In this document: positions 1 to 45,169 of the stretch, piece by piece
How positions within the stretch are numbered: position 1 is the stretch's first letter
Layout: the number at the start of each line of letters is the position of its first letter
Assembly: GCA_038843015.1 (NCBI GenBank)
Contig: JAWBSH010000007.1
Span: 32,808-77,976 of the forward strand
Length of the DNA stretch: 45,169 nt
Source: Zestosphaera sp.
Lineage (GTDB): Archaea > Thermoproteota > Thermoprotei_A > Sulfolobales > NBVN01
Direction of reading: 5' to 3'
Position numbers and translations under genes: made by a program
Notes under the pieces: generated by a model
The model's database searches: none
Seen by the model: only the letters and a program-made list of their open reading frames with translations
Told to the model about the DNA's origin: nothing

Positions 1-408
1 ATATGTATTTCTTGGGGATTCCCAATACCGATAACCGAGAAAACCATGAGTTTCTATAGCAAGTACAAGAATAAGTACGGGACTGAACCAATATTCACTA
101 CTTGGTACGCCTACGACTCAGTCCACATGTGGGCTGAGGCAGTAAGGAAGGCGGGAAGCTTTGACGTAGATGCAGTAATCAACGCTCTAGAAACTAACGT
201 GTTTGTAGGAGCTGCAGGAGTCTACGAGTTTACTAGAAGTCATACGTCGCTTCTGGCGCCTAACAGGATATACCCCGTCTACTTCCAGTGGCAGGGAGGA
301 AAGAGAGTAGTTGTGTGGCCTTTCAGAGTAGTAGAGCCAGGAACAAAACTACTATTACCTGAGTTAGTAAACGGTACAAGAGTTTGGAGAACTATACCGT
401 GGCCATAG
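1..408 (+). CDS. Branched-chain amino-acid-type ABC transporter substrate-binding protein, C-terminal part
   Basis: The reading frame is open from base 1, so the gene enters from the left edge and only about 135 C-terminal residues are present; the ATG at 46 is internal. The tail (a long helix with YAYDSVHMWAEAVRKAG, then LETNVFVGAAGVYEF and IYPVYFQWQGGKRVVVWP) matches the last lobe of LivJ/periplasmic-binding-protein type 1 receptors. It would sit outside the cell and deliver ligand to the permeases encoded directly downstream, the first of which begins 10 bases after the stop. The ligand cannot be read from this fragment; the family covers branched-chain amino acids, amides, urea and aromatic acids. 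Confidence 0.85.
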   Translation: MCISWGFPIPITEKTMSFYSKYKNKYGTEPIFTTWYAYDSVHMWAEAVRKAGSFDVDAVINALETNVFVGAAGVYEFTRSHTSLLAPNRIYPVYFQWQGGKRVVVWPFRVVEPGTKLLLPELVNGTRVWRTIPWP

Positions 409-418
409 GCTGGTTAAG

Positions 419-1279
419 ATGGATGTTGATATATACAAGTACATACTTCTTTTTAGTATATTTCACTCTTCAACTTACCTAATGTTTTCTATAGGTTTTT
501 CGATGTTGTTTGGTGTGGCTAAGATACCTAATCTCGCTTATGGCTCCCTATATATTTTTTCTTCGTACATTATGTACGCCCTCATTAGATACTTAGCTCT
601 AGAGCCGGTAGTGGCTGCTTTAATAGCTGTGCTGGCTGCGGGGTCGATGGGGTTATTGATAGGAGAGACCGTAGTTAAGCCTGCTCTGAAAATGCCTGTA
701 ACCATATTTATAACTACCCTGGCTGTAGCATACATCTTCGAGGAGTTCTTCCGCATTGAGATGGGCTTGAGACCCATAACACTGCCCTTATATCCGGGAG
801 TAACCTACGTTCTAGGAGTCCCTGTAAGTAACCACTGGTTCTTAGTTCTCGCGGCAAGCCTACTCATGTTTTCTCTACTGACGGTCTTCTTGAAATACAC
901 GGTGATAGGGAGGTCTATTAGAGCCGTTGCTGAGAGCTGGGACGAGTCTAGACGTTTAGGCATAAACCCGCTGAAAGTCTTGAGAGTGACTTTCTTTGTG
1001 TCGGGGATTTACGCCGGAGCCACGGGAGTCTTACTAACACCGCTTAAAGCTCTAACACCTACCGCAGGTTGGGGGCCTCTCTTCACCGCCTTCGCTATAG
1101 TTGCTTTGGGAGGCGTGGGAAGCGTGTCAGGCACTTTAATAGCTTCCTTCATTTATGGGTTTCTTGAGCAAACAATGACTTACGTTTTAGGGAGCGGAAT
1201 AGCCAGCATATCACCCCTCATACTCATAATCCTAGTGTTAGTGTTTAGGCCTCAAGGTATTATGGGGAGGGCAGAATAA
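419..1279 (+). CDS. livH: LivH-type ABC transporter permease
   Basis: A 286-residue, very hydrophobic protein with about eight predicted membrane helices. The N-terminal FSIGFSMLFGVAKIPNLAYGSLY and the late segment FAIVALGGVGSVSGTLIAS are characteristic of the LivH branch of branched-chain amino-acid permeases, and the C-terminus VFRPQGIMGR is typical. The length is normal for the family. The ATG at 419 lies 10 bases after the substrate-binding gene, and the stop precedes the LivM ATG by a single base, so the genes form one operon. It should pair with LivM to form the transmembrane pore. Confidence 0.92.
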   Translation: MDVDIYKYILLFSIFHSSTYLMFSIGFSMLFGVAKIPNLAYGSLYIFSSYIMYALIRYLALEPVVAALIAVLAAGSMGLLIGETVVKPALKMPVTIFITTLAVAYIFEEFFRIEMGLRPITLPLYPGVTYVLGVPVSNHWFLVLAASLLMFSLLTVFLKYTVIGRSIRAVAESWDESRRLGINPLKVLRVTFFVSGIYAGATGVLLTPLKALTPTAGWGPLFTAFAIVALGGVGSVSGTLIASFIYGFLEQTMTYVLGSGIASISPLILIILVLVFRPQGIMGRAE

Positions 1280-1280
1280 G

Positions 1281-2294
1281 ATGGTCTTCGTCAAACGCAG
1301 TGCTAGAGACTTAATCATTAGTAAGACCCCCTTCCTCGCAGTACTTGCGGCTCTAGCTCTACTACCCCTCCTAGGTGTGGGAGGTTACTGGCTCGACGTG
1401 CTAACTAGAGTAAACTTATTCTTGCTAGTAACGCTAGCGATCGACCTGTATTCGGGGACGACCTACTACCTAAACCTAGGAATTTCATTTACTTTCGGGT
1501 TCGCCGGCTACGCGCTAGCACTACTAAACGTGTACTACAGCATACCAACCGAATACTCCCTACTCTTAGCCATACCTATCTCAGTCTTCTTTAGCTTAGT
1601 GATTCTATTACCTAGCCTCAAAATCAGGGGAGTCTACTTCGCTATACTATCTCTCCTCGTACCAATAGTTTACATAGGGATAGTCACTGCCCAGCCTTTT
1701 TCTCTCTACTTGGGTGGTGAGGGTGGCTTAAGATTCAAGCAGTTATTCCTAGACTTCGCCAGAAGTCTGCCATCTGATGTCAGACTTGTTTTCCTCCAGT
1801 ACTCCTACTATTACATCTCATTAGCGGCTGCAGTGATCGGATACTTAGTAGCTTACAAGATAGGCTTCTCTGAATTCGGCTTCATGTTAAGAGCTATAGG
1901 GCAAGACGAGGAACTAGCTGAGGGCACTGGGATAAACACTCTTAAAGTAAAGATAATCGGATACTTAATATCTAGCTCATACGTGAGCATTGCTGGAGCG
2001 CTCTACGCGTCTATGAGGCCCCCAGTAACAGTCGACCTCGTAGTGCCAGCCAACACACTAATACCTCCCCTCACTTCAGCCATAGTGGGTGGGCTGGGAA
2101 CCGTGGTAGGTCCTACTATAGCTAATTACCTGCTTCTACTCACTTACGAGCTAATGTGGGGATTCATAGGTAGGTGGAGAGTGATAGTCTACATGCTCCT
2201 CCTCATAACCATAATAGTGATCAGGCCTCAAGGACTCATCTTCAAGATCTACCTAGACTTAAAGAAGCGTTTAAGAGGTGTTCTCCGTGAGTGA
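1281..2294 (+). CDS. livM: LivM-type ABC transporter permease
   Basis: A 337-residue membrane protein with about nine to ten hydrophobic segments. The motifs FGFAGYALALL, the cytoplasmic loop LRAIGQDEELAEGTGINTLKVKIIGYLIS (the EAA-like coupling loop) and the ending ITIIVIRPQGLIF identify the LivM branch. It begins one base after the LivH stop and overlaps the LivG start by a few bases, so it is translationally coupled to both. It forms the second half of the importer channel. Length and ends look complete. Confidence 0.92.
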   Translation: MVFVKRSARDLIISKTPFLAVLAALALLPLLGVGGYWLDVLTRVNLFLLVTLAIDLYSGTTYYLNLGISFTFGFAGYALALLNVYYSIPTEYSLLLAIPISVFFSLVILLPSLKIRGVYFAILSLLVPIVYIGIVTAQPFSLYLGGEGGLRFKQLFLDFARSLPSDVRLVFLQYSYYYISLAAAVIGYLVAYKIGFSEFGFMLRAIGQDEELAEGTGINTLKVKIIGYLISSSYVSIAGALYASMRPPVTVDLVVPANTLIPPLTSAIVGGLGTVVGPTIANYLLLLTYELMWGFIGRWRVIVYMLLLITIIVIRPQGLIFKIYLDLKKRLRGVLRE

Positions 2295-3003
2295 GATCCT
2301 CAAATGTGAGGAAATAACGAAGAAGTTCGGGGGGCTCACAGCACTCAATAAAGTTAGCTTCAACGTAGATAGGGGAGAAATATTCGGCATTATAGGACCG
2401 AACGGCTCAGGAAAGACCACCCTACTCAACGTCATCACAGGACTCCTAAAACCTGAGGAGGGGAGAATCTTACTAGACAGTAAGGACATAACTAATCTGA
2501 AGCCTCATGAGAGAGTAAAACTAGGTATTGCCAGGATGTTTCAAGGAATGAGGGTCTTCCCCTACCTCCCAGTATACCTTAACGTAGAGCTCGTAGCTAG
2601 AGCTGTTTACGGCGACGTTAGACTAGCTAGAGCAAAAACATCCTGGGCTCTCACGATGAGCGGACTACTGCCTGAGGCAGGAGAATTACCTACGAAGCTA
2701 ACACCTTATAAGCTGAGAATGCTTGAGTTCGCCAGGATCTTAGTGTCTAACCCTAAAGTAGCTTTGCTTGACGAGCCGTTCGCGGGACTCACTTCCGGCG
2801 AAGCTGAGACAATGATAGACCTAGTGAAGAAATTCAACTCTCTAGGGATCACTTTCGTAGTAGTTGAACATAAACTGAGATACTTGATGAAGATAGCTAA
2901 TAGGGTAATGGTGCTAAACCAAGGAGTAAAGATAGCTGAAGGGAAGCCAGAAGATGTGGTCAGAAACCCTCAAGTAATCGAGGTATACTTGGGGGTGAGC
3001 TGA
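2287..3003 (+). CDS. livG: LivG-type ABC transporter ATP-binding protein
   Basis: ABC ATPase of 238 residues from the GTG at 2287. That start is preferred over the GTG at 2278 because GAGGTG at 2275-2280 is a good ribosome-binding site 6 bases upstream; it overlaps the LivM stop by 8 bases. Walker A is GPNGSGKTT, Walker B is VALLDEPFAGL, and the H-loop is in VVVEHKLRYL. The signature region reads LTPYKLRMLEFARIL rather than the LSGGQ consensus, a common weak signature in LivG proteins (usually LPYGxQR). It powers transport together with the neighbouring LivF. Confidence 0.9.
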   Translation: MSEILKCEEITKKFGGLTALNKVSFNVDRGEIFGIIGPNGSGKTTLLNVITGLLKPEEGRILLDSKDITNLKPHERVKLGIARMFQGMRVFPYLPVYLNVELVARAVYGDVRLARAKTSWALTMSGLLPEAGELPTKLTPYKLRMLEFARILVSNPKVALLDEPFAGLTSGEAETMIDLVKKFNSLGITFVVVEHKLRYLMKIANRVMVLNQGVKIAEGKPEDVVRNPQVIEVYLGVS

Positions 3004-3007
3004 AGAA

Positions 3008-3715
3008 ATGAATGAAGTTCTTGAAGTCAGGAATCTTAGGTCAGGTTACGGGCAGGTCCTGATCCTGAATGACGTGAGTTTTCTCGTAAGAAACAACGAG
3101 GTTGTCGGAATCATAGGCCCTAACGGAGCGGGCAAAACAACGCTACTTAAGACTATTCTAGGATACTTAAAACCCTGGAGTGGTGAAATAGTCTACTTAA
3201 GTAAGAGAATAGACGGACTAAATACCGAAAAAATAGTTTCACTAGGCATAGGGTACGTGCCTGAGAGGGGCGGGATACTTAGAACACTCACGGTGAAAGA
3301 GAATATAGAGTTAGTCACCGGGATATTTAAGGAGAGTTCTGAGAAGCTGAGAGAACTCCGCAAGCTCTTCCCCATAATAACTGAGAGAGCTTCTCAAGTA
3401 GCTGGTACTCTTAGTGGTGGTGAGCAGAAGATCCTCTCTATAGTTCTAGGACTACTAACAGCTAAAAAACTCCTCATAATGGACGAGCCGTCTGCCGGAT
3501 TAGCACCAGTAGTTAGGAAGAAGCTCTCAGACCTCCTCAAGACAGTTGCTACCGAGTTAGAACTCTCGCTACTCATAACAGAGCAAGACCCTAGCCTAGT
3601 AGCTGACCTAGCAGACACAGTGTATGTCATGGAGAGAGGACATATCGTGAGAAGCGGAAAACCAGAGGAACTAATAAGAGTAGAAGTCTTGAGAGAATAC
3701 TATCTAGGATTCTAA
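3008..3715 (+). CDS. livF: LivF-type ABC transporter ATP-binding protein
   Basis: ABC ATPase of 235 residues. Walker A GPNGAGKTT, Q-loop region IGYVPERGGILRTLTVKENI, signature LSGGEQKILSI, and Walker B LLIMDEPSAGLAP are all present, with ITEQDPSLVADLADTVYVMERG in the D/H-loop region. In the H-loop position an E-Q pair (TEQD) replaces the usual His, as in many LivF proteins. It starts 4 bases after LivG, behind GGTGAG, and closes the operon. It is the second ATPase of the importer, forming a heterodimer with LivG. Confidence 0.92.
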   Translation: MNEVLEVRNLRSGYGQVLILNDVSFLVRNNEVVGIIGPNGAGKTTLLKTILGYLKPWSGEIVYLSKRIDGLNTEKIVSLGIGYVPERGGILRTLTVKENIELVTGIFKESSEKLRELRKLFPIITERASQVAGTLSGGEQKILSIVLGLLTAKKLLIMDEPSAGLAPVVRKKLSDLLKTVATELELSLLITEQDPSLVADLADTVYVMERGHIVRSGKPEELIRVEVLREYYLGF

Positions 3716-3832
3716 TATATCACCACCTGCCACATCCGCACATACTCTCGGGTTAATTTACTGAAGACCCTAGTAGTGAGTCAAGCTCTTTTCAAGACAG
3801 TATTTTGAGGGTGAGCTCAGACACAAGCAGAA

Positions 3833-3894
3833 AAGTTAATGAATGTTGTTAGTATAATTCACCACAACTTGATTTACTCTGTTAACATTAACTT
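3833..3894. promoter_or_regulatory. Promoter region with 9-bp inverted repeat and GTTAACA motif
   Basis: AAGTTAATG at 3833-3841 is exactly complementary to CATTAACTT at 3886-3894, 44 bases further on, and the right arm contains GTTAACA at 3881-3887. The next gene starts at 3932. The GTTAACA core recurs as a perfect palindrome in front of the CoA-transferase gene at 4931-4947, so these may be binding sites for one regulator. A site function is inference from sequence symmetry only. Confidence 0.4.
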
Positions 3895-3931
3895 ACTTTA
3901 AGTTTAGCGCAATTACTTTCTGGGTGATTTA

Positions 3932-4921
3932 ATGAGGGAGAGACACGTCAAAATAGTTTCAACAGGTATTTATGTCCCACCAATAATAATGACTCCCGAG
4001 GAGTTTGAGAAGAAGACTGGTATCAAGGTAGACCCAGTATTTATGGAGAGGACCGGACTTAAAGTGAAGAGGGTTGCTCCTCCCGAGGAAACCCCTGCTA
4101 CCATGGCTGCTAAAGCAGCTGAGATGGCATTAGAGAGAGCTAAAATGACTATAGAAGATATCGATTTAATAATTGTGGGTACTGACACTCCCGAAGCGAT
4201 ATCACCGCCCACCGCACCCAAGGTCCAAGCCCTCCTCAACGGTAGTAAAAGAGAAATACCTGCCTTCGATATCAACGCTTCTTGCGCGAACCCTGCTTAC
4301 ATGCTTGAATTAGGTACCTCCATGATTAAAGGCAATAAAAAGTACAGGAACGTTCTACTCATAGGGACATACGCGATGACGAGATTCTTGAGGTGGAAGT
4401 TTATGTGGGAGTGGATATTCTCTGACGGGGCTGGCGCAGTGATAATATCTGAGTCTGAAGAACCTGGTTACCTGGCAAGTAAGTTAAGAGCTGACGGAAC
4501 CTTCTGGGACTACTGGGGCATCTTCATGGGTGCTTGGAAGCCTATATCTGAGCAAGTATCTGACGATACACTCCCGTACCTAGACTTAAGGAAAGCTTAC
4601 CCCCCAGTCAACGACCAGTTCTGGCCCGTGTTAATTAAGGATGTCATGGAGCAAGCTAAGATATCCTTAGATGACATAACACAAATAATTTATACTCAGG
4701 TAAGACTCAAGACTATATTAGACGTCACTAAGTCTCTGGGTCTGCCAGAGAACCGAACACACTGGATAATGGATAAATACGGCTATACAGGCTCAGCATG
4801 CATATATATGGCGTTACATGACGCTCTAGAACAAGGCAAGGTAGAGAGGGGTAAGGTAGTCATTCTAGTTGCTTCAGGAGTTGGCTACCAGCAAGGTGCT
4901 ATAGCTTTTAGATGGGTCTGA
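3932..4921 (+). CDS. FabH/KAS III-like acyl condensing enzyme with altered active site
   Basis: A 329-residue thiolase-fold protein related to beta-ketoacyl synthase III and HMG-CoA synthase. The nucleophilic Cys is C118 in DINASCANPAY, and the fold landmarks WIFSDGAGAVI, DKYGYTGSAC and the glycine-rich ending VASGVGYQQGAIAFRW are in the expected places. The other two catalytic residues of KAS III are replaced: the His of the PHQAN motif aligns with T255 (IYTQVRLK), and the Asn of the DKYGNTS motif aligns with Y285. The ATG is preceded by GGGTGA. A classical decarboxylative condensation is therefore unlikely; acyl transfer or another Claisen-type reaction is possible. The neighbours (CoA-transferase, hydrolase) support CoA-thioester chemistry. 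Confidence 0.75.
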   Translation: MRERHVKIVSTGIYVPPIIMTPEEFEKKTGIKVDPVFMERTGLKVKRVAPPEETPATMAAKAAEMALERAKMTIEDIDLIIVGTDTPEAISPPTAPKVQALLNGSKREIPAFDINASCANPAYMLELGTSMIKGNKKYRNVLLIGTYAMTRFLRWKFMWEWIFSDGAGAVIISESEEPGYLASKLRADGTFWDYWGIFMGAWKPISEQVSDDTLPYLDLRKAYPPVNDQFWPVLIKDVMEQAKISLDDITQIIYTQVRLKTILDVTKSLGLPENRTHWIMDKYGYTGSACIYMALHDALEQGKVERGKVVILVASGVGYQQGAIAFRWV

Positions 4922-4930
4922 GTACTTCCA

Positions 4931-4947
4931 AGTTAACAATGTTAACT
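4931..4947. promoter_or_regulatory. Perfect 17-bp GTTAAC palindrome upstream of CoA-transferase gene
   Basis: AGTTAACAATGTTAACT is a perfect palindrome around a single central A. It lies 10 bases after the condensing-enzyme stop and about 50 bases before the CoA-transferase start, where an operator would sit. A related GTTAACATTAACT sequence lies upstream of the condensing-enzyme gene. Candidate operator; no regulator gene is identified nearby. Confidence 0.45.
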
Positions 4948-4996
4948 ACTACCGTTATCTAGTCTCTAAACAACTTTTTTGAGGAGCGTGCATGGT

Positions 4997-6289
4997 ATGC
5001 TGTTAAATGACCTCTTAAGCAACATTATTAAGAGTGGTAAGAAGCCTGCCCCCCTACTGATACCCAAGTCTTTCGGCCCCTTAAGCGGGGTGAGGATAAT
5101 CTCGTCAGGAATTCTAATCGCGGAGCCTTTCGCGGCTTACCTAGCAGCTCTCTGGGGGGCTGAAGTAATACATGTTGAGAGACCTGGGGGAGACACCTAC
5201 AGGCACTCACCACCCTTCATAGAACACGAAGGAAGAAAAGTCAATACTTGGTGGGCGCAAGAAAGACGTAACATGTTATCAATAGTCTTGAACTTAAAGT
5301 CAGAAAGAGGTAAGGAAGTGTTTCTTAAGTTGTTGAGGCAAGCTGACATATGGATGGAGAGTTCTATGCCAGGCACTTACGAGAAGTTAGGCATCACTGA
5401 TGAGGTAGCGCATAAAATAAATCCGGAGTTAACTATAGTGCATGTCTCAGGGTTCGGTCATTGGGGTGACGAGAAATACTTGGGCCTCCCAGCATACGAC
5501 GCTATAGCGGCTGCTTTCAGCGGCTGGATGAGCTTAAACGGCTTCCCAGAAACACCTCCGTATAAGCCATTCCCCTACACAGGAGATTACCTGACAGCGC
5601 TTCACGCGCTATCGGCTGCTCTAGCCGGGTACATACACGCTAAAAGAACTGGCAAAGGAGTCTCTATAGACGTAGCTCAGTTTGAAGCAATCGCAAACAC
5701 TTTCGGTGGTCTCTGGATACAGACAATCGAGTTAGGTGATACGCCGACTAGAAGAGGAAACAAAGACATCTACTTCCAACCATACGACATATTCAAAACA
5801 TCGAACGGCGAGTACGTCTTCATAGGCGCTCTAGGCTATGACGTCTTTAAGAGACTCTGCAACGCGCTCGGCGTAAACTTCGACGAGTGGAAAGACGTTC
5901 ACTACGCGCCCGGAATGCATACGGAGAAGGGGAAAGCCTTCGACTCTATACTTAGAGAATGGGTATCGAGGAAAACTTCCGACGAAGTAATTGAGATTCT
6001 TAAGAGACACAACGTGCCCTGCTTTAAGGTCTACACACTCAAAGACGCCTTAAACGACCCACACTACAACTCCAGGAAGGACTTCATTGAGTGGTCTGAT
6101 GAGAGCCTCAAAAAGAGTATTAGTGGATGGGGCGTAATACCCAAATTCAAGATGGAAGAAGAACCAAGAGTTTGGAGAGGCTCACCAAGGCTAGGTCAAG
6201 ATGCTAGACTAATCCTGAGTAGGCTACTTGACTACACCGCAGATGAGGTAGAAGAACTGATTAAAAGTAATGACGTGTGTTGTGAGTGA
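4997..6289 (+). CDS. Family III (CaiB/BaiF) CoA-transferase
   Basis: About 430 residues, the normal size for formyl-CoA/carnitine-CoA transferases. The N-terminal region GPLSGVRIISSGILIAEPFAAYLAALWGAEVIHVERPGGD carries the CoA-binding Rossmann motif. The catalytic Asp that forms the aspartyl-CoA anhydride is in GLPAYDAIAAAFSG, and the C-terminal part shows RRGNKDIYFQPYDIFKTSNGEYVFIG and the region KRHNVPCFKVYTLKDALNDPHYNSR typical of the family. The ATG at 4997 is chosen because GAGGAG lies at 4981-4986, 10 bases before it; TTG 4979 would include that site. It moves CoA between carboxylic acids; the substrate is unknown. The next gene follows within 2 bases. Confidence 0.88.
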   Translation: MLLNDLLSNIIKSGKKPAPLLIPKSFGPLSGVRIISSGILIAEPFAAYLAALWGAEVIHVERPGGDTYRHSPPFIEHEGRKVNTWWAQERRNMLSIVLNLKSERGKEVFLKLLRQADIWMESSMPGTYEKLGITDEVAHKINPELTIVHVSGFGHWGDEKYLGLPAYDAIAAAFSGWMSLNGFPETPPYKPFPYTGDYLTALHALSAALAGYIHAKRTGKGVSIDVAQFEAIANTFGGLWIQTIELGDTPTRRGNKDIYFQPYDIFKTSNGEYVFIGALGYDVFKRLCNALGVNFDEWKDVHYAPGMHTEKGKAFDSILREWVSRKTSDEVIEILKRHNVPCFKVYTLKDALNDPHYNSRKDFIEWSDESLKKSISGWGVIPKFKMEEEPRVWRGSPRLGQDARLILSRLLDYTADEVEELIKSNDVCCE

Positions 6290-6290
6290 A

Positions 6291-7115
6291 ATGCCTTACG
6301 TGAGAGTTAATGATGTTGACATTTATTACGAGGATCACGGGTCTGGAGAGCCTGTCGTATTACTTAACGGTATATTCATGAATACTAAGAGCTGGTATCT
6401 GCAGTTAAAGCCTCTAGTGAGTAGAGGTTATAGAGTTATACTGCATGACATGAGAGGTCAGTGGAGTTCTGGAAAGCCTGACTGCGCTGACTGCTATAGC
6501 TTAGAGATTCACGCTGACGACCTTAAGCAACTCTTGGACAAACTCAACGTTAAGAAAGCACATATCATCGGGACCTCATACGGCGGTGAGGTCGGAATGT
6601 ATTTCACGATTAAGTACCCAGACTACGTGAACGACTTAACACTAATAACCTCAGTTAGTGAAGTACATGAGGAACTAAGGACTACTGCCTTAAGGTGGTT
6701 AGAGGGAGCTCTAAGCAACGACCCTAAGAAGTTTGTTCTCTCCTGGATCAACGACGTCTACTCAGATTCTTTCATAGAGAAGTCAGGTCCTCAATTACTT
6801 GAGAGACTCATAAGCCTATACTCGAGCGGTTTTGACTTCAGGAGCGCTACATACCTCCTCAAAGCATTTCTTAAACTAATTGAAGAGCCGCTGACCCCCA
6901 AACTAAGAAACATAAGTCAACCAACACTAGTTATAGCCGCTGAGAAAGACAGAGTCAAGCCTCCTAAATACTCAGAGATAATAGCTAAGAACATAACTAA
7001 CTCAACCTACACTATAGTTAACGACGCCGGACACGCAGTAGTGATAGAGAAGCCCGCCATCATTAACTACCTACTGATTGGATTCTTATACAGCCACCCA
7101 CTAAGCACTACGTAA
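6291..7115 (+). CDS. Alpha/beta-hydrolase fold esterase/hydrolase
   Basis: A 274-residue alpha/beta hydrolase from the ATG at 6291 (an in-frame ATG at 6270 would overlap the previous gene by 20 bases). The nucleophile elbow is GTSYGG (Ser about residue 96), the acid lies in AAEKDRVKP and the His in NDAGHAVVIEKP; the oxyanion region is LLNGIFMNTKSW. It starts 2 bases after the CoA-transferase stop and is surely co-transcribed with it. Possible roles are a thioesterase, lactonase or amide/ester hydrolase in the same pathway. The motif pattern gives the fold, not the substrate. Confidence 0.85.
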   Translation: MPYVRVNDVDIYYEDHGSGEPVVLLNGIFMNTKSWYLQLKPLVSRGYRVILHDMRGQWSSGKPDCADCYSLEIHADDLKQLLDKLNVKKAHIIGTSYGGEVGMYFTIKYPDYVNDLTLITSVSEVHEELRTTALRWLEGALSNDPKKFVLSWINDVYSDSFIEKSGPQLLERLISLYSSGFDFRSATYLLKAFLKLIEEPLTPKLRNISQPTLVIAAEKDRVKPPKYSEIIAKNITNSTYTIVNDAGHAVVIEKPAIINYLLIGFLYSHPLSTT

Positions 7116-7395
7116 AAGATATTAGTGAGAAGTTTTTGAAGGAGTGATTGTCCGCACCCACTAACTAGCTTTTCAGGCGTTTTGATTATCTCGAGTTTTC
7201 CTGGATGCTACTTATCCCACCTCGCCATTCCCTATCCTCGCCTACTTTTATGTATAAGGTCTAGTCTAGAAAGGCCATAAAACAGCATGAACGCCCACAC
7301 TAAGTTTTGAGTCTTAAACAGAAATCATCAGCAACTTAAATCACGAAAAGAACTCGAACTAAATCACTAGTAAAGTAGCCCTTAAATCCTGAAAG

Positions 7396-8499
7396 TTAGA
7401 GTCTCCTGGAATACTCAGCTATTAACGGATCTGCTATTACGTAGTAGTCGTTTTTCTTCTCCACAATACTTAGCTCTACGAGAGTCTTAAGAAGTCTAGT
7501 GATTTGCGCGTTTTGCAAGGGTCTACCAAGCCATGCCTCAACAGCTCTTTTTATACCTGACCAAGTGCTTATGCCTAGAGATATTGCTTTCAATACATGC
7601 ATGTAGTGTCTTGATCTCCTAAAAACCTCATCAACTTCTTTCTGAACAAGCTTTAAAGCTCTCTCAGTAACCTCATCAACTGCTTCTGTGATAGGCTTGT
7701 GTGACTCTATAATTAGGCACCCGAAGTAGGTGAGCCAGCCAACTATCCCGTCAACTCTCTCATATACTTTCTGAAGAACATCATCACTAACCAACATATT
7801 AGCTTCCTCAAATCCTCTCTTGAGAAACTCAAGAGATTTTTCCCTATTAAACCTCTCAAGTCTAACCACCCTGACATACCTGCCGTAGAGAGGGCTTGAA
7901 GGAACGTCTAACCTAAGCGTATTTAGCAAGAGACCTACTTCAGACCCAGTCAACACGAACCTCAAATTAGGTAGGTTATCGTACGCATATGCTAGAATGC
8001 TCTTAAAGTCTGCTTTACCCTTACCACCACTAATGTTTCTGAGGATCTGCGCCTCGTCGAAAGCTACTACGACAAATCCCTTCTCAGCTTCCCTCTCACC
8101 AAATTGATTAAGCTTGTTAAGTACCCTAGTAAGAGTTAAGGACTTCTCACGCCAATCAAATTCTACTTTAACTCCATAAACTCCAACACCCTTAATACTT
8201 CTCAGGTAATCAACTAGGTTACTCCATTTAGATACAGTGTTAGTTAGCGCTTCAGACAATAACCTGTAGAAAGCTACTCTACTGTAGCCTTCTTCTTCTA
8301 ACATCCTCAGATCTAGGTAAACGTAAGGAGCATTAAGCTCATTTAGAGAGACCTTCAAAACAGAAGTCTTACCAACTCTCCTGATGCCCAAAAGAAGCGT
8401 TAAAGGCGTCTTAAGGACAGAGTTTTTAAGCTCGTTAATTTCTTCTTCTCTATCAAAGAGATCGCTTCTGCGACTCTTTGGCTTAGGGTCAAACAACAT
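7396..8499 (-). CDS. Archaeal AAA-type ATPase (PF01637-like)
   Basis: About 367 residues. The start FDREEEINELKNSV followed by LLLGIRRVGKTSVLK (Walker A near residues 39-48) and VVVAFDEAQIL (Walker B near 144-152), then LRFVLTGSEVGLL (sensor region), is the standard pattern of the archaeal ATPase family. The C-terminal part looks like a winged-helix domain (ALSLGISTWSGIKRAVEAW, LLKTLVELSIVEKKNDYYVIADPLIAEY). The ATG at 8499 is preferred over TTG 8502, with GGGGTG 7 bases upstream. The function of these STAND-like ATPases is not established. The gene is preceded by a two-copy 19-bp tandem repeat that may regulate it. Confidence 0.82.
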   Translation of the reverse strand: MLFDPKPKSRRSDLFDREEEINELKNSVLKTPLTLLLGIRRVGKTSVLKVSLNELNAPYVYLDLRMLEEEGYSRVAFYRLLSEALTNTVSKWSNLVDYLRSIKGVGVYGVKVEFDWREKSLTLTRVLNKLNQFGEREAEKGFVVVAFDEAQILRNISGGKGKADFKSILAYAYDNLPNLRFVLTGSEVGLLLNTLRLDVPSSPLYGRYVRVVRLERFNREKSLEFLKRGFEEANMLVSDDVLQKVYERVDGIVGWLTYFGCLIIESHKPITEAVDEVTERALKLVQKEVDEVFRRSRHYMHVLKAISLGISTWSGIKRAVEAWLGRPLQNAQITRLLKTLVELSIVEKKNDYYVIADPLIAEYSRRL

Positions 8500-8501
8500 C
8501 A

Positions 8502-8540
8502 AGTAACACCCCTAATACTTAGTAACACCCCAGATACTTA
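8502..8540 (-). repeat. Two-copy 19-bp tandem repeat in ATPase leader
   Basis: The sequence agtaacaccccNNatactta occurs at 8502-8521 and again at 8521-8540, matching at 18 of 20 positions. On the coding strand each unit ends in GGGGTGTTACT, and the unit nearest the gene supplies its ribosome-binding site. An AT-rich TATA-like stretch (TTAAATATTTAA) lies just upstream. Position suggests an operator or a duplicated leader. Confidence 0.6.
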
Positions 8541-8595
8541 AATATTTAACAACTTATTGAGTTCTCATAGCGTTGCGAGAATAATGTAAAGATTC

Positions 8596-9297
8596 TCAGC
8601 ACTCGATCCTTACCCGCAGGTCTGTACTTGCTAGTGTAACCCACCTCTCCACGTCTAGGTACGTGTTAATAGCTTTAAACGTGACTCCCTTCTCAGACGC
8701 GTATCTCATGACGTGAATTATCTCAGGGTCTCCTTGACAGTAGGGTTTAAAACCTGTTACACTAGGTAGAGAAGCCATGAAAATAACGTATGGTTTAAAA
8801 ATACTTGAGTAGTCTGCTAAAACCTTAAACTGTCTCTTCCCCCTAGTAGTCGGGCAGTCAGGATACGACGCGTAATTACCGTCCACTCTCAGCACAGCGC
8901 TCTTCAGCTCAGCAAGCCTTACACCATCAACGCACTCCAGAGCATAATCTATGACCTCCCCCACCAATCTAAAATTCCTTTTGCGTAAGACGCACCCAGT
9001 TAGCCAAGGTATGAGTCTACGCTCAAGCAAGTACTCAAATACTTTGCTTTGAGTGAGAGTATCTAGTATAGCGTAACCTTCAACGTCCTTAACCGCTACC
9101 AGCCTATACTTAAGTTTAGACCCTTCTATGACGCTACATAGTCCCTCCCTACCATAAACAATATACTCACTCAACCTCCCAGTATTAGTTAAGTGGGCTA
9201 AGCTAGCTTCCCCACCTACCACCACTCGAACTGTGAAGCGGTTTAGCCTCTCAATCAACTCACAATCAATCAAATTATTGAGTTTTAAAAGTCTCAC
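8596..9297 (-). CDS. sfsA: SfsA-family protein (sugar fermentation stimulation protein homologue)
   Basis: A 233-residue protein with the SfsA layout: an N-terminal OB-like part (RFTVRVVVGGEASLAHLTNTGRL), a central YALECVDGVRLAELKSAVL, and the hallmark YPDCPTTRGKRQFKVL followed by YVIFMASLPSVTGFKPYCQGDPEI. The C-terminal half has a nuclease-like ELK...PTxRG...H/Q arrangement, and SfsA has been linked to nucleic-acid binding; its biochemical role is unsettled. The GTG start at 9297 has AGGTGATG just upstream. Length matches bacterial and archaeal SfsA (about 230-240). Confidence 0.88.
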   Translation of the reverse strand: MRLLKLNNLIDCELIERLNRFTVRVVVGGEASLAHLTNTGRLSEYIVYGREGLCSVIEGSKLKYRLVAVKDVEGYAILDTLTQSKVFEYLLERRLIPWLTGCVLRKRNFRLVGEVIDYALECVDGVRLAELKSAVLRVDGNYASYPDCPTTRGKRQFKVLADYSSIFKPYVIFMASLPSVTGFKPYCQGDPEIIHVMRYASEKGVTFKAINTYLDVERWVTLASTDLRVRIEC

Positions 9298-9379
9298 GAC
9301 TCATCACCTAATCAAAAGAACACAGCAAGAGAAATAATATAACAAAACTGTTTAACTAAAAACTAATGAGAAATTAAGT

Positions 9380-12300
9380 TTACTGACGTCTTAAGCGCGT
9401 TAAAGCCTCGATCAATAATATGATGAGATTGATGATCATTAATACTCCGATAAGAGAAGTTACTAAGCTCACGTCACTCGAGGTTTTTAGTTCTACTCTA
9501 TTAATTCGGTCAAGTATGCTACTTTCTAGTCTTGCCATATTCTGGTCTATGTTTGAGGATATCTCGGACGGCATCATCTCTACCTTATACACCATCTGTC
9601 TAAAGTATGTGTCTAGGCTCTGAATCAAGCTACTCGTTAAGTTGGTTAAGAGATTTACACCTTCACTAACGCTGTGTAAGCCTGCTGACGTGTAATTACT
9701 TAAGGTATTCATGCTTAGGAGTAGCTGATTAAGCACAGAAGTTATGTTGCCGTAATAAGATAGTATCTCTCTCTTAAATACTGACTCTCTTACGTATATG
9801 TTGTTGGAGGCGATTATTTCGCCGTCTTCCGTTCTCACGCTCAACACGTGTGTTCCTTCAAAGTATTCAGGTATGGTTATAGTGAGTCTTAACGGGTTAA
9901 CGTCTCTCGTTCTAACGCTAGACAAGAGGTTGTCATCAATATACACAAACAGCGTGGTATTTACGGGGTGACCCGAAATACTTAGCTCGAGCACTCCTCC
10001 CGCCCTCGGCTCTCTAGTCAAAACATCTAATCTCGTGTTAACGTAGAATATCGCCTCACCGTAGTACATGCCCTCACTAACTACTACAACCTTATGAATG
10101 CCTCTCTCAAGGTTCGGCACTCTCAACTTAATAATAGACGTCTCGTTCTTGCCTATAACGTCTCTCAAGACTACGATGTTGTCAATTAACACAGAATATA
10201 TTGTGCCAGGCAAGGGCGGAATCTCAATAGTTATTACGTCGCCCACGTATACGTTAAGCGGGACTACAGAAATCCCTATCGGTTTAACAGCAACCCAAGA
10301 GACAGCCCTATAGAGTATTTCTTTGGCGTCATCACTCCAGTGATCCATGTTAGTCCATAACTCAGGAGCTAAGCCAGCTAACAAAGCCCACCTAGTCCCG
10401 TACTGAGTCACCTTAACCCCAATACCTATCCCTCTTACCCCAGCAGTCTCTGCACCTATGTAAGCTATCACGTCGCCGTCCCACTTACTAAACCACGCGT
10501 AGTCGTAGTCGCCCCCGTACACCAGGTAAACTCTCTCACCCACCTCGTACCCAGCCACTATAGGATGTTTCTGATTTATAACGTAGTAAACAGGTCCATC
10601 ACCATAACTAGCGCCGACACTAGCCGGGTTCCTATAATAGTAGTAAAGAATGTTGATTCCGTACGGGTATTCTTTGATATACCTATACTCAAAGTAGTTA
10701 TTCAGGAACACTACACCTACCCCGAGCTGGTAAGTTAAGTTAAGTACTTTCTCAAAAGTTTGCCGATCAGGCCATAAGTCAGAATATCCTAAGTATTCAC
10801 CGGCCAACACGAGCACGTCGTAAAAGTTGAGTTCCCTGCATAGAGAGTCCCAATTTCTGAAAGCCTGAGCGTACCACCCTCTCGACTGCAACAATAACGT
10901 GATTTGCCCCGAGAAATCGATCATCACGGCAGCTCTAGGTCTCCTATACAAAGACTCCGCAACATAGCTAGTCTCCCCCACACTAACAACAACTGTTTCT
11001 TCAGCTTCGTAATAGCCTTTAGCGTAAATCCTCACCTTGTAGACTCCCTCAGGAAGCCAGACAACGAACGTGCCGCTCTCGTTAGTGTAGCTTCTTACAG
11101 GCGTGTTCATAACGGCAATTTCTGCATTCTTAATTGGAAGACCGGTATCAGCAGCAAATACTTTGCCAGCCACCCACCCATAAGGCACCCGATCTAAAAC
11201 CACGTTGACTTCCGTAAAAGCAGATATGGAGATGAGTCGAGGATAACCGGCACTGACGGTAGACTCATCCACAGAGTCTGCCATACTGTTTGTAGTGTTT
11301 GTAGTTATCCCTAAAACCCAAACTACCGTGTTGAAGAGTAGTCTCCTCATATTTAAAGAATACTGAAGGTCCTGACCACTCTCCATATACCTAGCCCAGT
11401 GATAACTACCGCCCACACTCATGAAGACCCATCGAGCCGCTTCCGAAGACCTCTGCCAAGCAACCAAGCCATAGCCGTAGAGGACACCCCCTTGAACAAG
11501 CTCCCCTAAGTAAGTCAACTCACCGCTACCTGGCTGAAGGAACCCCTGATACGCTGAGAAATCCACACGACTCGATGGCGACACCCCAACGTAAAACCTA
11601 GTGCCCTCATCAAAACTTATCCCGGCAAAGAAGCTACTATTCGGTTCTAAAGCATTCATCATCATGCCCACACTATAGCCTTCAGTCCTGTAGAGAGGTG
11701 CAGGATACCCCCTCGAGTTGACAGCGTCTCTATACTTGTAGAGTAAGTAACCTCCAAAGTTATAGTAAGTACCCCAAGAATCGAGGAATATGAGTGAAGT
11801 GTTCTTACTATCCATACTACTCAAGAAGTCAACTAACCTGCCTGACCCCGGGTCACTGCCTAAGTAATTTATTATTATAGCCTTATAGAGTCTCCCCGCC
11901 TGCAGAGGCTCAAGCAACTCTATAGCGTAGCTCGGGTATCCTTGAGAAACTAGCGCCTGCCTAATGTCATCACCGAATATCTCTCTGTCTTTCGACATCA
12001 CTCCAATCAAGAACGTAGTATCTACCGAAACGAATTGCTCGCCCGGACTCAAATGGATGCTGTATGTTCTCGTGGCATAGTACTCCTTAGAAGCTACTAG
12101 AGTATAGACCCCAGGAGGTATTCTATCAAACGTTACGTAGCCGGTAGAGTTCGTGACTCTGCTGACTCCCAACTCTAGAATACTCACTTCAACTCCTTGT
12201 AGAGGTTCCCCGCTGAGAAGCTCATATACCTGGACATACGCAATCGCCTGAGAACTTATAGGGTAGAGCTGAAAATCAGCTAGTACTAGCTCACCTTCTC

Positions 12301-14203
12301 CCACGACTACTTGTTTAGTCTCGTTAAAGTAACCCTCTACGAGAGTTCTTAACGTGTACCTCCCCGGCTGAATCGATACCTGATAAAATCCTCTAGTGTC
12401 AGTGCGTGCCGACATATTAACTTCTACCACGAATACAGATGCGTTGATTATTGGCTCTCCAGTAGTCTTGTCCGTGACTAGCCCTGCTATCGTCCCATTA
12501 TATATAACAACGTCAACCTCTACCCACTTCTCGTGATAACCGAACCTCTTAAATACTATCGTGTAGTGTCCAGGGTCTAGTGGAAGGACATAATAACCTG
12601 ACATGTTAGTTTGAGTATGTGACACTATAGTTCCTCTGTGGTCGTACGCATATACATCAACATGCGGTACCGGCGTCATGTCGTAGCTATCGTAAACGAA
12701 CCCCCTAACACCACTAATTTTCGAGATTTCTACAGCTTTCTTAATAGCCTGATACGCGTCGACAATCCCCCAACCATATCTAGTGTCTTGACCGGGCGCT
12801 CCTAAATCAAGAGCAGTACTCACGAGAACCTCATAGACCTTTAAAGGAATCTCAGGCACTGGGTACTTATCCCACTTAGTGGCTTGATAAATTAACGCGA
12901 CTAATCCTGCCACGTGAGGAGTTGCCATAGATGTTCCACTCCATGCAGCATAACCCCCTCCAGGTATACTTGAAACTATTCTTACTCCAGGCGCGGCGAA
13001 ATCAGGTTTTAAGTAGACTTGAGGGTAAGTGCCGTTGAAGGGCCAGTCCGGAGGTATGTACGGCCAGTAAATCCTAGCGCCTCCAGAGAAAGAAGCAACA
13101 TCATCGTTTTCATCTGTCGCGCCGATACCGAAAACACCCCATATATTGCCTGGGTTGTCATGCGTGCCGGGCCCTCCATTACCTATCGCTGCCACAGGAA
13201 CTATATTAAGTAATAACAGATGCTTGATAGGAGTCAGAAATTCAGAACCATAGTAATTTCTGGCTCCCCAACTCATGGAAACTACGTGTGGTGCGATGCC
13301 TGTGTAGACCCGCTCGCCAGTACTTGCATCAATGTAGTATGGGTCGGCAGCCCACTCTATAGCAGCAAGCGTTTGAGCGAATGTTCCGCTCCCGTAAGGT
13401 AGTGCTAGTACGTGCATCAGCGTCGCACCCGGCGCAACACCTATCAATATGTTCTTGGTGTCGCCTCCCAACGCAGTCCCGCTAGTATGCGTCCCGTGTC
13501 CGTGTGTGTCTTGAGGCGTCATCAAGTAGGGTCTCCCAGCACTGTCAAAAGCCATCCACCCGCCCGGATAGTACGGGTTGTTAGGATCTAGAGTGAAGAG
13601 TTTTCCGCTGAGGGCTGGGTGACTTATGTCTACTCCCGTATCTATGACGCATATTCTCGTTCCAGACCCATTATAACCCATCTCCCAAACTTCAGGTGCT
13701 CTAATCCTCTCTACACCCCAAGAAACCACCTCACTAGATGCTGTGATATTCCTCTCAACTACGTACATGTCTACAGTGACCTCGAAATTGGGGACTATCT
13801 TCTCGACTAGGGAATTCCTAGCTATAATAGGTAGTGAGTTAGTCTTTATCTTGACTAAAATGGCGTTAGTGATCCAGAAGTTACTGAGTATTTCCCCACC
13901 CAAACTCAGCACTAATTGCTTAACATCGCTCTGAGTCACGTAAGAGTATGATTTAAGAGTTTTCCTAACTTCCTCGACTCCCTTAAAATACTTTATTGTC
14001 TGGAGCTTACCATAGTCAAGATTCTTTAGCATAATAACAACTTCTCTTACCTCATCCCTTCGAATCAAGTCAAGAAGCTCTGGGTCAATCTTATGTAGAA
14101 AGAGCTCTTCTGAGTCTTCAGCGAGGACGTAATTAATCGTGGGTAGTGACGCGAAGAGTAACATAAAAATTAAACATAAAACGAAAAATAACTTAAGCTT
14201 CAT
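9380..14203 (-). CDS. Giant membrane-anchored subtilisin-like serine protease
   Basis: A 1607-residue secreted protein. Residues 1-28 form a signal peptide. Residues 40-150 resemble a subtilisin propeptide. The S8 catalytic domain spans about 160-490 with Asp188 (VIDTGVD), His236 (GHGTHTSG), oxyanion Asn342 (AIGNGGPG) and Ser425 (GTSMATPHVAG). Three carboxypeptidase-regulatory-like beta domains follow (about 497-730), then a Rossmann-like ThuA/amidotransferase-like region, a fourth regulatory-like domain (GWVAGKVFAADTGLPIKNAEI), a second Rossmann-like region, Ig-like segments, a coiled-coil stalk (YYGNITSVLNQLLLSM onward) and a C-terminal membrane helix with LRRQ. The ATG has GAGGAG upstream. 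It resembles the S-layer-attached proteases of Desulfurococcales and follows the propeller protein by 14 bases. Confidence 0.9.
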   Translation of the reverse strand: MKLKLFFVLCLIFMLLFASLPTINYVLAEDSEELFLHKIDPELLDLIRRDEVREVVIMLKNLDYGKLQTIKYFKGVEEVRKTLKSYSYVTQSDVKQLVLSLGGEILSNFWITNAILVKIKTNSLPIIARNSLVEKIVPNFEVTVDMYVVERNITASSEVVSWGVERIRAPEVWEMGYNGSGTRICVIDTGVDISHPALSGKLFTLDPNNPYYPGGWMAFDSAGRPYLMTPQDTHGHGTHTSGTALGGDTKNILIGVAPGATLMHVLALPYGSGTFAQTLAAIEWAADPYYIDASTGERVYTGIAPHVVSMSWGARNYYGSEFLTPIKHLLLLNIVPVAAIGNGGPGTHDNPGNIWGVFGIGATDENDDVASFSGGARIYWPYIPPDWPFNGTYPQVYLKPDFAAPGVRIVSSIPGGGYAAWSGTSMATPHVAGLVALIYQATKWDKYPVPEIPLKVYEVLVSTALDLGAPGQDTRYGWGIVDAYQAIKKAVEISKISGVRGFVYDSYDMTPVPHVDVYAYDHRGTIVSHTQTNMSGYYVLPLDPGHYTIVFKRFGYHEKWVEVDVVIYNGTIAGLVTDKTTGEPIINASVFVVEVNMSARTDTRGFYQVSIQPGRYTLRTLVEGYFNETKQVVVGEGELVLADFQLYPISSQAIAYVQVYELLSGEPLQGVEVSILELGVSRVTNSTGYVTFDRIPPGVYTLVASKEYYATRTYSIHLSPGEQFVSVDTTFLIGVMSKDREIFGDDIRQALVSQGYPSYAIELLEPLQAGRLYKAIIINYLGSDPGSGRLVDFLSSMDSKNTSLIFLDSWGTYYNFGGYLLYKYRDAVNSRGYPAPLYRTEGYSVGMMMNALEPNSSFFAGISFDEGTRFYVGVSPSSRVDFSAYQGFLQPGSGELTYLGELVQGGVLYGYGLVAWQRSSEAARWVFMSVGGSYHWARYMESGQDLQYSLNMRRLLFNTVVWVLGITTNTTNSMADSVDESTVSAGYPRLISISAFTEVNVVLDRVPYGWVAGKVFAADTGLPIKNAEIAVMNTPVRSYTNESGTFVVWLPEGVYKVRIYAKGYYEAEETVVVSVGETSYVAESLYRRPRAAVMIDFSGQITLLLQSRGWYAQAFRNWDSLCRELNFYDVLVLAGEYLGYSDLWPDRQTFEKVLNLTYQLGVGVVFLNNYFEYRYIKEYPYGINILYYYYRNPASVGASYGDGPVYYVINQKHPIVAGYEVGERVYLVYGGDYDYAWFSKWDGDVIAYIGAETAGVRGIGIGVKVTQYGTRWALLAGLAPELWTNMDHWSDDAKEILYRAVSWVAVKPIGISVVPLNVYVGDVITIEIPPLPGTIYSVLIDNIVVLRDVIGKNETSIIKLRVPNLERGIHKVVVVSEGMYYGEAIFYVNTRLDVLTREPRAGGVLELSISGHPVNTTLFVYIDDNLLSSVRTRDVNPLRLTITIPEYFEGTHVLSVRTEDGEIIASNNIYVRESVFKREILSYYGNITSVLNQLLLSMNTLSNYTSAGLHSVSEGVNLLTNLTSSLIQSLDTYFRQMVYKVEMMPSEISSNIDQNMARLESSILDRINRVELKTSSDVSLVTSLIGVLMIINLIILLIEALTRLRRQ

Positions 14204-14217
14204 TTCTTGTCTCCTCT

Positions 14218-16056
14218 CTATTTCTTGAAGGCAGTCCTAGCCACTACCATGCCTAGAACTAAACCCACCACCAACAGAGCCCCGCCGACACCGAGGGTAG
14301 TCATGATATCCATCACTGAAGTAGTCACGGTATCCGTACTCGTCACGGTGATTCCGGTAGTTTGAGTTTTAGTCTCAACACGTGTGGTGATGACTGTAGC
14401 TGTCGTCTCGCGAGTTTCAGTAACTGTTCTTTGAGTTGTGTAGGTTGTTACCTCAGTAATTAACTCAGTCGTCGTGAGAGTCTCTGTTGTGGTTAAGGTC
14501 TCCGTTATGAGATCCACGACTGTTCTAGTTGCTGTAGTTGTTGCCGTAGTAGTGACCGTGCTAACTTCTGTGGTCGTAGTTATTTCTGCGGGCGGGTTGC
14601 CGGTAGTAGTAGCTATATGTGTAGTAACGTCTACGAGGCTCCCATATAACGAGTAGCTATAAATATTAGGTAGCTGGTAGACTAGAGTGAGGTGTACTTC
14701 TGTGACGCTCATGGGCGGTCTCACTGCCTCGAGCATGACTCTAGACACGTTGACGTCCTCAGGGAAGTCTCCATAAACCCACTTAAGCATCTCTGGCTTG
14801 TCTTCAAGTAAGTATTGCTTGTTCATCTTTGCCACAAAGAAGTCTTTACCCCCCTCCGTAAACGATGCTGTATAACCTGAGACGTACACGTAGTTAGCGT
14901 CAGACCTAACAGCGTAAGCCATGTCTGTGTCAACCCCGCCAAAATACACGAAAGACACTAACTCACCAGAAGACTTGTCAACGAGTGCTACAAAAGCGTC
15001 ATAATTTGATTGAATCCCGGCATAGTAACTTGTCGTGGCCCCCACCACGTAAACGTAGTCTTTGTCAACGTAGAGAGCGTAAGGAACTTCAGACCCATCA
15101 CCACCGAACCTAACTAACCATAAAATCTCGCCTTCCATGCTAATCTTAGCTACCAAAGCGTCGGGATTCCCCGTCGTGGTGTTGTAGGTTGCGCCCTCAA
15201 CATATATGTACCCGTCATCATCTATAATCACGCTATCTAGCCTGTCCAGAGCGGGAGTACCAAATGCTAGCGACCACTCTACCATACCATCTTCTGTGAG
15301 CTTAATCAACCAACAGTCATATCCTCCCGCCCCAAAACTGTTTGTTTGCCCAGCAGCTATCACGTACTCCTGATCAGAAGTTAAGTTATGCCATGTAGCT
15401 ACGCTCCACACGTAATCATACTGCGACCCACCAGCAACCAAAGACCACAAGACCCCGCCAGACATGTCAACCTTAACTATGAAAGCATCAATCTTAGTAG
15501 CTCCGAGGCCCATAGTATACCCACCTAAGTAAAGCGTATTATTTCTGCCTACTGCTAAGCGCCAGAAGACATCAAGCTGTGGAGAACCGTAAGTATTGAA
15601 CAACTTTACCGTGCCATTCTCATAGAAAGCAAGTAAATACGCGTCAGTTCCTCCAGCGCCATATCCCGTTACTTGGCCTACAGCATAAATCACCTTATCA
15701 ACTATTTTAAAATCTCTGCCCATGAATGAACCACTACCATAAATTATGACGTTCTTAACGTTCTCACCATATCTGCTAATCTTAGACATTATTAGAGAAC
15801 TATAGCCAAGCGGCTTCCAATAATCACTCTGTCCAAAGACATAAACGTAGCCTCTATCACCTAGCTCCAAACCCCACCATGGGTAGTCTTCCCCAGGAGT
15901 CCCTAGAGTCACCAACCATGTACCCGGGTAAACACTCAGTGACCCAGGCGACGACATAGCTAACCCCGTACCTAGGTTAACAGACGTAATCAGAGCTGTT
16001 AATAGCAAGCACATCAACGAGAATATCATGACCTTACTATATTCTGAGTCATGCAT
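14218..16056 (-). CDS. Surface beta-propeller protein with Thr-rich stalk and C-terminal membrane anchor
   Basis: A 612-residue protein with an N-terminal signal/membrane segment (IFSLMCLLLTALITSVNLG), then about six repeats of roughly 55-60 residues of the type DAFIVKVDMSGGVLWSLVAGGSQYDYVWSV, which are SBBP/Kelch-like beta-propeller blades. Residues about 480-580 are a Thr/Val-rich low-complexity stalk (TTTTEVSTVTTTATTTATRT and similar), likely glycosylated, followed by a transmembrane helix (GVGGALLVVGLVLGMVV) and basic end AFKK. AGGTGA precedes the ATG. It lies 14 bases upstream of the giant protease on the same strand, so both probably form one cell-surface operon. The ligand is unknown. 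Confidence 0.82.
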   Translation of the reverse strand: MHDSEYSKVMIFSLMCLLLTALITSVNLGTGLAMSSPGSLSVYPGTWLVTLGTPGEDYPWWGLELGDRGYVYVFGQSDYWKPLGYSSLIMSKISRYGENVKNVIIYGSGSFMGRDFKIVDKVIYAVGQVTGYGAGGTDAYLLAFYENGTVKLFNTYGSPQLDVFWRLAVGRNNTLYLGGYTMGLGATKIDAFIVKVDMSGGVLWSLVAGGSQYDYVWSVATWHNLTSDQEYVIAAGQTNSFGAGGYDCWLIKLTEDGMVEWSLAFGTPALDRLDSVIIDDDGYIYVEGATYNTTTGNPDALVAKISMEGEILWLVRFGGDGSEVPYALYVDKDYVYVVGATTSYYAGIQSNYDAFVALVDKSSGELVSFVYFGGVDTDMAYAVRSDANYVYVSGYTASFTEGGKDFFVAKMNKQYLLEDKPEMLKWVYGDFPEDVNVSRVMLEAVRPPMSVTEVHLTLVYQLPNIYSYSLYGSLVDVTTHIATTTGNPPAEITTTTEVSTVTTTATTTATRTVVDLITETLTTTETLTTTELITEVTTYTTQRTVTETRETTATVITTRVETKTQTTGITVTSTDTVTTSVMDIMTTLGVGGALLVVGLVLGMVVARTAFKK

Positions 16057-16605
16057 ATTCTCACCTATACTTGTTTAACAAGAATTTCTTGTTGTGAGTA
16101 ATATATAAATTTAAAATGATGATTCTGAGAGACTGAGTAATAAAATATTTATTATTTTCCCATAATTCTAAATAATATTTTACAAAATCTCATGAAATCT
16201 CTAATAATTATTTTGAAACTCTTTAAATAATTTACGGAATATCAAATCTCCTTTATGGTCGTGATGTTTAGTTTAAGAAACTATTCATGAATCTTTTAAG
16301 GATTCAGCTCTTGTGTTAGCTTCATTACTTTATTTTTGTTTCCCTGCATCTCGCTTGGGTTTTCATTGGGCTTGAAAGCGTTCGGGGGCTCCTAAACCCT
16401 CACGTCTTGAGTAGCTTGGGGAGAGCCCGCTTTACGGGACTCTCAAACCCTCATCAAATTACTCCCACGCATGAAGCACTAGAAACACTTACAAGCGTTC
16501 CTATCAGCATCAACCAACATGAACAGATACAAAACCCGAGACAGCTACATGAGGCATTAGAGTAAGACATTAATTTTAGTGTTTAGTTTTGTATGGGGAG
16601 GTTAA
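16057..16605. other. 549-bp gap with AT-rich part and possible decayed TnpB tail
   Basis: Positions 16057-16370 are very AT-rich and carry the promoter of the minus-strand propeller gene. From about 16380 to 16545 the base composition changes abruptly to GC-rich. There the minus strand reads VDADRNACKCF at 16494-16514 and beyond, like the RuvC-III motif of TnpB (DADRNA), with nearby Cys codons in shifted frames and stops throughout. No intact gene is present. The final 40 bases hold the nitroreductase promoter and its GGGAGG ribosome-binding site. Confidence 0.5.
16380..16545 (-). pseudogene. Possible decayed tnpB 3' fragment
   Basis: On the minus strand a short stretch encodes VDADRNA, matching the last catalytic motif of TnpB nucleases, preceded by frames that read a zinc-finger-like Cys/Pro/His mixture and followed by a GC-rich inverted-repeat-bearing segment (gagagcccgctttacgggac region). 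Several stops and at least one frameshift are required. Only a remnant, and the weakest of the transposon calls in this window. Confidence 0.35.
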
Positions 16606-17217
16606 ATGAGGTGTGATTGTTTCTTTGAAACTGTGTCGAGTAGGTCTAGTGTGAGGTGGTTTAAGAGTGATTCGGTACCGGATGATGTCTTGCTTAAGAT
16701 TCTTGAGGCCGGGATTAGAGCTCCTAACGCGGGTAATAGTGAGCAGTGGTTTTTCATAGTTGTTAGAGACCCTGAGGTCAGGAGTAGACTACATAGTCTG
16801 CTCTTAGAAGCTCACGAATTTTACGCTACACGAGCTCTCAAAACTCCATTACCTCCCGATAAAGTGAGTAAGTGGGTTCAGAGGATTCGTGATGGCATGT
16901 ATTTAGCGCCTACGTATATAGCAGGCTACGTGGACTTAAGAAGAACCACACATGTTGAGGATTTGCTAGAGACGGAGAAAATATTCGCAATACAGTCTGT
17001 TGCTGCAGCTCTAGAGAATATGTTGTTAGTAGCTCACGCGCTCGGGTTAGGTGCTGTGTGGTTGGGTGTGCCCCTACTACTAAAGAATAGGTTTGATGAG
17101 CTACTTAAGCCACCAGAAGGTTGTGACTTGCAAGGGATTATAGCGCTAGGCTATCCTGCAGAGACTCCTAAAGCCAGACCTAGGAAGTCGTTGAATGAGG
17201 TAGTCCGATTTATTTGA
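16606..17217 (+). CDS. Nitroreductase-family FMN oxidoreductase
   Basis: A 203-residue protein with the nitroreductase pattern: SSRSSVRWFKSDSVPDDVLLKILEAGIRAPNAGNSEQWFFIVV at the N-terminus (the R-S-x-R FMN phosphate-binding site and the APNAGNSQPW motif), AAALENMLLVAHALGLGAVWLGV in the core helix, and LQGIIALGYPAETPKARPRKSLNEVV at the C-terminus. These are FMN-dependent NAD(P)H oxidoreductases. The ATG is preceded by GGGAGG. The next gene is convergent. The substrate is unknown. Confidence 0.88.
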   Translation: MRCDCFFETVSSRSSVRWFKSDSVPDDVLLKILEAGIRAPNAGNSEQWFFIVVRDPEVRSRLHSLLLEAHEFYATRALKTPLPPDKVSKWVQRIRDGMYLAPTYIAGYVDLRRTTHVEDLLETEKIFAIQSVAAALENMLLVAHALGLGAVWLGVPLLLKNRFDELLKPPEGCDLQGIIALGYPAETPKARPRKSLNEVVRFI

Positions 17218-17255
17218 GTATAGTTTTAATCTAGGGAATCTGGGAAGTAGTGCTT

Positions 17256-18068
17256 TCATATCTCTTCAGCTACTGGAAAGACGTGAAGAAGTCGTGTTGG
17301 GAGCAACTTGAATGCTTCTGCGTAGAGAGTTGAGGCTCTCTTACCATAAAATGCTGCGTTAAATAGTATCAGCGACTTATAATATTCCCAGTCATGCTCA
17401 AACTGCGTTTTATGTAGTCTTATAGCGTTGAGTTTAGCTTCTATGAAGCTAGTTATATTGTAGAAGGTGTTGGGCTTGGACGTGTTGTAGAGAGCTAAGT
17501 AATTAACTAGCCAAGGTTCTAGGCCAGGAGCTTCAGAACAGCTGAAATGAGGTAGTGGCGAGAAAATAATTGCCTCAGCTATTAAGAGACCTACGTTCCT
17601 GTGGTCCGGGTGAGCCTCGTAAGGACACCAAGGGTCAGGCGCGAAAACTATGTTAGGCTTCAAAGACCTCAACAAACATACTAGCTTATTCCTTAATTCA
17701 TCGTTGTACGGCACCCTACCATCACCATATCCGAGCCATAAGACTTCCTTAACACCCAAAACATCAGACGCTTTAATCTGCTCTTCATACCTAGTCTCAG
17801 ATAATTTCTGGGGAGACAAGCTCGGGTCTAGTGTCCCGAGAGACCCGTCAGAGACTACAACTAACTTAACGTCTTTACCTTTACTAACTAGAGATGCTAG
17901 CGTTCCCCCCACACTCAACTCACAGTCGTCTGGATGGGGAGAAACACACAAGACGTGCTCAACGTTGTCGAGCGCCTTGTTAAAAGCTGGGTCAATTACT
18001 TTCCTGACTAGCTCTCTATAGGCTTCAGCTTCAGGCAATTCAATTATTTCTCTCAATACTTCGTACAA
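17256..18068 (-). CDS. LmbE/PIG-L family deacetylase
   Basis: A 270-residue zinc-dependent deacetylase. The metal and catalytic motifs are SPHPDDCELSVGG (His45, Asp47/48) and EAHPDHRNVG (His153, His156). The family removes acetyl groups from N-acetylglucosamine-containing compounds such as GlcNAc-PI, GlcNAc-inositol, bacillithiol precursors or, in archaea, diacetylchitobiose. The TTG start at 18068 is supported by AGGTG 7 bases upstream. It lies 107 bases downstream of a phosphohexomutase on the same strand, which fits a role in amino-sugar metabolism, but the substrate is inferred. Confidence 0.87.
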   Translation of the reverse strand: MYEVLREIIELPEAEAYRELVRKVIDPAFNKALDNVEHVLCVSPHPDDCELSVGGTLASLVSKGKDVKLVVVSDGSLGTLDPSLSPQKLSETRYEEQIKASDVLGVKEVLWLGYGDGRVPYNDELRNKLVCLLRSLKPNIVFAPDPWCPYEAHPDHRNVGLLIAEAIIFSPLPHFSCSEAPGLEPWLVNYLALYNTSKPNTFYNITSFIEAKLNAIRLHKTQFEHDWEYYKSLILFNAAFYGKRASTLYAEAFKLLPTRLLHVFPVAEEI

Positions 18069-18175
18069 ACTTAAGCACCTAAAATAAACATGAATTAATT
18101 GTAATAAGGTTGACTCAACTTACTCGGAGACGAGGACAGGTTATTACGCGGGACTCAACAGCGCGGAATTAATTT

Positions 18176-19597
18176 TTAAGGTATTATTTTACCGTCTATT
18201 CTCACTTCCCTCAAACCATGTTTCTTGAGGACCCTATTTGCTTCGATTATTAACGCATCAACTTTCTTCTTTAAGTCATCATAAGTTGTTGATTCACCGT
18301 AAATCCTAATCTTAGGTTCCGTCCCTGACTTTCTTACGAGCAACCACGACTTGTCCGCATAGTTGACTCTTAAGCCATCCACTGTCAGTATTTCAGAGTC
18401 GGGAGTTCGCCACTCTAGCAACTTAGTTTTCAGGTTCTCGTATACTTCTTCTTTTAGTTCCTTAGGCACTTCTATAGAGACTCTCGCTTGAGGATAATCT
18501 GGAATATCTTTCAGTAAGACATCTATGTTAGAACTTCTCTCAATCATTAGCTTGACTAAGAAAGCTGCCTGATAAACACCATCTACCCAAGGCCCCCACC
18601 CTGGATCTATGAACTTCCAAGGCTCTGCCGTCATGACCGTGTCTGAGTATTCAAGTATGCCTGTGTGAGTTGCTCCCAACTTAGTTATGGCTAGCTTACC
18701 GCCAGCTGACTCAACAACGTCTCTTACGGCGTTGCCTACGTCAATAGATACTACTACAGTCCCCCTCTTCTCATTTAATATTTCTTTAGCCAGTAACGCG
18801 ATTATCCTGTCCTGCTTTATGAAACCCTTAACAGGGCTTAAAACAGCTAGTCTGTCTCCGTCTCCGTCGTGAGCTAAGAACACATCAACTCCTAGTTCTC
18901 TAGCTATCGGGAGTAGAGGCTCTAGGATGTCTGGTCTTGGCTCAGGATGCCTTCCAGGGAATCTGCCGTCAACGTTAGAGTTGAGCGTGAATACGTGTGC
19001 GCCTAGCTCAGTAAGGATTCTAGGAGTTACTAGAGAAGCAGCACCATTAGCTGTATCTATGAGGACTCGAACTCTGCCCGCCTTGCTTCCAGCACCTAAC
19101 CTACTCAGCAACGCCTCCACGTACTCCCCCACTACGTGTGTGGCGCTAGCATACACCCCAGTAGCGTTCCAGTCAACCAAAACCCACTTTTTACTAAGAT
19201 ATAATTCCTCAATCCTGAACTCATCTCCTTCTAGGATCTCCATCCCGGTACCGTAGAAAGCCTTGAGGCCGTTATCTTGAGGAGGGTTATGTGAGGCAGT
19301 TACGTAAATGCCTAGATCCCCCCTCAAGAACCTAGTACTCCAAGCTAAAACAGGTAGCGGGACTAAGCCTACATCAATGACGTCAGAACCTGAAGCTAGG
19401 AGTCCTGTTATTACAGAACTCTTTAAGACTGGCGTAGTTAAGCGTCCGTCACCCCCCACAACACTCTTACGTGTCTTAAAGTACGTTGCTATAGTTGCGC
19501 TGAGATATAGAAATATTTCAGGATTTACTTCTGTTAAGTACCTCCCTCTAACGCCAGCTGTCCCAAATAACTTCTTACTACTCACTAGTTTCCCCAC
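18176..19597 (-). CDS. Phosphohexomutase (phosphoglucosamine/phosphomannomutase family)
   Basis: A 473-residue alpha-D-phosphohexomutase. The start KLFGTAGVRGRYL, the phosphoserine loop VTASHNPPQDNGLKAF (Ser102), the metal loop DGDGDRLAV, and the phosphate-binding loop VRKSGTEPKIRIYGES are all intact. The length and FGTAGVRG motif fit archaeal GlmM/ManB-type enzymes. GTG at 19597 follows GGAGGAG by 4 bases and overlaps the end of the THUMP gene by 20 bases, so translation is coupled. It likely makes sugar-1-phosphates for glycosylation; which sugar cannot be told. Confidence 0.92.
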   Translation of the reverse strand: MGKLVSSKKLFGTAGVRGRYLTEVNPEIFLYLSATIATYFKTRKSVVGGDGRLTTPVLKSSVITGLLASGSDVIDVGLVPLPVLAWSTRFLRGDLGIYVTASHNPPQDNGLKAFYGTGMEILEGDEFRIEELYLSKKWVLVDWNATGVYASATHVVGEYVEALLSRLGAGSKAGRVRVLIDTANGAASLVTPRILTELGAHVFTLNSNVDGRFPGRHPEPRPDILEPLLPIARELGVDVFLAHDGDGDRLAVLSPVKGFIKQDRIIALLAKEILNEKRGTVVVSIDVGNAVRDVVESAGGKLAITKLGATHTGILEYSDTVMTAEPWKFIDPGWGPWVDGVYQAAFLVKLMIERSSNIDVLLKDIPDYPQARVSIEVPKELKEEVYENLKTKLLEWRTPDSEILTVDGLRVNYADKSWLLVRKSGTEPKIRIYGESTTYDDLKKKVDALIIEANRVLKKHGLREVRIDGKIIP

Positions 19598-20144
19598 CCA
19601 ACTCCTCCGCTTGTGTGAAGTCTCTCAAATTAATTAGTTCGCGCGGCTTGAGTAAGGATACAGCAGCAACTCTCTTACCTCTTAAGACTTTAACAACTTT
19701 AATGAAAACTATCCAGTCAGGCTTTTCTAGGTTTACTGGTCTCTCAATATATTTAGCTATCTCTCTAATAGAATCTATAGAATGCATTATTACCTTCCTC
19801 CCCTCAGAGTCAATACTCATTAAGTGTCCTTGAAGAGTTATCCTAAAACTCTCGTTTTGAGGGATCTTAACGACCATATTCTTGATTACTTCGATAACCT
19901 CATCAAGATAGGGATTGACTACATAGTCTACAGGGATGACTCTAATTATTGGGGTTCCCCCACCCTTCAAGCTCTCTCTCAACTTATCAGCTACTTGATG
20001 AGGGTCTCCCTCAACAAAGTACAGCATTACTGACTGATAAGAAGTCAGGATTTTCCCCTCAATACCTAGTAATTGCCTTAACTGGTTTCTAGCCCACCTC
20101 CAGTTGTCAGGCCCTGGCTCATGAATAACTATTAAGTTAAACAT
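19578..20144 (-). CDS. THUMP-domain protein (Tan1-like)
   Basis: A 188-residue protein. The second half (VDYVVNPYLDEVIEVIKNMV, then ESFRITLQGHLMSIDSEGRKVIMHSIDSIREIAKYIERPVNLEKPDWIVFIKVV) has the THUMP pattern that binds tRNA 3' ends. Stand-alone THUMP proteins resemble yeast Tan1, an adaptor for N4-acetylcytidine formation in tRNA. No methyltransferase, ThiI or deaminase domain is attached. The ATG has GAGGTG 5 bases upstream. It is first in a minus-strand operon with the phosphohexomutase, although the two functions have no obvious link. Confidence 0.75.
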   Translation of the reverse strand: MFNLIVIHEPGPDNWRWARNQLRQLLGIEGKILTSYQSVMLYFVEGDPHQVADKLRESLKGGGTPIIRVIPVDYVVNPYLDEVIEVIKNMVVKIPQNESFRITLQGHLMSIDSEGRKVIMHSIDSIREIAKYIERPVNLEKPDWIVFIKVVKVLRGKRVAAVSLLKPRELINLRDFTQAEELGGETSE

Positions 20145-20259
20145 CTAAACACCTCACTATCTCGTCCAACCTACTATGTAGCTCGAAATTAATAAGGAAC
20201 TCAACTGTCTGTAAAGACACTTGTCTAAAAAGCATTTATTTAATCTGTTTATGTAAAGG

Positions 20260-20267
20260 TTATATAT
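20260..20267 (+). promoter_or_regulatory. TATA box of the Bat-like regulator gene
   Basis: TTATATAT lies about 25 bases before the candidate starts at 20286/20301, preceded by a purine-rich BRE-like GTAAAGG. The spacing implies a leaderless or very short-leader transcript. Confidence 0.55.
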
Positions 20268-20285
20268 GTCGTAAACACTGTTTAA

Positions 20286-21011
20286 ATGGGTTTAAATAGG
20301 ATGTATGTAGCAGTATTTAATATAGTTCAGTATGATTGTCCAGTTGTGTGGTTAGTAGAGCACCTCAAAGACACTAAAATAATAGTTACTGGAGCGAACG
20401 TAGCTGAAATCTCTAGAGGTTATGAGAAGATATACGTGGTTTTACTAGGTGATAACGACTTAATCAATAAAGCTTTAGAAAAGATAGAGAGCTACAGACT
20501 CGTACGAAGCTATGAAGTAATACAGAAGAAGAGAGATTTTGTTAAGATACAGATGAACATAACAAAAACCAAGACTATGGAGACCAGCGTCTTCCTCGAC
20601 GCAACGCCTCTAGCGCCTTGGATAGCTAAAGAAGGATATGAGAGATGGACTTTAGGATTCCACAGCAAGAAGTTACTTAACGAGTTCGTGAGCAGAGTAA
20701 ACGAGTTCGATTATATAGAGAAGTCTAGAGTTGAGGAGATACCTGATGAGCTAGTTGCGGAATTTTCGATGAATTACCTGGCAGCACTAAGCTTGCTGAC
20801 GATGGAGTTAAGCAAACTAACTAATAAGCAATTAAGTCTGTTGAGACTAGCGCTTGAGTCCGGGTATTATGAGTGGCCTAGAAAGACTAACATAGTCGAG
20901 CTTTCTGAAGAGTTAGGCATATCGCGAGCCGCAGTAACTAAGTTGTTGAGGCGTGCTGAAAAGAGAATAATATCTTCTACGCTGAAGTACTTAAGTAAGA
21001 CAGCTGTTTAA
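20286..21011 (+). CDS. Bat-type HTH_10 transcription regulator
   Basis: A 241-residue protein whose C-terminal domain (about 180-235: LTNKQLSLLRLALESGYYEWPRKTNIVELSEELGISRAAVTKLLRRAEKRI) is the bacterioopsin-activator-like HTH_10 domain found in archaea. The N-terminal 150 residues form an alpha/beta sensor-like region with no recognised ligand motif. ATG 20286 or ATG 20301 could be the start; the TATA box at 20260-20267 would give a nearly leaderless transcript. It directly precedes the thiolase/DUF35-SDR operon and is a plausible regulator of it. The N-terminal half may sense a small molecule. Confidence 0.82.
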   Translation: MGLNRMYVAVFNIVQYDCPVVWLVEHLKDTKIIVTGANVAEISRGYEKIYVVLLGDNDLINKALEKIESYRLVRSYEVIQKKRDFVKIQMNITKTKTMETSVFLDATPLAPWIAKEGYERWTLGFHSKKLLNEFVSRVNEFDYIEKSRVEEIPDELVAEFSMNYLAALSLLTMELSKLTNKQLSLLRLALESGYYEWPRKTNIVELSEELGISRAAVTKLLRRAEKRIISSTLKYLSKTAV

Positions 21012-21102
21012 GCGCAAATCGGTCTTAGCTCGCGTGCCGTGCCTTAAACATTTATAATCATTGTTTACCCGCGGTTAGATTACTCACGACAACATATTCT
21101 AG

Positions 21103-22266
21103 ATGGGGTCTGAATTGGAAGTAGGTGTTGTAAGCGCTTATAGTCTGAAGTACGAGTTGAGGACATCTAAAGAAGTCTGGGACATGATTAAAGAAGTCAC
21201 TGAAGGAGTATTAGGGAGAGTTGATAAAGGCATTAATAAAGAAGAGATAGACCTAGTTATAGTATCTAACTTCTCTGACAGGTTCGGCGGACTCTTACAT
21301 ACAGCACCCCTAGTTATCTCACACTTAGGTTTAAACAACACTAAAGGCTTTAGAGTAGAGAATGCTTGCGTGTCTGGGGGGACGGCCCTCTACCTAGCGT
21401 GGAACTTCCTCAGGAGCGGTTTAGCCAGGAACGCGTTGATAGTAGGTTTCGAGAAAATGAGTTACTTGCCATCAAGCACAGAGGTAAACGAGGTCTTGAT
21501 GCTGGCGGGACACCCTGATGAGGTCTTAATAGGCTCGCCTTTCGTGTCTCTCTATGCTCTAATAGCTACTGCATACATGAATAAATACGGAGTTAAGGAG
21601 GAAGACCTAGCGCTAGTAGCTGTGAAAAACCATGAAAACGGTTTGAGAAACCCTCTTGCGGCTATGCAGAAGAAGATTAGTGTCGAAGACGTGATGAAGT
21701 CCCCCTATATTTCGTGGCCGTTAAAGCTTTACGACTCTTCACTAATAACCGACGGCGCTGCAGCCTTAATACTAAGTAGTGAGCCAAGAAAATACACTGA
21801 CACGCCAGTAATGGTGAAATCAGTAGCTCTGCATCATGATCACCCAGGAGTCTTCCAGCGCGAAGACTTGACCGCTTTAAGAGCTGTCAAGAAAGCTGGT
21901 GAGGAAGCTTACAGGAGTGCTGACGTAACACTTAGAGACATAGACGTCATGGAGGTACATGACGCCTTCACCATAGCTGAAGTAATAGTCTACGAGATGC
22001 TCGGTCTTGCTGAGAGAGGTAAAGGTGCAGACCTCGTGAGAAACGGTGTTACGACATTCGACGGCGAGATACCAGTCAATCCTAGCGGGGGACTCAAGTC
22101 TAAAGGACACCCTATAGGAGCTACTGGCGTAGGCATGGTGGCCGAGATCTACTGGCAACTGAGAGGCGAGGCAGGACAAAGGCAGGTACCTGATGCCGAG
22201 ATAGGTCTAGTAGAGAATCACGGGGGTACTGGAGCAACGTCTGTAGTAGCTATTTTCAGCAGGTGA
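21103..22266 (+). CDS. Archaeal thiolase (SCP-x/acetyl-CoA acetyltransferase-like)
   Basis: A 387-residue thiolase. The acylated Cys is C89 (RVENACVSGG), the later motifs are EVHDAFTIAEV, NPSGGLKSKGHPIGATGVG (base His) and NHGGTGATSVV at the end, which replaces the bacterial CxGGGxG as is usual in archaeal and SCP-x thiolases. It can condense or cleave acyl-CoAs. The stop overlaps the GTG just before the next gene, and AGGTGA in its last codons serves as ribosome-binding site for that gene. In archaea such thiolases normally work with a DUF35 protein; here the DUF35 fold is fused to the downstream reductase. Confidence 0.9.
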   Translation: MGSELEVGVVSAYSLKYELRTSKEVWDMIKEVTEGVLGRVDKGINKEEIDLVIVSNFSDRFGGLLHTAPLVISHLGLNNTKGFRVENACVSGGTALYLAWNFLRSGLARNALIVGFEKMSYLPSSTEVNEVLMLAGHPDEVLIGSPFVSLYALIATAYMNKYGVKEEDLALVAVKNHENGLRNPLAAMQKKISVEDVMKSPYISWPLKLYDSSLITDGAAALILSSEPRKYTDTPVMVKSVALHHDHPGVFQREDLTALRAVKKAGEEAYRSADVTLRDIDVMEVHDAFTIAEVIVYEMLGLAERGKGADLVRNGVTTFDGEIPVNPSGGLKSKGHPIGATGVGMVAEIYWQLRGEAGQRQVPDAEIGLVENHGGTGATSVVAIFSR

Positions 22267-22271
22267 TTAAG

Positions 22272-23243
22272 ATGGTCTGGAAGCTAATCACCTACACAGA
22301 ACTGTATACTCCAGCACTACCTTATAAGTCTACCTACGCTATAGGCTTAGTAGAGAATGAGGAGGGAATCAGGAGAGTAGTCCGCATAGACAGGAAGTTC
22401 TTCGGGAAGCTCAAGATAGGCATGGTAGGGGAAGTCATCGAGTCTTGGAGTATCTTCGGCAACATACCTCTGTTCACTCCCTCAGGTATTGAGGTCAATG
22501 AAAAGAAAGTAGCTTTAGTCACTGGAGGTGCTAGAGGCATAGGAGCCGCCATATCGCTAGAACTCGCTAAATCAGGGTACCTGATAGCAGTAGCCGACAT
22601 ATCGCGCGACACTGAAGCAGAAAACACTATTAAGGCTATATCTGATGCCGGGTCTAAAGCACTGTTCGTTGAGATGGATGTTTCAAAGTATGAGTCGGTT
22701 GAAGAAGGGATCAAGAAGATAGTGAGTGAGTTCGGTAGAATTGACGTCTTAGTCAACAACGCTGGAATAACGAAAGACTCATACTTACAGAGAATAAGTC
22801 CTGAGATGTGGGACGCAGTAATAAAAGTGAACTTAACAGGCGCGTACAACTGCTCTAGAGCTGTCACGCCACACATGATTAAGAGTGGTGGAGGCGTCAT
22901 AATTAATGTCTCATCTATAGTAGGGTTAGTAGGTAATATAGGGCAAGCAAACTACGCAGCTTCTAAATCAGGTTTAATAGGACTTACCTACACTCTAGCT
23001 AAGGAGCTAGCTCCATACGGGATAAGAGTAGTCGCGATAGCTCCAGGATTTGTCAAAACGCGAATGGCTCTAGCAGTGCCTACTCCAATACTGAGAGATT
23101 ATTTGAGGAGGATACCTATACCGAGACTCATAGAACCGGAAGAAGTCGCTAAGTTAGTGAGGCACATCGTAGAAAATGAAGCGCTAAACGGTATCGTAAT
23201 ACCGATAGATCTGGGTACTACTATCTCAAGTCCTAAAGCCTAG
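22272..23243 (+). CDS. DUF35 OB-fold fused to FabG-like short-chain dehydrogenase
   Basis: About 323 residues. Residues 1-75 (LITYTELYTPALPYKSTYAI, then LVENEEGIRRVV, then KLKIGMVGEVIE and GNIPLFTP) match the OB-fold half of DUF35 proteins, without the usual N-terminal zinc ribbon. Residues 79-323 form a classical SDR: nucleotide motif VTGGARGIG, NNAG at 162-165, Ser215, Tyr228 and Lys232 (SSIVGLVGNIGQANYAASK), and ending NGIVIPIDLG. ATG 22272 is chosen because AGGTGA lies 5 bases upstream. It is likely a 3-ketoacyl-CoA reductase held on the adjacent thiolase by the OB domain. The fusion is seen; the function is inference. Confidence 0.82.
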   Translation: MVWKLITYTELYTPALPYKSTYAIGLVENEEGIRRVVRIDRKFFGKLKIGMVGEVIESWSIFGNIPLFTPSGIEVNEKKVALVTGGARGIGAAISLELAKSGYLIAVADISRDTEAENTIKAISDAGSKALFVEMDVSKYESVEEGIKKIVSEFGRIDVLVNNAGITKDSYLQRISPEMWDAVIKVNLTGAYNCSRAVTPHMIKSGGGVIINVSSIVGLVGNIGQANYAASKSGLIGLTYTLAKELAPYGIRVVAIAPGFVKTRMALAVPTPILRDYLRRIPIPRLIEPEEVAKLVRHIVENEALNGIVIPIDLGTTISSPKA

Positions 23244-23323
23244 GCAATAATTAAGTTTCTATTGCTAAGTTAGGTTTTCAGAATCAACCAAAAGGTTTTT
23301 ATTCTAAGTACTTAGTTTATTGA

Positions 23324-24397
23324 TTGAGCGTGTCTATTGTGTCGTTCCTGAAAACTCATAAAATTAGGCTTAGCGAGGGTTTTGAAATCAACTTGAGGTA
23401 CTTAAGCAGAGAGAGCAATAAAGCCGTAGTCTTAATCCACGGTAACCTCTCATCATCATTGATTTGGGAAGACATCATCCAGAAAATACCCGAAGACTTT
23501 GACGTAGTTGCTCCAGACCTGAGAGGTTTCGGAGATAGTGGGAGGAGACCCGTAGACGCTACTAGAGGTCTAAGAGACTTCTCAGACGACATACTAGAGT
23601 TGCTAGTGAGTCTCAAGTATGACTACTACGTGTTAGTAGGACACAGTATGGGGGGAGGTATCGCGTTACAAGCACTCATAGATTCTCGTAATAAAGTCAA
23701 GATAAAGAAAGTAGTACTAGTAGATCCTTTATCGCCGTACGGCTACGGCGGCACTAAAGACGCATACGGCACGCCATGCTACAGCGATTATTCAGGGTCT
23801 GGCGCAGGTCTCGTAGCTAAGTATAATCCAGAATTCGTTAGACTACTTAAAGCTAAATACACTGGAATTGACCACCCATCAGCACCAGCTAACGCCGTCA
23901 GAGCTTACTTTGCTGATGATTACGTGATTGGTGAGACACTAATGAGTAAGCTCTTAGCAATGCTGTTCAGCACTGAAGTTAGTGAAGATAACTATCCTGG
24001 AGACTACGTAGAGAGTCCTAACTGGCCTTATATAGCGCCGGGGAGTAGGGGAGTACTCAACGCGATGAGTCCTAAATACCTTAATCTAAGAGAAGCACTA
24101 AACATTGCTGAGAAGCCGCCGATACTCTGGATTCACGGAAGCAAGGATATCATAATATCTGACATGTCTTTACTTGATGTAGCAGTACTGGGACTCATGG
24201 GATACATACCAGGGTACCCAGGTCAAGAAAAGTTCCCACCGCAACCTATGGTAAGTCAGATAAGAAACTTCCTAGAAGAGTACGTTGTGAGAGGCGGGGC
24301 CTACGAGAAACTGATAATTGAGGGAGCTGGACACACGCCATTCATAGAAAGACCTGAAGAATTCACGAAAAAGCTCACTGATTTTCTCTATGAGTAA
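23324..24397 (+). CDS. Alpha/beta hydrolase with extended lid
   Basis: A 357-residue alpha/beta hydrolase. The oxyanion motif is LIHGNLSSSLIWED, the elbow is VGHSMGGGIAL, the acid lies in IHGSKDIIISD and the His in EGAGHTPFIERP. It is about 80 residues longer than a minimal hydrolase because of an insertion around residues 150-235 (the lid). The TTG at 23324 and the GTG at 23330 are both possible starts; an AT-rich box at 23296-23303 implies a leaderless transcript, and no ribosome-binding site is visible. It has its own promoter about 80 bases after the SDR. A thioesterase role is possible. Confidence 0.83.
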   Translation: MSVSIVSFLKTHKIRLSEGFEINLRYLSRESNKAVVLIHGNLSSSLIWEDIIQKIPEDFDVVAPDLRGFGDSGRRPVDATRGLRDFSDDILELLVSLKYDYYVLVGHSMGGGIALQALIDSRNKVKIKKVVLVDPLSPYGYGGTKDAYGTPCYSDYSGSGAGLVAKYNPEFVRLLKAKYTGIDHPSAPANAVRAYFADDYVIGETLMSKLLAMLFSTEVSEDNYPGDYVESPNWPYIAPGSRGVLNAMSPKYLNLREALNIAEKPPILWIHGSKDIIISDMSLLDVAVLGLMGYIPGYPGQEKFPPQPMVSQIRNFLEEYVVRGGAYEKLIIEGAGHTPFIERPEEFTKKLTDFLYE

Positions 24398-24440
24398 CTC
24401 AAACACATAAAACCTGAAGATCTTTATTACTATAACTTAA

Positions 24441-25136
24441 TCACTGATCGTACAATACCATGTACTTACTTACTTTACCTTTCTCCCTAATAGTATCGAG
24501 AGCTTCTGCAGCTAGCATGAATGCCTTCCTAGGTATTTTAGAAACTCCAACACCAACTTTGATAGAGTCAACACTACCCAGAACTTCTAATACCTCTTGC
24601 ATGCTGTCTTCATCGCATATTGAGACTATGTTGTCGCCACCCAAATACTGCACTATAGCTATGTCTCTCAACTCTCTCACGTAGTGAGCTATAACGTTCA
24701 AGATTTCTGAGTATGTTCTGTAAATTCCTAAAGACCTGGTCCTCTTCGTGAAGTCATTAAGGTCTGCGTGCGCGACTACTAACGGTTCAGGCAAGCAACT
24801 CACGTCATCCCGGTAATTCTCGTTGTTTAGGTCCATTTTAAGAAGGTCTTTAATTCTTTTACAAGCAACTAAAGTGTTTATCGGTGTTGGAGAGTAGTTT
24901 AGTAGGGTCTTTTTTAAGTTCTCATTAAATTCTCTCACGCCGACGTCGTAAGGCAGTAGTATTATTTGGTAGTCATATCTTAGCGGGAGTGCTATGCCGC
25001 CGTAACTAGACACAAACGACTGAATGACTTGGTAAACCTTAGACTGAGTGAGTTGAATAAACCACTCTCTATCTTTACCTAAAGACTCAGTCCACTCTCT
25101 ATACTTAACGAATTCCACGAAAACAGCTAAGACCAT
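24441..25136 (-). CDS. gch3: GTP cyclohydrolase III (archaeal)
   Basis: A 231-residue protein matching the archaeal GTP cyclohydrolase III family: the N-terminal half ends with alternating strands (GGIALPLRYDYQIILL), then PLVVAHADLNDFT, a helix and VQYLGGDNIVSICDED, where the GGDN motif replaces the GGDEF of related cyclases, and KVGVGVSKIPRKAFMLAAEALDTIRE. The enzyme forms 2-amino-5-formylamino-6-ribosylaminopyrimidinone phosphate from GTP, the entry to riboflavin and F420. It starts 16 bases after ribH on the same strand, forming a riboflavin operon. It is slightly shorter than the methanogen protein (about 270). Confidence 0.88.
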   Translation of the reverse strand: MVLAVFVEFVKYREWTESLGKDREWFIQLTQSKVYQVIQSFVSSYGGIALPLRYDYQIILLPYDVGVREFNENLKKTLLNYSPTPINTLVACKRIKDLLKMDLNNENYRDDVSCLPEPLVVAHADLNDFTKRTRSLGIYRTYSEILNVIAHYVRELRDIAIVQYLGGDNIVSICDEDSMQEVLEVLGSVDSIKVGVGVSKIPRKAFMLAAEALDTIREKGKVSKYMVLYDQ

Positions 25137-25152
25137 CGTATCACGCTATCAG

Positions 25153-25614
25153 CTACTCTATAAAGGATGTCGCGCCAGACGATTCACTCTCCCTTAATCT
25201 CTTCAGCCTCACACACATTTTGACAGCTGCTTCAACAGCTCTCCTAGCGTAATCCTCGACTCTCTCGAGAGCCTGCATTCTAGTAGCTCCAGGGCCTATT
25301 ATGCCTAAAGTGACTGGCTTCCCGTACTCGATACTTAAATCAAGGATCTTCCTAGAAGACTGCTGAGCCACCACCTCATCATGTTTAGTTTCCCCCTGAA
25401 TAATAGCACCTAAAGTGACTACCGCGTCTACTTCATTCTTCTTAAGCAACTCCTTCACCGCTAGCGGTATCTCGAAAGATCCGGGGACCTTAACTACGTA
25501 ACCTACTTGAGCACCGAGAAACTCTGCATGCTCAAGAGCCTTCTGAAGCATCAAGTAAGTTACGTCATAATTAAACTCAGCTACAACTATAGCTAGCCTC
25601 ACCACCCTCGACAC
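25153..25614 (-). CDS. ribH: 6,7-dimethyl-8-ribityllumazine synthase
   Basis: A 153-residue lumazine synthase. [62 protein letters not shown] (with the catalytic His in the GETxH motif) and [27 protein letters not shown] resemble the M. jannaschii enzyme rather than the paralogous archaeal riboflavin synthase. It condenses ArP with dihydroxybutanone phosphate. The start is uncertain between GTG 25614 and the GTG codons at 25605/25602; GGGGGTG lies directly upstream. A TATA box at 25641-25650 serves this operon with gch3. Confidence 0.92.
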
Positions 25615-25640
25615 ACCCCCTAAACAAAACGTGAAGCGCC

Positions 25641-25650
25641 TTTATATTCT
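25641..25650 (-). promoter_or_regulatory. TATA box of the ribH-gch3 operon
   Basis: AGAATATAAA on the minus strand lies about 27-36 bases before the ribH start region within the 94-bp gap shared with hypE, which is transcribed the other way. The short distance implies a leader of few bases. Confidence 0.5.
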
Positions 25651-25708
25651 AATTAAGAAAGAACCTCAACTTAAACGCAAATAAACTCAATAACATAATA
25701 TTAAGTAG

Positions 25709-26761
25709 GTGAGGATACTGACTCAACGCCTGATAACCTTAGCGCACGGTGCTGGAGCCGCAGAGACTTGGGGGCTTATTAAAGAGTTAATTGTTAATAA
25801 GGTACCTGAGAAATTAAAGAAAGCTGCAGGCGGTTACGGACTAGACGTTTTAGACGACTCAGCAACCCTTAGATTAAACGAGGATCTACACATAGTAATC
25901 ACTACAGACTCTTACACGGTAAGCCCCTATAAGTTTCCCGGCGGCAATATAGGGTCTCTAGTAGTGCACGGGGTAATCAATGATTTAGTAGTTTCTGGGG
26001 CTAGACCAGTCGCTTTCATGGACACTATAGTCGTGGAGGAAGGTTTCCCCGAAACTGAGTTAAGTGATGTAATCAACTCTCTAATCTCGGCTCTTATTGA
26101 GAACGACGTGTCACTGATCGGCGGAGACTTTAAAGTCATGCCTAAAGGAACGCTAGATAAGATATTGATAACTGGAGTAGGCATTGGACTTAGTAAGAAG
26201 CCCATACCAGACAACGAATTACGTGCGGGTGACAAGATAATAGTCACTGGCTACGTAGCAGAGCACGGCGCAACCATACTAGCAGCTCAGCTAGGCTTAC
26301 TAGACAAAGTTAAGAGGCTCAGAAGCGATACTAAGTCTCTAGCTAAGACAGTTCTTAAAGTTATAGAAGACTTCAGAGACTACATACACGCGGCAAGAGA
26401 CCCGACGAGAGGAGGTCTAGCGTCTGTACTTAATGAGTGGGCACGCTCGAACAACCTAACGATAAGAATATATAAGGACAAGATACCTGTGAGAGACGAA
26501 GTAAGAGACTTTCTCGAGGCTATGGGCGTCGACTACCTTTCTATGGCTTCTGAAGGCATAGCACTCCTAGCAGTAGATAATAATAAAGCTTCTGAGATTC
26601 TTGAGAAGCTGAAGGAAGTAGGTGAGGAAAACTCCGAGATAATAGGTGAAGTCATAGAACCTACTAGCGACTTCCTCAGAGGCAGAGTCATCGGCGTGAC
26701 AGAAGTTGGTGGTAAGGTATTAATAGAGCCTAAATCAATTAACTTACCGAGGATATGCTAA
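25709..26761 (+). CDS. hypE: Hydrogenase expression/formation protein HypE
   Basis: A 350-residue AIR-synthase-like protein. LAHGAGAAETWGLIKELIV, DDSATLRLNEDLHIVITTDSYTVSPYKFPGGNIGSLVVHGVINDLVVSGARP, and RDPTRGGLASVLNEWAR are the HypE nucleotide-binding motifs, and the C-terminus ends in PRIC, the Cys that receives the carbamoyl group and is dehydrated to thiocyanate. It builds the CN ligand of the NiFe hydrogenase active site with HypF. The GTG at 25709 overlaps AGGTGAGG, so a leaderless start is possible. hypC follows 11 bases later. Confidence 0.93.
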   Translation: MRILTQRLITLAHGAGAAETWGLIKELIVNKVPEKLKKAAGGYGLDVLDDSATLRLNEDLHIVITTDSYTVSPYKFPGGNIGSLVVHGVINDLVVSGARPVAFMDTIVVEEGFPETELSDVINSLISALIENDVSLIGGDFKVMPKGTLDKILITGVGIGLSKKPIPDNELRAGDKIIVTGYVAEHGATILAAQLGLLDKVKRLRSDTKSLAKTVLKVIEDFRDYIHAARDPTRGGLASVLNEWARSNNLTIRIYKDKIPVRDEVRDFLEAMGVDYLSMASEGIALLAVDNNKASEILEKLKEVGEENSEIIGEVIEPTSDFLRGRVIGVTEVGGKVLIEPKSINLPRIC

Positions 26762-26772
26762 GGTGTCGCTAG

Positions 26773-27006
26773 ATGTGCTTAGGAGTGCCTGCTAAAATTT
26801 TGAGGAAATGGGTTGAGGGAGCTATGACATACGCTGAGGTAGATTTAGGAGGTATTACTAAAGAAGTCATCATAGCTACTGATGAGGAGATAAGAGAGGG
26901 AGACTACGTTATAGTTCATGCAGGTATCGTGATCTCTAAAATAAGTGAGAATGAACTTGAAGAGACTCTCAGGCTCTACAGAGAGTTAAGTCTTGAAAGT
27001 GTTTAG
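26773..27006 (+). CDS. hypC: Hydrogenase maturation chaperone HypC
   Basis: A 77-residue HypC/HybG/HupF protein starting MCLGVPAKI, where Cys2 (after Met removal) binds the Fe(CN)2CO moiety. It continues with AEVDLGGITKEVIIATDEEIREGDYVIVHAGIVISKI, the OB-fold of the family. It lies 11 bases downstream of hypE and must be in the same operon. HypA, HypB, HypD and HypF and the hydrogenase itself are not in the window. Confidence 0.94.
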   Translation: MCLGVPAKILRKWVEGAMTYAEVDLGGITKEVIIATDEEIREGDYVIVHAGIVISKISENELEETLRLYRELSLESV

Positions 27007-27032
27007 CTAAGTCTGACTTCTACACGCGATTC

Positions 27033-27824
27033 TTAAAAGTGTGATCTGAGAAGACCTCCATCTATGGGTATTGAAGCCCCATGTATGTATGAGGCGTGCC
27101 TACTCGCTAGGAAAGCCACGAGCCACCCCACCTCTTCAGGCTTCCCAATCCTTCTAAGAGGTATTTGCTGAACGAATTCTCTATAAACGACCTCATATGA
27201 TTTACCCTCTCTAGAGGCTCTAGTCTCTAATATATTCCTGACACGATCTGTTTCTATGTAGCCAGGCATTATCGCGTTAACTCTAATACCTTCAGGACCT
27301 AACTCTCTCACTAAAGTCTTCATCAACCCATGAATACCAACCCTCAAAACATTAGATAACGTGAGGTAAGGGTCAGGCTCTCTTACAGCAGTTCCGGTTA
27401 AAAAGATTATAGATGGATTAGCAGAGTTTCTCAAATACGTGAGTGCTTTACGGACTATCCACACAGCGTTGAGTATTAATAATCTTGTACCGACTTCCCA
27501 ATCCTCATCCCTCAAGTCTCTAAACATTCCCGGCTTGGGAGGCCCAGTTATGTAGACCAGAGTGTCGATTCCGCCCATATAGCTAGCAGCTTCATCAACT
27601 AGCCTCTCCACGTCAGTCTTTAGAGTCAAGTCAGCTACAACCCCGTAAACTCTGTCTCCAAACCTCCCCCTTAACTCACCAACTACACTCTCGACTCTAG
27701 TCTTTTCCCTGCCATTAATCACTACCACAGCGCCGTTCTCTAATAGTACTTCAGCGACTCCCTTACCAATACCTTTCGTTGAGGCCGTCACGAGAACCTT
27801 AAGACCTTCGACTAATTTCCACAA
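27033..27824 (-). CDS. Short-chain dehydrogenase-like protein with degenerate catalytic Tyr/Lys
   Basis: A 263-residue SDR with a nucleotide-binding motif VTASTKGIGKGVAEVL and the late motifs GIRVNAIMPGYIETDR and GASIPIDGGLL. Where active SDRs have SSxxG...YxxxK, this one reads FLTGTAVREPDPYLTLSNVLRVG: the Tyr and Lys positions are not in the normal spacing, and Asn/Arg occupy the end of the motif. A subgroup with an LSNxxR motif occurs in crenarchaeotes. The TTG start at 27824 has AGGTGG 8 bases upstream. Cofactor binding is likely; the reaction is not known. Confidence 0.78.
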   Translation of the reverse strand: MWKLVEGLKVLVTASTKGIGKGVAEVLLENGAVVVINGREKTRVESVVGELRGRFGDRVYGVVADLTLKTDVERLVDEAASYMGGIDTLVYITGPPKPGMFRDLRDEDWEVGTRLLILNAVWIVRKALTYLRNSANPSIIFLTGTAVREPDPYLTLSNVLRVGIHGLMKTLVRELGPEGIRVNAIMPGYIETDRVRNILETRASREGKSYEVVYREFVQQIPLRRIGKPEEVGWLVAFLASRHASYIHGASIPIDGGLLRSHF

Positions 27825-27906
27825 TTCTTACACCACCTCTTAATACATAGATCACGTTTTTATAATATAGTTCCTTAATTTAATTGAGGACTGAGCCGGG
27901 GATGAA

Positions 27907-29262
27907 ATGCTAGTGAAGTACAGTATGGGATTCCCTATAGGCGACACTCATTACAGGAGGAGACCTAAAGCCACCCTAGGTTTAATATTAGTTAATGTGT
28001 TAGTATACCTGCTCACATCATATGATAACTTCTTCATAAGCGTGAGTAACTACTGGGTTAGTAGTGGAGGCTTTGTTCCAGCGCTCTTTGAAGACCCTAC
28101 GCAAGTGTACAGAGTGCTGACTTCTATGTTTTTACATGGAGACATATTCCACATATTCTTTAACATGTATTTCCTGTATATATTTGGGAGAGCTGTTGAA
28201 GATGTTTTAGGGAGTTCTAGGTATTTAGTGCTGTACTTCATTTCAGGCGTCTCAGCAACACTATTTCACGTGACTTTCAGCTTCTTAGGAGGTCTTTCAT
28301 CATATGCTATACCGGCTATAGGAGCTTCAGGAGCTATAAGCGGTGTCTTAGGAGCTTACCTAATCTTCTATCCAGGAACTTCACTAACTGCTTGCTGGAT
28401 TTTCTTTGTGTTCCCGATGTGTTTCTCTTTGAAAGCCTCACTCTACCTCATTCTCTGGTTCGTCACTCAAGTTATTTACGGTTATGCTAAAATTGCTGGT
28501 AGTGTGGCAGTATTTGCTCATGCCGGAGGGTTTCTAGCAGGTATAGCTATCCTCCCAGTAATAGTAGATCGCTCAAGACTTAAAGAACTGAAGTTCATAG
28601 AGTACATAAGGTCACTACCTTACTTAATATTCACGTACCCTGAAAAACGAGGACTCAGCAAGACTTCTAAAACAGTCTTGTCGTTAGTTATTGCGTCAAT
28701 AATTGTTGGGGGAGCTTTCATATTGAGTGCTCTCCCCGATATAGGTAGCGTGAAAGTCGTGAACATACAGTACACGTACGACGGAACCCCGTATCGTGAT
28801 TATGTAATTGTTCAGCTACCTAACGTGCAGAACTATATAGCTGAGACTCCTCTAGACACCACCAGAATACTGCTCAGCAGGCTTAACGCAGTCAACCTAA
28901 TATATAACAAGAACTCCCCAAACGAGGACGTGAGGCTAGAGAATCAGTCTTACGTGATTACCTTAAGGGTCGGAAACGTACGCCGTGAAGTCAACTTACT
29001 AATCAGGTACTTCAACGGCTACTATGATTCTGAAGGCTTCCTAGCTTACGGTGATGGCGAAATAGAAACGCAAATCCTAGTAGTTAGCGGTGCTCAAGTG
29101 TACGTAATAGACAACGTGATATATCAGTTTACGATAAACTCTAAGACAACGAACTTAAGTAGAGTAACTCAAAACGTAGGACTCTCGTCAATAATAATAG
29201 CTTCAGGAGCTCTCGTCGTAGTACTCGGTAAAGACAAAGAATTAGCTCTAGTAGGTGAGTAA
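27907..29262 (+). CDS. Rhomboid-family intramembrane serine protease with extra C-terminal domain
   Basis: A 451-residue membrane protein. Residues 1-220 form a rhomboid core: HGDIFHIFFNMYFL in TM2, catalytic Ser141 in AIGASGAISGVLG, and catalytic His205 in AHAGGFLAG. After a helix near 255-275, residues about 280-420 form a soluble beta-rich domain (VKVVNIQYTYDGTPYRDYVIVQLP and following), then a last hydrophobic helix LSSIIIASGALVVVLG. The catalytic residues look intact. The ATG follows GGGGATGA. The downstream phosphoesterase overlaps its end by 8 bases, so they are coupled. The substrate is unknown. Confidence 0.85.
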   Translation: MLVKYSMGFPIGDTHYRRRPKATLGLILVNVLVYLLTSYDNFFISVSNYWVSSGGFVPALFEDPTQVYRVLTSMFLHGDIFHIFFNMYFLYIFGRAVEDVLGSSRYLVLYFISGVSATLFHVTFSFLGGLSSYAIPAIGASGAISGVLGAYLIFYPGTSLTACWIFFVFPMCFSLKASLYLILWFVTQVIYGYAKIAGSVAVFAHAGGFLAGIAILPVIVDRSRLKELKFIEYIRSLPYLIFTYPEKRGLSKTSKTVLSLVIASIIVGGAFILSALPDIGSVKVVNIQYTYDGTPYRDYVIVQLPNVQNYIAETPLDTTRILLSRLNAVNLIYNKNSPNEDVRLENQSYVITLRVGNVRREVNLLIRYFNGYYDSEGFLAYGDGEIETQILVVSGAQVYVIDNVIYQFTINSKTTNLSRVTQNVGLSSIIIASGALVVVLGKDKELALVGE

Positions 29263-30022
29263 GTTGACGAGAATCTTACTAATATCTGACATTCACGCAA
29301 ATCACGACTCACTAAGGTCTATCCTAGAAAACGCTAGAGGTTACGATGAGGTAGTAGTGCTGGGCGACTTAGTTGATTACGGACCTGACCCAGACCTAGT
29401 ATTAGATGAGGTTAGAACTACAGGTGCTAAAATAATAAAAGGAAATCACGATGAAGCCGTGGGCAAGAACATAGACTGTAGGTGCGGGCACGAACTTCAC
29501 GATGCAAGCGAGTATACTAGAAACAATATATCCATGAGGAAGCTGACAGATAACGACAGGAAATTCTTAAGTGATTTGCCAGAAGTTCTCAGGATCGACG
29601 TACTCGGTCTCCCAATAATACTCGTGCACGGAACTCTGCAACAACCACTTTACGGATACTTACATCCGTGGCTAAGTAACGAGGAGATATGTTGGTCTCT
29701 CCAAGAAAGAAAGACCTACAGATTAAGCATGAGCGGGAGAGAGTGTGAGCTGACAGAATCAGTATTTGTTGTGGGACACACTCACCACCAATTCCTGCGG
29801 AGAGTTAAGAGAGCAACCGTGATCAACCCGGGGAGTGCCGGACAGCCTAGAGACGGGGATGCCAGAGCTTCTTACGCGATTTACGACACCACAAATAACA
29901 GCATAACATTCTATAGGGTCAAGTATGATGTCGAGAATGTCTTAAGAAAGCTTCGAGAGTTAATCAAAGATCAGAATATTTACGAGAAGTTAGCTAGTGT
30001 GTTGAGGAAGGCCTCATTATAA
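29255..30022 (+). CDS. Calcineurin-like metallophosphoesterase
   Basis: A 255-residue protein of the MJ0912/YfcE-like type. All metal motifs are present: LLISDIHANHDSL, VVLGDLVDYGPDP, IIKGNHDEAV, LVHGT, and VVGHTHHQF followed by NPGSAGQPRDGD. Two metals would be bound and phosphodiesters or phosphomonoesters hydrolysed. The GTG at 29255 overlaps the rhomboid stop, with AGGTGAG just before it. Length is normal for the family; the natural substrate is unknown. Confidence 0.9.
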   Translation: MSKLTRILLISDIHANHDSLRSILENARGYDEVVVLGDLVDYGPDPDLVLDEVRTTGAKIIKGNHDEAVGKNIDCRCGHELHDASEYTRNNISMRKLTDNDRKFLSDLPEVLRIDVLGLPIILVHGTLQQPLYGYLHPWLSNEEICWSLQERKTYRLSMSGRECELTESVFVVGHTHHQFLRRVKRATVINPGSAGQPRDGDARASYAIYDTTNNSITFYRVKYDVENVLRKLRELIKDQNIYEKLASVLRKASL

Positions 30023-30173
30023 GCAAGTTAAGCAGTAGCTAATCATAAAGTACTCACAGTACCTAGTTTTCATGAATGCTCGTATGACGGGAAATAAACT
30101 GTCACTAACTCACAGTCATAGACTCCGCCTACTCTGAGCAAAGCTGATTCAGTTTTTTAAAGCTAGTTTTTAG

Positions 30174-31085
30174 TTGAAGGTAGGGAGGGTTTTGAGAAGC
30201 GCTAGAGAGCTGCACCCTACTGACCTCGTTCTGATGATGATTGCGTGGGTAAGCATATCATCTGCTTCAGTTTTAGTTATTCTCTCAGGTACTACAGCTC
30301 TAGTTTGTGCTTTCTGGAGAGTCTTTATGAGTTCTATACTCATACTCTTTTATAAAGCTCTCGCAGAATCGATGAGACATCCTAGAGTGAACCCAGCCGA
30401 CTTCTCAGTATATTTGAGGTCTGTTGTAGCGGGTGTTCTATTAGGGCTTCATTTCTTGACTTGGATGGAATCCCTTTTTCTAATACCTGTAGCGCTCTCT
30501 ACGACTGTAGTCGTCACATACCCTTTAATAAACGCGTTCTTCGAGGGAATCGCTCACAAGACCTTGAGAAGAATAGAGATTTTAGGGCTTGCTCTGGCTT
30601 TCTCAGGAGTAGTTATGGCTACTAAACCTCAGCTGGGTAGTGAGGCTGGAGTATCAGGAGTTTCTCTGGCCTTCATAGGTTCATTGTGTGCGGCAGGTTA
30701 CTTCTACTTAGGTAGGTCATCTAGGAAGGCTGGCATGTCTTTAACGAACTACACTATCGTCGCGTACACGTCAGCTTCATTAACTCTCCTCATTTACGCT
30801 CTAGTATCTAAGTCAACCCTGTTACCAGCGTCTACAACTTCATGGGCTTACGTGACCCTACTAGCTCTTATACCTATGCTGGGAGGACACACAGTCATCA
30901 ACTACTTACTGAAAAGAATGAAGTCTTACGTAGTTACCTCAATAGCTTTAGGAGAGCCTCCAGGAGCTACGTTACTAGCAGCGCTTATATTAGGCCAGCA
31001 AATACAGGCAGAAACTATATTAGGTATGGCATTAGCTTTAGTAGGTATCTTAATAACTGTTTATGGGTCCTTAGAAAAACTCTAA
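30174..31085 (+). CDS. EamA/DMT-family transporter
   Basis: A 303-residue protein with ten predicted membrane helices in two EamA repeats. The first repeat is marked by WVSISSASVLVILSGTTALVCAFWRVFMSS and LTWMESLFLIPVALSTTVVVTYPLINAFFEG, the second by MLGGHTVINYLLKRMKSYVVTSIALGEPPGATLLAALILGQ and the end GMALALVGILITVYG. The TTG at 30174 lies about 20 bases after TTTTTTAAAG, suggesting a leaderless transcript; the TTG at 30192 is an alternative. The family exports metabolites and amino acids; the substrate is unknown. Confidence 0.85.
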   Translation: MKVGRVLRSARELHPTDLVLMMIAWVSISSASVLVILSGTTALVCAFWRVFMSSILILFYKALAESMRHPRVNPADFSVYLRSVVAGVLLGLHFLTWMESLFLIPVALSTTVVVTYPLINAFFEGIAHKTLRRIEILGLALAFSGVVMATKPQLGSEAGVSGVSLAFIGSLCAAGYFYLGRSSRKAGMSLTNYTIVAYTSASLTLLIYALVSKSTLLPASTTSWAYVTLLALIPMLGGHTVINYLLKRMKSYVVTSIALGEPPGATLLAALILGQQIQAETILGMALALVGILITVYGSLEKL

Positions 31086-31162
31086 GCGTAACACACATAA
31101 ATACATTACCCAATTCTTATACATAGCGAAGCACGTAATAAGGTTAGCGAGGACAAAGATAG

Positions 31163-32479
31163 ATGAGGAAGAGTTACGCGAAGATCTTGATGAGTTTAGA
31201 AGCATTTTTCGGAGGCTTCTACGTAGCCGTGACTAGAGGTCTTTTTGTACCAATGCTTACTTACTCAGGATACACCCTCAACATGATGTCTTACGTCACT
31301 TTCTTCGCCGCATTAATGAACGTTATTTTATCGTACTTGATTTACAATTACCCAGGTTTTCTAGCTAGGAACATAAAAATAAAGTTGTTGTTAGTTCACG
31401 GGCTTGAGAGGTTATTATTCGCTACGTTGCCCTTCCTTATAGGCACCCCAGACTTACTAATAGTAGTTTATGGGATAGCCCTGACCATAACTATACCTGT
31501 AGGTGTCCTACTCAACGTTGCATTACTTAACGTTTTTGTACAGGAAGAGTTCGTAGAAATAAATGTCTTAAGAGCTGCTTTAGGAGCTGCGTCCTCACTC
31601 CTAGGATCTATTTACTCAATATTCATGACAGCGCTCATAGAAGCGCCAACGTCATATTACGTGGCCTACACATCCTCCTCCGTAGTAGGTTTGCTCGCCA
31701 CGGCCGTCCTAATCTATTATGACGTGCCTGAAGACTTCAGAACACTAAGAAAAATCGAGATGAGAGAAGAGGTTGAAGTGAAGAAAACAAATACTTTCTT
31801 GATGTTGATTTTGATGATGAGTGGGGGTAACTTAGTAGGTCTTGCGTGGCCTCAGCTCCTTAAGTCAATGAATTCACCGCTCTACATAGCTATAGCTCTC
31901 AACTTGGCAGGGAATCTTGGAGGTATAGTGGGTCCCTACTTATGGAAAGGTTATAGAGCTTATGTCTTAGCAATAGCTACGAACGTCGCTTTTACCTCAG
32001 CAATACCTTTTCTTAGTAACCCCTTAATTCACGTGTTAGTTTCTGCTGTTCTATCAGCGACCTTCATAGGAGCTAACTTGATAGCTTCTGCGATATATTC
32101 TAAATACGTTGAGTCATTAGGGATAATCAAAGCATCTACTTTCCTGACTTCGTCTAGTGCTGTCGGGTTGCTGATGGCGTCAGTTCTTGGCAGATACTTA
32201 CCTGACGTGCCGATACTAGTGTTCAGCGTTGCTACACTCCTTAAACTCCTTGCGTTATTCGTGTGCGTGCTAGCAATCCCAGAAACAGCAATAGTGCCGC
32301 CGAGGACAGCATACGGCTACGGAAAACTTGTCTATTCTATAAGTATAATAGGCTACACCTTCACAGTAGAAACCTCTAAGAGGGTGTTTAGGCTCTTCAT
32401 TCAGTTAGTAGCTTTAACACTACTCTTAACTTTAATATTGTTATTGTATGAATTAATCACGATACTCTCAACAGTGTAG
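31163..32479 (+). CDS. MFS-like membrane transporter, uncharacterised
   Basis: A 438-residue protein with about twelve hydrophobic helices in two halves joined by a charged loop near residues 190-210 (DVPEDFRTLRKIEMREEVEVKKTN), the usual arrangement of major facilitator transporters. No family-specific signature could be read. Residues 395-438 form a last hydrophobic helix after a tyrosine-rich loop. It starts with ATG 77 bases after the DMT transporter and is followed 10 bases later by a small membrane protein, so all three may be one operon. Confidence 0.65.
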   Translation: MRKSYAKILMSLEAFFGGFYVAVTRGLFVPMLTYSGYTLNMMSYVTFFAALMNVILSYLIYNYPGFLARNIKIKLLLVHGLERLLFATLPFLIGTPDLLIVVYGIALTITIPVGVLLNVALLNVFVQEEFVEINVLRAALGAASSLLGSIYSIFMTALIEAPTSYYVAYTSSSVVGLLATAVLIYYDVPEDFRTLRKIEMREEVEVKKTNTFLMLILMMSGGNLVGLAWPQLLKSMNSPLYIAIALNLAGNLGGIVGPYLWKGYRAYVLAIATNVAFTSAIPFLSNPLIHVLVSAVLSATFIGANLIASAIYSKYVESLGIIKASTFLTSSSAVGLLMASVLGRYLPDVPILVFSVATLLKLLALFVCVLAIPETAIVPPRTAYGYGKLVYSISIIGYTFTVETSKRVFRLFIQLVALTLLLTLILLLYELITILSTV

Positions 32480-32489
32480 GTGAGTTGCG

Positions 32490-33089
32490 GTGGAGATAAC
32501 TGATATTCTATATGAGGTCTTGAGAAGTACCGTCAGGCTAATTCCTTATTTGGTGATAGCTGTAGGTATTGCGTTGCTTTCTATCCTCCTAGCTAAGCTA
32601 ATAAATAAAGTGATTAGGTGGATCGTGAGGGTAGGCAATCTTGAGGATCTTGTTAAGGAAGTAATTCCAGGCGGCTTAAGATTTTCTGTAGCTACGATAA
32701 CTATAATGATAGCTGATATGGGTATAGCTCTCCTAGCTATAACTATGATAATCAGAGTACTCGCTTTAGCAACTTCCGACACTTACGTGGAGCTAGTGAC
32801 TTACGTCACTCGAGTAGTGAGTGTCGTGATAATGTTGCTAGTTCTGATGGTGGCTTTAGATATCCTTAGCAAGACTGTAGTCTTTGAGAAGAAGGTCGAG
32901 AGCCTCTTATTCATACTCTTGTTCTTCTTTGGTCTGTCAATGATAATAGACTTGACTGGTTTGAGTCCCGAGATGAAGTCTTCACTAGGTTGGGGTGTAG
33001 CTATAGGTGTAGGGCTGTCTCTAGGGATATTCACACTTTGGCTTCTTTTCAGCGACATGCTAGAAAAAAGATGTTCTCAAGCACGGTAA
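32490..33089 (+). CDS. Small membrane protein with MscS-like TM helices
   Basis: A 199-residue protein with five hydrophobic segments (about 15-40, 62-93, 96-125, 136-155 and 165-190). The arrangement PYLVIAVGIALLSILLAKLINKVIRWIVRV, followed by a glycine-rich segment and helical repeats, resembles the conserved TM-helix repeat found in MscS-like proteins, but no pore-lining beta domain follows. AGGTGA lies 6 bases before the GTG start. It is probably co-transcribed with the transporter upstream. The function is unknown. Confidence 0.6.
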   Translation: MEITDILYEVLRSTVRLIPYLVIAVGIALLSILLAKLINKVIRWIVRVGNLEDLVKEVIPGGLRFSVATITIMIADMGIALLAITMIIRVLALATSDTYVELVTYVTRVVSVVIMLLVLMVALDILSKTVVFEKKVESLLFILLFFFGLSMIIDLTGLSPEMKSSLGWGVAIGVGLSLGIFTLWLLFSDMLEKRCSQAR

Positions 33090-33280
33090 TTAAGTAAGGA
33101 CTATGCTTGGCTCTCTTAGTTGCCTAGGTTGTTTTAGACGCCTTAATACCTAGAGTCTGTGAGCTAATGAGTCGTGGGTAGGGTCGAGACTGATTGAAGA
33201 GTCCTTTTCCAGTAAGTAAGGACGACGCAAGTAGTGGGCGTAAGCAACTACTTAATCAAGTCTTCAGGAACTTAAGATAA

Positions 33281-33931
33281 TTAATCCCCACTCCGCATTA
33301 GCTCGTTAAGCAATGACACTAAATTATCAGATTCTTTAAGTAGTCTCTGAGTAATTAATCCTTCCCTCAAAGCCAAGACTACAACACTTAATTTTAACAC
33401 CTTCATGAATCTATAGTCTTCAAGTCTCACGATACCTAGTCTGTTCAGGAGGGAAGCTAAGGCTAGCGTGTGCTTACATATGACGTACCTACTCGATATA
33501 GGTAATGGCTTCATCTCACTAAAATTAGCTTCTAAAGCTCTAGCTATACTCACTAACGTGTTATCTGCCTTAGCTGAGGTCATTAAAGCGTCTTCACACG
33601 TGCACTTGATGCCGTAAGGTCCTACTTGAGTCACGTAGAAGTCTCTAGGGTATACTGGTATTCTGATTAAGCCTGTCTGAGTCTTCACAGACACGAATTT
33701 CTTAACGTCTTCCGTGCTAGTAGCTATGAAGGCTAGTGCGTGCTCGTTCTTGATTATCAAAGCTTTAAGTCTCTCAGTGCCTAGGAGTTCTGACGCGCTC
33801 TTAAGTCTCTTACTCAGAGAACTCGTTAATCCTTCTAAGCCTGCTTCTCTCGACATATTTATTAATACTTCCCCCAGTCTTTCTAGACTACTCCTCCATT
33901 CAGTAATTGAGACCTCGAGATTCTCACTCAA
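33281..33931 (-). CDS. SWIM zinc-finger-like protein
   Basis: A 216-residue protein. The central region contains GIKCTCEDAL (Cys110, Cys112) and, after 39 residues, YVICKHTLALA (Cys152, His154). CxC...CxH is the SWIM zinc motif, here with a longer insertion than usual. The N-terminal third is helical (EWRSSLERLGEVLINMSREAG) and the C-terminus is a leucine-rich helical tail. The TTG start at 33931 has GGGTAA upstream. SWIM domains bind DNA or proteins; crenarchaeal stand-alone versions have no assigned function. It is divergent from the aldo/keto reductase. Confidence 0.68.
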   Translation of the reverse strand: MSENLEVSITEWRSSLERLGEVLINMSREAGLEGLTSSLSKRLKSASELLGTERLKALIIKNEHALAFIATSTEDVKKFVSVKTQTGLIRIPVYPRDFYVTQVGPYGIKCTCEDALMTSAKADNTLVSIARALEANFSEMKPLPISSRYVICKHTLALASLLNRLGIVRLEDYRFMKVLKLSVVVLALREGLITQRLLKESDNLVSLLNELMRSGD

Positions 33932-33985
33932 TTAGTTACCCATAAAATATCTTTAAAGACACAATATTAACTTTGGTATTGAGAG

Positions 33986-34798
33986 ATGAGTGGTGGAATA
34001 CCTAGTAAGAGGAGGTCTCTAGGCAATACGGGCGAGACCATCTCGGCGATTGCTCTAGGAACTTGGGGTATAAGAAACGAGAATAACGCATTCACTACCC
34101 TAGTAAGAGGTGTTGAGTTAGGTCTAGACACTATAGACACTGCAGAAATGTATAACTCCGGCAAAGCCGAGGAGTTAGTAGGCAAGGTTGTTAAGCAGGT
34201 TGGTAGAGACTCTGTTTTCATAATAACTAAGATGCTGCCAGACAGGCTGAAGACTAGACACGACGTAATCAAGTACGGTAGAGCTGCACTGAGGAGACTA
34301 GCAGTCAATGAAGTCGACCTATACTTAATTCACTGGCCTAATCCAACATTAAGTATTCAGGAACAAGTCAAAAACTTTGAGTCGTTGATTGATGAAGGAC
34401 TCACCAGATATATAGGAGTAAGCAACTTCAACGACGTAGAGCTAGTAGAAGCTATAAACTCAACTAAGAAGTCAGACATAGTACTCAACCAAGTACACTA
34501 CAGTGTGTTGAGGAGAGAGATAGAAGAATCACTACTTCCTACAGCACTCAAATACCAGGTAACTATTCAAGCATATACACCCCTAGAGAGGGGTGAGGTC
34601 CTGAAACACTCCAAACTAGCCGAAATATCGTTAAAAATAAACAAGCCTGTAGTTCAGATAGCCTTGAATTACGTAATACGCGAACCCTACTTAGCCGCCG
34701 TCGTCAAAACAGAGAATACTAAACACCTCGAAGAAATAGCTCAAACACTAGAGTGGAACCTGACTCCAGAACTAATAGAGCTCCTCAAGAAATTATAG
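33986..34798 (+). CDS. Aldo/keto reductase
   Basis: A 270-residue TIM-barrel oxidoreductase. The catalytic tetrad is Asp51 and Tyr56 (DTAEMYNSGKAEELVG), Lys82 (IITKMLP) and His116 (YLIHWPNP), with IGVSNFNDVELVEA and the NADP-binding end AAVVKTENTKHLEEIAQTLEWNLTPEL. It reduces aldehydes or ketones with NAD(P)H. ATG 33986 is the first start after the divergent promoter. Length is near the lower end for the family because the C-terminal loop is short. Substrate unknown. Confidence 0.9.
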   Translation: MSGGIPSKRRSLGNTGETISAIALGTWGIRNENNAFTTLVRGVELGLDTIDTAEMYNSGKAEELVGKVVKQVGRDSVFIITKMLPDRLKTRHDVIKYGRAALRRLAVNEVDLYLIHWPNPTLSIQEQVKNFESLIDEGLTRYIGVSNFNDVELVEAINSTKKSDIVLNQVHYSVLRREIEESLLPTALKYQVTIQAYTPLERGEVLKHSKLAEISLKINKPVVQIALNYVIREPYLAAVVKTENTKHLEEIAQTLEWNLTPELIELLKKL

Positions 34799-34936
34799 TT
34801 AAAGTCTCTCAAGCTTCAGAGACCTGCTCAGCTCTCGAGGAATAGAGGAAGCGACGAAGTACTTAGTGAGTTAGACTCGCCTCAAGTTTTAGCTTTAATA
34901 TGTTATTATGGCATAGTTTGTTAATGGGTGACTAAG

Positions 34937-35647
34937 ATGATAAAGCTAGTGATATTTGATGTGTGGGATACTCTACTGTCATTAGAGGGCATGCACGAGT
35001 TGCTCGCGTCTAAACTGTCAGAACACTTAGGTCTAGACTCACTTAAAGTTTTGAGTTTGTTGAAGAGTGTTCATTCTGAAGTCAAAAACTTAAGAATAAA
35101 TAAGACTCCAGCTAATAAGGTCTTAGAAGAGTCTAGGAAGAGACTCTGCGAGAAACTAGGTTTAGGCGTAGACTATTTCATGATGATTCACGAGGAGTTA
35201 GGGAGAGATGCTAAGGAAGGCAAGCTCGGGTATCTGATCATCGATGGCGCTAGAGACGTCTTATCTTACGTCAAGAGTAAAAGACTTAAGACTGCAGTGT
35301 TAGGCAACGTACTCTTCTGGGACTCCTCAATAACTACGAGTATTTTAGAGACTTCAGGCATGAGTCAATTCATAGATAAACTCTTCTTCTCAGACACCTT
35401 AGGTCACCAGAAACCTGAATTTGAGGCTTTCATGACTGTACTAAAACACTTTAATTTAAAACCTGACGAGGCAATACACGTAGGTGATAATACCCGCGAA
35501 GATTTTGGCGGAGCTCTAGTAGCGGGTCTTAAGGCAGTGTTAATCAAGAACTTAAGAGAAGAAATAATTAAAACAGAAGAATTCGCCATCATACCTAACA
35601 TAAGGTACTTAATACCCTTAATAGATGAGTGGAGTCCATCGCTATGA
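34937..35647 (+). CDS. HAD-superfamily hydrolase
   Basis: About 236 residues. Motif I is VIFDVWDTLLSL with the nucleophile Asp in DxWDT, motif II/III and the tail DTLGHQKPEFEAFMTVL and IHVGDNTREDFGGALVAGLKAVLI complete the HAD phosphatase core; a helical cap lies between about residues 20 and 90. ATG 34937 has GGGTGA 5 bases upstream and is preferred over GTG 34928. The typical reaction is hydrolysis of small phosphorylated metabolites. The stop overlaps the convergent NikR-like gene by 6 bases. Confidence 0.86.
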   Translation: MIKLVIFDVWDTLLSLEGMHELLASKLSEHLGLDSLKVLSLLKSVHSEVKNLRINKTPANKVLEESRKRLCEKLGLGVDYFMMIHEELGRDAKEGKLGYLIIDGARDVLSYVKSKRLKTAVLGNVLFWDSSITTSILETSGMSQFIDKLFFSDTLGHQKPEFEAFMTVLKHFNLKPDEAIHVGDNTREDFGGALVAGLKAVLIKNLREEIIKTEEFAIIPNIRYLIPLIDEWSPSL

Positions 35648-36058
35648 CTCCAGCCCTTCAGATTCAACGCTCATCAAAACAGGTCTAACGAGCTTTACTC
35701 CCTTAAGTTTAATAATCCTTGTTAAAAGACTCTTTACACGTTCTGAACTACCTTTCAAAGCTAACACTAACATGCAGTTCTTGCGGTCTATGTGAATATG
35801 TAGTGCCGAGACTATTTCGTTTAAGTAGTCGTGTTGAATATCCGTAAGTTTCGAGTCTATCCCTCTTGCTTCATGGTCATAAACAACGCTAATCACCCCC
35901 AGTATGGAGCCTCCCGCACGCCACTTATGCTCACTTATGAAGAGGCGTAGAGCTTCTCTGAATATCAGAGACTTATTCTTTATTCCCAGAGACTTCATAA
36001 GGTCTTCCAACTCACGCATTAGTTCCTCTGGCACGTAAATACCGAACTTCCCGCACAA
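35642..36058 (-). CDS. nikR: NikR-like nickel-responsive regulator
   Basis: About 138 residues from TTG 36058 (141 from GTG 36067). An N-terminal ribbon-helix-helix (GIYVPEELMRELEDLMKSLGIKNKSLIFREALRLFI) is followed by an ACT-like domain, GVISVVYDHEARGID. All four Ni ligands of NikR are in place: His79 (DIQHDY), His90 and His92 and Cys98 (SALHIHIDRKNCML), numbered from GTG. The TTG has GGGTGA 5 bases upstream. It lies 27 bases downstream of rbcL on the same strand. It probably represses nickel uptake, or co-regulates its own operon. Confidence 0.85.
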   Translation of the reverse strand: MCGKFGIYVPEELMRELEDLMKSLGIKNKSLIFREALRLFISEHKWRAGGSILGVISVVYDHEARGIDSKLTDIQHDYLNEIVSALHIHIDRKNCMLVLALKGSSERVKSLLTRIIKLKGVKLVRPVLMSVESEGLES

Positions 36059-36085
36059 GGAATTCACCCTAGTTGTGAACGGGGT

Positions 36086-37408
36086 TTAAGCTGGCTTCAC
36101 ATAACCCCACTTATCTAGTGCTCTCTTGAGTTCCTTATGTGTCTCAGCATACACGTCGAGAGGCACTCCCTTCAAGAACGCCTCGACAGCCTGCCTCACA
36201 GCCATAGCACCCTCTCTGGGACCGCCGGGATGCCCAAGTACCCCGCCACCAACCTGAATCACTAAATCAATACCTAGATGTTTTATAACCTCAGGTATCG
36301 TGCCTGGGTGCAGACCGCCGGAAGACGTGGGGAGTACGGGCTTGATGTGATGCCAGTCTTGCCTCAGCCTCAGGTCATCCGCCTCAGGAACGTATACTAG
36401 CTCTCTTAACGCCCTACTTATGTTCACGACTTCTCTAGCTCTGGCTTCTAGCTTGCCTACTTCAGGCGTGCCTACATGAAGTTGGTCTACGCCGACAACT
36501 CGCAAGAGTTTAGCTAAGGCAAACATGGAGAGACCGTGTGTTGGGTTTCTAGTGAAGGCCGCGTGGAAAGCTCTGTGAGCGTGTATTGCCAACCCGTGTT
36601 CTTCGGCTAGGTCTCTAATGAAAGTTAGAGATGACCAGCCAGCAATTACTACGTCTACCATCACGAACGGGTTACCGTAATCAGCTACTAGCTTAAGCCT
36701 CTTCTCCATCTCCCGCACGTCAGCTGTTATGTTAGCTAACCAGGTCTTCCTCTCACCACTTTCTTTCTCTGCTCTGTCGATAGCTCTCATAACTGCTTTA
36801 GCCCTCTCACTAAATCTGCAGTAAGAAGGTGACGCGAGATTCTCGTCGTCTTTCACAAAATCCATACCTCCTGCCAAGATCTCATAAGCTACTGCTTCTA
36901 ACTCCTCGGGCGAGAAACCTACTTTAGGTTTAGGAACGGTACCAAGTAGCGGCCTGTCATACACTCTGTATATGTCTCTAACACCTCTAAGACCTCTTAC
37001 AGGTCCTTTAAAGTACTTTAAGAATTCTTTAGGCATTGTAACATCTTCGATCCTGAGACTCTTAACTCTCCTCATACCAAATATATTGCCAGCAACTGAC
37101 GCGAGAAAAGCTGGCATATTACCCTCCTCAAACAAGTCTGTAGGGTATGCAACTCTAACGAGCCATGACCCATTACCAAGATTTCTTATCTCGTACGCTT
37201 TGCCCATTAATCTCCAAATCCTTTCAGGAAGTGATGATAGGGTAGTCCAAGTACCTACGCTACTTTCTGAAGCTATACTACCAGCAACATCCTCAATGCT
37301 GAAACCCTCACCAGGAATTACTCTGAAAGACACTATCACGTCCTTCTCAGGACTCGGAGAATAATCCTTCTTAACGAAGACATTATACCACTCAAACTCT
37401 TCAGGCAT
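36086..37408 (-). CDS. rbcL: Form III ribulose-bisphosphate carboxylase large subunit
   Basis: About 440 residues. Active-site residues all present: KPK motif (TVPKPKVGFS), carbamylated Lys and metal ligands in GGMDFVKDDENLASP, HRAFHAAFTRNPTHGLS, loop-6 Lys in HVGTPEVGKLE, PTSSGGLHPG and QVGGGVLGHPGGPREGA. The TVPKPKVG...MDFVKDDE signature matches archaeal form III enzymes (Thermococcus type), which work in AMP/nucleoside salvage together with AMP phosphorylase and R15P isomerase; those partners are not in the window. ATG 37408 is preferred because AGGTG lies about 9 bases upstream; GTG 37420 overlaps that site. Its far upstream flank is full of transposon remnants. nikR follows. Confidence 0.93.
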   Translation of the reverse strand: MPEEFEWYNVFVKKDYSPSPEKDVIVSFRVIPGEGFSIEDVAGSIASESSVGTWTTLSSLPERIWRLMGKAYEIRNLGNGSWLVRVAYPTDLFEEGNMPAFLASVAGNIFGMRRVKSLRIEDVTMPKEFLKYFKGPVRGLRGVRDIYRVYDRPLLGTVPKPKVGFSPEELEAVAYEILAGGMDFVKDDENLASPSYCRFSERAKAVMRAIDRAEKESGERKTWLANITADVREMEKRLKLVADYGNPFVMVDVVIAGWSSLTFIRDLAEEHGLAIHAHRAFHAAFTRNPTHGLSMFALAKLLRVVGVDQLHVGTPEVGKLEARAREVVNISRALRELVYVPEADDLRLRQDWHHIKPVLPTSSGGLHPGTIPEVIKHLGIDLVIQVGGGVLGHPGGPREGAMAVRQAVEAFLKGVPLDVYAETHKELKRALDKWGYVKPA

Positions 37409-37513
37409 GTATAAAAGCACCTTCTATAATAGAAAGTGACATAAGAAACTAATAAATCTTGTCTCAAATCAAAAAACATCGCAATACTTAACGACAGCAC
37501 CTGAGCGAATTCT

Positions 37514-37810
37514 AAGCCTAGTGCCCTCGTCTCGAGTTTTTATGAAAGTTTATAAGAGTTTGATACTAACTCACTTACTGCTAGAGATACTCTTCAGGAT
37601 GCAAGTATATAGTGGAAGACTCGAGTGAGTAGGATATTCAAGTACTCCAGGATGTGGAGTTTTTCCCACAGTCGTGAAACCGGTGGGGGTTACGGGTTTG
37701 GGTTATCCTGAATGAGTGAAGATCGATGATAAGGCCTCCGATGAAAGGTACCTCAAGGTCTGTGAAGCCAAGGATTAATAACAAACCACCAATATGAAAC
37801 CCGAACCCCT
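37514..37810 (+). mobile_element. Internally deleted IS607-family derivative (MITE-like)
   Basis: Its left part aligns with the left end of the intact IS607 element downstream: AAGCCTA at 37514 and 38207, TCGAGTTT 18 bases later in both, TTTATAAG 16-17 bases after that and TTGATA following. Traces of the tnpA start remain (LEILFRM against METLLLRP). The right part decodes as the tnpB C-terminus and ends in ATGAAACCC(G/A)AACCCCT, as at 40152-40168. The middle of tnpA and tnpB is missing. About 297 bp; edges are inferred from similarity alone. Confidence 0.75.
37625..37797 (+). pseudogene. tnpB: tnpB 3' remnant in the deletion derivative
   Basis: Conceptual translation gives IFKYSRMWSFSHS (frame 1) then, after a frameshift and a stop, GVILNE*RSMIRPPMKGTSR and KPRINNKPPI*. 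These align with NIYLKYTKMWGFPHS, GVTLNGWRPMIRPPMKGGLR and KPRVDIKPHQPT at the end of the intact tnpB. Not functional. Confidence 0.8.
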
Positions 37811-37929
37811 AATCACACTACCCTAAGGTTTTGAAATTCGTGAGTTACACATTCAAAAGCTCGCTTCTTTAGTGTGGGGATTATGTGATAAGGTTTGTAA
37901 GCTCTATATTTTTCCGGTTTAATGGATAG

Positions 37930-38076
37930 CATATTCCCGAGCCTCCTGCACCGTGTAGGGGTAGGGGTGAAGCGCCGAGACCGAGCGCAGGACTAAATCC
38001 AGCTCCTACCGAGAACGTAGCTCTAAACCTCCCCGAAACCCTCGCACTTCAGGGCGAGGAGGAGGTCAGAAATTAG
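37930..38076 (+). pseudogene. Isolated C-terminal tail of an IS200/IS605-type TnpB with terminal hairpin
   Basis: An open frame reads GEAPRPSAGLNPAPTENVA, then NLPETLALQGEEEVRN and a stop at 38074-38076, a tail characteristic of TnpB proteins of crenarchaeal IS605-type elements and different from the IS607 tnpB next door. The DNA beneath forms the hairpin CCTCGC/GCGAGG at 38040-38059 followed by GAGGAGGTCAG, the layout of an IS605 right end and of the omega-RNA scaffold encoded there. An in-frame stop lies at 37927; nothing upstream is TnpB-like. A remnant. Confidence 0.7.
38040..38059 (+). repeat. Right-end hairpin of the IS605-type remnant
   Basis: CCTCGC and GCGAGG form a 6-bp stem with an 8-base loop at the end of the isolated TnpB tail. 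In IS200/IS605 elements such hairpins are bound by the transposase and the same sequence forms the end of the omega RNA. Confidence 0.6.
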
Positions 38077-38240
38077 AGAGGAACATATTTATCACTAAAT
38101 CAAGACCTTAAGAAATACAAGAGGGAAAACTAATATATTTTAAGAAGTAATGAAGAAAGGGCTCACGAGCTAGGGCGTGTATGTGAGGACCCTCATACGA
38201 AGGAGCAAGCCTAACGCAACTGTTTCGAGTTTCATATAGG

Positions 38241-38248
38241 TTTATAAG
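38241..38248 (+). promoter_or_regulatory. TATA box of IS607 tnpA
   Basis: TTTATAAG lies about 24 bases before the TTG start at 38268 and is preserved as TTTATAAG at 37549-37556 in the deleted copy, which retains the same promoter and no working gene. Confidence 0.55.
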
Positions 38249-38267
38249 GGTTGATATCATTTTATTA

Positions 38268-38882
38268 TTGGAGACATTGTTGCTTCGACCGAAGGAGGTT
38301 TGTGGGAAGCTCGGTATCAGCTACACTACTCTGAGAGAGTACGTTAAGAGAGGTTGGATTAAACCAGTTGTTCTCGAGAGCGGTAAGTGGAGGTTCAGAG
38401 AGGAAGACGTTGAGAAGCTGATGGGTATCGTTAAACCGAAGACCGTTATCCTCTACGCTCGTACCTCCTCTCATACACAGAAGGACGATCTCGAGAGACA
38501 AGTGAAGGTCCTCGAGGAGTGGGCTAAACAGAACAACGTAGAGAAGTACGAGGTCGTCACGGACATTGGTAGTGGTCTTAACGAGGATAGAAAAGGATTC
38601 AAGAAAATACTGAAGCTCGCCACCGAGAGGAAGATATCCAAGATCGTAGTAGCGTACCCAGATAGACTCACCAGATTCGGATTCAAAACGCTGTTAGATC
38701 TTCTCAGAGCGTTCGGTGTAGAAGTGATCGCGTTAAACCACGAGGACAAAGACCCAAAGGAGGAGCTCGTGGAGGACTTGATCACCATAGTGTCTCACTT
38801 CGCTGGAAAACTCTACGGTATGAGGAGCCATAAGTATAGAAAGGTGGTTGAAGGTGCAAGAAAGCTCGTTGAAGACCCGTGA
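38268..38882 (+). CDS. tnpA: IS607-family serine recombinase TnpA
   Basis: A 204-residue protein. Residues 5-50 form a MerR-like helix-turn-helix (LRPKEVCGKLGISYTTLREYVKRGWIKPV), followed by a resolvase catalytic domain: ILYARTSSHTQKDDLERQVKVLEEW with nucleophile Ser67, then SGLNEDRKGFKKIL, KIVVAYPDRLTRFG and EVIALNHEDKD, where the arginines of the active site lie. The HTH-first arrangement is the IS607 order. TTG 38268 is the listed start, with TTG 38277/38280 possible. It overlaps tnpB by 35 bases. It appears complete. Confidence 0.92.
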   Translation: METLLLRPKEVCGKLGISYTTLREYVKRGWIKPVVLESGKWRFREEDVEKLMGIVKPKTVILYARTSSHTQKDDLERQVKVLEEWAKQNNVEKYEVVTDIGSGLNEDRKGFKKILKLATERKISKIVVAYPDRLTRFGFKTLLDLLRAFGVEVIALNHEDKDPKEELVEDLITIVSHFAGKLYGMRSHKYRKVVEGARKLVEDP

Positions 38883-40155
38883 ATTAGTTAGAATGTACAG
38901 TATTCCAGTAAGAGACTTGAGAGTTAGAGAGCTGATAACGTGGTACACTAAAACGCTCCAGAGAGCAGTTGACACGATATGGGAGAACATTATATGGGAG
39001 TACAGGTTCCCAGAGCTATCCAGGAGAGGAAGGAGAATTAGCGTTGAACTAGGGTACAGGGTCAAGGCTCCAAGAGTACCTGCTGATAGGAAGTTCGAGA
39101 AGATGCTTAGAGATGCATTGCTCGCAGAGTGCCCATATGCTAAGCACTGGGTTGATGCTGTTATCAGAACAGCGTACTCTGTTATCGAGTCTTGGAGGAA
39201 GAGGTACCTGAAGGGAGAAGCCAGGAAGGTTAAACCGAGGATTAAGAGGAGGTTCGCTAGATGCAAGATAACGCTCATGAAGGTCGACTACGAGAGGAAA
39301 GTGTTGAAGATAACTCTGAAGTCTGGTGAGTACCTCGAGGTTTCGTGGAGAGGAATGTGGTTCGGCAGGAGAGTTGAGGGCTGGAGAATTGGAGAAGTGA
39401 TCCTCAAGGACGGTAGAGTGCTTATTCCGTTCAAGAAGACCGAGGTCTACAGTGTTGAGAGAGTTGTTGCGTGGGATTCGAACGAGCTATCTCTCGACGG
39501 CTACTCCCCAGGTGTGGGGTTCATTAAGGTTGACTTGAGGTATCTGCAGAGCTTGAAGATTGTTTACGAGAAGAAGAAAGCTACTACTCAATCCATTGGT
39601 AAGAGGGAGCTGTTCGAGAAGTATGCTAAGCGAGAGAGAAACAGAGAAAAGGACTTCGTAAACAAGCTCGTTAAGCAGGTAACCACCATGTTCCCCAACG
39701 CTGTCCACATTGTTGAAGACCTCGAGAAGGAAGACTTGGTTGCCAGGGGGAGAACCAGCAAGAATAGGAGGAAGAGGAACGCTAGAACACCTTGGGAAAC
39801 AATACACAGGAAGCTCTCGGAGAAAGCACTAGTCGTTAAGGTTTCTCCACACAACACCTCTCGAACCTGCCCACGATGCGGGTGCGTGGTAAAGACCCGA
39901 GTGGGCAGGGTATTCAAATGCCCGAGGTGTGGTCTTGAAATGGACAGACAGAAGCTGGCGTCCATAAACATCTACCTCAAGTACACCAAGATGTGGGGGT
40001 TTCCCCACAGCAATGAACCCGATGAAATCTATGAGGGCGAGCTGTGGGTCGGGGTTACCCTGAACGGGTGGAGACCAATGATAAGACCTCCAATGAAAGG
40101 AGGCCTGAGGTCAATGAAGCCAAGGGTTGATATCAAACCACATCAACCAACATGA
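38848..40155 (+). CDS. tnpB: TnpB RNA-guided nuclease of IS607 element
   Basis: A 435-residue TnpB. The RuvC catalytic residues are all present: Asp210 (VVAWDSNELSL), Glu290 (VHIVEDLEKEDL) and Asp366 (GLEMDRQKLASIN). The zinc finger is CPRCGC...CPRCG (Cys341, 344, 358, 361). The N-terminal domain is basic and helical. TTG 38848 is the listed start; the GTG at 38854 is possible. The C-terminus GWRPMIRPPMKGGLRSMKPR is repeated in the deleted copy upstream. TnpB proteins cut DNA guided by an omega RNA from the element's right end, which helps the element persist after excision. Probably active. Confidence 0.9.
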   Translation: MKVQESSLKTRELVRMYSIPVRDLRVRELITWYTKTLQRAVDTIWENIIWEYRFPELSRRGRRISVELGYRVKAPRVPADRKFEKMLRDALLAECPYAKHWVDAVIRTAYSVIESWRKRYLKGEARKVKPRIKRRFARCKITLMKVDYERKVLKITLKSGEYLEVSWRGMWFGRRVEGWRIGEVILKDGRVLIPFKKTEVYSVERVVAWDSNELSLDGYSPGVGFIKVDLRYLQSLKIVYEKKKATTQSIGKRELFEKYAKRERNREKDFVNKLVKQVTTMFPNAVHIVEDLEKEDLVARGRTSKNRRKRNARTPWETIHRKLSEKALVVKVSPHNTSRTCPRCGCVVKTRVGRVFKCPRCGLEMDRQKLASINIYLKYTKMWGFPHSNEPDEIYEGELWVGVTLNGWRPMIRPPMKGGLRSMKPRVDIKPHQPT

Positions 40156-40168
40156 AACCCAAACCCCT
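40000..40168 (+). ncRNA. Predicted omega-RNA region at the IS607 right end
   Basis: By analogy with characterised TnpB loci, the scaffold overlaps the tnpB 3' end and the element's right end. Conservation between this copy and the deleted copy extends past the stop codons to AACCCCT (40162-40168 and 37804-37810), supporting a functional noncoding end. Boundaries and fold are not resolved. Confidence 0.35.
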
Positions 40169-40355
40169 CTAGCATCTTGCTGTAGACGAGTGGGTTGGTA
40201 CAGCACTCACGCGCTAGCAATAAAAACACTGACCTCCTCATTTTAAAGACAAGACTTTTAGCTGTAACTGATTCTCATGTACGAACGTGAAGGTGAAAAT
40301 TAAACTCGATTGTCATCAATTGTCAAAGTATTTTTGCTTGATTAATAATCATTTA

Positions 40356-40646
40356 CTAAGTTTTCTTACCTACTTCAACAACTTCTTTACACTTAAGTTG
40401 TTTAATAAATTCTTCTAGCTCATTCAGAGGTATCTTTATTGTATAGAGGTATCTTTTCGTCCTAGCTTTAACCTTAGCTATTCCTTCTTTCTCTTTCTTC
40501 ACGATCCTGCACACCTCAGCTCTGGCAGATAATTCTATAAACTTGTTTTTATCGTATATCTCGACAGGCATTTCACCCACCACTCTCATGGAGTCTCGTC
40601 TTTTATGATAGAGCGTAAGTTTATAAGTTTTTAGTAATCTAGTCAA
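40356..40646 (-). CDS. Small basic protein of unknown function
   Basis: A 96-residue, lysine-rich protein from a TTG start that has GAGGG 6 bases upstream. It shows alternating strands (YKLTLYHKR, MPVEIYDKNKFIELSARAEVCRIVKK, AKVKARTKRYLYTIKIP) and a C-terminal helix (LNELEEFIKQLKCKEVVEV). The high charge suggests nucleic-acid binding, but no known family was recognised. It sits between the IS607 right end and the LysRS gene, on the opposite strand. Confidence that it is a real gene rests on its ribosome-binding site and its hyperthermophile-like composition. Confidence 0.55.
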   Translation of the reverse strand: MTRLLKTYKLTLYHKRRDSMRVVGEMPVEIYDKNKFIELSARAEVCRIVKKEKEGIAKVKARTKRYLYTIKIPLNELEEFIKQLKCKEVVEVGKKT

Positions 40647-40799
40647 GCATGTCCCTCTAGAAGTCGCTACTTGCTTTCTAGTCCTAAGAGACGGTAGATA
40701 TTCAGCCGTAGATGTCGTCCTAGGAGATTCTGAGTCGTCTCTTCTCGAGCCATAACGTTTTTAACCTGTAGTGTGTGTTGTTAGGTTAGGTAGTGCTTG

Positions 40800-42269
40800 A
40801 TGAGTGCTGAAAGAGATTTTAGGAAGAGTTTAAGAGAAGAACTGTTGAGGGACGGGGTTAACCCATACCCCCACATACTCAGCTTAGGCTACGTGCCTGT
40901 TAAAGACATAGTCGGTAGTCCTAAGTTAGGAGAGGTAGTAGCTACTGCCGGCAGAGTAGCCGGACTCAGAAGACATGGCAAGCTAGTGTTTGCAGACTTG
41001 ATAGATGATGGCTACAGAATACAGCTCTCAATAAACTCTGGTAACGTAGGTAGTGAGAAGTTCGAGTGGTTCATGAAATATGTTAACTTAGGCGACTTCA
41101 TAAACGTGAGGGGGGAACTCTTCTATACTCAGAAAGGAGAATTAACTATCAACGTTAAGGAGTATCAGCTGATAGTGAAGGCTCTGAGGTCGCCCCCGGT
41201 TAAGTGGGGCCACAAGATATTAGACCCTGAGGTCAGGTATAGGAAGCGGTACCTGGACTTAATGATGACTCCTCAAGTGAGAAAGATCTTTGAGGTACGC
41301 TTCAACACCATAGCTGAGATAAGGAAGTTCATGTGGGGCAAAGGCTTCATAGAAGTTGAGACTCCAATACTTCAGCCAGTTTATGGTGGTGCAGCAGCAA
41401 AACCCTTCACAACCAAGATCCAGGCACTCGATGAATACTGGTACCTAAGAATATCTCTCGAGCTGTACTTAAAGAGGTTCCTAGTAGGAGGTTTTAATAA
41501 GGTTTTCGAGATAGGCAAGAACTTCAGGAATGAAGATATAGACGTACAACACAACCCGGAGTTTACTATGATGGAGGCGTATCAGGCTTACGCAGACTAC
41601 GAAGATATCATGAGACTCACAGAAGAACTGATAAGCACTGTTGCTGAGAAGGTCTTAGGAACTACCAAAGTAAGCTACCCCATCGGAGAATCCAGGGTCG
41701 AGATAGATTTGAGACCCCCATACAAGAGAGTCAGGATGATTGAGGGCTTAAGAGAGTTTGCTGGGGTTGATGTTGAGGCGTTAAGTGATGACGACTTAAG
41801 AGACCTTTTGAGGACACACAGTCTCTCACTGCCCGGTGGTTACGACAGAGGCAGAGCCATAGCGAAGCTATTTGATAGATTAGTAGGGGCTCAACACTTA
41901 ATACAACCCACATTCGTGATTGACTTCCCAGCATCTTCATCACCTCTAGCCAAGCCACACAGACTGAACCCCGAATACGCTGAAAGGTTCGAGCTGTATG
42001 TTGCGGGCATGGAGCTGGCTAACGCCTTCACGGAACTGAATGACCCAGTACTTCAAGAAACTTACTTTAGGCAAGAAGAAGAGAGAAGGAAATTAGGTGA
42101 TGCTGAGGCCCACCCATATGACTGGGACTTCATAGAAGCTCTCGAGTATGGAATGCCTCCAGCAGGTGGCTTAGGACTAGGAATAGATAGACTAGTGATG
42201 ATATTTACTGGACAGACCTCAATTAAGGAGGTAATACCCTTCCCTATGATGACTCGTTCCAGCACTTAA
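40800..42269 (+). CDS. lysS: Lysyl-tRNA synthetase, class II
   Basis: About 489 residues. The N-terminal OB-fold (GEVVATAGRVAGLRRHGKLVFADL) is followed by RYRKRYLDLM, motif 1 around IRKFMWGKGFIEVETPILQPVYGGAAAKPFTT, motif 2 (FEIGKNFRNEDIDVQHNPEFTMMEAYQAY) and motif 3 (PAGGLGLGIDRLVMIF). It charges tRNA-Lys. Class II LysRS is normal in crenarchaeotes while many euryarchaeotes use class I. ATG 40800 is chosen over TTG 40797, behind AGGTAG. Length and motifs appear complete. Confidence 0.95.
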   Translation: MSAERDFRKSLREELLRDGVNPYPHILSLGYVPVKDIVGSPKLGEVVATAGRVAGLRRHGKLVFADLIDDGYRIQLSINSGNVGSEKFEWFMKYVNLGDFINVRGELFYTQKGELTINVKEYQLIVKALRSPPVKWGHKILDPEVRYRKRYLDLMMTPQVRKIFEVRFNTIAEIRKFMWGKGFIEVETPILQPVYGGAAAKPFTTKIQALDEYWYLRISLELYLKRFLVGGFNKVFEIGKNFRNEDIDVQHNPEFTMMEAYQAYADYEDIMRLTEELISTVAEKVLGTTKVSYPIGESRVEIDLRPPYKRVRMIEGLREFAGVDVEALSDDDLRDLLRTHSLSLPGGYDRGRAIAKLFDRLVGAQHLIQPTFVIDFPASSSPLAKPHRLNPEYAERFELYVAGMELANAFTELNDPVLQETYFRQEEERRKLGDAEAHPYDWDFIEALEYGMPPAGGLGLGIDRLVMIFTGQTSIKEVIPFPMMTRSST

Positions 42270-42318
42270 TTAACGTGTTCTTTAATAGTCGTATGAAATA
42301 TTTTGTTGGTGTAATGGT

Positions 42319-43365
42319 GTGAAGCTGGTTTGCTGGAAGTGTGGGTTTCAGACAGAGTATAAGCCTGGACTATACACGTGTGAGAGTTGCGGCGAGCCAC
42401 TCTTAGTAGATAGTGATTTTCGCGAGTCCCTAAGAAGAGAAAACACGCTAATTCCTAGGGAATTAAGGGTCGTGACCTTAGGTGAGGGAAAAACACCACT
42501 GATAAAATCTAGGGAGGGTGTCTACCTAAAGCTAGACTACCTAAACCCCTCAGGCTCTTTCAAGGATAGGGGGGCTGCCACGGCAGTCTCGGAAGCTCTG
42601 AACAGGGGTTGTAGGCTAGTTATTGAAGATTCTTCAGGTAATGCAGGAATTTCTTACTCAGCGTACGCTGGACGTGCTGGCATAAAAGCCAGAATTTACG
42701 TGCCTTACGACGCACCTTCAGGCAAGAAAAACTTGCTCAAAGCTCTGGGAGCTGAGGTAATAGAAGCCCCCACGAGAGATGAGGCTGCCAGACTCGCCGT
42801 AAGTGACTTGGAGGGGTGCTATGTAGGACACAGAATAAACCCTTACTTCCTGGAAGGGATGAAGGATCTAGCACTAGAGTTAGTTAAGGAGCTAGGTGAG
42901 GTAGACTACGTTGTAAGTCCACTAGCTAGTGGCACTCTCATTATAGGCTTGTGGAAAGGCTATAGAGAATTAGTTGAGGCAGGTATAGCTAAGCGCGTCC
43001 CCAAGCTAGTAGCTGTTCAGGCATGCGGTTACGAATCACTCGCTAGGTATTACAAACCTTACCTCAACGTCTGCAGGTCTAAAGCTCAACTACCTGATGG
43101 GATAAGACTAACAGAAGCGCCAAGACTGCGTCACGTGGCTGAGATACTTAAAGAGACGGGAGGCTTATACGCAGTAGTAGACGACGACCTGGTATTACCC
43201 TACCTAAGAGAACTGTGGAGGGAGGGGGTAGTAGCTGAGCCTACGAGTGCTTACGGGTACGCAGGAGCCAGAGAACTCATGAAAGACGGGAGTATTTCTG
43301 GAAAGGTCGTAATCATATTAACAGGTAATGGCATTAAACACATCTCCGGAGGTATGACTCTATGA
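42319..43365 (+). CDS. thrC: Threonine synthase
   Basis: A 348-residue PLP enzyme. An N-terminal zinc ribbon (CWKCGFQTEYKPGLYTCESCGEPL) precedes LGEGKTPLI, the PLP-Lys motif NPSGSFKDRGAATAVSEAL and the phosphate-binding glycine region SSGNAGISYSAY, with ILTGNGIKH near the end. It converts O-phosphohomoserine to threonine. The GTG at 42319 follows TTGGTG by 7 bases. The stop overlaps the MeaB start by 4 bases (ATGA). It is on the short side for the family, but all motifs are present; a related PLP synthase cannot be excluded. Confidence 0.88.
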   Translation: MKLVCWKCGFQTEYKPGLYTCESCGEPLLVDSDFRESLRRENTLIPRELRVVTLGEGKTPLIKSREGVYLKLDYLNPSGSFKDRGAATAVSEALNRGCRLVIEDSSGNAGISYSAYAGRAGIKARIYVPYDAPSGKKNLLKALGAEVIEAPTRDEAARLAVSDLEGCYVGHRINPYFLEGMKDLALELVKELGEVDYVVSPLASGTLIIGLWKGYRELVEAGIAKRVPKLVAVQACGYESLARYYKPYLNVCRSKAQLPDGIRLTEAPRLRHVAEILKETGGLYAVVDDDLVLPYLRELWREGVVAEPTSAYGYAGARELMKDGSISGKVVIILTGNGIKHISGGMTL

Positions 43366-44324
43366 ACGTAGACGTTGCGAAACTTGTTAGCGGGGCTCTC
43401 AAGAAAGATAAAGCGTCAGTAAGTAAGTTAATAACTTTAGTTGAGACAGACCCTCTAAACTCGATCTCAGTTATTACGCGAATCCCGTATCAGCCTAAGA
43501 CCGCACACATAATAGGGTTCACAGGGTCTGCCGGCGTAGGCAAATCTACGCTAATAAACGCAGTAGCTACCCTACTAGCTCGCGAGGGTAGTTCGGTAGC
43601 CGTCATAGCCGTAGACCCTAGATCGCCTATTACTGGAGGGGCCATAATGGGAGACAGAGTCAGGATGAAGGACGTGCCTAAAGAAGTTTATGTCAGGTCC
43701 ATGACTACGCGTGAGGAAGAGTCGTTGCCTCTGAAGACACTACTCACTATCGAGCTACTTGAGCGTTTAGGATTCGACTACATAATCTTAGAGACTCCTG
43801 GAGCAGGACAGTTCAGTACTAGAATCATGAGCGTCGCCGACACCATAGTTGTCGTCTTAATGCCTGAGTCAGGCGACGAAATACAAGCTATCAAGGCAGG
43901 CATAATGGAGATAGGAGACATATACGTAGTGAATAAAGCCGACCTGCCGGGAGCCAACTTAACTTACAATCAAGTACTCTTTGCACTTAATTCAACAGAA
44001 AGAAAAGGGTGGACACCTAAAGTCATCTTAACTAACGCGTTAAGCATAACCAACGTAGAGCCACTAGTGAATGCTATCAAAGACCACGCAACCTTCGTGA
44101 AGGGGAAGGGGCTAGATACGGAGAAAAGAACGTTAAGAAGATCTCTAGAACTCCAGCTAATGATAGAAGAAGAGCTAAGCAAGATAATTAAGGAAGTAAG
44201 CAAACCTCAAACCACCCTATACAAAGAATTTGAGAAACTCCTGAAAAGTAATGAATCACTAAAAGAATTCATTAAAAAAATAAAAGAAGAAATATCTAAC
44301 AGGATCAGCACATCACCTCACTAA
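43362..44324 (+). CDS. meaB: MeaB/ArgK-family G-protein chaperone
   Basis: A 320-residue SIMIBI GTPase. Walker A is GFTGSAGVGKSTLINAV, followed by VAVDPRSPITGGAIMGDRVRM, the switch ETPGAGQFST (ETVGVGQSE in most relatives), and the base-recognition NKADLPG. C-terminal helices form the dimerisation part. In the family this protein protects and reloads adenosylcobalamin-dependent mutases such as methylmalonyl-CoA mutase. The mutase is not in the window. Translation is coupled to thrC by a 4-base overlap. The Q-to-F change next to GxGQ is unusual but probably harmless. Confidence 0.87.
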   Translation: MNVDVAKLVSGALKKDKASVSKLITLVETDPLNSISVITRIPYQPKTAHIIGFTGSAGVGKSTLINAVATLLAREGSSVAVIAVDPRSPITGGAIMGDRVRMKDVPKEVYVRSMTTREEESLPLKTLLTIELLERLGFDYIILETPGAGQFSTRIMSVADTIVVVLMPESGDEIQAIKAGIMEIGDIYVVNKADLPGANLTYNQVLFALNSTERKGWTPKVILTNALSITNVEPLVNAIKDHATFVKGKGLDTEKRTLRRSLELQLMIEEELSKIIKEVSKPQTTLYKEFEKLLKSNESLKEFIKKIKEEISNRISTSPH

Positions 44325-44813
44325 TTAGTCTTTACTAAATCAAAAACTCTAGCAAATTCAATACCTAAGAAAAGACTTCAACAGTTTTGGGTTAGGGAGC
44401 CGTTTCTTGTCTGTGGGTTTTTCTAGGTTTCTCCAGGGTTTTCAAAGATTTGCAGTTTATCGCTTACATTAAAACTACCCTACTTAAAATATGCCCTATC
44501 CGAAAAACAAGCATTTTAGCTCCTTACAATTCGCAACCAGCAATTATTTTTAATACTTACAACTCCTAAAGATTGAGACATTTTCGAGAAACTAAGACCA
44601 TAAGTTTAGTTTTAAAATTCACTTTACTATAATAAAGTAGTTTTATAGTCTTCTTGACTGCTGAGTCTTGAAGCGGATGATTAGGAGAAAACTAAGACTT
44701 AAAACTTAGAGGTTGTTAGCAGGTTTGTCTCTTGACAGTTTATCTTAAAGACCTAAGAAGTTTGACTTATTGTGATTAGCTTTATATATTTGAGTTTCTA
44801 GTTTTGTTAGGTG
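44325..44813. other. 489-bp gap before the tRNA, no gene seen
   Basis: AT-rich with stops in all frames. A weak inverted repeat ACTTTA/TAAAGT lies at 44621-44638, and the tRNA promoter sits at the end. No recognisable gene or repeat beyond these. Confidence 0.5.
44781..44790 (+). promoter_or_regulatory. TATA box of tRNA-Pro
   Basis: TTTATATATT ends 23 bases before the mature 5' end of the tRNA, the usual archaeal distance. Confidence 0.75.
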
Positions 44814-44887
44814 GGGGCCGTAGTTTAGCTTGGTAGAATGCGGGGCTTGGGTCCCCGTGGTCCGGGGTTCAAATCCCCGCGGCCCCA
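44814..44887 (+). tRNA. tRNA-Pro (anticodon TGG)
   Basis: The acceptor stem GGGGCCG/CGGCCCC is perfect, with discriminator A at 44887. The anticodon stem is CGGGG/CCCCG around loop CTTGGGT, giving anticodon TGG (44848-44850), which reads Pro CCA. The T arm is CGGGG-TTCAAAT-CCCCG and the D arm contains TTAGCTTGGTAGAA. There is no intron and no encoded 3' CCA (bases after A are CCT). Confidence 0.96.
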
Positions 44888-44898
44888 CCTAACAGTAG

Positions 44899-44903
44899 TT
44901 TTT
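44899..44903 (+). terminator. T-rich terminator after tRNA-Pro
   Basis: A run of five T residues 12 bases after the mature tRNA 3' end is the usual archaeal oligo-T stop signal. Confidence 0.45.
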
Positions 44904-45014
44904 AAGCTCTTCAAGAAAACGAGGTCTTGAACTACTTGAGCTTAAAAATACGTGGCGAGAATTTCTAAACTCTTTTTATATTCTTGTCTTGACGCTACCT
45001 CAGTTATGCGAAAA

Positions 45015-45169
45015 CTAAATATTTTTAACGTTAGTTATTACCGTAGTAACGTTAGATAAGTTATCGCCTACTGGACAGCGCTCCTCAACTAACTTGATCC
45101 ATTTTCTTAGAGTTTCTAAGTCTGCGTCACTTTTGACTAGAACTTCAGTTCTTATTTCTTTATAGCCTG
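45015..45169 (-). CDS. OsmC-family protein, C-terminal end
   Basis: On the minus strand a frame open to the right edge reads GYKEIRTEVLVKSDADLETL, RKWIKLVEERCPVGDNLSN and VTTVITNVKNI before a TAG at 45015-45017. The VEERCPVGDNL segment is the conserved C-terminal Cys motif of the OsmC/Ohr hydroperoxide-resistance fold. About 50 residues are present; the rest lies outside the window. It is convergent with the tRNA. The match is short, but the CPV motif with preceding acidic helix is characteristic. Confidence 0.7.
   Translation of the reverse strand, partial: GYKEIRTEVLVKSDADLETLRKWIKLVEERCPVGDNLSNVTTVITNVKNI

Follow-up and report, generated by a model that had tools for sequence, protein, structure and literature searches.

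What does an enzyme of the ketoacyl-ACP synthase III (KAS III) fold do when it keeps the nucleophilic cysteine of its family and carries other residues at the positions of the catalytic histidine and asparagine? The question is raised by an intact open reading frame at positions 3932..4921 (+ strand; start ATG at 3932, stop codon 4919-4921; 329 aa) of the window, the 45,169-nucleotide stretch of Zestosphaera sp. DNA analysed here. The thiolase superfamily is a classic example of one fold supporting many reactions, with two or three residues deciding the outcome. A natural test of the need for His and Asn would be offered by a clade that has kept the cysteine, fixed a threonine and a tyrosine at the other two sites, and occurs in archaea and bacteria with mostly the same partner functions. 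Recognizing it would also correct the automatic annotation 'ketoacyl-ACP synthase III', given to a protein whose genome has no detectable ACP, and the gene would mark a catabolic-looking organic-acid pathway.

Family assignment and active-site residues

The encoded protein matches the Pfam domains ACP_syn_III (E=1.4e-15; 57.3 bits, cut-off 24) and ACP_syn_III_C (3.2e-23; 82.1 bits, cut-off 26.6), which places it in KAS III and not among the SCP2 thiolases. Its nearest PDB relative by phmmer is Aquifex FabH (2ebd, E=3e-44), and the top Foldseek matches of its AF2 model (pTM 0.80, mean pLDDT 74) are likewise FabH structures. It shares with FabH (PDB 2ebd, 1hn9), its best sequence and structure match, the fold, the length, the Cys nucleophile and the C-terminal domain, at an overall identity of ~25-32%. 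It differs from FabH in carrying Thr at the His site and Tyr at the Asn site, lies in a different gene neighbourhood and falls below the cut-offs of the curated FabH models (NF006829, 191.8 versus 249; TIGR00747, 188.5 versus 292.1). The genome, a 1.55 Mb MAG that is ~96% complete, gave no match to the ACP model PF00550, which does match 11 of 14 control genomes. We therefore rejected a FabH identity on the missed cut-offs, the absent Cys-His-Asn triad and the lack of a detected ACP in the genome; calling it a 3-oxoacyl-ACP synthase III, as the automatic label does, is very probably a mistake. An HMG-CoA synthase identity was rejected too: the protein reaches 42 bits on the archaeal HMG-CoA synthase model against a cut-off of 353, its residues differ (the His is replaced), and the genome has a separate HMG-CoA synthase of its own, which scores 475, above the cut-off.

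Three codons, all on the + strand, define the putative active site. Cys118 (4283..4285) aligns with the FabH nucleophile; Thr255 (4694..4696; IIYTQVRL, motif TQV) aligns with the His of PHQAN; and Tyr285 (4784..4786; KYGYTGSAC, motif GYTGSAC) aligns with the Asn of xGNT. These assignments agree between five phmmer pairs and two MAFFT sets, which combined the protein with E. coli FabH, plasmid-borne FabHs and archaeal HMG-CoA synthases, including that of the window genome itself. As an internal control, the FabH and HMG-CoA synthase rows retain H and N in the same alignment. The preliminary description, which had placed Cys, Thr and Tyr at these sites, is thus borne out by both methods and by invariance in the family. 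It had also asked whether a different His and Asn might occupy the active site. None of the His residues is conserved among 12 family members, so that even the PqsC-type arrangement, in which the catalytic His is kept, is absent, and the sole invariant Asn is N227, directly after a low-confidence stretch (189-226) of the AF2 model. Its reading of the change as a loss holds in that His and Asn are gone, but this is not a simple loss: Thr and Tyr are fixed at the two sites and could make up an active site of another kind. The open-access literature that we searched, with partial coverage, yielded no case of a KAS III member lacking both His and Asn.

Conservation, distribution and phylogeny

The 12 homologues comprise the window genome, eight MAGs of the order Sulfolobales, a distant Thermoproteota genome (G197), a Njordarchaeota copy and a Chloroflexota plasmid. 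Cys118, Thr255 and Tyr285 are identical in all of them and belong to a set of 65 invariant positions that includes T255-Q256-V257 and G284-Y285-T286-G287-S288-A289-C290. Comparison with the two nearest relatives gave dN/dS pair values of 0.031/0.85 and 0.036/1.17 (ratio ~0.03-0.04), which points to strong purifying selection on the gene. A pseudogene in the window was rejected on the ratio of ~0.03 and on the open reading frame being present in eight close MAGs.

The subfamily occurs in two further genomes of the window's genus and in six of a second genus of the same taxonomic family. Beyond these genera we found it in G197 (42% identical), in the Njordarchaeota MAG (42%) and on the Chloroflexota plasmid (37-38%). 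It is rare, with a match at E<=1e-30 in 3 of 398 sampled Thermoproteota genomes; within the class of G197, that genome holds the only clade member, the second match there (G191) belonging to a group of KAS III proteins that we call 'HMK/GH'. In a maximum-likelihood tree the subfamily forms one side of a branch with support of 99/98, and it is still grouped (100/98) when the columns around C118, T255 and Y285 are removed. With and without these columns it is separate from FabH, from archaeal HMG-CoA synthase and from the 'HMK/GH' group. The protein is probably a member of a distinct, conserved and uncharacterised KAS III subfamily, not a broken enzyme.

The Njordarchaeota homologue (L049:9998-10996) contains two in-frame stops (TAA, TGA), reflecting either decay or an assembly error, and no module genes adjoin it on the stretch read. 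Plasmids of Jeotgalibacillus (L100:11755-12780) and Paenibacillus (L101:9779-10774) encode KAS III-like proteins that likewise show substitutions, Ser-Gln at the His site and GYTG at the Asn site; the genes around them do not resemble fatty-acid operons. A sister relation of these proteins to the subfamily had support of 93/92 in the first tree and disappeared without the motif columns; we do not claim it.

A conserved module of transport and CoA-ester genes

The conserved gene neighbourhood is the most informative evidence on this protein. Upstream, all on the + strand, lie the 3' end of a Liv/Urt-type substrate-binding protein gene that starts before the window (1..408; Peripla_BP_6, 6.5e-9; 90% identical to a longer gene in L031), LivH-type (419..1279; BPD_transp_2, 1e-33) and LivM-type (1281..2294; BPD_transp_2, 1.4e-24) permeases, and LivG-type (2278..3003; ABC_tran, BCA_ABC_TP_C) and LivF-type (3008..3715; ABC_tran, 3.7e-29) ABC ATPases. 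Downstream, on the same strand, follow a CaiB-like family III CoA-transferase (4979..6289; CoA_transf_3, 1.4e-93; 1xk6, E=1.4e-64), whose Asp aligns with that of the CaiB FPYTxDY motif, and an alpha/beta hydrolase with the Ser motif GTSYGG and a C-terminal His in GHA (6270..7115; Abhydrolase_1, 1.8e-34).

The module is split in the window. Some 13 kb from the rest, at 20286-23243 and again on the + strand, are an HTH_10 regulator (20286..21011; HTH_10, 1.3e-19), whose counterparts in the sister genus and in G197 adjoin the module, an SCP2/archaeal-type thiolase with Cys (ENACVSG), HDAF and GHP motifs (21103..22266), and an SDR dehydrogenase (22263..23243; adh_short, 5e-64). Next to them is a second alpha/beta hydrolase (23324..24397, +), which shares 50% identity with a hydrolase of the G197 cluster. 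The partner enzymes keep their motifs: the thiolase Cys, HDAF/HDCF and GHP, the hydrolase Ser and His, and the CaiB-type FPYTxDY Asp. The N-terminal ~75 residues of the SDR appear to form a DUF35-like OB domain; this assignment is moderately supported, by one weak Pfam match (OB_ChsH2_C, 2.1e-4), by alignment and by a profile match, likewise weak, to the DUF35 protein of Chloroflexota, while a Pfam search of four SDR orthologues gave no match to the OB domain. The gene of a 1607-aa subtilase with four carboxypeptidase-regulatory-like repeats (9380-14203, minus strand) lies in the interval that splits the module.

In the second genus, most loci hold a single run of genes for the substrate-binding protein, LivH, LivM, LivG, LivF, the KAS III-like protein, a CaiB-like CoA-transferase, an alpha/beta hydrolase, HTH_10, thiolase and OB-SDR. 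In G197 the order is substrate-binding protein, KAS III, LivM, LivH, LivF and LivG, then two hydrolases, an AMP-ligase, the counterpart of the window's second hydrolase, HTH_10, OB-SDR (65%) and thiolase (66%). The Chloroflexota plasmid CP069395 carries SDR, KAS III, an acetyl-CoA hydrolase/transferase, DUF5640, thiolase and a separate Zn-ribbon DUF35 protein, followed by an alpha/beta hydrolase, the substrate-binding protein, LivG, LivF, LivH and LivM. The two genera (g1 and g8), G197 and the plasmid thus share one module, with its gene order shuffled and its CoA-activating enzyme exchanged; the DUF35-like OB domain is fused to the SDR in archaea and is a separate protein in Chloroflexota. 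The CoA-activating position is occupied by any of three unrelated enzymes, which suggests that conversion to a CoA ester is obligatory for the substrate. The plasmid copy of the entire module (L058:14182-25876) lies on the 180 kb CP069395.1 of a cold-seep Chloroflexota bacterium, which suggests that the module moves horizontally.

Among 32 genomes examined, a close thiolase orthologue (at least 63%) is present in the five genomes with the KAS III-like gene and in one other, G039, where a thiolase (63%) and OB-SDR (52%) pair (L060:11407-13556) stands without KAS III or transporter. G011 has kept the KAS III gene with no CoA-transferase beside it; decayed remnants of one, with several stops, are found elsewhere in that genome (L061:8057-9700, contig C13), a pattern that counts against the catabolic module proposed below. 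Models for enoyl-CoA hydratase and acyl-CoA dehydrogenase match in control genomes and gave no match in the ~96% complete window MAG. Since no beta-oxidation genes were detected, a compound that already bears a beta-hydroxy or beta-keto group is a likelier substrate of the SDR and thiolase than one that has passed through beta-oxidation.

The benzylsuccinate bbs genes encode a family III CoA-transferase, an SDR and the BbsAB thiolase with DUF35, and the module follows the same CoA-transferase, SDR and thiolase/DUF35 logic; benzoylsuccinyl-CoA thiolase is one PDB match of the window thiolase. The bbs system has an acyl-CoA dehydrogenase and a hydratase and, to our knowledge, no KAS III.

Proposed reaction and its alternatives

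In FabH, His and Asn are both required to decarboxylate the second substrate. Activation of the nucleophile is attributed to the helix dipole, and PqsC that lacks its His is acylated at 77 s-1, nearly the rate of the wild type (87 s-1) (PMC4807248). From these residue roles we expect Cys118 to be acylated from a CoA ester and malonyl decarboxylation not to occur. The earlier expectation that no standard decarboxylative Claisen reaction takes place appears well founded, given the FabH requirement (PMC4807248) and the lack of a detected ACP.

We infer the following order of steps. The Liv-type ABC system would import an organic acid, which the CoA-transferase (an AMP-ligase in one lineage) would convert to its CoA ester. 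The KAS III-like enzyme would act on CoA thioesters instead of ACP. Its Cys118, located where the nucleophile helix begins, would accept the acyl group from acyl-CoA, and for this the missing His may be dispensable. The FabH reaction would not run, the His/Asn pair for malonyl decarboxylation and enolate stabilisation being gone, and the acyl group would then be handed to another acceptor, either CoA or a co-substrate. Thr255 and Tyr285 may donate hydrogen bonds through their hydroxyl groups, or Tyr285 may act as an acid/base. The SDR would oxidise a beta-hydroxy to a beta-keto group, the thiolase/DUF35 system would cleave the beta-keto product, and the alpha/beta hydrolases would open an ester, lactone or thioester. 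The neighbourhood could also be read in the synthetic direction, with thiolase and SDR making a beta-hydroxyacyl-CoA. Taken whole, a Cys-Thr-Tyr KAS III subfamily that uses CoA, is acylated on Cys, does not decarboxylate and acts in an organic-acid utilisation module is a tentative proposal, to which we give slightly less than an even chance. Transfer to CoA or a co-substrate would be in keeping with the 'unusual acyl transfer' anticipated by the preliminary description, which seems plausible; but PqsC, the best-studied altered member in the literature consulted, still requires its His, so losing both residues would be a further step. PqsC resembles our protein in being a KAS III enzyme without the Asn whose Cys is acylated by acyl-CoA, as we expect here. 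Unlike our protein, it retains an essential His269, with Val at the Asn site, and forms a heterodimer with PqsB (PMC4807248). As this His serves the second half-reaction of PqsC, a His-free transfer would be unusual.

We favour transfer after acylation; the main rival is C-C chemistry with Tyr285 as acid/base. Thr255 and Tyr285 would then restore the second oxyanion hole, or provide an acid/base centre, for making or breaking a C-C bond by non-decarboxylative Claisen, retro-Claisen or retro-aldol reaction, much as Ltp2 and Sal employ Tyr where thiolases have other residues; we regard this possibility as rather doubtful. Both replacements are invariant hydroxyl hydrogen-bond donors, Ltp2 and Sal are thiolase-like aldolases that pair with DUF35 domains and have recruited a Tyr to the active site as base or acid (PMC12329534), and the module contains thiolase and DUF35-type parts. 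However, Ltp2 and Sal belong to another branch of the superfamily, the SCP2-thiolase relatives, Sal lacks the nucleophilic Cys kept here, and a thiolase carrying the usual motifs is already encoded in the module. A bolder form, in which Cys-Thr-Tyr KAS III would be a new enzyme class performing a new C-C reaction of retro-Claisen or aldol type on CoA esters (Tyr as acid/base, Cys as acyl carrier), the signature of an undescribed organic-acid pathway in hot-spring archaea and Chloroflexota, strikes us as unlikely. Alternatively, the protein might catalyse little or nothing itself and chiefly serve as a structural subunit in a thiolase/DUF35 complex, as PhlA does in PhlABC or HMG-CoA synthase in the archaeal thiolase/HMG-CoA synthase complex. 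Trios of a KAS III-fold protein, a thiolase and DUF35 do form complexes (PMC6392133; PMC12329534), and genes for the same three parts are found here. But PhlA has lost its Cys (Gly115), and G039 has the thiolase/OB-SDR pair without KAS III. Because Cys118 is invariant, a purely structural role is the less likely, and we consider it improbable. Archaeal HMG-CoA synthase differs from our protein in retaining the HQPN and GN motifs, and the module differs from both systems in that its DUF35-like domain is fused to the SDR in archaea. That the protein is a FabH or HMG-CoA synthase which merely seems altered, through misalignment or decay, is a very slight prospect: slippage is possible at ~25-32% identity to FabH, yet the family has no conserved His, the replacements are fixed across three phyla under strong purifying selection, the FabH and HMG-CoA synthase NCBIfam cut-offs are missed, and a real HMG-CoA synthase lies elsewhere in the genome. 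This reading is already contradicted.

The 'HMK/GH' KAS III clade of Thermoproteota (L010, L011, L054, L065-L067) has HMK, with its His near the usual site, and a His in place of the Asn (GH). It resembles the subfamily in its surroundings: three of its genes adjoin an alpha/beta hydrolase (in G053, G043 and G191), and G053 and G043 also have a Liv-type ABC system.
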